IMG/VR virus record: IMGVR_UViG_3300034272_002994
Coordinates: 1 to 41,286 of that record
Direction: 5' to 3' (one strand)
Origin: a virus
DNA length: 41,286 nt
Part shown: positions 1 through 41,286 of the stretch, one piece after another
Layout: the number at the start of each line of letters is the position of its first letter
Position numbering within the stretch: the stretch's first letter is position 1
Notes under the pieces: model-generated
Databases searched by the model: none
Seen by the model: only the letters and a program-made list of their open reading frames with translations
What the model was told of the DNA's origin: nothing
Position numbers and translations under genes: made by a program

Positions 1-600
1 TTGGCGGCTCCCATCCGTGCTGGGGTTGGCCGGGGCGGCTTGGCCATACTTGGTCATTGCATGGTGCAGGCTGACTCCGTGGAACCCGCCCTGCTCCAGA
101 TTGTTGTCCTTGCGAAGCACTTCCCCATCCCTGTGGTTCGAGGTGTCCGGTGTCGGCCAATTCGCCGCATCCTGCCTGTTCAAAATATCCACTTGCCTGT
201 TCAGATCGATAGCCATCAGTTTGCCGTTCTTGTTGTAAACACGCTGACCAAGCTTCAAATCCGCCGCATCCATATGTGGACCAGCTCCCAGCTCTTGAGC
301 TATTGGCGACCGCCAAGATAAAGACGCGCTTGCGCTGGTGCGGTGCGCCGACTTCAGCCGCCGAGAATATTCCCCACGCCGTCTGGTAACCGATTGATTC
401 CAATTCTCCAATGACTTCTCGGAGGCCGAGGCTGATGTGTCCTTCGACATTCTCAAAGAAGCATAGTCGAGGTCGAATAACTCGTATTGATCTGGCGATG
501 TGTGGCCAGAGGTGGCGAGGGTCGTCTGTGCCGAGGCGCTTCCCGGCTGCGGAAAATGGCTGGCAGGGGTAACCGGCCACAAGGAGGTCCACTCGGTCAC
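1..600 (-). CDS. Overlapping reading frame inside the methyltransferase gene, second allele (partial, 200 codons)
   Basis: This is a stop-free frame, offset by one base from the methyltransferase frame, from GTG at 600 to the left edge. GAGGA lies five bases before the GTG. It contains ANWPTPDTSNHRDG and ends in a block reading APANPSTDGSRQ, which the other allele also has. In the variable part (48-303) its amino-acid composition looks like an ordinary protein, whereas the methyltransferase frame there is rich in Q, G and S. In the conserved catalytic part the reverse holds: differences between the alleles are mostly silent for the methyltransferase and change this frame. Function unknown. 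Expression is an inference from the internal start and from the frame staying open in both alleles. Confidence 0.45.
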   Translation of the reverse strand, partial: MTEWTSLWPVTPASHFPQPGSASAQTTLATSGHTSPDQYELFDLDYASLRMSKDTSASASEKSLENWNQSVTRRRGEYSRRLKSAHRTSASASLSWRSPIAQELGAGPHMDAADLKLGQRVYNKNGKLMAIDLNRQVDILNRQDAANWPTPDTSNHRDGEVLRKDNNLEQGGFHGVSLHHAMTKYGQAAPANPSTDGSRQ

Positions 601-817
601 GAAAGTCCTCGCATGGGAAGGTCTTAATATCCGTCCAGAGAGGTGCTTGGTCCAAGAGTCCCGCTTCCATTTTTGCAACCAAGTTCGCGCAGGCGAAGCC
701 TTCGATCTCGCCATAAGCGATGACGCGCAGATTTGGGATTGCTCGTTTAAGTCCGAGATGAATCCCGCCGTATCCGGCGCACCACTCGATAGCTGTAAAT
801 TCTTTGGTAGTATCCAC
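1..817 (-). CDS. DNA cytosine-5 methyltransferase, second allele (N-terminal 272 residues, runs off the left edge)
   Basis: This gene transfers a methyl group from S-adenosylmethionine to C5 of cytosine in DNA. The chosen start is GTG at 817, with AAGGAA about six bases upstream, just beyond the end of the resolvase gene. Visible motifs are motif I AGYGGIHLGL (residues 14-23), motif IV GYPCQPFSAAG with catalytic Cys85, motif VI ENV (122-124) and motif VIII PHQRKR (159-164). The frame stays open to base 1, so the target-recognition part is cut by the window edge. Bases 543-669 are identical to the right end of the window. From 48 to about 303 the sequence is unrelated to the other allele, and 1-47 matches 40687-40733 exactly. 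I infer that 1-542 is a population variant of the gene at the right end, and that 817-670 supplies the missing N-terminus of that copy. A true second gene is less likely. Confidence 0.85.
   Translation of the reverse strand, partial: MDTTKEFTAIEWCAGYGGIHLGLKRAIPNLRVIAYGEIEGFACANLVAKMEAGLLDQAPLWTDIKTFPCEDFRDRVDLLVAGYPCQPFSAAGKRLGTDDPRHLWPHIARSIRVIRPRLCFFENVEGHISLGLREVIGELESIGYQTAWGIFSAAEVGAPHQRKRVFILAVANSSRAGSWSTYGCGGFEAWSACLQQERQTDGYRSEQASGYFEQAGCGELADTGHLEPQGWGSASQGQQSGAGRVPRSQPAPCNDQVWPSRPGQPQHGWEPP
543..669. repeat. 127-bp exact repeat shared with the right end of the window (closing overlap)
   Basis: Bases 543-669 equal 41160-41286 with no mismatch. The first mismatch going left is at 542 (C here, T at 41159). 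A 127-base exact overlap is what a k=127 assembly graph leaves where a circle closes. Joining 41286 to 670 gives 148 + 1427 = 1575 bases of open methyltransferase frame, divisible by three. Confidence 0.9.
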
Positions 818-821
818 ATTT

Positions 822-1259
822 TTATTCCTTCACATCCCACGCATAGACCGCCACAGCCAGCGCCGCCCACAGGTGGGATCGCATGCCGTAGGTCGGGCCG
901 GGGTTCTTCTTCGTGCCCTGCGGCCCGAGGCGGTCGATGAGCGCCTGTCGCACATTGGCATCCTTCGCCCTGGGCGAGTGGCACAGGTGCAGCTTCGCAT
1001 CGCGCCGGTAGACCAAGCGCGGCTCCACCCGAGCCACTTCCACGAACCGCCCGATCCACACACAGGTCTCGAAGACCTCCTTTCCCACCGCCATGCCGTA
1101 GGAGGCGATCATCTCACAGGCAACCGCGTCATACTCGCGGCCAATGAGGATTTGGCGGATTTCCGCATTCGGCAGGTGGTCGGCCTCAAGGATCCGGCGC
1201 CCGTCCCAAAGGACAAACGCCGTCTCGGTAGTGCCGGGGTCGAGGGCAAGGATGGTCAT
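822..1259 (-). CDS. RuvC-like Holliday-junction resolvase
   Basis: A 145-residue RNase H-fold nuclease, likely to cut branched DNA before packaging or during recombination. The N-terminus MTILALDPGTT carries the first catalytic Asp in the strand typical of RuvC. A second acidic strand is DAVACEMIASYG near residues 45-57, and the C-terminal helix has AKDANVRQALIDRLG followed by MRSHLWAALAVA. Its length fits the short phage RuvC-like group. The start overlaps the upstream stop by ATGA (1256-1259). An in-frame upstream ATG at 1304 lies inside the preceding gene and is less likely. The neighbours (single-strand-binding protein, nuclease, annealing ATPase) make a complete recombination block. The exact catalytic set was not verified by alignment. 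Confidence 0.8.
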   Translation of the reverse strand: MTILALDPGTTETAFVLWDGRRILEADHLPNAEIRQILIGREYDAVACEMIASYGMAVGKEVFETCVWIGRFVEVARVEPRLVYRRDAKLHLCHSPRAKDANVRQALIDRLGPQGTKKNPGPTYGMRSHLWAALAVAVYAWDVKE

Positions 1260-1483
1260 ATGAGGTCCGGCAAATTCCGACGCTGCGAGGCGCCTCTCAC
1301 CCAATCCCGCACGGCCTCGATGGTCTTCTCATCGAGGTCGGCAAACGCGCCGGCGCCGTGCTTGAGACGGCTCCGGCACTCTTGGTCTAGGTCGTTCAGC
1401 ACCAGCAAGGCATCCAGCCCCGACTGAGCGTAGCGCATCTCGGCCTCGTCCTCCGGCAAGTCGAATTCCAGAATCCCCTTCAT
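1256..1483 (-). CDS. Small acidic protein of the recombination operon, unknown function
   Basis: A 75-residue protein starting MKGILEFDLPEDEAEM. It is rich in acidic and Leu residues and predicted largely helical, with no Cys/His metal site and no membrane segment. It sits two bases after the single-strand-binding protein and overlaps the resolvase start by four bases, so it is translated with both. Similar short acidic proteins often lie beside phage single-strand-binding proteins, but I do not recognise this one. No function is claimed. Confidence 0.7.
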   Translation of the reverse strand: MKGILEFDLPEDEAEMRYAQSGLDALLVLNDLDQECRSRLKHGAGAFADLDEKTIEAVRDWVRGASQRRNLPDLI

Positions 1484-1485
1484 GG

Positions 1486-1980
1486 TTAAAACGGAATGTC
1501 GTCCGAGGTTTTGGGTGCAGGTTTCGTTGGCGCCTTCACATCATCGCCCCGGTCGATCTTCGCCAGCCGCTCGGCCAGCGCCTCGATCACCGTGGCATCC
1601 ACCTCGTTCTTCGGAGCCATCTCCGCAGGGTTCAGCCACTTCACCTTGTGCCGGGTTTCGTTGTTGTATTCCTCGGAGTCCACGGTGATGCGTGCCATCT
1701 GCCCGGCGAAGCTGGCCGCCCCGCTAGCCAAGGACTTGATGTCCCAGTTCTTGCCAAAGCAATCGTCCAGAGTCTGGATCGTCCGCCGCGCCGCGGCCTC
1801 CGTCAGGTAGCCCCTCCACACGATCTCGCGCCCCTCTTGCGAACCCGAATCGGTCACAAGCAACGGCACACGAATGAATTCGCTCCCGCTCCCCGACACC
1901 CCGATCCAGCCGTTGCCTGGAGCCTTCACCTTGCACAGGTAGCGGCCCGACTCGTTCACATATCTATTTTCGTTGTCCAT
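1486..1980 (-). CDS. Single-stranded DNA-binding protein (DUF669-like), SSB-type C-terminal tip
   Basis: A 164-residue protein that likely coats single-stranded DNA during phage recombination and replication. The last residues, SDDIPF, copy the acidic tip through which bacterial SSB recruits partner proteins. The tip follows a flexible K/P/T-rich linker (KAPTKPAPKTS). The body (GRYLCKVKAPGNGW at the start, a predicted beta-rich domain to about residue 130) resembles the DUF669 proteins commonly found with Sak4-type annealing ATPases. The leader upstream of the ATG is made of AAC/AAA-rich sequence without a Shine-Dalgarno and overlaps the low-complexity C-terminus of the upstream nuclease gene. 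The assignment rests on the tip and the gene context; the OB-fold itself is inferred. Confidence 0.75.
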   Translation of the reverse strand: MDNENRYVNESGRYLCKVKAPGNGWIGVSGSGSEFIRVPLLVTDSGSQEGREIVWRGYLTEAAARRTIQTLDDCFGKNWDIKSLASGAASFAGQMARITVDSEEYNNETRHKVKWLNPAEMAPKNEVDATVIEALAERLAKIDRGDDVKAPTKPAPKTSDDIPF

Positions 1981-1981
1981 A

Positions 1982-3013
1982 TTAGTTTAGTTGTTTGGTT
2001 TGTTTGGTTTTCACTTGTCTGAGTTGTTTTGTTGTCGATCCGGTGCGCACATGCGCGTTCAGCGGTTCTTTGCCCAGTTGAGCCGCCCACTCGCGGTAGG
2101 CTTTGCCGGACATCTTGCCCCCCAGCGCCAGGATGATGGATTCCACCGGCGCATTCGTCTCCCGCGCCACCCACAGAATCCCCTCGACATCAAAGTATTC
2201 GCGGCCCTTCACCTCGGTGAGCTTCCAGCCATCCACCTCGCGGCCGTCCTCGAGCATCGCCTTGAGCGCCTCCAGAGCCGGTTCGGCGATGGCTTTTTCC
2301 ACGGCCTTCCACTGCGCCACGAATTGCCCGAGCGTCTCCGGCGACTCCATCACCCGCTCCAGCATCGAAGACAGGGTAGGGGACCCCGAGGCGATCACGG
2401 CCAAGCCCTCCTCGACAGGCTTCACAACGGCAGGGCAAAAATCGGAATTGGCACACCACCCGCAGTATTCCGACGCCCGAGGCTCCGCTGCGGGGTCATT
2501 CACTTCGGCAATAATGCGTTCCACGATCCCCTTCGCCTGCTCCAAGGTGAAGCGGTAGCTCTTCACCACTTGGTGGTCGCAGTAGAGCACATGAGCCGTA
2601 TATTCCTGCTCGAAAGTCATGTGCATCATGGCGTAACAATAGGCCGCGAGCTGCTCCGCATACCCGCGTAACTGCCCCGTCTTGAGGTCTGCCACCCAGC
2701 CCAGCTTCTCACAGACCGCATCCGCCGTGCCGATGTGGGCGATCCCCGGCGTATGCATCGCCAAGTATTCCTCCCGAGCTTCCACCGTCCCCGTCCGCTT
2801 GTAGTCCTCCATGAGGGCGACCGCCCACTCCACGGCTGGGCGGTCCTCCGCCGGCAGCGCGTCGATTTTGGTGCGGTCGCCCTGCAACCCCAAACGAAAA
2901 GCCTCGTCCATCACCGTGCCCCGCTGGGCTGCTGGCCCCGCATCCCCCGGCTTCGGTGTGTATTTTGGGCACGCCGCCAGTTTCGGCAGCATGCTGTGTC
3001 GTATATTATTCAT
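1982..3013 (-). CDS. PD-(D/E)XK family nuclease (Cas4/AddB-type exonuclease)
   Basis: A 343-residue protein that likely resects DNA ends to feed the single-strand annealing system encoded upstream. The N-terminus has AACPKYTP and RGTVMDEAF, where an RGxxxH-like site usually sits. The core has ADAVCEKLGWVADLKTGQ (about residues 115-133), a D-x(n)-D-L-K arrangement matching the PD-(D/E)XK catalytic triad, followed by an LAAYCYAM helix. A Cys pair in EYCGWCANSDFCP (about 204-215) fits the iron-sulfur or zinc-staple region of Cas4-like nucleases. The last 20 residues are a low-complexity K/Q/T tail that also forms the leader of the next gene. It overlaps the upstream gene by eight bases. Confidence 0.8.
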   Translation of the reverse strand: MNNIRHSMLPKLAACPKYTPKPGDAGPAAQRGTVMDEAFRLGLQGDRTKIDALPAEDRPAVEWAVALMEDYKRTGTVEAREEYLAMHTPGIAHIGTADAVCEKLGWVADLKTGQLRGYAEQLAAYCYAMMHMTFEQEYTAHVLYCDHQVVKSYRFTLEQAKGIVERIIAEVNDPAAEPRASEYCGWCANSDFCPAVVKPVEEGLAVIASGSPTLSSMLERVMESPETLGQFVAQWKAVEKAIAEPALEALKAMLEDGREVDGWKLTEVKGREYFDVEGILWVARETNAPVESIILALGGKMSGKAYREWAAQLGKEPLNAHVRTGSTTKQLRQVKTKQTKQLN

Positions 3014-3266
3014 GATGATTGCTATTGATAAATTTTGCGTATTCTCTTCCTGTCAGTTTTCCTCGGGAGGCCAACCACTGGTCGCAGGCGGCGTTGATCT
3101 CATCGCAGATCCGCGGCGAGAGGTAGGGAGGCAGCGCTCGGATGTCGCTTGGCGAGTAGGTCTCCAACCGCAGTCTTCGTTCGAGTCCACCCTCGGGGGA
3201 GGTTTTGGTGTGATACAATCCACCCGCCTCCCCCAAAACCTCCCTGCATGCCCTCTCAAGTGTCAT
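3006..3266 (-). CDS. Small conserved-context protein between annealing ATPase and nuclease, unknown function
   Basis: An 86-residue protein beginning MTLERACREVLGEAGG. The chosen ATG at 3266 lies two bases past the stop of the Sak4-like gene; longer in-frame starts lie inside that gene. It contains SPSDIRALPPYLSPRICDEI and ends in SNHHE. There is no transmembrane segment and no recognised motif. The tight packing says it is co-translated with recombination proteins. It may be a partner of the ATPase or nuclease, but nothing in the sequence proves this. Confidence 0.65.
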   Translation of the reverse strand: MTLERACREVLGEAGGLYHTKTSPEGGLERRLRLETYSPSDIRALPPYLSPRICDEINAACDQWLASRGKLTGREYAKFINSNHHE

Positions 3267-3268
3267 AG

Positions 3269-4198
3269 CTATGCCGCCTTCGTTACCGCCTTGAGGAAAT
3301 CCTCCGGCCTCGCCGAGACTTGGTCCCGAAGCGCCGGCGGCATGTCCCGCCAAGTCTGGCCCTCCGAGATTTTGCCCTTAGCGAGCAACCAGGCATTCAC
3401 GACCTCCGCATGCGGCTCGAGAAAAGTCTCCAGAGGTTCCGCCGCTGCATAAGCCGCAGCCGCAGCCACCACCGGAGCCTTCACCCCCCCGAAAAGGGAG
3501 GAAATGCTCGCAAACTCCAGCGGCAACTCATCCGCCAGCTCCGAGCGAGTCTTGGCATCGTAAGCCGCCGCATGGGTCGTAAAGAGCACCCGCTCCTTGC
3601 CCCCGCGGCCTTTCGCTTTGCCCGACTCGCTCTCCACGATGCGAGTCTTGAAGTTGAGGAAAAACAGGTGGTCCACCCACTCCTTCACCAGCGGACAAGC
3701 CTGCTTTGATAGCTTCAACTCGTAACGGTCGTAGGCTTGCACCTGATCCGGCGGCTCTTGGCGTCGCACATGAGCATGGCCGATCAAAACGACATGTATG
3801 CCCGCATCCACAAGACGATCTAGATCGTTTAGAAAACGAGCCATACGCTCTGCCGCCATGGTAAATCCCTTGCCGTAGGGAATCTCCTCGAGGCTTTTGA
3901 TCTTCTTCTGCTCGCACAGATCGGTATGGTTCAGCCGCTCCGCCCAGTCGATAGAGTCTAAGACAACGGTTTTGTAGTGATAGCTACCCGAGGCCAGTTC
4001 CTTCACCACCTCCAGCAATTCAGTCCAAGACTTGATCGTTTGGCTCGCTACATCAAGGTGATGGCAGCCATCTTCCACATCCAAAAACAATGGCTGTGGC
4101 ATTTTGGCGGCCAGCGTGCTTTTGCCAACGCTTTCCACCCCATAAAAGCAGACGCGCTGCGCCCGCTGACGCTTTCCTGTTACTATGTTTAGTTTCAT
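3269..4198 (-). CDS. Sak4-like RecA-fold ATPase (phage single-strand annealing/recombination protein)
   Basis: A 309-residue P-loop NTPase that likely promotes strand annealing together with the DUF669-type single-strand-binding protein. Walker A is YGVESVGKST (about residues 19-28), a Walker B-like strand is YKTVVLDSIDW (about 73-83), and a sensor-like strand is HVVLIGHAHVRR (about 131-142). The C-terminus has an Ala-rich linker (AAAAAYAAAEP) before a small helical domain. The ATG at 4198 is preceded by GAGGATT and sits just after the upstream stop; in-frame starts further upstream lie in that gene. The order Sak4 - nuclease - single-strand-binding protein - resolvase is a classic phage recombination block. 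Confidence 0.82.
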   Translation of the reverse strand: MKLNIVTGKRQRAQRVCFYGVESVGKSTLAAKMPQPLFLDVEDGCHHLDVASQTIKSWTELLEVVKELASGSYHYKTVVLDSIDWAERLNHTDLCEQKKIKSLEEIPYGKGFTMAAERMARFLNDLDRLVDAGIHVVLIGHAHVRRQEPPDQVQAYDRYELKLSKQACPLVKEWVDHLFFLNFKTRIVESESGKAKGRGGKERVLFTTHAAAYDAKTRSELADELPLEFASISSLFGGVKAPVVAAAAAYAAAEPLETFLEPHAEVVNAWLLAKGKISEGQTWRDMPPALRDQVSARPEDFLKAVTKAA

Positions 4199-4202
4199 AA
4201 TT

Positions 4203-4370
4203 TTAATCCTCAAAATCCTCCAAGTTGTTCGCATCCCACTCACGCCAGCGGTCTTCCTTCTCCCGCAGCTTGCGGAGCCGAATCAGAATGTCCCTTTGCC
4301 CCATGCAAAAGGAGGCGTAGCAACTGCCCAGCGTCAGCACCGCCAACGAGATCGCCGCCCAGCCGCTCAT
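4203..4370 (-). CDS. Small membrane-anchored protein with charged cytoplasmic tail
   Basis: A 55-residue protein: MSGWAAISLAVLTLGS then CYASFCMG forms one N-terminal membrane helix, followed by a strongly charged helix (IRLRKLREKEDRWREW) and an acidic end (NLEDFED). It overlaps the preceding 40-residue membrane protein by ATGA (4367-4370). Two tiny membrane proteins in an early operon could act on host membrane functions or superinfection exclusion; that is speculation. Confidence 0.6.
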   Translation of the reverse strand: MSGWAAISLAVLTLGSCYASFCMGQRDILIRLRKLREKEDRWREWDANNLEDFED

Positions 4371-4489
4371 TTCGCCCTCCCCCAGCTCGTGACCCACATT
4401 GTGACCCCAGCCAAAACAACGGCTGGGCCGAAAGCGCAGGCAAACTCCCACGCGAACTGCATTTGTCGGACTATGACTTCGTGTTCCAT
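4367..4489 (-). CDS. 40-residue single-pass membrane protein
   Basis: A short gene whose product starts MEHEVIVRQMQFAWEF and then has a hydrophobic stretch (FACAFGPAVVLAGVTMWV) that fits one membrane helix. It ends SWGRAK and overlaps the next gene by ATGA. No family is recognised. Support comes from the overlapping-stop organisation on both sides and the coherent membrane segment. Confidence 0.5.
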   Translation of the reverse strand: MEHEVIVRQMQFAWEFACAFGPAVVLAGVTMWVTSWGRAK

Positions 4490-4492
4490 AAA

Positions 4493-4633
4493 TTATCTCT
4501 CCAGCACAACCCGAGTGGGGGTGCAGTTGTGGTCCCTGTAAAATTTCAGCCGCGCCTCCGCAGGGGTCGCCGCCAAGATGTAGTCGCCAAAAGGCCCGAA
4601 GAGCCCATTCGCCAGGCAGTGCCAGAGTTTCAT
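4493..4633 (-). CDS. 46-residue early protein, unknown function
   Basis: Starts MKLWHCLANGLFGPFGDY and ends TPTRVVLER. The start overlaps the excisionase-like gene's stop by ATGA (4630-4633). The pattern PAEARLKFYRDHN looks like a small alpha/beta fold. No motif is recognised; the call rests on operon continuity. Confidence 0.5.
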   Translation of the reverse strand: MKLWHCLANGLFGPFGDYILAATPAEARLKFYRDHNCTPTRVVLER

Positions 4634-4803
4634 TCCTGCACCCCTTTCTCCACAGCCGCGTCCAGCTCCGAGACCTTCAGCAGAGTGGATCCACCCAGCT
4701 TGTAGAATTTGATCACTCCCTCGCCCTTCAGCGCGTAAAGCGTCGCCACCGAGACCGACAGGTATTCTGCCGCCTCCTTGGGTTTCACATATCCCGGCTT
4801 CAT
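4630..4803 (-). CDS. Excisionase-like helix-turn-helix protein (MerR/HTH_17 type)
   Basis: A 57-residue DNA-binding protein. KPKEAAEYLSVSVATLYALK (residues 7-26) is a winged helix-turn-helix of the kind found in phage excisionases and MerR-like regulators, followed by the wing IKFYKLGGSTLLKVSELDA. As second gene of the leftward early operon in a phage with an integrase, it is the best candidate for the recombination directionality factor (Xis). It could instead be a transcription regulator. It overlaps the upstream ribbon-helix-helix gene by ATGA (4800-4803). Confidence 0.7.
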   Translation of the reverse strand: MKPGYVKPKEAAEYLSVSVATLYALKGEGVIKFYKLGGSTLLKVSELDAAVEKGVQE

Positions 4804-4973
4804 TTCCTCGCCCCCCCTTTGGCTTTCGCTTTGGCTTCCCGCTCCGCCATGCGACCCACCGCTTGAGCCACCAGCCGACTAATAGGAGTCCCGCCCGCTT
4901 TGCTTTTCGTTTTGAGAAAGCCGTAGATTTCGTCCGGCATGCTCACCGAGATTTTTACAAATGCACCTTGCAT
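4800..4973 (-). CDS. Ribbon-helix-helix regulator, first gene of the leftward operon
   Basis: A 57-residue protein. AFVKISVSMPDEIYGFL (residues 4-20) is the beta strand plus first helix of an Arc/CopG-type ribbon-helix-helix, followed by the second helix PISRLVAQAVGRMAE and a basic tail (REAKAKAKGGARK). It faces the other ribbon-helix-helix gene at 5133 across a region with three copies of a nine-base repeat, so the pair probably forms the lysis-lysogeny switch. There is no Shine-Dalgarno before the ATG; one repeat copy lies one base upstream of it, at the putative promoter. It probably represses its own operon and so controls nearly the whole genome. Confidence 0.72.
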   Translation of the reverse strand: MQGAFVKISVSMPDEIYGFLKTKSKAGGTPISRLVAQAVGRMAEREAKAKAKGGARK

Positions 4974-5132
4974 GGGTGCTACTGAATAAAACTGGTGCTA
5001 CTCGGTAAAGAAAAAAAATAAAACTGGGGTGATCATCTAATGAAAAAAACACTTGACACGCCCATAAACATTAGCTCGGCGGGCCAAAAAATATTTTTGC
5101 ACTCGGTGGTATTTGGTGCTACTAGTGGGAAT
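4974..5132. promoter_or_regulatory. Divergent regulatory region with three GGTGCTACT operator-like repeats
   Basis: This 159-bp AT-rich spacer separates two divergent ribbon-helix-helix genes. GGTGCTACT occurs at 4976-4984, 4994-5002 and 5115-5123, all in the same orientation; the first two are 18 bp apart and next to the leftward start, the third is 10 bp before the rightward start. A further GCACC element (4964-4968) forms an inverted pair with the first copy. Arc-type proteins bind short direct or inverted repeats, so these are probable operators. TTGACA at 5053-5058 could be a rightward -35 box, but no good -10 lies at normal spacing. Confidence 0.6.
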
Positions 5133-5483
5133 ATGAAAACGAAACCCGGAGCATCGAAGGTCAACATCTCGATGCCAAAAGAGCTCCACGACTATTTGAA
5201 AAAAATGGTCGAAGAGCACAACGCCAAGTCAGAAAACGCCTACTGCCCCACCGATTTTTCCAAGATGGTTCAGAAAGCCATCCGCACCATGATGGAAGAA
5301 GACCGCAAATCCAAAATGGGCCAAGCCATGCCCGACAGCCCCCGCTGGTTGATGAACGAGCCGGGAAACGCCACGCCCCAGGACAATTTGATCCGACCCT
5401 CTACCGAGACCTCCGGTGGTGGATCCTCAACTCCCAAGACCGCACGCTACCAGAAGGGTGGACGGCGCAAATCCACGACCTGA
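5133..5483 (+). CDS. Ribbon-helix-helix regulator, rightward (candidate lysogeny repressor)
   Basis: A 116-residue protein starting at ATG 5133; an upstream in-frame ATG at 5040 would put the operator repeats inside the gene. ASKVNISMPKELHDYLKKMV (residues 7-26) is the strand and first helix of a ribbon-helix-helix, and PTDFSKMVQKAIRTMMEED is the second. The rest (about residues 60-116) is a disordered Pro/Ser/Thr/Gly-rich tail with GQAMPD, a hexapeptide that recurs twice in the giant virion protein of this phage. It heads the only non-integrase rightward transcript with a lipoprotein gene, as expected for a prophage-expressed repressor. The DNA site is inferred. Confidence 0.72.
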   Translation: MKTKPGASKVNISMPKELHDYLKKMVEEHNAKSENAYCPTDFSKMVQKAIRTMMEEDRKSKMGQAMPDSPRWLMNEPGNATPQDNLIRPSTETSGGGSSTPKTARYQKGGRRKSTT

Positions 5484-5487
5484 CCAA

Positions 5488-5895
5488 ATGAAAAAACCCA
5501 CCATCCTCCTCATCGCCCTCGCGGCCATGTTCCTCACTGCCTGCGCCACGCCCAAGAGCACCATCGACCCCGAAGCCAGCAAACGCGCCTGGGAAGCCAA
5601 ATTCACTGACCGCACCGTCACCATCCACAGCGCCCCCAGCGGCGCCATGATCGATCTCAACGGCGATGTCGTCGGCGTCACCCCCTGCGTGCTCGAGCTC
5701 AAGCGCTGCTACCGCGACAGCTGGCCCGCCAACGGCCTGTATGTCCAAATCCTCCGAGCCCGGTGGCTCGACGGCACCGTGCAAGAGCAGCATTTCCACA
5801 CCATCGCCACTCCGCCCAAGCAAGTCGCCTACCTCCATCCGCACGCCCAAAGCCTAATGAACCGCCCCCAAATCAATTTTCAACAGGTCAACTAA
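5488..5895 (+). CDS. PEGA-domain lipoprotein (probable lysogenic-conversion or exclusion protein)
   Basis: A 135-residue lipoprotein. The signal peptide is MKKPTILLIALAAMFLTAC with lipobox LTAC, so Cys19 would be acylated. Residues about 45-70 (VTIHSAPSGAMIDLNGDVVG then TPCVLEL) match the PEGA fold, a small beta-sandwich found in surface proteins. It starts four bases after the regulator's stop and is rightward like it, so it is probably transcribed in the prophage. A surface lipoprotein made by a lysogen often blocks superinfection or alters the envelope; that role is inference. The start at 5488 is chosen because it gives a perfect signal peptide. Confidence 0.75.
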   Translation: MKKPTILLIALAAMFLTACATPKSTIDPEASKRAWEAKFTDRTVTIHSAPSGAMIDLNGDVVGVTPCVLELKRCYRDSWPANGLYVQILRARWLDGTVQEQHFHTIATPPKQVAYLHPHAQSLMNRPQINFQQVN

Positions 5896-6004
5896 AAGCC
5901 CCAAAAAGATCACAAATCTGTGACAAAACTCAAAAACCAGCCAACCCACGGGACCGATGTTTTCATCAACAATTTAGGTATAAATAAGTGCAAAAAATGG
6001 CAAT

Positions 6005-6028
6005 AGTGACACTCCGGTGACACTTTGC
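6005..6028. promoter_or_regulatory. Left integrase arm site (inverted copy of 6167..6190)
   Basis: This 24-bp element holds two AGTGACACT-type units (6005-6013 and 6016-6024). Its reverse complement matches 6167-6190 at nearly every position, so the attachment core is flanked by inverted arm sites as in lambda-type integrases. Binding by the neighbouring integrase is inferred. Confidence 0.6.
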
Positions 6029-6036
6029 ACTTCAAA

Positions 6037-6067
<31 letters not shown>

Positions 6068-6166
6068 TTTTGGAAGGTTTAAGAAAGGGATGGAAGATGG
6101 CTGGGGAGATAGGCTGGGAGAGGGCTTGCGGGCGTTTTATGATTTTGGAAAAAAATCAATGAATTT

Positions 6167-6211
6167 GCAAAAGTGTCACTGCGTGTCACTATAAAGGCCA
6201 AAAGTGTCACT
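6167..6211. promoter_or_regulatory. Right integrase arm sites, the last one overlapping the integrase start
   Basis: AGTGTCACT occurs at 6172-6180 and 6203-6211, with GTGTCACT at 6183-6190. The first pair mirrors the left arm site. The third copy contains the putative GTG start codon (6204) of the integrase gene, so integrase binding here could repress its own expression. This is inferred from the layout. Confidence 0.6.
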
Positions 6212-7232
6212 GATGAATATCTCTGTTTTATTGCCAGAATTTGATCGTCGCCGCGGGCGCTGGGTTATCGATATCCCGAAAGGTTTGAATGGGGGGACGC
6301 GCCGGCGGATGTTTTTTTCGGACGAGAGCGAGGCGAATCTGGAGCATGCGAAGTTGGTTTTTGCCTTGACTCACACGGGCAAGATTCCGGCCAAGGCGGA
6401 GTCGGGGGAATCGGTGGCGCACTACATCGCGCAGTTCCTCGCCAAGAAGTCGGTGGAGGTGGAGCCGGTGACGCTGCGCCAGCTCAAGTGGGCTTTGGTC
6501 ATGCTCTCGGAAAAGTATGGCAGGTTCCGCCCGCAGGATTTGGAGGCGGTGGAGGTGCGGCGTTGGGTGGACCGGCTGCCGCTCAAAACGCGGGGCCGAT
6601 TCAATGTCTTTGCGGTGTGCCGGGATTTTTTTAATTCGCCGACGATGCGGACCATCGTGCGGGATAATCCTTTTTCCGACGCGCCGCCGAAGAAGGACAA
6701 GGGGGCTCGGCTTGAGATTCTGACTCCGGCGCAGATGCGGAAGCTGATGGCGGCGGATTGGCCGGAGTGGTTTCGGGTTTGGCTGGTGGCGGGAGGCTTT
6801 GCTGGGTTGCGGACGCGGGAGATTTTTGCGGTGAGCTTTTCGGCGTTTGATTGGGACTACGACGAGATCACGATTCGCACCGAGGATTCGAAGCAGGGCT
6901 GGGCGGCGCGGCCGCGGAACATCACGATCCAGCCGGCGTTCAAGCGGCACATGCCGGCGGGGGAGGGTTTGCTGGTGGAGGGGTGGAGCAAGAAAAAATG
7001 GGATCCTCTGGCGAAGGAGGCGTGCCGGTTGATTGGCGTGGAGCCCGTGGCTGGCAAGCTGCACTGGCCGACGAATTGCCTGCGCCATTCTTTTGCGAGC
7101 TACCACCTGGCGCAATTCCGCGATGCGGCGAAGACGGCCTTCGAGATGGGCCACGAAAGCCCCAAACTGCTTTACCAGACCTACGGAAACTGCGTGACGC
7201 GCCGCGAGGCGGAGCAGTGGTGGGCGGTGTGA
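6204..7232 (+). CDS. int: Tyrosine-recombinase integrase
   Basis: A 342-residue site-specific recombinase that inserts the phage at the tRNA-Ser-like site next to it. The catalytic domain shows Arg in AGLRTREI (about residue 203), a Lys in the DSKQGWAAR turn (about 231), the H-x-x-R box LRHSFASYH (about 293-301), His in MGHES (about 315) and the nucleophilic Tyr in LLYQTYG (about 326). An N-terminal basic region and a SAM-like core-binding domain (residues 60-165) precede it. GTG 6204 with AAAGG six bases upstream is taken as start; ATG 6213 is the alternative. It ends ten bases before the end of the converging late operon. Confidence 0.92.
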   Translation: MSLMNISVLLPEFDRRRGRWVIDIPKGLNGGTRRRMFFSDESEANLEHAKLVFALTHTGKIPAKAESGESVAHYIAQFLAKKSVEVEPVTLRQLKWALVMLSEKYGRFRPQDLEAVEVRRWVDRLPLKTRGRFNVFAVCRDFFNSPTMRTIVRDNPFSDAPPKKDKGARLEILTPAQMRKLMAADWPEWFRVWLVAGGFAGLRTREIFAVSFSAFDWDYDEITIRTEDSKQGWAARPRNITIQPAFKRHMPAGEGLLVEGWSKKKWDPLAKEACRLIGVEPVAGKLHWPTNCLRHSFASYHLAQFRDAAKTAFEMGHESPKLLYQTYGNCVTRREAEQWWAV

Positions 7233-7242
7233 CTTTCGCGGA

Positions 7243-7476
7243 TTAAATTGCCGCCAACTCGCGGTCTAAAGCGGTGTCGAAGTGAGCTACTTTATCCATG
7301 AGCTTGCCATCGCCACTCTCAAAGTCCTCAATGATGTTGGCCATTTCTGCCTCATCCATTTTGGATGGATTGTAGAAAACATTTAAATCTTGCACAGGCA
7401 CAAGCTCCCAACCTTCGGGACCAGCGTCGTTGTCGGTCACTAGCACATGATCTACTTTTGGGTTGAACTTCATCAT
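7243..7476 (-). CDS. Last gene of the late operon, small acidic protein of unknown function
   Basis: A 77-residue protein starting MMKFNPKVDHVLVTDNDAG and ending ALDRELAAI, rich in Asp/Glu. The ATG overlaps the stop of the giant virion protein gene by ATGA (7473-7476). It shares the AT-richer composition of the last third of that gene, suggesting the two came in together. A virion or chaperone role is possible; nothing specific is recognised. Confidence 0.6.
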   Translation of the reverse strand: MMKFNPKVDHVLVTDNDAGPEGWELVPVQDLNVFYNPSKMDEAEMANIIEDFESGDGKLMDKVAHFDTALDRELAAI

Positions 7477-10400
7477 TTGAGAACTAAAGGAATCTTACTC
7501 TTTTTCATCGTCCCGACAACTGTTTCTTTACTGCCTTTGCGCACATTTTTGTTTGGGTGGTTCTTGGCGTAATCGGGAAACAATTTTAGCGGGTCAGCAG
7601 GTGTATCCAGGATAAAGCTGTCCGCGTTTTCTGGGCCAAGCATGACCCAATCATAGGAAGGGTGTGGCTTGAACGAACCAGAGGCCAAAAGTTGATTTCG
7701 AAGCAATCTTTCATTCGGGCTCATTTTTCCTTCTTCTTTTGAATTTTTCCCAAAGTAAACGGCAAATGCATCTGCGTCTTTTGACAATTGCACCACTCCG
7801 ACAACATCGAGGTTTTGGCCATTTACAAAGTCCATCGAACTTTTCAGCATAGACTTTACATTAGGGGCAAATGGGATGCCGGTGATGCGATCCATTGCAG
7901 CCCCACGCTGATTGAACGAAAACCTTGCAGCCTCATCGACAAATTTTGTGTTGCGGTATTTTGAAGCCATAGACTCAAACCACGGTTGGTTTCGGTAATT
8001 GGAAAGAATAGATGCAAACTCGTTGTCAAACGCAGGCATTCTTCCGCGTGTTGCGTGAGATTTTAAGGGGCTTAAACGCGAGAGAAACTCAACCATGGGC
8101 TGATACTTATTGAGTGTCGCATCATATTCTTTTTGCGCGTCAGCCAATTCTTGCATTGGCACTTCCTTATTGAGTGCCGCCTTGGCTGTTCTTTCCAACT
8201 TACTGGCGGTTTGATTCATTCGGCCTTTAGGATTGATTGCGCCAAGTTCCAGCACTACATGCAAGAAATCGACTTGGTCTTTCGACATAGTGGAACTGCG
8301 CTTGTCAATTTCTGCAGTTACATCCATTACGAACTTGCGATTACTGCGGTGTGCATTCTCTTTCATTATCTGAATCAGCGCATGGCCTGCAGTCGTGGTT
8401 TTAACGATGTTTTTTGCTCGTGTGACAAAGGCACTATTCATATTTGCCCACACTGCTTTGTAGCCTCGCCCATCAGGCAATCTAGCGACGGTTTGGTTGC
8501 TAATTAAAAAAGGATGCAATGGGCCGCCCATGTTGTCACCGCGAGTATTGTGCCTGTCGGCCTCTAACATGGCGACTTGTTCTCCGCGTATGCTGTTTAT
8601 TCCAGCGACTCTTGGCTGAATTGTCGTGGTTGGGTCTACATGATACTCCAGCACGCGTCCGTCGGTTGTTGGCAGTGTTCCAATAGAAAAATAGCCTCGT
8701 TGCGGAACTTTTTTTGGAAGGGCATATCCCGCAGAATGCACCGCATCCGGCATGGCTTGGCCTTGTGGAGTAGCAATAGATTTCGGCGGCTGGCCAACAT
8801 TTTCCAACGCCGCATTGAGTTTCTTGCGTTGCGTGGCCGTTGGTTTTTCGGCGCGGTAGAATTGCTTGCTGAGTTCCTCCCCAGATAGCTGCGGATTATT
8901 GCGGGCAAAGTCTACGAAGTTGTCCACGACATCCATCATTTCGTAGTCAATGCGCCCAGTGTCACGCGCTGGCGACCATGACTCAACATCATCGCGCAGG
9001 TTTTCGGCGTAAGCGTCCCACTGCTCGCCAGAAGCCATATTGTCCGGCATCGCTTGGCCTTTAGGCGTTGGTAGGTCTTTCGACAAGTCCGGCATTGGGG
9101 CTGGCTTGTCGGGCATGAAGTTGCGGTTGGCGCGGTCGTAGTCGAAGTGGAAGCCGGTGCGGCCGGTGCCTACGGCGGCGTCTACGCGGTCGAGGCGGAA
9201 TTGTTTGATGGCGCTGCCGGGGCCGAAGCTGCCGGAGAGGGCGTTGCGCTCGCGGTTTTTGGTGGTGGCGATGCCGAGGATGGCGTTGATGGCGTCGCGT
9301 TTCTCTTCGCCAATCTTGGTGCTGCCGGGGAGTTCCTGCCGGTGGTTCTCCATGTAGGTCTTGAGGTCGGCTTCGATCTTGCCGATGTCGTAGTCGAAGG
9401 GGGCGAGGGCGGGGTTGCGCTCGGCGATGCCTCGCATGGCGCGGTTGCGGAATTGCGAGAGGTCGAGCACGGTGGCGTTGAGGTTTCCGGCTTTGGTGAG
9501 TTCCCATCCCCAGGGGATGACTTCGCGGGTGATGGCTTCGAGGTTGCCGAGGCGGTTGACTCGGAAGGCGCCGGTGTCTCCGCTGCCGATGGCGTGGTAG
9601 CGGACCTGCATGCTCTCGCCAGCGGCACCGAGGGCCTCGAACTGGCGGGCGAAGGCGCGGATGTGGGGCATGAAGCCGTTGAGGAAATCGAAGCTGGGCG
9701 GGAGGACTCGGCCTCGCACGGTGACGCGGCCATCTGCGGTCTTCTTGGGGCCGAGGACGGGGTTGGAGTCTGGAATGAGTTTGGAGCCGACGATGTTTCG
9801 GATCTGCTCTTTGACCTTTGCGTGTTCTTTGTTGAGGTCGCGCTGGTCGCGGAGGATGGCTTGGCCGGTGGCGGGGTCTTGCGTGGCGAAGGTGGTGGCT
9901 TTCACGCCGTCGCCTCGGTCGTAGAAAGTGACCTGGGGGTTGTTGGCGATGTCGCTGGCGCGGCCGCTGGGGGCGATGCGGTTGGGGCGGGGCTTTTCGT
10001 GGGTGGGGTCGTTGGCCCACTGCCGGTAGTTGTTGATGTAGGTGCCGAGCTGGTTGAGGAGGGCCTTGTCGGTGGCGAGGAGGGGGTTCTCTTTGAAGAG
10101 GCTGCCGGGGGTGTCGAGGGCTTGGCCGGTCTGCGGGTCGATTCGGACACCGCTGGCGCTGAGGGCGCGGGCTTGGGCACCGAGGACGCTCTCGGCGAAG
10201 GTGAGCATGTTGCCGCCGGCGGGGGCTCCTCGGCGGATGGCGGCGAAATCCATGGTGTTGCTGGCCTTGGCGAAGGTCTCGGCGAATATCTCGTCGCGGG
10301 CCCAGTCGAGGCCGTCCATGTCGCCTCGGGCGAGTCCGCCTTGGCTGAGGTTATCCATCTCGGCGGCGAGTGTGCCGGGGCTGATCTCGAAGTTGCCGTC

Positions 10401-12545
10401 GGGGAAGGCGCTGGCGTTTTTGCCTCGGATGATGTTGCTGGCGTATTCGGTGGCGCGGGCTTGGACGCCTTCGGGGCCGTAGGTTTTATCCACCCAGGCT
10501 CGGGCGGCGTATTTTTGCTGTCCATCGAGGGCACCGCTGGCAAGGAGGGCGTGGCCAAATTCGTGGGGCTCGACTCCTCCACGGCGGGCGTCGAGGTTGA
10601 TGAATACCTTGGCGCGTTCGCCGAGTGGGGCCTGCACAAACATGCCGGCGGTTCCGGCTCCGCCTTGGGCGGCGACATTGGCGTCGTAGTCCTCGGCGCT
10701 GAGGGGAACGAAGTCGAGGCCGTTGCGGAAGGTGCCCTGCATGGCGGCGAGCCTGACGAGGTTGTCGGGCGTCTGTGTAGACATCATTTTTCCGACATCT
10801 CCGGCGTTGAGTTCGATATCGACGAGCATGCGGGACACATCGCTGAGAGCGGCTTGCTGGCGGCGTTGCTGGAGGCCGGTGAAGCGGTCCACTCCTCCGC
10901 CGAGGGCGCCGAAGGTGCCGCCCATGGCGAGCATGGCGGCGGCGTCTTCATCCTGACCGGCATTGGCGGCGAGGAGGGCGAAGGGAACATTGGCTGCGGC
11001 ACCTTTCACGGCACCTGTAGCGAGGGCGCTGGATCCGCGGACGGCTTGGACGATGGCGGGATTCGAGAGCTTGCCCATGAAGGCTCGCATCTGCGGGGAG
11101 AGGGCTTGATTCGCGGCGAGGCGGGCGGGCGTGGACTCGATGCTCACGAACTGGCTTGGACGCTCGAGGACTTCTTTGAAAATGGAGGGCACGGCGGGAT
11201 TGGCCAACACGGCGGCTCGGGCGGCTTGGTCGAGGCCATTGGTGGCGTCGGCGGATTCGCGGAGGATGATTTTGCTGGCTCCGGCTCCGGTCTCGATCTT
11301 GCGGAGCACGCCGAGCCCTGCTTTGTAGGCGGGGTAGAACCCGGCAATGGTGGCGCTGACTTCTGGCGGGGCTCCGAGGGCTGTGGCACCCATGGCGATA
11401 CCGCCACCGATGCCGACATTGCGCCCAAAGGTCATGGCGTTTGCCGCGGCGGAGATGTTTTGCGGGCTCACGCCGGTCTTTTCGGTGACGACTCTGGCGA
11501 AACGCTCGGCGAGGATGTCGTTGCCTTTGACAAGGCCGCCTGCGAGTTTTTCGATGCCGCTGGCGGTCTTGGCGCTGACGATCTTCATGCCTCGGGAGAG
11601 GCCGAGGGTTTTTGCTCCGGCGCCGAAGGGGATGAGGTTGGTCGGGTCGGTGGCGATCTCAAGCACCTGCGCCTGCGACTCGATGGGCGTCTCTTGCTGG
11701 TTGCGTCCTGTGAGCACGCGGGTGAGCAACTCGGTGGGCGCGGTCTTTTGCCCGAGGGCTTGATACTCGGCGTCGATGCCTTTTTCTTTGATGTGATTTT
11801 GAAATTCGTAGTCCTTAAGATCCTCTTCGTTGGTGGCACGAATCGGTTGATTGGGATATCGCTCTTGGAACCCAGCGAGGATCATTGGGTTTTGCGCCTC
11901 GGCAAAAAGAAACTCTCCCGTGGCCTCGTTGAGATATTGAGGCTGGCCTTCCAGAGCCTGCTTGGCCCAGCCTCCGAGCTGCATGGCACCAAGGGCAGCG
12001 CGGCCGATGCCGGTCTGGAGCGTGGCGGGGGATTTGGCGAGAGTCTCTACGGGCGAGAAGAGAGTGGAGTTAAAAGCGTCAAAGGCACTGACAAACAAGC
12101 CTCCGACGGCCTTGGCGGCGAGCTCGCCATTGCCGGGGATTTTGCCTTGGGCTTTGAGGCGCTCCTTGGTGGCCTTTTGGTCGAAATACTCGTCGCGTGT
12201 GGGAGCGTAGGTCGGGTCTTCGAGGGCGGCGACGGCTTCAAGGTCGAGCTCGTCGGTGGTGAATTCCTGCGGCTTGTTAGCCTGATCAAGTAGGTCGAGT
12301 TCCTCGGTGGAGTATTCGCGGGCCTCAAGCTGGGCAACGGGGCCTATGGCGGGTCCGCGGGCAGGAAGTGCCCCCTCGCCGGTGATCAGTCCGGCAGATC
12401 CTGTCGGTTCAGGTGCTCCGCTTGCGGCGGCTGGGGCCGTAGTGGCAGATGGGGGAATAGGGGCGTCCTGCACCGGCAGCTCGGCGGCTGCCAGGGCATC
12501 GAGTTCGTCGGAGGTGAATTCTCTATTGGGGGAGCCAGTTGCCAT
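7473..12545 (-). CDS. Giant internal virion (ejection) protein with zinc-metallopeptidase motif
   Basis: A 1690-residue protein in the place of T7 gp16, a core protein injected with the DNA. The N-terminus repeats a short acidic motif: EFTSDELD, EYSTEELD and EFTTDELD. Residues about 340-430 hold Gly/Ala-rich, probably membrane-active segments. Near residue 660 VEPHEFGHALLASG is an HExxH zinc site, and about 90 residues later ARDEIFAETFAKA offers the downstream Glu of gluzincin-type peptidases. Two blocks, TPKGQAMPD (about 1163) and TPQGQAMPD (about 1265), separate regions like domain borders. The DNA for roughly the last 530 residues (7473-9060) is clearly AT-richer than the rest, suggesting a mosaic join. 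Peptidoglycan or capsid-protein cleavage during entry is a plausible role for the peptidase; not proven. Confidence 0.8.
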   Translation of the reverse strand: MATGSPNREFTSDELDALAAAELPVQDAPIPPSATTAPAAASGAPEPTGSAGLITGEGALPARGPAIGPVAQLEAREYSTEELDLLDQANKPQEFTTDELDLEAVAALEDPTYAPTRDEYFDQKATKERLKAQGKIPGNGELAAKAVGGLFVSAFDAFNSTLFSPVETLAKSPATLQTGIGRAALGAMQLGGWAKQALEGQPQYLNEATGEFLFAEAQNPMILAGFQERYPNQPIRATNEEDLKDYEFQNHIKEKGIDAEYQALGQKTAPTELLTRVLTGRNQQETPIESQAQVLEIATDPTNLIPFGAGAKTLGLSRGMKIVSAKTASGIEKLAGGLVKGNDILAERFARVVTEKTGVSPQNISAAANAMTFGRNVGIGGGIAMGATALGAPPEVSATIAGFYPAYKAGLGVLRKIETGAGASKIILRESADATNGLDQAARAAVLANPAVPSIFKEVLERPSQFVSIESTPARLAANQALSPQMRAFMGKLSNPAIVQAVRGSSALATGAVKGAAANVPFALLAANAGQDEDAAAMLAMGGTFGALGGGVDRFTGLQQRRQQAALSDVSRMLVDIELNAGDVGKMMSTQTPDNLVRLAAMQGTFRNGLDFVPLSAEDYDANVAAQGGAGTAGMFVQAPLGERAKVFINLDARRGGVEPHEFGHALLASGALDGQQKYAARAWVDKTYGPEGVQARATEYASNIIRGKNASAFPDGNFEISPGTLAAEMDNLSQGGLARGDMDGLDWARDEIFAETFAKASNTMDFAAIRRGAPAGGNMLTFAESVLGAQARALSASGVRIDPQTGQALDTPGSLFKENPLLATDKALLNQLGTYINNYRQWANDPTHEKPRPNRIAPSGRASDIANNPQVTFYDRGDGVKATTFATQDPATGQAILRDQRDLNKEHAKVKEQIRNIVGSKLIPDSNPVLGPKKTADGRVTVRGRVLPPSFDFLNGFMPHIRAFARQFEALGAAGESMQVRYHAIGSGDTGAFRVNRLGNLEAITREVIPWGWELTKAGNLNATVLDLSQFRNRAMRGIAERNPALAPFDYDIGKIEADLKTYMENHRQELPGSTKIGEEKRDAINAILGIATTKNRERNALSGSFGPGSAIKQFRLDRVDAAVGTGRTGFHFDYDRANRNFMPDKPAPMPDLSKDLPTPKGQAMPDNMASGEQWDAYAENLRDDVESWSPARDTGRIDYEMMDVVDNFVDFARNNPQLSGEELSKQFYRAEKPTATQRKKLNAALENVGQPPKSIATPQGQAMPDAVHSAGYALPKKVPQRGYFSIGTLPTTDGRVLEYHVDPTTTIQPRVAGINSIRGEQVAMLEADRHNTRGDNMGGPLHPFLISNQTVARLPDGRGYKAVWANMNSAFVTRAKNIVKTTTAGHALIQIMKENAHRSNRKFVMDVTAEIDKRSSTMSKDQVDFLHVVLELGAINPKGRMNQTASKLERTAKAALNKEVPMQELADAQKEYDATLNKYQPMVEFLSRLSPLKSHATRGRMPAFDNEFASILSNYRNQPWFESMASKYRNTKFVDEAARFSFNQRGAAMDRITGIPFAPNVKSMLKSSMDFVNGQNLDVVGVVQLSKDADAFAVYFGKNSKEEGKMSPNERLLRNQLLASGSFKPHPSYDWVMLGPENADSFILDTPADPLKLFPDYAKNHPNKNVRKGSKETVVGTMKKSKIPLVLK

Positions 12546-13356
12546 TGGGTTGTTGGACGAAAGTTTGGCCGCGGATGACGCGGGTGGCGGGTTGCTGGGG
12601 TTGTGCGGGGGCGGCTTGGGGAGTGGTTTGCTGGGCGGATGCGCCCATGCCTTCGATGCGGGACTTGGCGTCGAGGAGATATTCCCTCCAGATCGTGTCG
12701 TTCTGGTGCAGGCGGGGGCTCATGCCTTTGAGGAATTTTAATTCGTCCTGGGAAACGGGCTTGAGGAATTTGGTGAGCTCCAGGACATCGTTGTTGACGA
12801 GGCGCTCGAGCTCGGCTCGTTGGGCGGCTCGTTGGTCGTCTACTCCGCTGGCATCAAGTATGGCGCCGGCCGTGCCGTCGAACTTGCCGACGAGGGGCGA
12901 GATGTTTGTGTAGTTGGGCGCCTCGGGGTTTGTGTATTTGTTGATTTTTTCGAGGACGAGCTGCTTGCGGGTGTTGAGCTCGGCCTGCTCTTTGGCCTTG
13001 GCGATGGTCTCCTGCTCGAGCTTGCCGATATCGAGTTGGGTTTTGCGGGCCGATAACTGAGCTGCGGACGCCTCGGCTTGGGCTTTTGGCGTGGACTGCT
13101 CCATGAGGCGGGTGTTGAAGCTCTCGACGAATTCGGCTGCGGCTTGCGGGGTGTATTGGATGCCCTGCTTCATGTTTCGCAGGAGTTGCTTTTGGGACTC
13201 TGGCAACCGGGCGAAATCCTCGTCGGATTGCACGACGATGCTGGAGAAGTCAAAGCTGTTGCCTTTGGATGCCTTGGCTGGCGGCGGAGGCACGGCGCCG
13301 GGCATATTGTAACTCTGGGCGAAGGCGTCTAGGTCGGAGGGGAGGGGGTCGTCCAT
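12523..13356 (-). CDS. Internal virion protein, helical
   Basis: A 277-residue protein beginning MDDPLPSDLDAFAQSY. After a Pro-rich stretch there is a long helical region (residues about 45-160, with AQAEASAAQLSARKTQLDIG and KAKEQAELNTRKQLVLEKI) and a Gln/Pro/Ala-rich end. It overlaps the start of the giant virion protein by 23 bases. Position between two small internal proteins and the giant one fits a T7 gp15-like core component, although it is much shorter. It could instead be a scaffold-like linker. Confidence 0.65.
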   Translation of the reverse strand: MDDPLPSDLDAFAQSYNMPGAVPPPPAKASKGNSFDFSSIVVQSDEDFARLPESQKQLLRNMKQGIQYTPQAAAEFVESFNTRLMEQSTPKAQAEASAAQLSARKTQLDIGKLEQETIAKAKEQAELNTRKQLVLEKINKYTNPEAPNYTNISPLVGKFDGTAGAILDASGVDDQRAAQRAELERLVNNDVLELTKFLKPVSQDELKFLKGMSPRLHQNDTIWREYLLDAKSRIEGMGASAQQTTPQAAPAQPQQPATRVIRGQTFVQQPNGNWLPQ

Positions 13357-13357
13357 A

Positions 13358-13879
13358 TTATTTCACGAAGTTCATGTTGATCCCGCCGGCGGGATTGGCC
13401 TGGGGCTGGGCAGCGGGGGCGGTTGCTGGCACTCCGGTGTATGGTTGCTGATTCGGAGCCGGTTGCTGGGCGAGCATGTTGGCGTTCACGCGGTTGGCTT
13501 GGGCGTTGTATTGGGTCTGATACATCCACTGCTTGAGGGTGTGATCCATGATGGAATCTGCCGTCGAGACAATAGCTTGGCGCTTGCCGAGTGGCATGGT
13601 GTCGAATTTGTCGATGGTTTCTTGAGTAAAAAGGTCGCCTCCGTCTGGTTTTTTGAGACCTTTAAGCATATCGAACTTGGCGTTGACGCCGTCCGAGGCG
13701 ATGCGGTTTTCTTCGGATTTTTGAATATTGCTATTCACCATGCCCATGGCGGTGTTGAGCGAGGAGTTGAGGGCGTTGGTAAAGTCGGCTTGTCCTTGGG
13801 CTCGGATGTTCGTGGCGTTGTTGGCTCCTTGGGCGTAAATCTCGGCGGAGCGGTCGGTGACGGCGGGGGCGTATTGCAT
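13358..13879 (-). CDS. Internal virion protein, small, Asn/Gln/Ala-rich
   Basis: A 173-residue protein starting MQYAPAVTDRSAEIYAQG. The first 60 residues (NALNSSLNTAMGMVNSNIQK) are helical and small-residue-rich, as in ejection proteins. The end is Pro/Ala/Gln-rich and includes PAGGINMNFVK. Its ATG lies three bases after the TfuA gene, so it is co-translated with the thioamidation cassette. Substrate of that cassette is possible but unproven; the C-terminal NPAGGINMN glycine pair is one site to look at. Confidence 0.6.
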   Translation of the reverse strand: MQYAPAVTDRSAEIYAQGANNATNIRAQGQADFTNALNSSLNTAMGMVNSNIQKSEENRIASDGVNAKFDMLKGLKKPDGGDLFTQETIDKFDTMPLGKRQAIVSTADSIMDHTLKQWMYQTQYNAQANRVNANMLAQQPAPNQQPYTGVPATAPAAQPQANPAGGINMNFVK

Positions 13880-13882
13880 GGG

Positions 13883-14902
13883 TTAGGCGGGGTTGAGGAG
13901 GTTGTGGGCGAGGGTGAGTGGGACGGTATCGAGGCAGGCTCCGCTGGCGGCGTGCCAATCGCGGGCGGCTTGGCAGAGGGCTTCGCGTTGGGCGTGGGCG
14001 AACCATTGCTGGTCGGTCCAGCCATTGGCGGCGAGCCAGGCTTTTGCGGTTTCCGAGTCGGTGATTCCGAGTCGGTGCCACATGCGGGTGCTGGCGGCGA
14101 AGATGTCGTCTGGTGTAGTGACGATGCCGAGCATTTGGGCAAGCTCGGAGACGAGGTGGCGGTCGGTGGCGATGGTGCGGTCGGCCTCGCTGGCGAGGTG
14201 GTGCTGTCGTTGGCCGTTGCTGGTCGGGAGGTCGTTGGCTAGGAGGGCGGTGAAATAGGCGGTGTGGATGTGCTGGGGGAGATCGCGGGTGGAGGGCGGC
14301 GGGGCTTGCTGGGCGTGCCGGATGGCGGCTTCGGCGTCTTTGGCTTTTTGGTCAATCAGGTTGTGCTTGAGGGCTTGGAAATCCAATGCCGGTAGCACGG
14401 CCTCAATGGCGGACCAGGTGCGCTCGGGGTAGTAGATGCGGGAGATGGTGGCGAGGTGCTTGCGGGCTTCGGCGGTGGGGAGGAACCCATCGGCGGAGAG
14501 GGCGTCGAGCGTGGCGCGGATGTTCACCAAGGGGATGGTGTAGCTTTTGTAGTCCTCGCTGGCGGGGCCGTGGGCCACGGCGACATCGGCGTCGTCGGTG
14601 CAGGTGCCATCGGCATACCATTCGGCGATGAGGCCGACGGGCTCGGCTCCGTAGCGGGCGCACTCGACGGCGCGGAGGGCTCCGAGGCTGCCTGCGCCAA
14701 TGACGCGGCAACCCTGCTCGATGGCAAAAAGGATCTCCTTGTGCCAGGGAGCGAGGCTTTGGTGGAAGAATCCGTCGAGGAGGATGAGGGTGTCTGGCCC
14801 TTCGAGCGCGGCGGCGGCGATGTCGCCTTGCTGGGCCGGGGGCCGGAGGTCGGCATCGGCTGGGATATTGCTGGGGCGTGTGGGGCCGAAGAAGATTTTC
14901 AT
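13883..14902 (-). CDS. tfuA: TfuA-like protein, YcaO partner
   Basis: A 339-residue protein. TfuA-family proteins work with YcaO enzymes in thioamide formation and are thought to deliver sulfur, probably by releasing it from a sulfur-carrier protein. The family signature is clear: KIFFGPTRP at the N-terminus, LLDGFFHQSLAPWHKEILFA (residues 41-60), VIGAGSLGALRAVECARYGA (67-86), then a DDADVAVAHGP block (103-113) and TIPLVNIRATL (122-132). The remaining 200 residues are a helical extension rich in Ala. It follows the sulfur-carrier gene by three bases and precedes an internal virion protein by three, so it belongs to the late operon. Family membership is firm; substrate is unknown. Confidence 0.9.
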   Translation of the reverse strand: MKIFFGPTRPSNIPADADLRPPAQQGDIAAAALEGPDTLILLDGFFHQSLAPWHKEILFAIEQGCRVIGAGSLGALRAVECARYGAEPVGLIAEWYADGTCTDDADVAVAHGPASEDYKSYTIPLVNIRATLDALSADGFLPTAEARKHLATISRIYYPERTWSAIEAVLPALDFQALKHNLIDQKAKDAEAAIRHAQQAPPPSTRDLPQHIHTAYFTALLANDLPTSNGQRQHHLASEADRTIATDRHLVSELAQMLGIVTTPDDIFAASTRMWHRLGITDSETAKAWLAANGWTDQQWFAHAQREALCQAARDWHAASGACLDTVPLTLAHNLLNPA

Positions 14903-14905
14903 GGG

Positions 14906-15172
14906 TTAGCCTCCGGCGAATGCGGTCATGATGGTGACGGTATCGTTTTCGGAGAGGGAGGTCTTCATGCCATCGAGGTAGCGGATGTCGTCGTCGTTTC
15001 GGAAAACTATGTAAAAGCGTGGGATTTTGCCGTCGGAGTAAACGGCGGCGTGGTAGGCTGGGAAAATTTTTGCCAAGTGATCCATAAGCTCTTCCATGGA
15101 TTTCGCAGGGCAAATGATTTCGCGCAGGCCGTCGGTGAAGCGGGTGTGGAAGTCAGCAACTTTGAGTGTCAT
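14906..15172 (-). CDS. MoaD/ThiS-like sulfur-carrier protein ending in Gly-Gly
   Basis: An 88-residue beta-grasp protein. The C-terminal half, IRYLDGMKTSLSENDTVTIM then TAFAGG-stop, matches the MoaD pattern (IRFLdGldTpL..GD.V.I.P..AGG), including the terminal Gly-Gly that is adenylated and turned into a thiocarboxylate. The N-terminus VADFHTRFTDGLREI and the central FYIVFRNDDD strand fit the fold. It overlaps the YcaO stop by ATGA (15169-15172) and is followed by TfuA, so it is probably the sulfur source of the pair. No E1-like activating enzyme (ThiF/MoeB) is in the window; host enzyme would be needed. Confidence 0.88.
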   Translation of the reverse strand: MTLKVADFHTRFTDGLREIICPAKSMEELMDHLAKIFPAYHAAVYSDGKIPRFYIVFRNDDDIRYLDGMKTSLSENDTVTIMTAFAGG

Positions 15173-16341
15173 TTGGAAAGAGCGCGGGGGCCAGGTTGGG
15201 CGTAGTCGAAGGTGTAGCCTTCGAGGGTCGGAACGATGACTCGCACGACGGAGCAGGGATAGGGGTGGGTAAATTGGTAAACCAGCGGCTCGGGAATACC
15301 GGCGGCATCGAGGAGATCGAGGAGGGTGTCGATGTCGGCTTCAAAGGTCTCGCCGGAGCGGTCGGGGTGGGCGTTGGCGCTGATGGTGGCGTGCTTGTAG
15401 AGGCGGGCGAGGACCGCAGCGGAGTCCGTGGATTTGACCTTCTCATGGAGGTGATGGAAAAAATCGTCCCGGCTCCCGGCGATCCAGACGGCGCGGGCTT
15501 GGATGGTCTCAGTGATGGCGCGGGCTTGAGCGATGGCGGGGTCAAGGTGGGCGGCGTAGCCTTTGTTGACTCCGAAGCCTTTGTCGCAGTCGATCAGATA
15601 GCAAATGTAGGCGGGCACGCCGATGTCGCTGGTGACATCGAGGAGGACTGGTGTGACATCGGCCTCGCGCAGGGTGCGGACGAGGCGGGAGACGGTGGGG
15701 TCAGTGATGGTATCGAGATCGACGCGGGGAAAATCCTGCAAGCGGCGCTGGGCGATGCCGGTGCAGTCGCGCTCGATGCACTCGTAGAGCCCCCCGGCGA
15801 CGGCCTCGGCGTAGGTATTGCCGGAGGAAAGGCCGTTGCTGGTGTAGGCAAAAGGCATGCTGGTCAGCGGAGCGGGGTCGGGGCGGGCGATGAGCCGCAC
15901 GGCGTCGGTGGGCACCATGCGGGGCGCTCCGCTGCGCAGACCCAAAACCTCGGTCCAGGGCATGACGGCATAGGGGTGGAAGACCGCGCCTTTGATCATG
16001 GGCAGGCGGGTCTCGGCGAGGTCGCCGAGTTGCGCGGCAGAGGCCAGGGTGTGGGGCGGGCGGCTGGTTTCGCCGACATGGCGCTCGAAGCCCTCCATCA
16101 TGGCCGAGCATTTGGCGGCTTCGATGGTGGCTCCTTTGCCGGAATCCACGGCCAGAACGATGGCGTCGGGCCTCATGCACTGAGCCACACAAATGCCGAT
16201 GCGGTCGAGCCCGGTGATCTCGGCGAGGCGGGTAATGCCTGCGGTGTGGAAATGCGGGCGCATACGATCCAGAGTTTCTTCTGGCGTGCAGGCGCGTTGG
16301 GCTCCTTCGAGCCGGATTTTCTCTGTTAGTTCCAGGACCAT
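15169..16341 (-). CDS. ycaO: YcaO-family ATP-dependent peptide-backbone thioamidase
   Basis: A 390-residue YcaO. These enzymes use ATP to phosphorylate a peptide-bond oxygen and let a nucleophile replace it; with TfuA the product is usually a thioamide. Seen here: SGKGATIEAAKCSAMMEGFE then RHVGE (about residues 65-90) with the S-x3-E-x2-E-R ATP/magnesium site, GGLYECIERDC (about 180-190) with the second acidic site, and QARAITETIQARAVWIAGSR then DDF (about 270-292). It ends GPRALSK without the Pro-rich tail of azoline-forming cyclodehydratases. The ATG at 16341 overlaps the upstream virion gene by 16 bases; no Shine-Dalgarno is visible. A longer upstream start would be within that gene. The lack of a precursor peptide gene next to it is notable. 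Confidence 0.92.
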   Translation of the reverse strand: MVLELTEKIRLEGAQRACTPEETLDRMRPHFHTAGITRLAEITGLDRIGICVAQCMRPDAIVLAVDSGKGATIEAAKCSAMMEGFERHVGETSRPPHTLASAAQLGDLAETRLPMIKGAVFHPYAVMPWTEVLGLRSGAPRMVPTDAVRLIARPDPAPLTSMPFAYTSNGLSSGNTYAEAVAGGLYECIERDCTGIAQRRLQDFPRVDLDTITDPTVSRLVRTLREADVTPVLLDVTSDIGVPAYICYLIDCDKGFGVNKGYAAHLDPAIAQARAITETIQARAVWIAGSRDDFFHHLHEKVKSTDSAAVLARLYKHATISANAHPDRSGETFEADIDTLLDLLDAAGIPEPLVYQFTHPYPCSVVRVIVPTLEGYTFDYAQPGPRALSK

Positions 16342-17612
16342 TCGAGTGTGCGGAGTGTGAGGCGGGCGGCGAGGCGGCGGAGGGGGGTGGTGAGGCGGGC
16401 GGCGAGGGATTGGCCGTGCTGGCAGTAGAGCCGGATGGTGCGGTCGCTGGCATGGCGGAGCATGGCGCGGCGGTATTCCACCCAACGGGTGGTGGCCGTG
16501 CCGAAGGCGGCGCGGGCGATCCAGCAGGCAGCGGCGGCGGCTCCGATGACGGCGCTGGCTCCCATGGCCGCTCCTTGGAGGCCCATGTTGGCGGCATTGT
16601 CGCTGGCCTTAGCTCCCATGTAGGCGCTTTGAAGGGCGGCGTTGTTGTTTTGCACGGTGTTCCAGCGGGAATCGAGCATGGAGGCGTTGACCCCGGCGAC
16701 ATTCCCGGCCATCTGGGTGGCGTTGTTGTAGGTATTGCCGATCATCTGGCCGCTTTGGCCGAGGGTGCTGGCCCCCATGCCGAGGGCGGGGTTCATGGCG
16801 CGGGCGTAGGGGTCGATTGTAATGTTGGCTCCGGCGAGGCTGCTGCGGAGGTTGGCTTGGTTCATCCGGGTATTGGCGGATTGGCCGAGGATGGTGCCGA
16901 CTTGGCCGATGCGGTTGGCACGGTTGCCGACGAGCATTTGATTGGTGGATCCAGCGAAGTTCCGGCGGCTCGCTTCGCGCTCCGTGGCGTAGGCGTCGCG
17001 GTTGAGGACTTCTGCGGCGAGGGCGGAGTTGCTGACGCCGAGGCCACGGGCGGCCATACCAGCGCGGGCTTGCTGGGTGGCTTGGCGCTCCTGCTCGGGG
17101 CTGAGGGCGCGGCCTAGAGCGAGTTCGCTGGTGGCTTGGCGTTGCAGCTCGCGCTCGATGTCGGTGCCTTCGAGGTCGCTGGCGGCGGCGTAGCCAAGCT
17201 GCTCGGTGTAGTCGCCGATGCGGCCGAGTTGGGTGGCTTGGTCTTCGGCGGCGATGAGTTGGTCGGTGGCGCGGCGGGTGTAGAGATTAGGCGCGGCTTC
17301 TCCGATGGCGACTTTTTCCCAGCGGCCTTCGGTGGTTTTCTTGTTCTTGCCTTTGCCGGTGGTTTCACCAGGAATCCATTTGTTCTCGTAGAGGGTGCCG
17401 CCTTCGCCAGAGAGATTGGAAGTGAAGTTGGAGACGGTGCCGAGTTGGAGGCGTTCCAGTTTTGGGTAGGCTTCGATCTGCGCGTTGAGTTGGTCGCGGT
17501 ATTGCTCTTTGGCCGCGACGCTGGACTGCGCCATCATTTTGCCGTAGTCGATAGGCTGCGCTTGGGGCGGAGCGGCTTGCTGCTGGGGTTTTTGTGCTGA
17601 TCCGCCGCCCAT
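16326..17612 (-). CDS. Internal virion protein with CWIAR-type C-terminal module
   Basis: A 428-residue protein, probably an ejection protein like T7 gp14. The Gly/Gln/Pro-rich N-terminus (MGGGSAQKPQQQAAPPQAQP) leads to a helical, Ala/Gly/Asn-rich body (RQATQQARAGMAARGLGVSN; LASLNxxNM-type small-residue stretches). A probable membrane helix GASAVIGAAAAA precedes CWIARAAFGTATTRWVEYRR, a Cys-Trp module I recall at the ends of many phage tail or ejection proteins. The last 40 residues are Arg/Leu-rich. It sits directly before YcaO and overlaps it, so it is a candidate substrate. The function is assigned by position and composition only. Confidence 0.65.
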   Translation of the reverse strand: MGGGSAQKPQQQAAPPQAQPIDYGKMMAQSSVAAKEQYRDQLNAQIEAYPKLERLQLGTVSNFTSNLSGEGGTLYENKWIPGETTGKGKNKKTTEGRWEKVAIGEAAPNLYTRRATDQLIAAEDQATQLGRIGDYTEQLGYAAASDLEGTDIERELQRQATSELALGRALSPEQERQATQQARAGMAARGLGVSNSALAAEVLNRDAYATEREASRRNFAGSTNQMLVGNRANRIGQVGTILGQSANTRMNQANLRSSLAGANITIDPYARAMNPALGMGASTLGQSGQMIGNTYNNATQMAGNVAGVNASMLDSRWNTVQNNNAALQSAYMGAKASDNAANMGLQGAAMGASAVIGAAAAACWIARAAFGTATTRWVEYRRAMLRHASDRTIRLYCQHGQSLAARLTTPLRRLAARLTLRTLEWSWN

Positions 17613-17974
17613 TACGCTATCCTCCTTTCAAGGCCGACGCGGCGGGCGAGCTTGGCCCATGGATAGGCGTGGGGTTGGAACGAGTTGCGGCGGTGCCAAA
17701 TCGCCCACTCTTGGGGGTGCGTGGCGACGCGGAGAAATTCGCGGACGGGGTTCGCGTGGCCGACCGAGGCTGCGAGTTCGACGAACCAGGCGTTTGGGGG
17801 GAGGTCGTAGGTCATGGTGTTAGTGTCTGGGGAGTAGTGGACTTCGTGGGCGAGGAGGAAGACTTGCGGGGTGTTGAAAACGAGGCCGTGGGCCATGTGC
17901 CAGGCGAGGAGGGATTCGAAGGATTCGGTGGTGTTGTCGTCATGCCAGTTGCGGGCGCGTTCCCAGGGGAGCAT
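17612..17974 (-). CDS. Small virion-operon protein, His/Trp-rich, unknown function
   Basis: A 120-residue protein beginning MLPWERARNWHDDNTTESFE. It is rich in Trp and His (WHMAHG, EWAIWHRRN) and looks like a compact alpha/beta domain; VFLLAHEVHYSPDT suggests a beta-hairpin. T7-like phages carry a small gene at this place before the internal core proteins, often annotated as an acetyltransferase-like or assembly protein, but I cannot assign this one. It follows the fibre gene by four bases. Confidence 0.6.
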   Translation of the reverse strand: MLPWERARNWHDDNTTESFESLLAWHMAHGLVFNTPQVFLLAHEVHYSPDTNTMTYDLPPNAWFVELAASVGHANPVREFLRVATHPQEWAIWHRRNSFQPHAYPWAKLARRVGLERRIA

Positions 17975-17978
17975 TGCA

Positions 17979-19415
17979 TTAACCTCCGAACACGACTAAG
18001 CGCACCGCGTTGTAGTTGGCGTTTGTTCCTAACGAATTTGTTGTGACAATATCGGCGTAGTCGATGGTCTGCGCCGTAGCCCCAACGAGTCCTACAGCGT
18101 CGCCACTTGCGTCAGCGGCAGATCCTAAGGAGATGTAATCGACGGTCAGCGGCTTTACCTCAAAAAAGACTCGGTATTTGCCGAGGTCAAGGCGGCCAAC
18201 TTTGCCGATGTTATATTTGCGGTTGATGGCTACGGGTCTGAAAATCTGCGAGGTCATGACGCCGGTGAGAGTGGCGGTGTGTGTGCCCGTGCCTGCGGCG
18301 GTGGTGGCAATAGCCGTTCCCCCGCTGGTTAGAGAAATTGTGAAAGTAGTCCCAGCGGTAGCCGTTTTGACAAAGTAGGTCGTGCCAGCCGTGATCCCCG
18401 TAGGCAGCGTCCCTGTGGTCGAAAATGTGACCGTTTGCCCAACCGCCAAAGCATGGCCCGTCCAGGTGATGACGGCGGGGTTGGCCGTGGTAATCGAGAC
18501 CGCTGCCGAAGGGGTCGTGGCTTCCATTAAATTAAACTCAAAATTTGTCGCGGTAGCGTTCTGCACTTCCCATGTTCCGTTCAAGAAAGCGTAAAATCCT
18601 GTCAGCGCATGGAATGTAATCCAGTTGCCATTTGAGAGGCCATGCCCGGTCGAGCGGGTGACTTGGATTTTAGTGTCTGTGAGGCGGGTGAAAACAGCAC
18701 CGGCTACAACAGAATCGGCAATGTCGCCGCGAAATAAAACCCAGGCTGTTGCCAACTGATCGACATTCCCTGCCAGCTTGGAGGCCGTGATCGAGCCATC
18801 GGCGATTTTGTTGGTGGTGACGAATCCATTTTGCATGGCTCCACGGCCAAAGCGGGCCGTGTGGGTTCCAGATTGGGTGCCTGCTGAGAAGTCAATAGCC
18901 GTGCCCCCAGAGGTCGCGGAAATTTGAAATGTGTTCGCGGCGACATTGACTACATAGTATTCCGTTTCTGTAGTAATAGCTGTTGGCAACGCCCCCGTGG
19001 TCGAGAACTCCACGATGTCGCCATTTTGCAGAGTGTGCCCGGTCCATGTGACGACGCCGGGATTTGCCGAGGTCATCGTGACTGCCGACGAAACAACATT
19101 CAGCGTCCCATCCGCCAACCGGCCAGTCATTTTGGCCGCCGTGACATTGCCAGTGGCAGTGACATTGCCAGTGGCCGTGACATTGCCAGTGGCCGTGACA
19201 TTGCCGGTAGCGATGTCCCCACTGATGGCCGCGCCAGAGATTTTGCCGGGCGTAGAAATAGTGGCAAGTTTTGTGTCTGCTATCGCCGCAGTCGGCGAGA
19301 TGTCGGAGTTTGTGATGGTTGCGGGAGCGAGTGTCGGAGACGCCGCGCTGTTGAGCTTGGCCGGGGTCACGACTTCGCCGGATGTAAAAGTGTAGCCTGG
19401 GGTGAGAGTTGCCAT
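17979..19415 (-). CDS. Tail fibre/appendage protein with GNVTAT tandem repeats and two beta modules
   Basis: A 478-residue protein. The N-terminus MATLTPGYTFTSGEVVTPAK and TPAKLNSAASP fits tail-fibre attachment modules. Residues about 72-95 are four or five copies of GNVTAT. Two similar beta modules follow (TSANPGVVTWTGHTLQNGDI near 115; TTANPAVITWTGHALAVGQT near 300), each about 75 residues, with 'GD.V.F.TTG.LPT.IT..T.YYV' spacing as in hinge/FCCH-like domains. A related module is in the tail-nozzle protein next door. The C-terminus (DLGKYRVFFEVKPL, NAVRLVVFGG) may bind receptor or trimerise. Confidence 0.7.
   Translation of the reverse strand: MATLTPGYTFTSGEVVTPAKLNSAASPTLAPATITNSDISPTAAIADTKLATISTPGKISGAAISGDIATGNVTATGNVTATGNVTATGNVTAAKMTGRLADGTLNVVSSAVTMTSANPGVVTWTGHTLQNGDIVEFSTTGALPTAITTETEYYVVNVAANTFQISATSGGTAIDFSAGTQSGTHTARFGRGAMQNGFVTTNKIADGSITASKLAGNVDQLATAWVLFRGDIADSVVAGAVFTRLTDTKIQVTRSTGHGLSNGNWITFHALTGFYAFLNGTWEVQNATATNFEFNLMEATTPSAAVSITTANPAVITWTGHALAVGQTVTFSTTGTLPTGITAGTTYFVKTATAGTTFTISLTSGGTAIATTAAGTGTHTATLTGVMTSQIFRPVAINRKYNIGKVGRLDLGKYRVFFEVKPLTVDYISLGSAADASGDAVGLVGATAQTIDYADIVTTNSLGTNANYNAVRLVVFGG
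19141..19212. repeat. 18-bp tandem repeat inside the fibre gene (4 units)
   Basis: Four 18-bp units, GTGACATTGCCAGTGGCC or close variants, at 19141, 19159, 19177 and 19195. They encode GNVTAT repeats, and unit number could vary by slippage without breaking the frame, altering the fibre stalk length. Confidence 0.85.
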
Positions 19416-19417
19416 GA

Positions 19418-21496
19418 TTAGTTAAGGGTGCGGGTTTCGGAGCTGGCAGGGCCAGTGAGAGCGGCCTCGGCGGTGATTTGTCGAAGGATTGGGCGGCCAG
19501 CCGTGGTGCGGTAGCGGAGGTCGAGGGCCGTGGCTTTGCAGCGCAGCGGAGTTTTGAGGGTGTAGTCTTCTTGGCTGCCTGCTGCGTTGCTGAGGGCGGC
19601 GATTTCAAAGTCATTGTCGTAATCCGTCGTCACCGCATCGAGCGAGCAGGCGCTTCCAGCGGGCAGGACCGTGCTGGCTTTGACGCGCAGCAGGCGCTTG
19701 GCGTTGAGATTCCCCCAACCATAGCGGCGAGTTAGGAGCGAGGCCGCGACGGGAGTTTGGCTGCTGCCAAAAGCTCCATCGTCATTGCCGTCCTCGTTTT
19801 CGTCGATGAGGTAGAGGCTGCCGTAGCGCGAGCTGGCAAAGAGACGGCGCTGCGTGCCGTAGTCGCTCACCAGCAACCGATCCACGCCGAATGGGAAAAC
19901 ATCCTTCGTCTCCCACTGGGCGTTCAGCATGTTGAAAACAAAGACCGCATTCGGGATCGCGCTCTCCCCGGTTGGGACGGCCAAAAAATAGCGGTTGTCA
20001 AAATACACCGCATTGCTCGTCTCGACGCTGTTGTTATTGATGGTCGCCACGAGGTCGCTGATCGGATCGCTCAGTGGCATGGTGTTCCCCCGCAGCTTGA
20101 GATCGAACTGGCTATCGAGCCGGTAAACTCCACGGTCGCTCAAGAAAAGCACTGCCGTTCCCGCTGTCGTGATGGTTCTTTTCGCGCTGCAACCGATCTC
20201 ATTTGTCAGGAGTTGCAGGCTGGAGGCCGAGGGATCAATCGAGACGCCATCCGCACCGATGACCGCCGTGGCCAGCCAGATGCTCTTGCGGCAAAAAACG
20301 AGAATCTGCGATTCGCTGAAAGGGTGCAGTCCGACGATGTAGTCATTCGAGCCTGCGTTGGCGCGAAACGCCTTGGCCACCGCGTCGTAGGTCTCGGCGT
20401 CAAAGACATCGCTCACCAGCACCTCGTCACGGTTGCGGGCGATGACGAGTTGATTGTTGTGGTAGGTCGCAATGCTGGTGCTCGGCAGGCGTGAGTAGGT
20501 CACTCCTAGTGGGTGCGCCCCTTGCTCCACGCGCTCAAAATTATTATCCAAATCCCCGTCCCAGACCAAAGCAGGCAAGACCCGGCGGGCAAAGATCCTT
20601 CCAGCGGCAGCGGGATCAGTCACCGAGACCGGCAGCGTGTAGCTGAACTCGGTGTCGCTCACTTTGGTCACTACCCAATCCCCATTGAATCCGAGAGTTT
20701 CCGAGTCACTGATCCGCACCACCTCGCCCGTCTTGTAGCCATGCGCGGCATTCATGGTCACCAGCGCCGTGCCGCTGGTGTTGGAGATGGATTGCACTCG
20801 GTGCGAGATATCCGACGGCCTGGTGCGTAGCAGGTAGAGCTTGTCAAACGCCTGCACGATCTCGACATCATCCCCGTTCTCCATTGTGTCGCCAAGCGGG
20901 TAGGCCACCGACTCCACCGTGGCCGCGTCGTGGCGCCACAGATAAGCCTCCGACGGCGCGGCCAGGACAATGTATTCCCGTGCATTGTCAAAACGAGGAG
21001 AGGAGTAGATGCCACTCTGGATGATGTCGCCGCCATAGGTTGTTTTAACGACAGGGCCATTGTTGGCGATAGGCGATCCGCCTGCGAGGCCGGGAGCACC
21101 AGAGACTACGGAATAGGTGAAATCTGTTGGCGAGGTCACAGAGATTTGAAAATCGCCATTGTATTCGCTGCCGGATGCGCCGCTGATATTGACCCAGCTT
21201 AAATTCGAGAGGTTATGCGGTGCGGAAAAGCTCGCCGTCGCCAGCCCGCCGACTTGAGTCAGCGTGGCAATCGAGCGGTTTGTCCCGAGCGTAAAATTCA
21301 ACAACAAAACATCCGTCGAGGGATTGATGTTCTCCGCCACCCGCTTCGCTCCTTTGCGGGTCTGGGCAACGCCTCGGTCGAGTCGCATGTTTTCGCAATA
21401 CTGGACCATGCCCGCTTGCAACTGGAGCGGGTTAAGGCGGCTGGCCATGCCGAGGAATCCGGCATCGCCTTCGACTATGGTCTGATCGTCGGGCAT
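19418..21496 (-). CDS. Tail nozzle / tail tubular protein B-like
   Basis: A 692-residue protein matching the beta-propeller-like tail tubular B (nozzle) proteins of podoviruses by size, order and features. The start MPDDQTIVEGDAGFLGMASR followed by LNPLQLQAGMVQYCENMRLD is the typical 'few parameters then gene-list' N-terminus with a GxxxxRxG-type turn. Repeated strands (YNNQLVIARNRDEVLV-like; WLATAVIGADGVS; VLFLSDRGVYRL; YFDNRYFLAVP) suggest propeller blades. An inserted beta module (SAPHNLSNLSWVNISGASGS, near residue 90) resembles those of the adjacent fibre. Its ATG directly follows the stop of the helix-turn-helix gene. Confidence 0.78.
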   Translation of the reverse strand: MPDDQTIVEGDAGFLGMASRLNPLQLQAGMVQYCENMRLDRGVAQTRKGAKRVAENINPSTDVLLLNFTLGTNRSIATLTQVGGLATASFSAPHNLSNLSWVNISGASGSEYNGDFQISVTSPTDFTYSVVSGAPGLAGGSPIANNGPVVKTTYGGDIIQSGIYSSPRFDNAREYIVLAAPSEAYLWRHDAATVESVAYPLGDTMENGDDVEIVQAFDKLYLLRTRPSDISHRVQSISNTSGTALVTMNAAHGYKTGEVVRISDSETLGFNGDWVVTKVSDTEFSYTLPVSVTDPAAAGRIFARRVLPALVWDGDLDNNFERVEQGAHPLGVTYSRLPSTSIATYHNNQLVIARNRDEVLVSDVFDAETYDAVAKAFRANAGSNDYIVGLHPFSESQILVFCRKSIWLATAVIGADGVSIDPSASSLQLLTNEIGCSAKRTITTAGTAVLFLSDRGVYRLDSQFDLKLRGNTMPLSDPISDLVATINNNSVETSNAVYFDNRYFLAVPTGESAIPNAVFVFNMLNAQWETKDVFPFGVDRLLVSDYGTQRRLFASSRYGSLYLIDENEDGNDDGAFGSSQTPVAASLLTRRYGWGNLNAKRLLRVKASTVLPAGSACSLDAVTTDYDNDFEIAALSNAAGSQEDYTLKTPLRCKATALDLRYRTTAGRPILRQITAEAALTGPASSETRTLN

Positions 21497-21943
21497 CTAC
21501 CTTCTATTCTGCGGATGGTTGTCAAGGAGGGCGCGGATGGCTTTGGCGCTAATGCGCGGCTCGCCTTTGAATCGCATCAGGTCTGCAAGTTGGCTGGGGG
21601 TCTTGCCGCGATGGCGGGCGAGGACGGCTTGCACCCGGTCGAGCAAATGGGCCGGAATGCCTGCGATGGCTTGGGGCGAGGATTTGGCGGGCTTGGGGGT
21701 GCCGGGCTCGATGATGCGGTAGCAGGTAACTTGCACGGGGCGCATGGTGGCGGCGTCCCAATCGCTGAATTTTTTGGTCTCGATGTCGCGGGCTTCGATG
21801 GCGTCGCGCAGGAGGTCGTGGACATTGCGCTCGGGGCAGCCGAGTTGGCGGGCGGCTTGCTGGCGGGTGAGCCATCCTTGGTTTGCGGGGATGCCGTATT
21901 TGAGGGCTTTGTGCTTGAGGGCGATGGCGGCGAGTTTGTTCAT
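21497..21943 (-). CDS. Helix-turn-helix protein in the late operon
   Basis: A 148-residue protein. GWLTRQQAARQLGCPERNVH then DLLRDAIE (residues 23-50) is a likely helix-turn-helix, and a second, PSQLADLMRFKGEPRISAKA then IRALLDN (about 117-143), is similar. It overlaps the phosphoesterase gene's end by ATGA (21940-21943) and directly precedes the nozzle gene. A DNA-binding protein among structural genes may be a late regulator or a protein that handles host DNA. Function is inferred from the motifs only. Confidence 0.6.
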   Translation of the reverse strand: MNKLAAIALKHKALKYGIPANQGWLTRQQAARQLGCPERNVHDLLRDAIEARDIETKKFSDWDAATMRPVQVTCYRIIEPGTPKPAKSSPQAIAGIPAHLLDRVQAVLARHRGKTPSQLADLMRFKGEPRISAKAIRALLDNHPQNRR

Positions 21944-22926
21944 GCGGACTTGGGTTTGAGGAGGAGACTGGCGTAGCTGGTGCCTTCGTTGATGGTGACA
22001 TTCACCATCTGGAAGTTGCCGGTCTTTTTACTGATGAAGCGGACGAGGTAGCCATGCGTCCACTCGGTGGGGCGGGTGTTGGCGTAGAGGGGCTGGCGTT
22101 TGCACAGGCAGCCGGGGTTCCATGCGGAAATGAGGCCGACGCCTGGGAGGTGCATCGGCTTGTAGGCGGCGCGGTGGGTGTCGAAGAAAACGATATTCGC
22201 AGCGGCCTTGGCCATGGCTTGCCCGGCTGCATCGCGGGCATTTGAGATTTTGTGAACGAAAAACGCCTTGTCGATTTTGACCCAGCCTGGCGTGTCGCAG
22301 TCTCCGTGGGTTTTGCCCTGGTGATAGTAGCGAATGCCCCGGTCTTTGAGCCTCAACACATGCTCGGGGCAGAAGGTGCGGCGAAGCAGGTCGGTATCCT
22401 TGTGGTGCGCGAGGCGTTGGGTAAGCGCCCAGCGCTCGACGCGCCATTCGTGGTTGCCTTCTACATAATGAACCTCGGAGGGCGAGGCGGCGGCGAGGAT
22501 TTGGTCGAGCAGGGAATTGCTGACGGCGATGTCGTCCTCGTAGGAATCCTCGGTCTCGGCGACATAGCCGAGCGTGTGGTGCTCGGCGAGGAAGCCGCCG
22601 CAGTCGATGAAATCGCCGCCGATGATGAGTCGGTCGGGGTTGAGGGATTTGAGATCACCGAGGAAGGCAGCCATCGCTGCGGGGTCGTGTTTGTTGCCGT
22701 GGACATCGGAGAAAATGACTTCGATGATGTCGCCGGTTCCGGCCTTCGATGTGGCGGGCGTGACCTTGCGCGGGGCTTTGGTGAAACGCGAACGCTCCAG
22801 AGCCTTGATCGTTTCGGCGTGGGCGCGGCGCTCGGCTTCGAGCTGGGCGCGGGCTTGGGCTGCTTCGTTCTGCGCGGCGGTGACTTGGCTGGCGTGAACG
22901 ATGTTTTGCAGTTTGTTGGTTTTCAT
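21940..22926 (-). CDS. Calcineurin-like metallophosphoesterase
   Basis: A 328-residue enzyme. The dinuclear-metal motifs are all present: FSDVHGN (about residue 70), GGDFIDCGG (about 95), GNHEWR (about 152) and later TYKPMHLP-region plus KTHGD (about 200), which supplies His ligands. An N-terminal helix (ASQVTAAQNEAAQARAQLEA, residues 12-31) is coiled-coil-like. ATG 22926 overlaps the upstream stop by ATGA. Phage phosphoesterases of this family may act on DNA ends, cyclic nucleotides or RNA caps; the substrate cannot be read from the sequence. Its place in a late lysis/tail block is unusual for a nucleic-acid enzyme. Confidence 0.83.
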   Translation of the reverse strand: MKTNKLQNIVHASQVTAAQNEAAQARAQLEAERRAHAETIKALERSRFTKAPRKVTPATSKAGTGDIIEVIFSDVHGNKHDPAAMAAFLGDLKSLNPDRLIIGGDFIDCGGFLAEHHTLGYVAETEDSYEDDIAVSNSLLDQILAAASPSEVHYVEGNHEWRVERWALTQRLAHHKDTDLLRRTFCPEHVLRLKDRGIRYYHQGKTHGDCDTPGWVKIDKAFFVHKISNARDAAGQAMAKAAANIVFFDTHRAAYKPMHLPGVGLISAWNPGCLCKRQPLYANTRPTEWTHGYLVRFISKKTGNFQMVNVTINEGTSYASLLLKPKSA

Positions 22927-23174
22927 TCTTCGTCCTCCTCGTCTTCGTCTTCGGTTTCGTAAGGCCACAAAATTTCGTCGGCCTCGCGGCACAGGGCGCG
23001 GGCGGCGTAATCGTTGCCGAATTTTAGATCCATGTAGAAAGTCTCGCCCTCCGCTTCCCATGAGACGATGCAGAGGCCGACATCGAAATGCTCGGCGAGG
23101 AGCTGCCGGACTTGGAGCAGCACGGCTTCACGGTCTTTCGGTGGGGAGGTTTTGGGTTTGCGCAGGCGGCTCAT
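22923..23174 (-). CDS. Small acidic-tailed protein, unknown function
   Basis: An 83-residue protein: MSRLRKPKTSPPKDREAVLL is basic, then FDVGLCIVSWEAEGETFYMD beta-strands, and an extremely acidic end (YETEDEDEEDEE). The bipolar charge resembles small DNA mimics or partners, but no family is recognised. Overlaps both neighbours by four bases (22923-22926, 23171-23174). Confidence 0.6.
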   Translation of the reverse strand: MSRLRKPKTSPPKDREAVLLQVRQLLAEHFDVGLCIVSWEAEGETFYMDLKFGNDYAARALCREADEILWPYETEDEDEEDEE

Positions 23175-23716
23175 GCTTCCTCCTCGACGAGTAGGTAAGG
23201 GATTGTCTTCTGACCGGCGCGGTCCATTTCAGAGTAGGCCAAGGAAATGAAAGCCTCCCACTGGCTCGGGTGGATCGTCTGACAGCCTTCGCTGCTTGTG
23301 GTGCGGGTGCCGCCTTTGTGGATGTTGATGGCGATGCCCATGGAGTCGCCTGTCTCGTCGCGGGTCACGGGGAGTTGTTCGCCAGGCGTTGCGGGCCGCA
23401 GGGCGGGGTAGCCGCCGCCGGGCTTTGACAGGCCGTGCTTGCCTTTGCGGTAGCGATGCACGCCAGGCTTGAGGACGGCAATGCCTTGGCGCTTCACGCT
23501 GGGATCGGTATTCGCATTGAAGGTGGCGTAGGCGTTTGGGCTGATGAGAAAAATGGCGTCGTCGTAGATTCCACGGTCGTTCTTACCGACTTCGCCCATG
23601 GTGTCTCGGTAGTAGCCGCGAATGCCCACCAGAGCGACCTCATCGGCCACGCGCGCCTTGGTGAGCAGGGCTTGCGTCTTGGACTTCGCTTGCTGTGGGC
23701 GGCTCGGGGGGAGCAT
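23171..23716 (-). CDS. L,D-transpeptidase-like cell-wall enzyme, probable endolysin
   Basis: A 181-residue protein. AINIHKGGTRTTSSEGCQTI (residues about 128-147) has the His...Ser-x-Gly-Cys arrangement of the YkuD fold, where Cys is the nucleophile. The preceding part (YDDAIFLISPNAYATFNANT; KPGVHRYRKGKHG) is also in keeping. There is no signal peptide, so it would need a holin to reach the wall, and small holin-like proteins are encoded just upstream. It is therefore the best lysis enzyme in this genome. Endopeptidase activity rather than transpeptidation is inferred. The leader is a run of CTTAAAA units without a Shine-Dalgarno. Confidence 0.68.
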   Translation of the reverse strand: MLPPSRPQQAKSKTQALLTKARVADEVALVGIRGYYRDTMGEVGKNDRGIYDDAIFLISPNAYATFNANTDPSVKRQGIAVLKPGVHRYRKGKHGLSKPGGGYPALRPATPGEQLPVTRDETGDSMGIAINIHKGGTRTTSSEGCQTIHPSQWEAFISLAYSEMDRAGQKTIPYLLVEEEA

Positions 23717-23720
23717 CAGG

Positions 23721-23785
23721 AGTTTTAGGTTTTAAGTTTTAAGTTTTAAGTTCTCCCTCTGTGCTCTCTGTGTCCTCTGTGGTTA
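23721..23785. repeat. TTTTAAG unit array followed by a CTCTGTG-type repeat
   Basis: Between the lysin and the lipoprotein there are four to five TTTTAAG-type units (23721-23750) and then CTCTGTG-spaced units (23757-23785: three near-copies of CTCTGTG). The TTTTAAG array recurs at 24129 and 27011. The CACAGAG/CTCTGTG pattern is common between genes in several bacterial phyla, and may be a borrowed host repeat. Confidence 0.7.
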
Positions 23786-23947
23786 TTTATCCTTCAGGGC
23801 GGGCAGCTCGGGGAGGGTGTAAGAAAACCTGCCGTAGTCGGTTTCGAGCGAGACGCCGAGGGTGCTGCAGCCGGTCAAAAATGAGATGCAGAGAAAGATG
23901 TAGCCGAGCAGCAGGCCGGTGGCGGCGATCTGGGCGGGGTGCAACAT
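23783..23947 (-). CDS. Small lipoprotein of the lysis cassette (o-spanin candidate)
   Basis: A 54-residue protein with an N-terminal hydrophobic stretch (IAATGLLLGYIFLCISFLTG) and lipobox FLTGC, so Cys27 would be lipidated, leaving a 28-residue mature peptide (STLGVSLETDYGRFSYTLPE). It follows the 55-residue holin-like gene with a TAATG overlap (23945-23949) and precedes the lysin. A short outer-membrane lipoprotein here fits an Rz1-type spanin, but no Rz partner is evident. The stop lies in the CTCTGTG repeat. Confidence 0.6.
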   Translation of the reverse strand: MLHPAQIAATGLLLGYIFLCISFLTGCSTLGVSLETDYGRFSYTLPELPALKDK

Positions 23948-24114
23948 TACTTCTTTTCCCGGCGGACAATTTCGTAGAGGCCAACGAGGGAGATCAGAAT
24001 TGTCGAGGCATGGCCAAACAAGGCGGGGTCGATGACGAGGCCGAAAGCGCTGAGGAGGGCGGCGAGGCCAGCATAGGTGGATTTTTCTTTGAGGCGGGCG
24101 AGGATGTTATTCAT
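23947..24114 (-). CDS. Holin-like small membrane protein
   Basis: A 55-residue protein: MNNILARLKEKSTYAGLAAL then LSAFGLVIDP, and a second hydrophobic stretch HASTILISLVGLYEIV ending in RREKK. A basic N-terminus, one or two membrane helices and a basic tail fit class II/III holins and several phage holins start with the same 'RLKEKSTYAGLAAL' style. It is followed by lipoprotein and lysin genes. Confirmation would need a topology experiment. Confidence 0.65.
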   Translation of the reverse strand: MNNILARLKEKSTYAGLAALLSAFGLVIDPALFGHASTILISLVGLYEIVRREKK

Positions 24115-24128
24115 GGGGGGAGGGAGAG

Positions 24129-24157
24129 GTTTTAAGTTTTAAGAATTAAGTTTTAAG
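24129..24157. repeat. TTTTAAG repeat array, second copy
   Basis: Four TTTTAAG/ATTAAG units, differing from the copy at 27011-27040 by one base and a shift. On the coding strand it reads as CTTAAAA units directly upstream of the 55-residue holin-like gene's C-rich leader. It overlaps the stop of the upstream gene. Confidence 0.75.
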
Positions 24158-24338
24158 GGTCGTGCGGCGGGCGCTTCTTGTTGAGGATGGCGTAGAGCGA
24201 GGCCACGCCGACCGCGATGCCGACTAGGAGCGAGGCGATGCGCAGCCAGGCTTCGATCTCGGGAAGCATCGACACCCCGAGCCCCGTCGCCGTAGCGACG
24301 AGGCCGGTGAAGGAGGCGGTGGCTTGGTGCGTGTCCAT
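24153..24338 (-). CDS. Small membrane protein, second holin/antiholin candidate
   Basis: A 61-residue protein with two hydrophobic segments (FTGLVATATGLGVSM; IASLLVGIAVGVASLYAIL) and a basic tail NKKRPPHDP. Start overlaps the fibre stop as TAATG (24336-24340). With the adjacent 55-residue protein it gives two small membrane proteins, as in holin/antiholin or pinholin systems. Which is the holin cannot be told from sequence. Confidence 0.6.
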   Translation of the reverse strand: MDTHQATASFTGLVATATGLGVSMLPEIEAWLRIASLLVGIAVGVASLYAILNKKRPPHDP

Positions 24339-26332
24339 TAGCTGAGGGCGGCTGCGAGTTGAGCGCCAGTAATTGCTACCGTGCTTTGTTGCTTTGCGCG
24401 TTCACCGATGGAGTCTGCCACCGTCAATTCATTTGCCGGTTTAGACCAGACGGCCGTGGCGTTCTGTGCGGCTGTAGGGATGTCGCCGGTCGCTGCTGGC
24501 GAGGCGGGGAGCGCATCTGTCTTGGCTTTGATGGCTGCGAGCTGTGTGCTGTTGCTGTCGATTTCAGCACGGATTGATGCGGCGCTTGGCACTGAAGGCG
24601 CGTTAGTCAAAGTATCGACCGTTCCGCCCGTGATCGTGCGGGTGGCGTGGCTCCAAATGTCGCTCGGCGTTACGGAGGCGGGGGCGTTGGTGAGGGTGGT
24701 CACCGTGGCCAGCGTGCCGTTGGGCGCGAGCCTGCTTGAAACGGTTGCATCGAGGTTGTCCAGAGCGCCAGCGCGGGCGGTGGTAAGTCCCTGCGCGGTG
24801 AGAGCGGATTGAACATTGGCGGTAGTAAGGATTGCTGTGCCAAAGCCTGCATCTACGGGGACTCCCAGACTAACCGATCCAGCGCCTGGAACTGCGCATG
24901 TGCCGGTGAGGTTGCCATTAGCATAGACGGTGCCGCTGCGGACATCGCTGGGGACGGCTTGGCCGAGCGAGTTGTCAGCGGTAAAGAAGTCGCTGTAGGT
25001 GCTGGCTCCGTCTTTGGCCTGGCGGATTTTGGCGGTGGCGGGGGTGGGATCAACGAGGAATTTCGGGCAGTTGACGGCGACAAGTCCGTTTGCGCTGCCG
25101 ATGAGCGAGCCGCTGACTTTGACGCTGGCGGTGGTGCTGGCTGATACCAAACCATGAGCGGAGTTGGTGGCGGTGATGTCGCCTGTGGAGGCGATTGTGC
25201 CTGTGCTGTTGTTGTTAATGGCAAAAGCTGTTGCTGCGCTTCCGCCTGTAAGCGTGCTGGTTGTAGATGTAATTGTTCCAGTGCTTACATTGTTTATTCC
25301 GCCAGAGCCTGCGCCGCTTCCGCCTGTGACTGTGCTGGATGTAACTGTAACGCTTCCTGTGCTGGCGTTTACTATGCCAAAAGCCCCATTCGGACTACTG
25401 CCTCCTGTAATTATTCCAGAAGCAACCGTAATACTTCCCGTGCTTGCATTATTTATACCATATGAGATAGAGGCCGTTCCTCCAGTTATGGTGCTACTTG
25501 TGGCTGTGATACCCCCACTGCTATTATTGTTAATTGCAACCGCAGTATTTGCTGAACCTCCACTCAAAATGCTTGATGTTACTGTAATGCTGCCGGTGCT
25601 ATTATTGTTTAGCGCAAAAGCAAACGCCACCGCACCACCCGTCAGCGTGCTGGCATTGATGATGTCAATCGTTCCGGTCGATGTGTTTTCAATCGCGTGC
25701 CCGCCGTTGGCAGCTGTTGTTCCTGTAACCCTGCCGCCGAGCGCAATGATGCCGTTGAGCGTGAGCGTTCCGGTGGAGCCGAAGGAAATGGCGCGGGTGG
25801 ATAGGTTGAACGCGGAGCCTGTGGCGCGGCATCCGGCGAGCGTGGATGTGGCGGTGCTGGTGAAGGTAAGGCAGTTTGCGCTGCCTGCTTGGATGTAGGC
25901 TCCGGTGATGTTGTGGTTCCCGCTCATGGTGAACCCGCCGCCTGTGACTACGGAGATGGGGGTGTTCACATAATTGAGCAGAGCGCCGACGCGGCGGGCT
26001 GTGCCTGTGGTGGCGGTCCCTGCATTGACGGCTTGGAAAATGGTGCCGACGGCAGCGGTTACTGCAACAGCGGTGGTGGCGTTTGTGCCGGGGACGATGG
26101 CATTCGCGGTGAGGGCGAAATTTGTCGTGCCGAGGCTGACGATCTCGTAAATCTGGCCGGGGATGAAGCTGCCGGATTGATCGACGGTGGAGCCTGTGAG
26201 GTCGATGGCTTGGTCGATGGTGACGGTGTAGCCGTTTGCGTAAACGGTGTCTTCGAGGCTGGGGATGGTGCCTCCGTCCCATGTGGCGGTGGCGCTCCAG
26301 TTTCCGGTGGCGACGGCTTTGCGGATGGCCAT
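24338..26332 (-). CDS. Large tail fibre/spike with beta-solenoid repeats
   Basis: A 664-residue protein. The N-terminus has ATATWDGGTIPSLEDTVYAN as in the attachment domain of G8-like or phage fibre proteins. From about residue 205 to 400 there are eight repeats of 22-25 residues with the pattern NNxSTGSITVTSSxLTGGS, one turn of a right-handed beta-solenoid each. The last third (DPTPATAKIRQAKDGASTYS; LDNLDATVSSRLAP) is a coiled and beta segment reminiscent of the tail-end domain seen in phage host-recognition proteins. Solenoid repeats in DNA (25130-25700) are AT-rich and repetitive, favouring recombination and length change. Host binding or depolymerase activity is inferred. Confidence 0.75.
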   Translation of the reverse strand: MAIRKAVATGNWSATATWDGGTIPSLEDTVYANGYTVTIDQAIDLTGSTVDQSGSFIPGQIYEIVSLGTTNFALTANAIVPGTNATTAVAVTAAVGTIFQAVNAGTATTGTARRVGALLNYVNTPISVVTGGGFTMSGNHNITGAYIQAGSANCLTFTSTATSTLAGCRATGSAFNLSTRAISFGSTGTLTLNGIIALGGRVTGTTAANGGHAIENTSTGTIDIINASTLTGGAVAFAFALNNNSTGSITVTSSILSGGSANTAVAINNNSSGGITATSSTITGGTASISYGINNASTGSITVASGIITGGSSPNGAFGIVNASTGSVTVTSSTVTGGSGAGSGGINNVSTGTITSTTSTLTGGSAATAFAINNNSTGTIASTGDITATNSAHGLVSASTTASVKVSGSLIGSANGLVAVNCPKFLVDPTPATAKIRQAKDGASTYSDFFTADNSLGQAVPSDVRSGTVYANGNLTGTCAVPGAGSVSLGVPVDAGFGTAILTTANVQSALTAQGLTTARAGALDNLDATVSSRLAPNGTLATVTTLTNAPASVTPSDIWSHATRTITGGTVDTLTNAPSVPSAASIRAEIDSNSTQLAAIKAKTDALPASPAATGDIPTAAQNATAVWSKPANELTVADSIGERAKQQSTVAITGAQLAAALS
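25130..25700. repeat. Coding repeats (about 70 bp) of the beta-solenoid
   Basis: Eight imperfect copies of a unit of roughly 66-75 bp, each encoding N-x-STG-x-I-x-TS-x-GGS. They fit beta-solenoid turns and are the most repetitive stretch of the window. Confidence 0.7.
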
Positions 26333-26335
26333 GGC

Positions 26336-26614
26336 TTAGAGTCCTTTCGCGTTGATGAATTTTTGAAGGGCGGCTTGCACTTCGGCGACGGCGAGGCGTG
26401 CGTCGTCGTCGGCTACGGCGAGGGAGCCAAAAAGCACGGTGCGGGATTCGGCAGCTTGCTCGATCTGGTCGCCTTCGAAGCGTGTGGGCGTGAGGGTGAG
26501 GACAACGCTGGCGTCTGGCTGGTCGGGGGCGGTATAACGGCCCGAAACGGCGAGAGTCATGGAGTAGCGGTCGTAGGTTTTGCCGTCGATTTGGATGGGA
26601 GTTGTGGCTGTCAT
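26336..26614 (-). CDS. Small tail-module protein, unknown function
   Basis: A 92-residue protein beginning MTATTPIQIDGKTYDRYSMT. A beta-rich first half (SVVLTLTPTRFEGDQIEQAA) is followed by a helix (ARLAVAEVQAALQKFINAKG). Placed between fibre genes, it is likely a fibre chaperone or adaptor. A/C-rich leader without Shine-Dalgarno; stop and start packing with neighbours is tight. Confidence 0.6.
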   Translation of the reverse strand: MTATTPIQIDGKTYDRYSMTLAVSGRYTAPDQPDASVVLTLTPTRFEGDQIEQAAESRTVLFGSLAVADDDARLAVAEVQAALQKFINAKGL

Positions 26615-26635
26615 GGTGGTGGGTTTATTGAGGTT

Positions 26636-27004
26636 TTAGCTGTAGGAAAGTGAGGTTTTGTTCGACCACTGGCCGACTGCGGATTGCTCCGAGACGACAT
26701 CGCCTGCGGAGTTGGTGGAAATTTTGTAGATAGTCCAGGCAGTGGAGTCCTCGGCGGGGCCGGAGGCGGGGTAGTCGTCCCAGGCGAGTCGGCCGATGTA
26801 GAGGGTGGTGCCGTCGGTCGCGCTGAGAGACAGGTAGTCGCTGGGGTCGCGGGGGCGGGCTATTCTGAAAACTTCGTTGTTGTGGTCTTTGCTGTAAAGT
26901 CGGCGGTCGGCGAGGTTGAGGGCGAGGGAGCCCTGAGCCACTTGCGCGGCGGTGGGGATTCGGCCTGGGACCGTGCTTCGCAGGAGTTTTATGACCGTGG
27001 CCAT
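26636..27004 (-). CDS. Fibre attachment/adaptor protein
   Basis: A 122-residue protein with the phage-fibre N-terminal motif: RSTVPGRIPTAAQVAQGSLA then LNLADRRLYSKD (residues 9-40), which in many phages reads GxxPTxxxLxxGELAxNxxDGxLYxKD and links fibres to the tail. The rest (TDGTTLYIGRLAWDDYPASG; STAWTIYKISTNSAG) is a small beta-domain. It is one of several short fibre pieces that could assemble around the tail. The TTTTAAG repeat array forms its leader. Confidence 0.72.
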   Translation of the reverse strand: MATVIKLLRSTVPGRIPTAAQVAQGSLALNLADRRLYSKDHNNEVFRIARPRDPSDYLSLSATDGTTLYIGRLAWDDYPASGPAEDSTAWTIYKISTNSAGDVVSEQSAVGQWSNKTSLSYS

Positions 27005-27010
27005 GAGGGA

Positions 27011-27040
27011 AGTTTTAAGTTTTAAGGATTAAGTTTTAAG
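27011..27040. repeat. TTTTAAG repeat array, third copy
   Basis: Four TTTTAAG-type units, on the coding strand directly upstream of the adaptor gene (CTTAAAA units then CTTCCCTC and ATG). Almost the same as 24129-24157. Confidence 0.75.
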
Positions 27041-27093
27041 AAAGAGGCCCCGTGGAGCGGCGGGCGGGTTGGAACCGCACCGCCGCTGTGGGG
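27035..27093 (-). terminator. Strong GC hairpin, possible transcription terminator after the coiled-coil fibre gene
   Basis: AGCGGCGG (27056-27063) pairs with CCGCCGCT (27080-27087), with outer CCCC/GGGG (27048-27051 and 27090-27093). Leftward it is followed by CCTCTTTCTT, a weak U-rich run. It may only partly terminate and so set fibre gene dosage. Confidence 0.5.
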
Positions 27094-27105
27094 AGGGAGG
27101 GGAGC

Positions 27106-27930
27106 TTAGAAGCTGCCGCCGTCGAAGTTGATGCCTTCGATGCTGCCGCCGGTGATTGCGACATTGTTGGCATTCTGCGTGGACATGGTGCCGAGTCCGG
27201 CAGCGGTGGTCTCCAAGCTGGAGACGCGGCCAGTCAAGGCTGTCGCGGCGGATTCGATGGCTTCGATGTCGGACTCCACCTCGTCGAGGCGGGAGTCGGC
27301 GCTGGCGCTTTCCAATGCAACGACTCGGCTGTCGAGGCCGCTGATGGCCGAAGCACGGGTGCTGGCCTCGCTGTCGATGTTCGACTGGAGGGTCGCGTCG
27401 TTGTTCGAGCGGGTGGTGGCCTCGGCGTCGATGTTCGACTGGAGCGTGTCGTCTGCCGAAGCGCGTGTGCTGGCTTCGCTGTCGATATTGCCTTGGAGGG
27501 TGTCGTCGGCGGCTTCGAGGGCCGAGACCGCGCTGCTGAGGGCGCTGGAGGCACTGTTGGCGAGGGAGGTGATCGCACCGTTGAGGTTGCTGTCGGCGGC
27601 CTCGAAGGCGGCGACCACTTCCGTCAACGAATCGAGCGAGCCGGGAGTGACATTGCTGAGAACATTGTCAATGCGGGTGCCGAGGGCGGCTTCCGCTGCG
27701 GTCGCACGGGAGGTTTCGGAGCTGATGCTGGAGTTCAGCGTGGAAACTTCCGAGGCGAGGTCGGAGTTGGTAGCGAAGTGGCCTTCGCCGCCGATGACAA
27801 CTGAGGTCGAGCCATTGCCGATCCAGAGTTTGTCATCCACGAAGCTATGGGCCAACTCGCCGAGAGCGAGGCCGGTAGGGGCGCCGGAGGCACCTGTGAG
27901 TCTGCGTTTAATGCGTAGGGTATTAGCCAT
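27106..27930 (-). CDS. Tail fibre with coiled-coil repeats
   Basis: A 274-residue protein. MANTLRIKRRLTGASGAPTG then LALGELAHSFVDDKLWIGN (residues 1-39) is the fibre attachment motif. The middle is a long trimeric coiled coil: four near-copies of DDTLQ(S/G)NIDSEASTRASA (about residues 135-200) and SSLETTAAG heptads. It ends in a small beta region (NNVAITGGSIEGINFDGGSF). Repeats of 54-60 bp in the DNA may vary. It is likely a trimeric appendage carrying the tips encoded downstream. Confidence 0.78.
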   Translation of the reverse strand: MANTLRIKRRLTGASGAPTGLALGELAHSFVDDKLWIGNGSTSVVIGGEGHFATNSDLASEVSTLNSSISSETSRATAAEAALGTRIDNVLSNVTPGSLDSLTEVVAAFEAADSNLNGAITSLANSASSALSSAVSALEAADDTLQGNIDSEASTRASADDTLQSNIDAEATTRSNNDATLQSNIDSEASTRASAISGLDSRVVALESASADSRLDEVESDIEAIESAATALTGRVSSLETTAAGLGTMSTQNANNVAITGGSIEGINFDGGSF

Positions 27931-27968
27931 GATGTTTTGGGGGTGTTTGGTTGTTCTGCGGGGTTGTC

Positions 27969-28235
27969 CTAAAACTCACCGCCGTCCGCGTCGGAGGCGA
28001 TGGGGAGGTAGGAAAGGGTGTCGGGGTCCCAACGGTGGGGGATGTTGGAATCTTGGGGAAAATAGATGCGGGCTACGGTGCCGGGGTTCGGAAAATCTTC
28101 GAGGGTCGGGAAGGCTTGAACATCGTCAAAGTCGTCTGGAATCATCGAGCCACTGATCTGGCCTGATGAGTCGAGCTGGGGCAGAGCGATGTTTTGCGCT
28201 GCGCCGGAAAAGGGATTGAAAAAAACCTGCGACAT
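27969..28235 (-). CDS. Small tail-module protein with fibre-like features
   Basis: An 88-residue protein starting MSQVFFNPFSGAAQNIALPQ. NIPHRWDPDTLSYLPIAS is a typical 'fibre-label' strand pair, and the sequence LDSSGQISGSMIPDDF resembles head-to-fibre linker motifs that repeat in phage fibres. It begins immediately after the stop of the neighbouring gene. A structural role is inferred. Confidence 0.6.
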   Translation of the reverse strand: MSQVFFNPFSGAAQNIALPQLDSSGQISGSMIPDDFDDVQAFPTLEDFPNPGTVARIYFPQDSNIPHRWDPDTLSYLPIASDADGGEF

Positions 28236-28532
28236 TTACGCGTAGGGCGGGAATTTAATCTCGACGCTGCGGATCTCCGCGTTGTCGGCGGTGGGGGGAT
28301 TGGCTCCGAAATAGGTATTCACGATTCGGGCTACCGAGGTGCCGTTGAAAGTGAAATCGACATAGCTTGTGTTGTTCGTCGCGGGGGAGGTGAAACGAAC
28401 ATTTTCATACTTGGTGTAAGCAGGAGTCGGAAAACCTGTGCTCACCCGCAGAGCCCCATCTGGTGTGGCTTGGACGGGCTGGACAATGCCAGCGGTGTTG
28501 CGAGCGGCGATCTGAATGGTGGGGTTACTCAT
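28236..28532 (-). CDS. Small tail-module protein, unknown function
   Basis: A 98-residue beta-rich protein: TIQIAARNTAGIVQPVQATP, a central RFTSPATNNTSYVDFTFNG, and the ending VEIKFPPYA. No motif is known to me. Downstream of the connector gene and upstream of the fibre gene; likely part of the tail hub or a fibre chaperone. AT-rich leader. Confidence 0.55.
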   Translation of the reverse strand: MSNPTIQIAARNTAGIVQPVQATPDGALRVSTGFPTPAYTKYENVRFTSPATNNTSYVDFTFNGTSVARIVNTYFGANPPTADNAEIRSVEIKFPPYA

Positions 28533-28571
28533 GTCGTTAATTTAATTATGGTGAAGGGTGTCAAGGGGTGA

Positions 28572-29519
28572 TTATTGGAACGAAGCGGAGTAGCGGCGGA
28601 CCTCGCCTTTGCGCAGCCAGGCGTCGTCCATGCGTTGTTGTAAAATTCCTTCGGCGCGGGCGAACTGGTAGGTGGCCTTGTCCATCTGGCCGTCCTCGGA
28701 GAGGGTTTCAGCGAGGGCGTAGAACTTGAGGTAGTCGGCGAGGAAGGCCGGGATGCGGTGGCGCAGCCAGAACTCCTCGGAGGTCGGGAGATTGCCGGTC
28801 GTGTCAGCGATGGCTTCGTAGCAATCGCCGGTGGTGTTGTAGTAAACGATATCGCCAGCGGAGTAGGCGGTGGAGGAGTTAAAAGCGGTCGCTGTGAAAC
28901 GGGGCTGCGGCAGTGAGAACTCGACCCAGACTTGGCCGGAGATGTAGTCCGTATCGGTGATCAGGATGCGGTCTTCGGTGACGACGAAATCCAGCGAGAG
29001 TGTGACGCGGCCCTCATCGGGCTTGATGTCATAAACCTTCAGCACATTCCCAATGGCCTTTTGGCCTGGAGCCAGCAGCGGGATGTAGGGGATGAACTCC
29101 TCCGCAGGCTCATTCGTGCTCGTCTCGATGTAGGTCGCGGTCGTGCGGTCGTTCCATGCGACATCCACGGCGGTGTCGATATTCAGTAGATCGCCCGAGG
29201 CGGTCGTGGTGACGCGCTTGATCCGCCACACAGGGTCCGCAAATTGCGAGCCCTGCAAGGCTCGACCAATGTAGGAGGTCGTGCCCACATAATCGCTCTC
29301 GAAAGTGTAAAGCCCCGGCGCGTAGCCCTCGCCTACCGGAGTGCGGGCCTCGGTGAGATAAACCTCGGGCCAATCAAAGAATGTCCATGCGGTCGCGGCA
29401 GCGGTGGTGAGATACTCCGCGAGCGCCGTGGCTTGAGAAGCCATGAGCGGCTGCGCGGGGTCGATGCCCATGCGGGAAATCACGCCGTCGCGGACGGTGC
29501 GGTAGGGCGTGGCTTTCAT
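28572..29519 (-). CDS. Head-tail connector/tail tubular A-like protein with carbohydrate-binding-like insert
   Basis: A 315-residue protein directly after portal (ATGA overlap 29516-29519), the usual place for the adaptor that joins portal and tail. Helical N-terminus (YRTVRDGVISRMGIDPAQPL, ALAEYLTTAAATAWTFFDWP) fits that family. Inserted near residue 220 is FNSSTAYSAGDIVYYNTTGD then CYEAIADTTGNLPTSEEFW, matching the small chitin/cellulose-binding (CBM5/12-like) pattern of Tyr-x-x-Gly-Asp-x-Val and a final Pro...Trp. The C-terminal helices (AFLADYLKFYALAETLSEDG) resume the connector fold. The insert may project from the neck and bind glycans; this is inferred. Confidence 0.72.
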   Translation of the reverse strand: MKATPYRTVRDGVISRMGIDPAQPLMASQATALAEYLTTAAATAWTFFDWPEVYLTEARTPVGEGYAPGLYTFESDYVGTTSYIGRALQGSQFADPVWRIKRVTTTASGDLLNIDTAVDVAWNDRTTATYIETSTNEPAEEFIPYIPLLAPGQKAIGNVLKVYDIKPDEGRVTLSLDFVVTEDRILITDTDYISGQVWVEFSLPQPRFTATAFNSSTAYSAGDIVYYNTTGDCYEAIADTTGNLPTSEEFWLRHRIPAFLADYLKFYALAETLSEDGQMDKATYQFARAEGILQQRMDDAWLRKGEVRRYSASFQ

Positions 29520-31597
29520 TGGGCTCCTCCTTGCATTTCCTCGGCGACTTTTTGGAGGCCGGGTTGGGCGCCGACGCGGCCGATTTGGGCGTTTTGCTGT
29601 TGCTGGACTTGGAAGCTGAATGACTCCATGCGGGCGTTGAGCATGGCGGCGAAGATTTGGTCTTGTTGCAGGCGCTGCTGGATTGCCGGGTTGCTCTGGA
29701 TGATGTTTTGGAGGGTTTGCAGGCGGAGCTGGAAGTTTTGGCCTTCGCCTTTGAGAGGAGGCTCGGTGCCGGCGGCGATTTTCGTGAATTGGACCTGCTC
29801 GTCGTCGATTTCTTGCTGGCTGGCGGCCTCGGCGTCGCGGATGAGGAGCTCGGAGAGATTTGGGTCGATGGATCCGAAGAGGAATTTGACGAGACCAGCG
29901 CGGTCGATGACGCCTTGCGTGTCGAGGGGGATGAGCTGGGTGAGCCCTTGCAGCTTGATCTTGAGCGCCTCGGAGTCGAGCGTGCGTGCGTCGAAATCGA
30001 GGCGGAGGTCGTATTTACCCTGGATATCCTGGCGGCTAGCGCGGAAGGGGGTGGGCAGGCCGCCGGCGACTCGCACGAATTGGATGTCGTCAAGGTATTG
30101 TTGGCAGAGCTGGAAGGTCTGGCCGAGGATGAGGGCCATGTCGGCGAGCCAGGTATCGACCAGATCCTGCTGGGCGAGGAGAGCCCGCTGCGGGGCCATG
30201 TCGGCGCGGGGAATGCCGAAATACTCATCAACATCGCGCCGGGTGGCGGCTTCGATTTCGATGGTGCCCATGTCGTTCACCGGAGGGGCCATCCATTGGA
30301 ATTCGCCGGGGCGACGCTCTGGGAGCTGCTTGGCGGGTCCGAGGACGATTTCCATCTTGCCGCGATTGGCAGGAACTTTGAGCGGGGGGAGAATGGTGAG
30401 CGAGGCGCGGTCGCTGCGGTAGTCGCGCTGCACCTTGATTTCGCTCTGCTGGGTGGCGACGAGCTCTGGCACGCCTCGGGCCTCGATGAGGGGGCGGCTG
30501 GTGCGCTCGAGGGGTAGCTCGATGAAGGGATACTGGCCGTGCTCGTAGCCCATGGCCTCGGACTTGGCGACGCGGTCCACGACGCTGGGCTGAATGTGGG
30601 TGCACCAGACCTCCATGGCGCCGATCTTTTCGTTCCACTTTTTCTGATAGACGCGCCAGACCTCGATCATATCGCGGTCGTCGGAGAGCAGGAATGTGTC
30701 GGTGATGCGATACATGTTGCGGCCGGTGCGGCGGGAGATGCCTTTGTGCTTCACGGCCTCTTCGATCCAGCGTGGGTCGTAGTCCTCGGTGATTTCGCGC
30801 TCGCGGAGCTCGTCCTCGCGCAATAGCTCGCGGCAGGCGATGAAGGGTGCCCGCTGGAGGTCGTAGGTCGATGGCGGGAAAATAATGTCCTCCCACGGCT
30901 CGTAGGCTTGCCAGTCGGGGAGGTTCTCAAAAATGTAGGGCGAGTCGTATTCAAACGCGCCGGTCTCGCGGAGCTTGCGGACATTGGCGGCGGTGCCTTG
31001 GCCAGGAAGCAGGAGATCCATCTCGCGGGCGACGGCTTCTTCCTGCGTGGGGTCGAGGATGGCCTCGATCATCATGGCGAGCTGTGGGTCGCCGGTCTCC
31101 ATGTATTGCATCTGGAGAGACTCGAGCGTGAAGGTGAGCTTTTCGTTGCGAGTGGTGCGGCGCCAGAAGACGCCCATCACGGCGAGGCCGTAGGTCTCGC
31201 GGATGTTTGCGGCGAGTTCGATCTCGCGCTTGGTCATGGCGGAGCAGTGCGAATTCAAAATCCACTGGATGACGGTTTCGACTTTTCGGCCGGCTTGGAT
31301 GTCGGTGGTCTCGGTCGGCATGACGGCGAGACGAGCGCGGGTGAAGGAGTTTTTCATCAACCGCACACGCTCGTTGATGAGCATGTCGGAGAGGCGAATT
31401 CGGGAGTCGGAAGCGCCATCCCATGGGAAGGCGTTTTTGCCGAGGTTCGACGAGTATTTGCGGCCGGTGTCGTCTTGCCCTGGCCAGAGGCAGAATCGCT
31501 GGTTGTAGTTGAGATTTTTGCGCGACCAGTAGTTCGCGGCGTCGGTTTCCGCTTCTTCGACGAGGCCGATGATTTCTGAGATGTCCGAGGATTTCAT
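29516..31597 (-). CDS. Portal protein
   Basis: A 693-residue protein forming the ring through which DNA enters and leaves the head. It starts MKSSDISEIIGLVEEAETDA with a tight ATGA overlap (31594-31597). Typical features are NAFPWDGASDSRIRLSDMLI (about residues 55-75), a central region with many Trp/Tyr (DWQAYEPWEDIIFPPSTYDL), an acidic stem-like helix segment and a long Gln-rich C-terminal coil (QLRLQTLQNIIQSNPAIQQR) ending in a barrel. Size and order (scaffold - capsid - small - portal - connector) fit the podovirus portals. In this phage capsid genes come before portal, the reverse of the T7 order. Confidence 0.8.
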   Translation of the reverse strand: MKSSDISEIIGLVEEAETDAANYWSRKNLNYNQRFCLWPGQDDTGRKYSSNLGKNAFPWDGASDSRIRLSDMLINERVRLMKNSFTRARLAVMPTETTDIQAGRKVETVIQWILNSHCSAMTKREIELAANIRETYGLAVMGVFWRRTTRNEKLTFTLESLQMQYMETGDPQLAMMIEAILDPTQEEAVAREMDLLLPGQGTAANVRKLRETGAFEYDSPYIFENLPDWQAYEPWEDIIFPPSTYDLQRAPFIACRELLREDELREREITEDYDPRWIEEAVKHKGISRRTGRNMYRITDTFLLSDDRDMIEVWRVYQKKWNEKIGAMEVWCTHIQPSVVDRVAKSEAMGYEHGQYPFIELPLERTSRPLIEARGVPELVATQQSEIKVQRDYRSDRASLTILPPLKVPANRGKMEIVLGPAKQLPERRPGEFQWMAPPVNDMGTIEIEAATRRDVDEYFGIPRADMAPQRALLAQQDLVDTWLADMALILGQTFQLCQQYLDDIQFVRVAGGLPTPFRASRQDIQGKYDLRLDFDARTLDSEALKIKLQGLTQLIPLDTQGVIDRAGLVKFLFGSIDPNLSELLIRDAEAASQQEIDDEQVQFTKIAAGTEPPLKGEGQNFQLRLQTLQNIIQSNPAIQQRLQQDQIFAAMLNARMESFSFQVQQQQNAQIGRVGAQPGLQKVAEEMQGGAQ

Positions 31598-31926
31598 TGG
31601 ACGACGATGGTCGGCTTGGCGGTGGTGGTGACGACGGTGTGGGGGTTGGCCTTTTTGAATTCCTCGCGGAATCCTTTGTCCTTCCAGCAACCCGGCAGGA
31701 GGTTGTTCCAGTAGATGTAGGAATCGAAATCGACGGACATGGTGTGCTGGCCGATGCCTTCCACCGTGCTGCGGGCTGCGGCGATGCGGTCGCTCGCGGC
31801 TTTGATCCGCTGCTGGCGCATCTCGGCGGTGACCATGGAGGCGTGCCAGCCGGTGCGGAGTTCCTCAGTGACCAGCGGGGCGAGGTCACCAAGATCGGCT
31901 TCGAGTTCTACTGCGAGGTCGGACAT
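31594..31926 (-). CDS. Small protein between capsid and portal, unknown function
   Basis: A 110-residue protein starting MSDLAVELEADLGDLAPLVT. VTAEMRQQRIKAASDRIAAA is a helix; VDFDSYIYWNNLLPGCWKDK is the more conserved-looking core. It follows the large hairpin after the capsid gene. Possibly a head or packaging accessory. No family is recognised. Confidence 0.6.
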   Translation of the reverse strand: MSDLAVELEADLGDLAPLVTEELRTGWHASMVTAEMRQQRIKAASDRIAAARSTVEGIGQHTMSVDFDSYIYWNNLLPGCWKDKGFREEFKKANPHTVVTTTAKPTIVVQ

Positions 31927-31942
31927 TTTTTTTGGAAAGTGT

Positions 31943-32010
31943 CCCGCATTGGGAGGGGCGCTCTTTGATTTCTGGAGGGTGTGAGCGCCCCTCCGATGGG
32001 CCTATGCGGG
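31943..32010. terminator. Long bipartite hairpin after the capsid gene
   Basis: A perfect 12-bp stem, GGAGGGGCGCTC (31952-31963) with GAGCGCCCCTCC (31983-31994), is enclosed by CCCGCAT (31943-31949) and ATGCGGG (32004-32010). No U-run follows in the leftward direction, so it may be an attenuator or a messenger-protecting structure that raises capsid output over downstream genes. Confidence 0.6.
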
Positions 32011-32020
32011 GGAGGCGGTA

Positions 32021-33040
32021 TTAGGCAGTCGGTGCGAACTTGCCGAGAGCCAGAGGGCTCTTGACGCAGAGGGCGCAGATCGCGTCTACGATGCCGCGTG
32101 GTCCACCGCCACGGTCTTCCAGTTCTTGGAAGCGGGGCTTGCGGTTGTAGCGGAGCTCGACCATGTCCATATCGAGGACATAGCCGCGGCCGTTCTGCAC
32201 AGCGGCTGCGTTGACGGTTGCGTCCTTCGCCAGGAAGAGGCTTGGAATGAGTTCCAAAGTGCCAAAATCTCCTTCAAAAATGTCAACAGAGCTGACGATT
32301 TTGGAGCTGTCTTTTTGATTCAACACGCGGATGGCGCTGGCGACATTTGTCGAAGCGAACTGGGTGCGTGTGAACGCGGTGAACTGGCGCTTGAGGGCAG
32401 GCCCGCAGACGAGGCTGTAGGTCTGTGCTTTGCCGGTCTGCTCGTAGAGGGACTGCAACATGTCTTGGATGTTGTTCTCGGTGAGCGAGGCTGTGGCGGT
32501 CGTGTTGATCGACGCGGTCGGTGTGCGGTAGGCCGAGTTGACGGGGAGGTCGGACTGAGCGCCGTTCTGGATCCACTTGCCAAGACCGCGGGTCTTGTAA
32601 GGGGTCACGCCGGATTGCTCGACGCCTTCTTGGTCGGAGCAGAATGCGGCTTCCATCGAGCGCTTCATTTGCTCGAGGGATTTGCTGACGGCGCGGGCCA
32701 TCTCCTTCTTTTTGCCGATGCCGGCAACTTCGGAGACATGCTGCGCGAGATCGTCCACGGATGGGACTTCGCGGAACTTCTGTATGCGGGCCGAGAGGAG
32801 CACGCGGTTGGCAGCGTTGTCCACGAAATCGTCTGAGGAGACATCTGTGTTCGAGAGGACGCCGGCGGGGACCGTTGCCGCATTGAATGCGTCGGCTTGC
32901 CATTGTGTGAGGGGGTTGATGGGCTCTGCGCCTTTTTTCGCCATCGAGATGACGGGGCAGGTTTTTGCGTCTACGACCGCGATGAGGTCGGAGAGGTCTT
33001 GGCGGATGCCAGTTTGGGAGGTGATGAGTGTAGCGGGCAT
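32021..33040 (-). CDS. Major capsid protein (SU10/DUF5309-like)
   Basis: A 339-residue protein in the expected place between scaffold and portal. N-terminal MPATLITSQTGIRQDLSDLI then VVDAKTCPVISMAKKGAEPI, NPLTQWQADAF and VSSDDFVDNAANRVLLSARI are in line with the HK97-fold capsid group related to SU10 (DUF5309). A long helix (GIGKKKEMARAVSKSLEQMK) follows as the spine helix. TQFASTNVASAIRVLNQKDS and LELIPSLFLAKDATVNAA look like the A-domain and C-terminal strands. Cleavage is not seen. AC-rich leader without a Shine-Dalgarno. Confidence 0.82.
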   Translation of the reverse strand: MPATLITSQTGIRQDLSDLIAVVDAKTCPVISMAKKGAEPINPLTQWQADAFNAATVPAGVLSNTDVSSDDFVDNAANRVLLSARIQKFREVPSVDDLAQHVSEVAGIGKKKEMARAVSKSLEQMKRSMEAAFCSDQEGVEQSGVTPYKTRGLGKWIQNGAQSDLPVNSAYRTPTASINTTATASLTENNIQDMLQSLYEQTGKAQTYSLVCGPALKRQFTAFTRTQFASTNVASAIRVLNQKDSSKIVSSVDIFEGDFGTLELIPSLFLAKDATVNAAAVQNGRGYVLDMDMVELRYNRKPRFQELEDRGGGPRGIVDAICALCVKSPLALGKFAPTA

Positions 33041-33076
33041 TGTGTTAAGGGGGGGTGTTGGTTTGGATTTGGGGGG

Positions 33077-34099
33077 TTAGAGCGCTCCTTCAAGGAACGC
33101 CGCGATGTCGTCGGTCTTGAGCGAGGATCCTCGAGAGAACAGGTTTTTTGCTCCTTCGCGGTTCGCTATGTCTTGGGCGGGCACGCGTGCACCTTTTGCA
33201 GGGCTGGGCGGGTTGCTGGCTTTCACGGGGGATTTCGACTCGGTCTTGGACGCTGCGGACTTTTTGGCCATGGCCTCGGCGCGGGCGAAGCGGAGCTTCT
33301 GGCCCTCGATGGCGTCGCCTACGATCATCTCGAGTTGAGGGAGACCTTTGAGGTAGGGGTGGGCTTTGAGGGTGGCTACGAGGCTTTCGTGCTCGGGGGT
33401 GCCTGCTTTGAAGAGGGCCGGGTAGACGGCCTTGGCTTCTTGCATGACGGCACCGCGCTGCGAGATCCATTCCTTGCGCTTGGGGGCGTGCTCGGTGAGG
33501 AGCTCGTCGGCGGTGGCGAGGTATTCACGAACCTGGGATGGCTCGTAGTAGACATCCTCGCCGGCGGCATTCTGGACGGTGCCGCCTTCCAAATTCTTGA
33601 TCGCCCAAGCGCGGATTTTCTTCGCGGTGGCAACCCGGTCTTCGAGTTGCTCGGGCGTTTCCACATCGGCGAGCGGGTCGCTCGCGGTGGGTGTAACTTG
33701 GATGGGAACGGTGGCGTCGAGTTTGGCTCGCAGCTCGCTGACCTCGCTCTCGAGCGTCTCGGCGCGTTCTTCAGCCTCGCGGCGCTTGGCCGTGATTTTG
33801 TCGATGCGCTTGAGGAGCTTCTCGGGGACGGGGTTCTTTTCCTCTTCCGGCTCGGCGTCGTCTTTGTCCTCTTCGGACTCAGCGTCGCTGTCGTCTTCAG
33901 ACTTTTCGTCGGTATCCTGTGAAAGATCGCTTTCCGCTGAGGCGTCCTCCGTCTCGGTGGCCTCTGGCTGCGCTTCTGGCGCGGCTTCGGTCTCCTCGGC
34001 GGCGGGTTGTTCCTGCGGGGTTATCTCCTCGAGATCGAAGCCGATTTCGGCCGCAATGTCGGTGAGCGATAGTGGGGTGTCTTGTGTGTCTGTCGTCAT
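33077..34099 (-). CDS. Head scaffolding protein
   Basis: A 340-residue protein taken from ATG 34099 (MTTDTQDTPLSLTDIAAEIG); a longer start at 34213 is possible but has no better ribosome site. About 110 residues are strongly acidic (AEESDAESEEDKDDAEPEEE-like), then a coiled coil (KITAKRREAEERAETLESEV, residues about 120-145), a globular middle (AIKNLEGGTVQNAAGEDVYY), and a basic end with GSSLKTDDIAAFLEGAL. Acidic-plus-coiled design upstream of the capsid gene is that of phage scaffolds. There is no internal protease domain visible. Confidence 0.75.
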   Translation of the reverse strand: MTTDTQDTPLSLTDIAAEIGFDLEEITPQEQPAAEETEAAPEAQPEATETEDASAESDLSQDTDEKSEDDSDAESEEDKDDAEPEEEKNPVPEKLLKRIDKITAKRREAEERAETLESEVSELRAKLDATVPIQVTPTASDPLADVETPEQLEDRVATAKKIRAWAIKNLEGGTVQNAAGEDVYYEPSQVREYLATADELLTEHAPKRKEWISQRGAVMQEAKAVYPALFKAGTPEHESLVATLKAHPYLKGLPQLEMIVGDAIEGQKLRFARAEAMAKKSAASKTESKSPVKASNPPSPAKGARVPAQDIANREGAKNLFSRGSSLKTDDIAAFLEGAL

Positions 34100-34242
34100 G
34101 GTAATCCAACCAAGTGGGTCAGCGCCTTCTGGGTCGAGCGGCACAGGGGCTCGTTGAAATTCAGAATGACGACAGAATTCTGGAAATCTATAGAGCCGCA
34201 CCCAGATCAACATGAATCAACGCCGATCAGCAGATATCAGCA

Positions 34243-34283
34243 CAAAAAAGCGAACCGCTAAGGATTGCTTAACGGTTCGCTTG
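34243..34283 (-). terminator. Intrinsic terminator between packaging genes and head genes
   Basis: AGCGAACCGCTAAG (34249-34262) pairs with CTTAACGGTTCGCT (34268-34281) with one G-U-type mismatch and a five-base loop. Going leftward it is followed by six T. It ends transcription from the early/packaging block and separates head genes, which would then use another promoter in 34100-34240. Confidence 0.78.
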
Positions 34284-34384
34284 GCTGAAAAAGGTCCGAC
34301 GGCTCAGGTCGCTCATGGTCGCCTCGCTTACCCCTTGGGAACGGCGAGACGGCATGCCCTCAGTGACCGCCGGGAAAGTATTTT

Positions 34385-34666
34385 CTACATCTTCTTGCTC
34401 GCTTCGTCGATGCGTTGCAGGAGGTCGGACTCGAGGCCGCGCAGGGCGTCGAGGGCACCGGCGCAGTGGGCGAGCTGGCCGTGCTCGGTAGCGGTCTTGA
34501 TGCTGCCGACCAATTCGACGGAGTCGTCGATGTGGTCGCGTAGGACTTGGAGGACGGCCTGCACGACGAGGGGCTTGCTGCCGGGCATGCACAGCGCGGT
34601 CGTCATGTCGTCTTCGTTAAGCCGGTCTGGCAGCATGTAGCGGGTGGTTTTTTTTAGGTTGAACAT
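34385..34666 (-). CDS. Small protein after terminase, unknown function
   Basis: A 93-residue protein; ATG 34666 is preferred over longer starts that run through upstream genes. MFNLKKTTRYMLPDRLNEDD at the N-terminus then a helical body (VQAVLQVLRDHIDDSVELVG; LDALRGLESDLLQRIDEASK). Starts four bases past the helix-turn-helix gene. Followed by the intrinsic terminator. No family is recognised. Confidence 0.6.
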   Translation of the reverse strand: MFNLKKTTRYMLPDRLNEDDMTTALCMPGSKPLVVQAVLQVLRDHIDDSVELVGSIKTATEHGQLAHCAGALDALRGLESDLLQRIDEASKKM

Positions 34667-34670
34667 AGGG

Positions 34671-34862
34671 TCAAGCGAGTTGGAATTTTTTGATGATGTC
34701 AGTAAGCGAAAAGCTGTGGCGTTTCTGCTTGGGTGCGGCAATCGGGCGCAGGAGGCCGACCTCGATGTAGGTTCTGTAGGTTTGATCGCTGATGCCGAGG
34801 AGGTCCATGACATCGCGCTTGCGCAGCGTGCGGCGTTTAATAGGCACCTCCTCCGGTAACAT
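34671..34862 (-). CDS. MerR-like helix-turn-helix protein
   Basis: A 63-residue protein with GGAGGG upstream of ATG 34862. KRRTLRKRDVMDLLGISDQT then YRTYIEVGLLRPI is the winged helix-turn-helix of MerR/excisionase relatives. It overlaps the terminase 3' end by 26 bases. Possible late-gene regulator or a terminase accessory that binds DNA; a longer in-frame upstream start exists but would be in the terminase gene. Confidence 0.68.
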   Translation of the reverse strand: MLPEEVPIKRRTLRKRDVMDLLGISDQTYRTYIEVGLLRPIAAPKQKRHSFSLTDIIKKFQLA

Positions 34863-36447
34863 GGAGCCGCCCTCCTTCCACATTGCCGACTCCAGAAGTG
34901 AGGAGGTAGCGGAGGCAGTCGATGGGGTCTTTGCTGGCGCCTTTCTGGCCGTCGGATCCGGTCCACTCCTTGAGGGCCCAGATGGTGTTGGTGCATGCCT
35001 CGGAGATATAGAGCCGAGGGGCATTCGTGTGGTCGATGGGGTTTTCTTCGTCATAGTAGAGTGCGTTGTTGATGAGGCCGACGCCTTCCTCGATGTTCTC
35101 GCCAGGGCAGGATCGGAAGGACATGCCGACATCTTCGAGTTCCTCGAGGAGGGTGGTGGATTGCTCGCGGGTGCCGGCGACGGTGGTGTTCGCATACCTC
35201 GAGTCTATCCATCTCTCAAAAATCTTGACCTTGTCGTGGGCTTCCATGCGCTCGATTTCGGCCTTGTAGGCGAGCAGGCCGAAGCCGAAGGATTTCTGGC
35301 CCTCGCCTGCTTCGCCGTCGGCTTTCTTGCCGCTGCTGATCGCCCACGGCCCAGCGTAGCCGACGCCCTCGATGTAGGTGTCGGTCTGCGGCCACTCGCG
35401 GTAGACCCACGCCCGCTCGGCGGCATCCACTCGGATCCAGAGCATGAACCAGTTTTTTCCGCCCGCCGGGTCGCAGAAGAGGTAGTTCGTGCCGTCCTGG
35501 GGAATCTGGTCGGCCTTGACGACATGCACCGACTCGCGGAAGCGGGGGAAGCGCGTCGCGGCGGCCTTGACGGGGACGCCGTAGGCGCGGCAGAGGATTT
35601 TTTCGCGGGGTTGCTTGGCGAGCTCGGTCTTCATGCGGCCGTAGCCTGCCCACGGGTTGTTTTTGGTCTGAAAATAGATGATGCCGGCGTGCCGGGTGAC
35701 GCATTCCTGCACGACGGGGACTTTTTCAAATCCCTGGCCGCTTTTTCTCGGCAAAAGCTCGGCATCGCACTCCTCGAGGGTTTTGGCGCCCTGGAGATAG
35801 TTTTTTACCGTGGGACTATAACCTTCAATCGGCGTAAATGTCACAAGGAGAATGCCATTTCGATCTAATAATCGAAATCGGATTGTTTCAAGCCACTCAA
35901 GGGGACATAATTCGTCGCACCAGGCTAAATCTATCTCACCGCCCTCGATTGTCGTGATGTCTTGGGCGTAATTGCGGAACCAGACCTGCGATTTGTTCGG
36001 AAGGACGGCGGTATTTTCGGAAAATCCGTTCTTTTGCGTGTAGGAAATATTGGTGATCTTGCTGCGCTTGGCCGTTCGCAGCTCGGCGGGCATGAAATTC
36101 CACACAATCGGCTGTTGCATGGAGATGGAGTTGTCGTTCGTGGTCTGGAAGCACCACACGCGGCTCGCGGGTTTCTCGAGCAGGGTGCGGACGACCATTT
36201 TTCCGGCCCAAGTGGACTTGCCGGAGCGGTTGCCGCCCAGCACCAAGAGGTCGCGGTAGCGTTTGGCGATCTTCTCGGCCTTGGTCCAGTGCTCTGGCTC
36301 GTAGCCGTAGCGGATCGGATCTTCTTTTTCCAACCCAATGCGGCGTTCCCTCTCGGCCAAGAGGGTCTTCGCCGCCTCGAAGTCGGAAACGAAAAGCTCG
36401 GGCGGGATAAATGGCAGCAGCGGGTGAGCGGTTTGCGTGAATGTCAT
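34837..36447 (-). CDS. terL: Terminase large subunit
   Basis: A 536-residue DNA packaging motor and nuclease. Walker A is LVLGGNRSGKSTWAGKMV (about residues 69-86), Walker B with catalytic Glu is GGEIDLAWCDEL (about 168-179), and coupling motif region is LLVTFTPIEGY. The nuclease domain shows YLFCDPAGGKNWF (about 325) and later Asp residues (KVKIFERWIDSRYANTTVAG). Together these show both ATPase and RNase H-like nuclease parts. Its start overlaps the zinc-ribbon protein's stop by ATGA (36444-36447). Located after a likely small subunit in the same operon. Confidence 0.92.
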   Translation of the reverse strand: MTFTQTAHPLLPFIPPELFVSDFEAAKTLLAERERRIGLEKEDPIRYGYEPEHWTKAEKIAKRYRDLLVLGGNRSGKSTWAGKMVVRTLLEKPASRVWCFQTTNDNSISMQQPIVWNFMPAELRTAKRSKITNISYTQKNGFSENTAVLPNKSQVWFRNYAQDITTIEGGEIDLAWCDELCPLEWLETIRFRLLDRNGILLVTFTPIEGYSPTVKNYLQGAKTLEECDAELLPRKSGQGFEKVPVVQECVTRHAGIIYFQTKNNPWAGYGRMKTELAKQPREKILCRAYGVPVKAAATRFPRFRESVHVVKADQIPQDGTNYLFCDPAGGKNWFMLWIRVDAAERAWVYREWPQTDTYIEGVGYAGPWAISSGKKADGEAGEGQKSFGFGLLAYKAEIERMEAHDKVKIFERWIDSRYANTTVAGTREQSTTLLEELEDVGMSFRSCPGENIEEGVGLINNALYYDEENPIDHTNAPRLYISEACTNTIWALKEWTGSDGQKGASKDPIDCLRYLLTSGVGNVEGGRLHVTGGGAY

Positions 36448-36704
36448 AGGGCGGCGAGCTTGTCGTTAATGCGGGTGAGCCAATCGGTGGACTCGGGCTT
36501 GGCCTTGCGGGTGCGCTTGGGGCGCTTGGGGCGCTTGGTGGGTTTGGGTGCGGGTTTCTTCGCCCAGGGGAAGGGGCCGGGGCGCAAATCCTCAGAGGTA
36601 TTGAAGCGATGGCCGTTCTCGCACCGGCGGCGCCGGAAAAACTCCTCGCCGACCGAGCGGCAGGAGACGACGCGGGTAGGGGATTGGCAGGTCGGGCAGG
36701 TCAT
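36444..36704 (-). CDS. Zinc-ribbon protein upstream of terminase
   Basis: An 86-residue protein. MTCPTCQSPTRVVSCRSVGE then EFFRRRRCENGHRFNTSE is a zinc ribbon (C-x2-C ... C ... H) similar to the N-terminus of the NrdR repressor, which binds DNA. The following part is rich in Lys/Pro/Arg (PKPTKRPKRPKRTRKAKPE). It overlaps neighbours by four bases on both sides. A DNA-binding role in packaging or regulation is likely; the target is not known. Confidence 0.7.
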   Translation of the reverse strand: MTCPTCQSPTRVVSCRSVGEEFFRRRRCENGHRFNTSEDLRPGPFPWAKKPAPKPTKRPKRPKRTRKAKPESTDWLTRINDKLAAL

Positions 36705-36979
36705 CCCTCATACCCCCCATGCAACAGCGGGTTCGTTTTCGGCTTCACCGCCACCAACGCTCCGCCGGCGTCCACTCCCACCAAGACCGGCTCGTTCGCC
36801 CGGTAGAAGGAATTGCTGCGGACCTGCACATTGACGACCTCCTCCTCGAGGACGACCCGCAAAATTCTCGGATTCTGCGGTTGTCTCCCTGGCGCGGTCT
36901 TTCCCATCCTCGGCCACTCGGGCGGGGTAGGGGGTTGCTCTTGCTTCGTTTCTTGCTTGTTAGGTTGGGCTTTTTTCAT
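36701..36979 (-). CDS. Small protein, unknown function
   Basis: A 92-residue protein with a Lys/Gln/Pro-rich N-terminus (MKKAQPNKQETKQEQPPTPP) and a beta-rich end (RILRVVLEEEVVNVQVRSNS; VLVGVDAGGALVAVKPKTNP). Possibly a small head-associated or packaging protein. No family is recognised. Downstream gene starts by ATGA overlap. The 135-bp upstream gap holds a C6-T-C8 tract and nothing else notable. Confidence 0.55.
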   Translation of the reverse strand: MKKAQPNKQETKQEQPPTPPEWPRMGKTAPGRQPQNPRILRVVLEEEVVNVQVRSNSFYRANEPVLVGVDAGGALVAVKPKTNPLLHGGYEG

Positions 36980-37114
36980 AAAATTTTTCGGGGGCTGGAC
37001 GAGTGGGGTGAAATTTGCGGAGCCAGCGAACCGACCCCCCTCCCCCCCCTGTCGAGGCCATAACTTCCAATAACCACTCTTGTAGATAATGGTCGGTTGC
37101 TGATGTGCAATGGC

Positions 37115-37903
37115 TTACGCATTTGGGTCACTATCATCTACATTTTTAGCCTTGTTATTGAGACTGAGCGGGGTGTTTGCCGGGGGCTTCTCCACCTCGC
37201 TACTGGTTCCCGAGGGGGTCTCGATCTCATACTCACCATCGATGTCATCGGCCTTCTTCGGAATGCTGTTGATGAGTTCCTCAAACGACAACGCATTGAT
37301 CTTCTGGTTGATGTTGATGGTGAGCTGCGCGCCACCTTCGCTGTCGCGGATCTTGTCTTGAGCGGTGCCGGCTACAAAGTTGAGCTCGGCGGCTTTCATC
37401 TTGGAGACTTGGGTGGGGTCGTTGAGCTTGTCGCGGAGGGCATCGACTGCCAGGCGTCGGACATCTTTCCAGCTTGAAGCGGCGACTTGGGATTCCTTGT
37501 CTTTGGTATCGGGGTGGTTAGCAATGATGCGAGAGATCACCGCGGGCTTGACGCCCAGCTTAGTGTTAATGGCGGAGACCGTCATGCCCATGAGGTAGAA
37601 GTCGGCGACGATGTCGCACATCTGGCGAAACTGCGTCGACATCGCATCCCAGTTGACCGTTTCTTCGCACGCTGCGGCCTGTTCTAGGGCTTTCTCCAGC
37701 TTATTAGGTCTTGACCCCATCTCGGACTTGATCGGGGCTTCTGCGCGTTTCTGGAGCTTCCATTCCTTGGCCTCCTCGTAATCCATGGGGCAACCGGCAT
37801 CGAACCACTGGGTGGCGGTCTGGACGCTGACATGGAAATCGGCTGCCAGCTTGGTGGCGATGGAGTGCTTTGTCTCGGGTTTGGCTGGGCGTTTGGGTTT
37901 CAT
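37115..37903 (-). CDS. terS: Terminase small subunit-like DNA-binding protein
   Basis: A 262-residue protein; ATG 37903 overlaps the upstream stop by ATGA. SIATKLAADFHVSVQTATQW then FDAGCPMDYEEAKEW is a Nu1-type helix-turn-helix, and a second, MTVSAINTKLGVKPAVISRI, lies in the middle. The C-terminal third is acidic and Pro-rich (DDIDGEYEIETPSGTSSEVE). Two DNA-binding motifs upstream of the large terminase suggest the packaging recognition subunit, though it could be a different regulator. It is longer than the usual small subunits (150-200). Confidence 0.65.
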   Translation of the reverse strand: MKPKRPAKPETKHSIATKLAADFHVSVQTATQWFDAGCPMDYEEAKEWKLQKRAEAPIKSEMGSRPNKLEKALEQAAACEETVNWDAMSTQFRQMCDIVADFYLMGMTVSAINTKLGVKPAVISRIIANHPDTKDKESQVAASSWKDVRRLAVDALRDKLNDPTQVSKMKAAELNFVAGTAQDKIRDSEGGAQLTININQKINALSFEELINSIPKKADDIDGEYEIETPSGTSSEVEKPPANTPLSLNNKAKNVDDSDPNA

Positions 37904-38154
37904 AGTCGTGCTTTCCAGTTGCTGGCCTCGACGACGAGGCGCCGGGCTTCTTCGAGGGAGTGAAAATAGACTTCCTGCTCGGTGATATCGCGGGTGTATT
38001 CGGGCGGCTCGATGTGGTTGAGTGCCCACCGGAGATAGTCGGCGAGGTCCGAGGCCATGCGGCAGGTGTGGGAGATGCCTGGGTGGTCCTGCCATTCCTT
38101 CCCGCAGGCTTGGCACCCGACAAACGGATCGATGGGTTTTTTGGGGTGGTTCAT
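37900..38154 (-). CDS. Small zinc-binding protein
   Basis: An 84-residue protein with FVGCQACGKEWQDHPGISHT then CRMASDLADYL: four Cys/His (C-x2-C, H-x4-H-x-C) suggest a zinc site. The second half is helical (YLRWALNHIEPPEYTRDITE; SLEEARRLVVEASNW). Start chosen at 38154 because GGAGC lies nine bases upstream; an upstream ATG (38169) is also in frame but runs into the repeat region. Probably an early DNA-related protein. No family is recognised. Confidence 0.6.
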   Translation of the reverse strand: MNHPKKPIDPFVGCQACGKEWQDHPGISHTCRMASDLADYLRWALNHIEPPEYTRDITEQEVYFHSLEEARRLVVEASNWKARL

Positions 38155-38160
38155 ATTATT

Positions 38161-38338
38161 GCTCCGCATAATCTATTTTGCGGATTTTGATGGTTGGAAA
38201 TGACCCCTCCGAAAAATTACTCCTCCGCAAAACAATCCCCCCTTCTTAGGGGGATTTTGCGGAGGTAATTTTGCGGAGGTCATCCATGCTCCGCAGAATT
38301 GGAGTATTGCGGAGGTTTTGCGGAGGTTTTGCGGAGGC
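38161..38338. repeat. Iteron-like TTTTGCGGAGG array with large hairpin, candidate replication origin
   Basis: TTTTGCGGAGG or ATTGCGGAGG occurs in direct orientation at 38255, 38269, 38305, 38316 and 38327; the last three are spaced exactly 11 bp. An inverted copy CCTCCGCAAAA is at 38222-38232, and degenerate copies are at 38161, 38175, 38204 and 38289. The inverted copy and the copy at 38255 form a 17-bp stem via AATCCCCC/GGGGGATT (loop CTTCTTA). It lies right after the helicase gene. Iterons next to a RepA-like helicase suggest an origin; regulation of the adjacent operon is the alternative. Confidence 0.72.
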
Positions 38339-38351
38339 AGGAAAAACATAG

Positions 38352-39860
38352 TCAGGCGGCGGCTTTCTGTGGTTGAGTGTTCTTGTCTAGGACCCGCTTG
38401 ATGGTGTCGTGAGAGACCTTGTATTTGCTCATGGCGGCAGAATAAAAACCTCGAGTGTTGTCTGGCCAATTGGCGTGCATGGTCACGATCTCAAATTCTT
38501 GCACCTCGTTGAGTGCGGACGGCCTGCCGGACTTGCCCTGCGACTTGCCCTCTTCTTGGGTCTCCTCGGGGAGTTCTGCCGGCTCCCAATGCAATCCCTT
38601 GTCGGCATGCTTGATCACGATGTCTGTGGTTGGGTGGCCGTGGTTATCGACTACGGCGGCCCGATTGCCCCGCTTCGCTAGGAGAACCTTGAAGATTCCT
38701 TCGTGTTTCGTGGTCTGGAGCACGCAGATCGCCCGAGCCCAGTTCGTTAGCTCACTCGATCCCAGCCCGATGTAGGCGTAGTCATTCGCATTCCAATGCG
38801 CCCGACTCTTGCTGTCCGATTGCGGCTTCCCTGTGTGGTGACTCCACACCCACGCGAACCCATGCTCGAACGCCAACGGGTTGCACAGCTCCCGCAGAAA
38901 GTGACTCGCCACCGCCTGTTGCGAGATATCGTCGCCGATGAAAGACAGCAACGGATCCCCATACACCAGATCGAACGGCCCGTGCTTCGCAATCAACTCC
39001 CGAATCACCTCGATGAATGCCTCGCCGGTCTGCGCTGTGACCCGCGCCACGATCACATTCTCCCGCAGGATATCCACCGCCTCGCGCTGCGTCATCTTCG
39101 ACTGCGCCACGACATACGACATCACGCCCTGCACCACCTCAGCCATATCCCCCATATCGTTCTCCGCCTGCACGATCAGGCACTTGAGCTTCTGCTTGGG
39201 CTTCATGCCGAAAAACGGCATCCCCAGCGCCCAGGTCATCGCCTGCTGGAGAGTGTAGGAGGATTTGCCAATCCCGCTCTGCCCCAGCAGCAGGAGCTGG
39301 CCGCCACGGCACAGCCAGCGGTTGCCCACCAGCGTGCTCGAATCATCCTCCGCCTTGTAACTCCACAGCTCCTCAAAAGTATGCATCTCCACGCCCACCA
39401 TCGACGCCCGAGGCTTCGCCAGCGTCTTGAGCTCCTCCAGCGCCTCCGCCACAGGCATATCCCCCGAGGCCAACCTCTGACCGATCTTAGTCGCCTTGCG
39501 CTGCGCGGCCGCCGAGGCGATGTCCGCCAGGTATTCCGACACGATAGCGCCACCCGCCGGGTTGTAAGCCAGCGACGAGTCCGCCATGACCAAGCCATCC
39601 CGCCAGCACACCATGCCCGACTCCTGCGCCGTCCGCTCCGCCACCTTCAGCAAAAACGGATCCCTCTCGATCGCCTCTAGGATCGTCGTGCCCGTCGTCG
39701 CCTTCTTGGCATAGTGCAGCCGGTGCGCCGCGGCGTAGTAAACGCCATTGAGCACCGAGACAAAACTATCCGGATCCACAATCGCCGACCTCGGCACGCC
39801 GGCGAATCCAGCGACACTAATATAGCCGACGACGGCGCTCTCTTTTTCGGGGTATTGCAT
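38352..39860 (-). CDS. RepA/DnaB-like replicative helicase (RecA-fold ATPase)
   Basis: A 502-residue protein. The N-terminal half resembles the DnaB N-terminal domain (ISVAGFAGVPRSAIVDPDSF; MPVAEALEELKTLAKPR at about 155). Walker A GQSGIGKSS is near residue 197, Walker B YGDPLLSFIGDDI near 295, with VWSHHTGKPQSDSK near 345 as the H/Arg sensor region. This arrangement is that of RepA-type (AAA_25) helicases. The C-terminus (KYKVSHDTIKRVLDKNTQPQ) is helix-turn-helix-like. The start overlaps the methyltransferase stop by TAATG. The iteron array begins 14 bases past its stop. Replicative helicase is the likely role; helicase activity is inferred from fold. Confidence 0.8.
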   Translation of the reverse strand: MQYPEKESAVVGYISVAGFAGVPRSAIVDPDSFVSVLNGVYYAAAHRLHYAKKATTGTTILEAIERDPFLLKVAERTAQESGMVCWRDGLVMADSSLAYNPAGGAIVSEYLADIASAAAQRKATKIGQRLASGDMPVAEALEELKTLAKPRASMVGVEMHTFEELWSYKAEDDSSTLVGNRWLCRGGQLLLLGQSGIGKSSYTLQQAMTWALGMPFFGMKPKQKLKCLIVQAENDMGDMAEVVQGVMSYVVAQSKMTQREAVDILRENVIVARVTAQTGEAFIEVIRELIAKHGPFDLVYGDPLLSFIGDDISQQAVASHFLRELCNPLAFEHGFAWVWSHHTGKPQSDSKSRAHWNANDYAYIGLGSSELTNWARAICVLQTTKHEGIFKVLLAKRGNRAAVVDNHGHPTTDIVIKHADKGLHWEPAELPEETQEEGKSQGKSGRPSALNEVQEFEIVTMHANWPDNTRGFYSAAMSKYKVSHDTIKRVLDKNTQPQKAAA

Positions 39861-41286
39861 TAAATAAGTTCTTCTATTAAAACGCGAAAAGCTCGCTCGG
39901 CTGTTGCAGGGACGACTCCGTTGCCGAGGAGGCGTAGCTCGTCGGTTCGATTGTCACAGGTGACGCACAGCTCGGCATAACCCAGCCCACCGGCAGACCC
40001 ATCAGCGTCTCGACCCAGCGCGGGTTGAGCTTGCCGGGGTTCTGCCTGCTCAATGTCACTTTGCCCTCCTCGATTCGCTTCTGTGCCACTTCCGGCGTCG
40101 ATGCCAGATGCGAGTCGCCCATGATCGGCGTTGCCCAAGCCTTCGGTGTCGCCCCTACTTGGTTCTGTAGGTAGATTTGCGTTGAGGTGTTCTGGTTCTT
40201 CTCCTCTGCTACGGATGGAGTTCTCCACATCTTCACCTGTGCTGTCAGCGGCATGGTCGCCACATCGCCCTTGGCCTGCCTCGCTGCCCATGTCTCTGGA
40301 TTCTCGTCCGTGGTCTTGCCTGCTCTCGGCGTTGCCCAAGACTTCTGTTCCGCCACCACATGATCCCGCAGTTTGTATTTCCCCGCACAGCCCTCCCGCA
40401 TCTCCATCACTCCTCCCTCGCCGTCCGACGATGACGGGGTTCGCCATTGCTTCTCCACTTCGTGCAAGACTTGCGTCTGAATCGGCTTGTGAAGGTTCAC
40501 TCCCTTCTCCGTCTGCTGGTATTCCGCTCGCTTCGTCCATTGCTCCGTGTTCTCCGGCGGCTGGTAGCAAAACGCATTTGGCGTTGCCCACGCCTTCACC
40601 GCACCCGCCAGATAAGTCCCTGAGTGTCCGTTCGGGCCGCTGCTCTCCATGTCCGGCGTGTGGGCGGTGATCGTTGGCCACGACTCTTGGCGGCTCCCAT
40701 CCGTGCTGGGGTTGGCCGGGGCGGCTTGGCCATGGAGTTTGGCCATGGAGTCCAAGCTGGGTGATCGTCGATTGCGCTCGCTCGGGCAGTCTTCCGCTTG
40801 CTTCACTCGTATCGTTGGCCACATGGCCGCATCCTTCACCACCACCGTTGACAGCGACTCCTGCGACCCCTTCATGCCACGCGAGCGATCTTGAAAGCCC
40901 TGCCGCACCTCCGAGGCTATTGGAGACGGCCAAGATGAAGACCCGCTTGCGCTGGTGCGGTGCGCCGACTTCAGCCGCGCTGAATATTCCCCACGCCGTT
41001 GAATAACCAATTTGTTCCAACTCTCCAACGACCTCTCGGAGTCCGAGGGAGATGTGGCCTTCGACATTTTCAAAGAAGCATAGTCGAGGTCGAATAACTC
41101 GTATTGATCTGGCGATGTGTGGCCAGAGGTGGCGAGGATCTTCTGTGCCGAGGCGTTTTCCGGCTGCGGAAAATGGCTGGCAGGGGTAACCGGCCACAAG
41201 GAGGTCCACTCGGTCACGAAAGTCCTCGCATGGGAAGGTCTTAATATCCGTCCAGAGAGGTGCTTGGTCCAAGAGTCCCGCTTCCA
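39860..41286 (-). CDS. DNA cytosine-5 methyltransferase, main allele (C-terminal 475 codons)
   Basis: Same enzyme as the entry at the left edge; its N-terminus lies in 817-670 after circular joining, giving 524 residues in total. It includes GYPCQPFSAAG (catalytic Cys), FFENVEG, GAPHQRKRVF and at the very end DELRLLGNGVVPATAERAF, the motif X region. The 250 residues between motif VIII and X are Gly/Asp/Ala/Arg-rich with many LGNA or VAND-like steps, poor in hydrophobic residues, and are read in a second frame by the overlapping ORF. Probably protects phage DNA from host restriction or marks phage DNA. The helicase gene starts inside its stop codon (TAATG). Confidence 0.88.
   Translation of the reverse strand, partial: EAGLLDQAPLWTDIKTFPCEDFRDRVDLLVAGYPCQPFSAAGKRLGTEDPRHLWPHIARSIRVIRPRLCFFENVEGHISLGLREVVGELEQIGYSTAWGIFSAAEVGAPHQRKRVFILAVSNSLGGAAGLSRSLAWHEGVAGVAVNGGGEGCGHVANDTSEASGRLPERAQSTITQLGLHGQTPWPSRPGQPQHGWEPPRVVANDHRPHAGHGEQRPERTLRDLSGGCGEGVGNAKCVLLPAAGEHGAMDEASGIPADGEGSEPSQADSDASLARSGEAMANPVIVGRRGRSDGDAGGLCGEIQTAGSCGGGTEVLGNAESRQDHGRESRDMGSEAGQGRCGDHAADSTGEDVENSIRSRGEEPEHLNANLPTEPSRGDTEGLGNADHGRLASGIDAGSGTEANRGGQSDIEQAEPRQAQPALGRDADGSAGGLGYAELCVTCDNRTDELRLLGNGVVPATAERAFRVLIEELI
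39877..41217 (-). CDS. Overlapping 446-codon frame within the methyltransferase gene (WxTP-repeat protein)
   Basis: A frame one base off the methyltransferase frame, open for 1,338 bases. Start is GTG 41217 with GAGGA five bases upstream. The product begins MTEWTSLWPVTPASHF and has eight W-x-[TS]-x blocks: SSWPSP, AMWPTI, ESWPTI, KAWATP, KQWRTP, KSWATP, KMWRTP and KAWATP. It ends with LNPRWVETLMGLPVGW and a Ser-rich tail (SSATESSLQQPSELFAF). From memory, proteins with WPTP repeats and an LNPxWVExLMGxPxGW end are found in phages beside cytosine methyltransferases. Overlap of the two complete frames is unusual. It could be a true dual-coding gene or a frame left open by GC-rich composition; the Shine-Dalgarno and preservation in both alleles favour the former. 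Confidence 0.5.
   Translation of the reverse strand: MTEWTSLWPVTPASHFPQPENASAQKILATSGHTSPDQYELFDLDYASLKMSKATSPSDSERSLESWNKLVIQRRGEYSARLKSAHRTSASGSSSWPSPIASEVRQGFQDRSRGMKGSQESLSTVVVKDAAMWPTIRVKQAEDCPSERNRRSPSLDSMAKLHGQAAPANPSTDGSRQESWPTITAHTPDMESSGPNGHSGTYLAGAVKAWATPNAFCYQPPENTEQWTKRAEYQQTEKGVNLHKPIQTQVLHEVEKQWRTPSSSDGEGGVMEMREGCAGKYKLRDHVVAEQKSWATPRAGKTTDENPETWAARQAKGDVATMPLTAQVKMWRTPSVAEEKNQNTSTQIYLQNQVGATPKAWATPIMGDSHLASTPEVAQKRIEEGKVTLSRQNPGKLNPRWVETLMGLPVGWVMPSCASPVTIEPTSYASSATESSLQQPSELFAF

Follow-up and report, generated by a model that had tools for sequence, protein, structure and literature searches.

Two divergent ribbon-helix-helix regulators over shared half-sites as the likely primary immunity region of a temperate tailed phage

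Introduction

Can the primary switch between lysis and lysogeny in a tailed phage be built from ribbon-helix-helix (RHH) proteins? The question is raised by a virus record from IMG/VR, 41,286 bases long and called the window here in its entirety, in which two small genes diverge from a short gap that contains repeats. In lambda-type phages, cI and cro form a divergent repressor pair with shared operators, and heteroimmune cassettes are swapped between otherwise similar phages. Arc and Mnt of P22 are divergently encoded RHH proteins. The available text of PMC7549136 describes Arc (53 aa) as belonging to the lytic phase and Mnt (82 aa) to lysogeny, the two being mutually opposed repressors.

We conclude that the region quite probably serves a temperate tailed phage as its primary immunity region, with two paralogous divergent RHH repressors and shared half-sites. 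In the sequences of the window and its relatives we observed two RHH genes, conserved sites, a site type that matches the regulator, exchange of regulators and sites as a block, an integrase, and an attP; binding, repression, the identity of the protein that holds lysogeny, competition for sites, and the effect of integration are what we infer. Antirepressors, small RNAs, or unrecognized regulators could act beside the RHH pair.

Results and discussion

The phage record and its gene layout

The ends of the record overlap imperfectly (positions 299-669 versus 40,916-41,286, 93% identity over 371 bp), and since they overlap, the genome is probably nearly complete. The overlap suggests a circular or terminally redundant genome that was assembled from strain variants. 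Nearly all recognized genes of the window run leftward. The leftward operon begins with the 57-aa left RHH gene and the gene for an HTH_17/excisionase-like protein, and continues farther on with Sak4, exonuclease, SSB, and RuvC-like genes. The genes around the divergence point, and the attachment site, are as follows.

4630-4803, minus strand: HTH_17/excisionase-like protein; shares 4 bp with the left RHH gene; probably acts as Xis and not in the switch
4800-4973, minus strand: left RHH regulator of 57 aa, with which the leftward early operon begins; proposed lytic/early repressor, in an Arc-like position
5133-5483, plus strand: right RHH regulator of 116 aa, with which the rightward lysogeny module begins; proposed to act as the maintenance repressor
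5488-5895, plus strand: small lipoprotein with a PEGA domain, 3' of the right RHH gene; candidate lysogeny-expressed gene
6040-6067, plus strand: putative attP core of 28 nt, the 3' end of a tRNA-Ser(UGA), between the lipoprotein and integrase genes
6204-7232, plus strand: tyrosine integrase

A preliminary description of this DNA had proposed that two small divergent RHH genes face each other and that the leftward operon holds everything except lysogeny genes. Both open reading frames were confirmed at the coordinates listed, and the second claim proved broadly right: the right RHH, lipoprotein, and integrase genes are the only recognized genes on the plus strand. The lipoprotein matches Pfam PEGA with an E-value of 3e-4 (score 21.1 against a cut-off of 20.8). 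The integrase is recognized by PHROG (E 1.1e-22), while its match to Pfam Phage_integrase falls below the cut-off (E 0.26). We set the start of the right gene at position 5133, since this is the conserved start; a longer reading frame from 5040 was considered and dropped, the matching ATG being absent from relatives such as locus L002. The gap between the two RHH genes is thus 159 bp.

Neither the left nor the right protein of the window matched anything in 50,697 annotated phage records at an E-value of 0.1. By capsid and terminase, the closest annotated record is phage C75C1 (31.5% and 34.6% identity), which has no gene annotated as an integrase or RHH protein.

Fold assignment of the two regulators

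The preliminary description took both proteins to be RHH proteins, and this assignment held for each of them by profile and by model. The left protein matched the Arc-like repressor family phrog_3180 (E 3.4e-4) and, below the gathering score, Pfam RHH_3 (E 0.0025, 18.2 bits versus 21.6). Its AlphaFold model (pLDDT 85) contains helices at residues 13-26 and 30-52; DSSP shows no strand in this monomer model, in which the strand is unable to pair. The right protein of the window had no Pfam match on its own. Its family, however, aligned with the left family by hhalign (probability 98.5, E 1.6e-15), and six of 21 family members matched phrog_3180 at E <= 0.1 (best 1e-4), two of 21 matching Pfam RHH_1 at the same threshold. 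In the model of the right protein, an RHH domain spans approximately residues 1-62, with an extended stretch followed by helices at 16-31 and 42-62; overall pLDDT is 63.5, and the model is poor past residue 62, where it forms a low-confidence tail.

Structure matches found by VIA-align were moderate in score for both proteins (Z 5-7): PrpA (7.2), CopG 1ea4 (6.2), an Arc mutant 1myk (6.1), and Arc 1par (5.7) for the left model, and ParD2 (5.2) and PrpA (4.9) for the right. Foldseek returned E-values of 0.25 or worse for the left model and about 1 for the right. With a sequence-profile match and a modeled strand-helix-helix fold, the left protein is predicted to be a member of the MetJ/Arc (RHH) superfamily, whose dimers place an antiparallel beta-ribbon in the DNA; the right protein is assigned to the same superfamily by its family profile and its modeled strand-helix-helix domain. 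Given that the two families align by hhalign and that PHROG and the models agree, the left and right proteins probably carry paralogous domains.

Putative operators in the intergenic gap

Three direct repeats had been described in the gap, two at the left start and one at the right, and exact copies of GGTGCTACT do lie at positions 4975, 4994, and 5115. What that description missed is that these repeats are parts of half-site arrays. We distinguish the following elements.

4975-4983, plus strand: putative operator repeat OL1 (GGTGCTACT), separated by one base from the start codon of the left gene
4994-5002, plus strand: putative operator repeat OL2 (GGTGCTACT), 19 bp from OL1
5026-5039, no strand assigned: palindrome conserved among relatives, some of which have it as GGGGTGATCACCCC; the copy here is degenerate
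5052-5098, no strand assigned: conserved central element, CTTGACA..CCGCA-like..GCGGGC..AAAA
5097-5125, plus strand: possible promoter of the right gene, TTGCAC-N17-TACTAG, weak and placed by eye, overlapping OR
5106-5122, plus strand: putative right operator OR, GTGGTA-N5-TGCTAC, its right half lying within the GGTGCTACT copy at 5115-5123

The two half-sites of OR are 11 bp apart, and Arc half-sites are likewise spaced by about 11 bp. In some relatives the equivalent of OR is a clean inverted repeat (GTAGCA-N5-TGCTAC in L163). The palindrome and the central element are alike across operator types and may therefore serve a host factor or a common phage factor rather than the RHH pair. A consensus scan of positions 4600-5500 returned no sigma-70 promoter and no terminator, so the promoter placed by eye stays weak.

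Over the whole window, the 9-mer is not more frequent than chance when one mismatch is allowed (5 occurrences versus a shuffle mean of 4.32, a count matched by 41 of 100 shuffles). We regard the repeats as real because they are conserved among relatives, not because they are frequent. A fourth exact copy of GGTGCTACT lies at 25490-25498, inside a leftward reading frame (24338-26332) rich in similar sequence, and was taken as chance. At the other end of the array, the left start codon lies one base past its repeat (4973-4983), with no ribosome-binding sequence visible; since the repeat abuts the ATG in this way, a very short or leaderless left mRNA is possible.

Conservation of the pair and its sites among relatives

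Relatives were gathered from viral contigs by protein-anchored searches, which took the place of a DNA pattern, AGTAGCACC-N8-12-AGTAGCACC. A profile of the left protein (A1) yielded 45 viral loci; L214 was left out, as its sequence starts too near on the upstream side for the gap to be visible. A divergent gene whose product carries an RHH-type strand motif, recognized by a motif expression and not by a profile, lies 157-173 bp from the left start in all 45.

The preliminary description had named conservation of the repeats in relatives as a check on the proposed switch, and the outcome speaks strongly in its favor, both in the search with the right protein and in the half-site counts below. 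Ten of the 14 loci found with the right protein carry two or three exact GGTGCTACT copies at the same places, L007 having one additional copy elsewhere. The four loci without an exact copy (L008, L009, L013, and L014) are also those in which the N-terminal domains differ.

For the half-site counts, the 46 gaps (45 loci and the window) were collapsed to 14 non-redundant ones at a similarity ratio of 0.85, and each gap was divided into a left zone (within 45 bp of the left start), a right zone (within 50 bp of the right start), and a middle. Exact TGCTAC/GTAGCA half-sites numbered 21 on the left, 0 in the middle, and 12 on the right. In 300 dinucleotide shuffles, the corresponding means were 0.3, 0.5, and 0.3, and the highest counts were 2, 3, and 2. 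With one mismatch allowed, the counts were 35, 3, and 23 versus shuffle values of 4.8, 7.8, and 5.1. Exact half-sites were present at both ends in 10 of the 14 gaps. Among the other four, L166 and L191 have no exact half-site on the right, L182 has one-mismatch copies only, and L175 has no half-sites, with GGTCATAC repeats in their place. Paired GTGCTACC repeats were seen by eye at the left start in all eight loci that were found with the right protein only (L209, L210, L212, L224, L225, L227, L228, and L229).

Agreement of site type with regulator type

The 45 loci were grouped according to three alternating residues in the strand of the right protein, residues that we take to contact DNA by analogy with Arc. 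All 26 loci with K-N-S at these positions carry GTGCTAC twice at the left start, spaced by 18 bp (16 loci), 19 bp (9 loci), or 20 bp (1 locus). The TWCTACC type is found in 17 of 17 K-S-S loci, and GTCAYAC occurs twice in both K-T-S loci. Operator type therefore agrees with regulator type in 45 of 45 loci, an agreement that is descriptive, since the operator classes were named after the sequences had been inspected. At the right start, a TGYTAC half-site is present in 40 of the 45 loci, the exceptions being three K-S-S loci and the two K-T-S loci.

The binding domains of the left and right proteins co-vary, with a matrix correlation of 0.885 over 41 distinct pairs, and correlations with the C-terminal tail of the right protein are lower (0.40 for the left domain, 0.56 for the right domain). 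All three values exceed every one of 2000 permutations, so that the permutation test alone does not single out the binding domains; because the sequences are related by descent, the permutation results are not clean probabilities. Rules of recognition by single residues were considered and dropped: the right protein of L252, a locus in bacterial genome G115, reads K-F-S-I-S, yet its sites are unlike those of the 17 K-S-S loci.

Exchange of the regulator-operator block

Seven pairs of loci of different types were compared, some of them picked for their look-alike C-termini, and in two of these pairs high identity on both sides surrounds a divergent block. Between L002 (first type) and L009 (second type), identity is 92% for the left flank and 98% for the C-terminal half of the right protein, but 52% for the left domain, 69% for the gap, and 48% for the right domain. 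For L005 and L174, the corresponding values are 95% and 98% outside the block, and 52%, 73%, and 55% inside it. The C-terminal half of the right protein is also kept in the five other pairs (L004/L174, 92%; L006/L182, 91%; L015/L182, 92%; window/L008, 94%; window/L013, 75%), whose left flanks are 48-56% identical. Farther downstream, over the lipoprotein region, six of the seven pairs are less alike (51-71%; 89% for window/L013), in part owing to an extra gene in L008 and L009. In three pairs of the same type, the binding domains are 74-97% identical.

By sequence, then, divergent regulators over putative shared operators are swapped as a block, in analogy with lambda CI/Cro. The pattern matches the exchange of immunity blocks between heteroimmune phages, in which repressors and target sites would move together.

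Search for a classical or other repressor

The absence of a visible cI/cro-type protein, noted in the preliminary description, was borne out by six-frame searches of 17 viral records, including the window. No record exceeded the curated cut-off for HTH_3 (PF01381) or Phage_CI_repr (PF07022), and Peptidase_S24 (PF00717) was found in none of the 17. Weak partial matches to HTH_3 occurred in seven of the 17 records (best 20.1 bits versus a cut-off of 23) and to Phage_CI_repr in two; the window itself had no match to either family at E <= 0.01. Given the absence of an S24 domain, no induction mechanism is evident. Inspection of eight of the weak places showed excisionase-like HTH proteins at two, a conserved HTH protein at five, and another protein at one. 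The conserved HTH protein, about 190 aa long or part of a longer frame and with a short HTH (SQAEVARELGVTRA..), is found at L260, L261, L262, L263, and L267. It is the source of the weak HTH_3 matches in five of the 17 records, and none was seen in the window.

These results bear on the possibility that the RHH pair is an accessory module like P22 immI, which tunes the choice between lysis and lysogeny or blocks superinfection, and that a separate, unrecognized repressor maintains lysogeny. The P22 pair sets the precedent: the available text of PMC11016777 and PMC2629481 describes mnt/arc as a secondary immunity region that controls the antirepressor gene ant and modulates the main c2/cro region, to which it is accessory. 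The locus shares with immI a divergent RHH repressor pair, with a similar size split of 57/116 aa here versus 53 aa (Arc) and 82 aa (Mnt). Moreover, of 27 window proteins scanned against PHROG, 12 had no match at E <= 0.01 or a weak one, and among 17 of those proteins 10 had no match. Since so many lack a family match, a repressor of an unrecognized family could exist, and some relatives do encode the further HTH protein. That protein, however, was weakly matched in only five of 17 records, whereas the RHH pair is present in 45 of 45 loci. The pair also differs from immI in occupying the usual place of cI/cro, between the early replication operon and int, with no c2-like gene recognized beside it, no CI-type domain past the cut-offs in the 17 records, and no antirepressor recognized among the 27 scanned proteins. 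We consider an accessory role improbable.

Excisionase-like gene, integrase, and attP

A different candidate for the switch is the HTH protein encoded at 4630-4803, directly after the left RHH gene in the same operon. In this scheme the left RHH protein would be a mere autoregulator of the early operon, and the right one would regulate the lipoprotein and integrase genes only. The HTH match is strong (Pfam HTH_17, E 8.6e-10, above the cut-off), and the PHROG match carries the label of both an excisionase and a transcriptional regulator (E 1.3e-4). Its distribution argues otherwise. Among 18 relatives and the window, the HTH type tracks the integrase type in 15 of 15 typable loci (seven window-type, eight L009-type); L005 has no integrase in reach, and L012, L175, and L191 have neither HTH type. 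Each HTH type also occurs with more than one operator type (window-type, six A and one B; L009-type, three A, three B, and two C). Because the gene follows the integrase and not the operators, it behaves like an excisionase rather than a repressor of these operators, and its being the real switch is very unlikely. The HTH gene and the integrase gene are themselves swapped together in these 15 loci, independently of the RHH block (L002-L015, L174, and L182).

That the RHH genes form a toxin-antitoxin or plasmid-partition module is hardly credible: the RHH antitoxins PrpA, ParD, and TacA are among the nearest solved structures, but no toxin-like or ParA gene was recognized beside either RHH gene, the neighbors being the HTH protein, the lipoprotein, and the integrase.

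As in temperate phages, the integrase gene adjoins an attP located in a tRNA 3' end. The 28 nt of the core match exactly the 3' ends of tRNA-Ser(tga) in four of 26 genomes of one bacterial family. A longer stretch of 38 nt from the attP of the window was not found in any of 384 genomes with at most one mismatch.

A proposed switch and its relation to known systems

For the RHH pair as the primary immunity region, we propose the following mechanism, in which both proteins would recognize one family of half-sites and repress each other, the right one holding lysogeny. In position and size, the left protein is like P22 Arc (short, on the lytic side) and the right one like Mnt (longer, on the lysogeny side). 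The left protein heads the early lytic operon and would play the part of Cro or Arc; the right protein heads the lysogeny module (right RHH, lipoprotein, attP, and integrase) and would play the part of CI or Mnt. When the right protein dominates, it would fill the tandem sites at the left start and turn the early operon off. When the left protein dominates, it would turn the right gene off through the site at the right start and limit its own operon. Integration at attP would place the right RHH and lipoprotein genes at one end of the prophage and int at the other. Because integration would thereby separate the right RHH gene from int, a lysogen would continue to produce the repressor and the lipoprotein, and transcription of int from that promoter would be lost.

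We lean slightly toward the stronger proposal that the primary switch consists wholly of two competing paralogous RHH repressors, a Mnt/Arc pair in the role of CI/Cro, with at least three exchangeable specificity types that correspond to heteroimmunity groups. The types would be TGCTAC with K-N-S, a TWCTACC..GTAGCAA variant with K-S-S, and GTCAYAC with K-T-S.

Seen from the sequences, the locus resembles lambda cI/cro in its divergent pair, shared operators, and cassette exchange. It differs in protein fold, and no match to HTH_3, Phage_CI_repr, or S24 exceeded the cut-offs here. A second parallel is F55 of the Sulfolobus virus SSV1, which, in the available text of PMC5569661, is a small RHH protein that maintains lysogeny and binds tandem repeats at the early promoters and its own. 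The likeness lies in a small RHH lysogeny regulator on tandem repeats, binding being predicted in our case. SSV1 differs in being an archaeal virus with archaeal promoters and another repeat, and that text describes a single regulator and no paralogous divergent pair. Finally, 12 of 182 filamentous Pf prophages of Pseudomonas have acquired an Arc gene by insertion and have lost their usual repressor gene, and a role of the Arc gene in lysogeny is offered as a possibility in the available text of PMC7549136. According to that text, Arc/Mnt-domain genes lie in the regulatory region there too, but the phages are filamentous and the protein is a single, longer one. In the open-licence literature, we found no account of a tailed phage whose primary switch is a divergent RHH pair.

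If the proposal is correct, RHH proteins alone are enough to build a phage switch with two-repressor logic that serves as primary immunity. Immunity groups would become recognizable in Verrucomicrobiota phages in which the standard repressor families found nothing, and the simple, minimal switch would be suited to rebuilding in a laboratory strain. Dozens of natural variants in which the site type changes together with the contact-strand residues also make the loci a good data set for an RHH recognition code.

Hosts and occurrence in bacterial genomes

In several relatives, 3' ends of other tRNAs were seen by eye near the place of attP in the window. The tRNA-Leu core of some of these relatives, with eight free positions, was found in 13 genome-contig stretches, and all 13 are titled Verrucomicrobia, Spartobacteria, Chthoniobacter, Terrimicrobiaceae, or Verrucomicrobiaceae. 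The phage family probably infects Verrucomicrobiota, which we infer to be the host of the window as well.

Searches of genome contigs with the left profile gave 26 pattern stretches, none of which was confirmed. In 384 genomes of the same class, a left-RHH profile (A3) had five matches at E <= 1e-4, two of them strong. Neither the genome contigs nor the 384 genomes yielded a complete prophage with its two attachment sites. The first strong match (E 3.3e-20) is in the verrucomicrobial genome bin G326 on a 57-kb contig (contig 79, locus L251). Sak4, exonuclease, C5 methyltransferase, SSB, and integrase also have homologues on this contig, whereas the terminase and capsid of the window have none there at E <= 1e-3. 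Since L251 has the same kind of RHH pair without a terminase or capsid like those of the window, the switch sits in different phage backbones.

The second strong match (E 3.4e-19) is in genome G115 on an 18-kb contig (contig 18, locus L252) and has a divergent RHH partner. Its repeats differ, being of the GGTATGAC type, and nucleotidyltransferase-, transporter-, and integrase-like reading frames were seen nearby by eye. L252 is possibly a degraded or satellite element.
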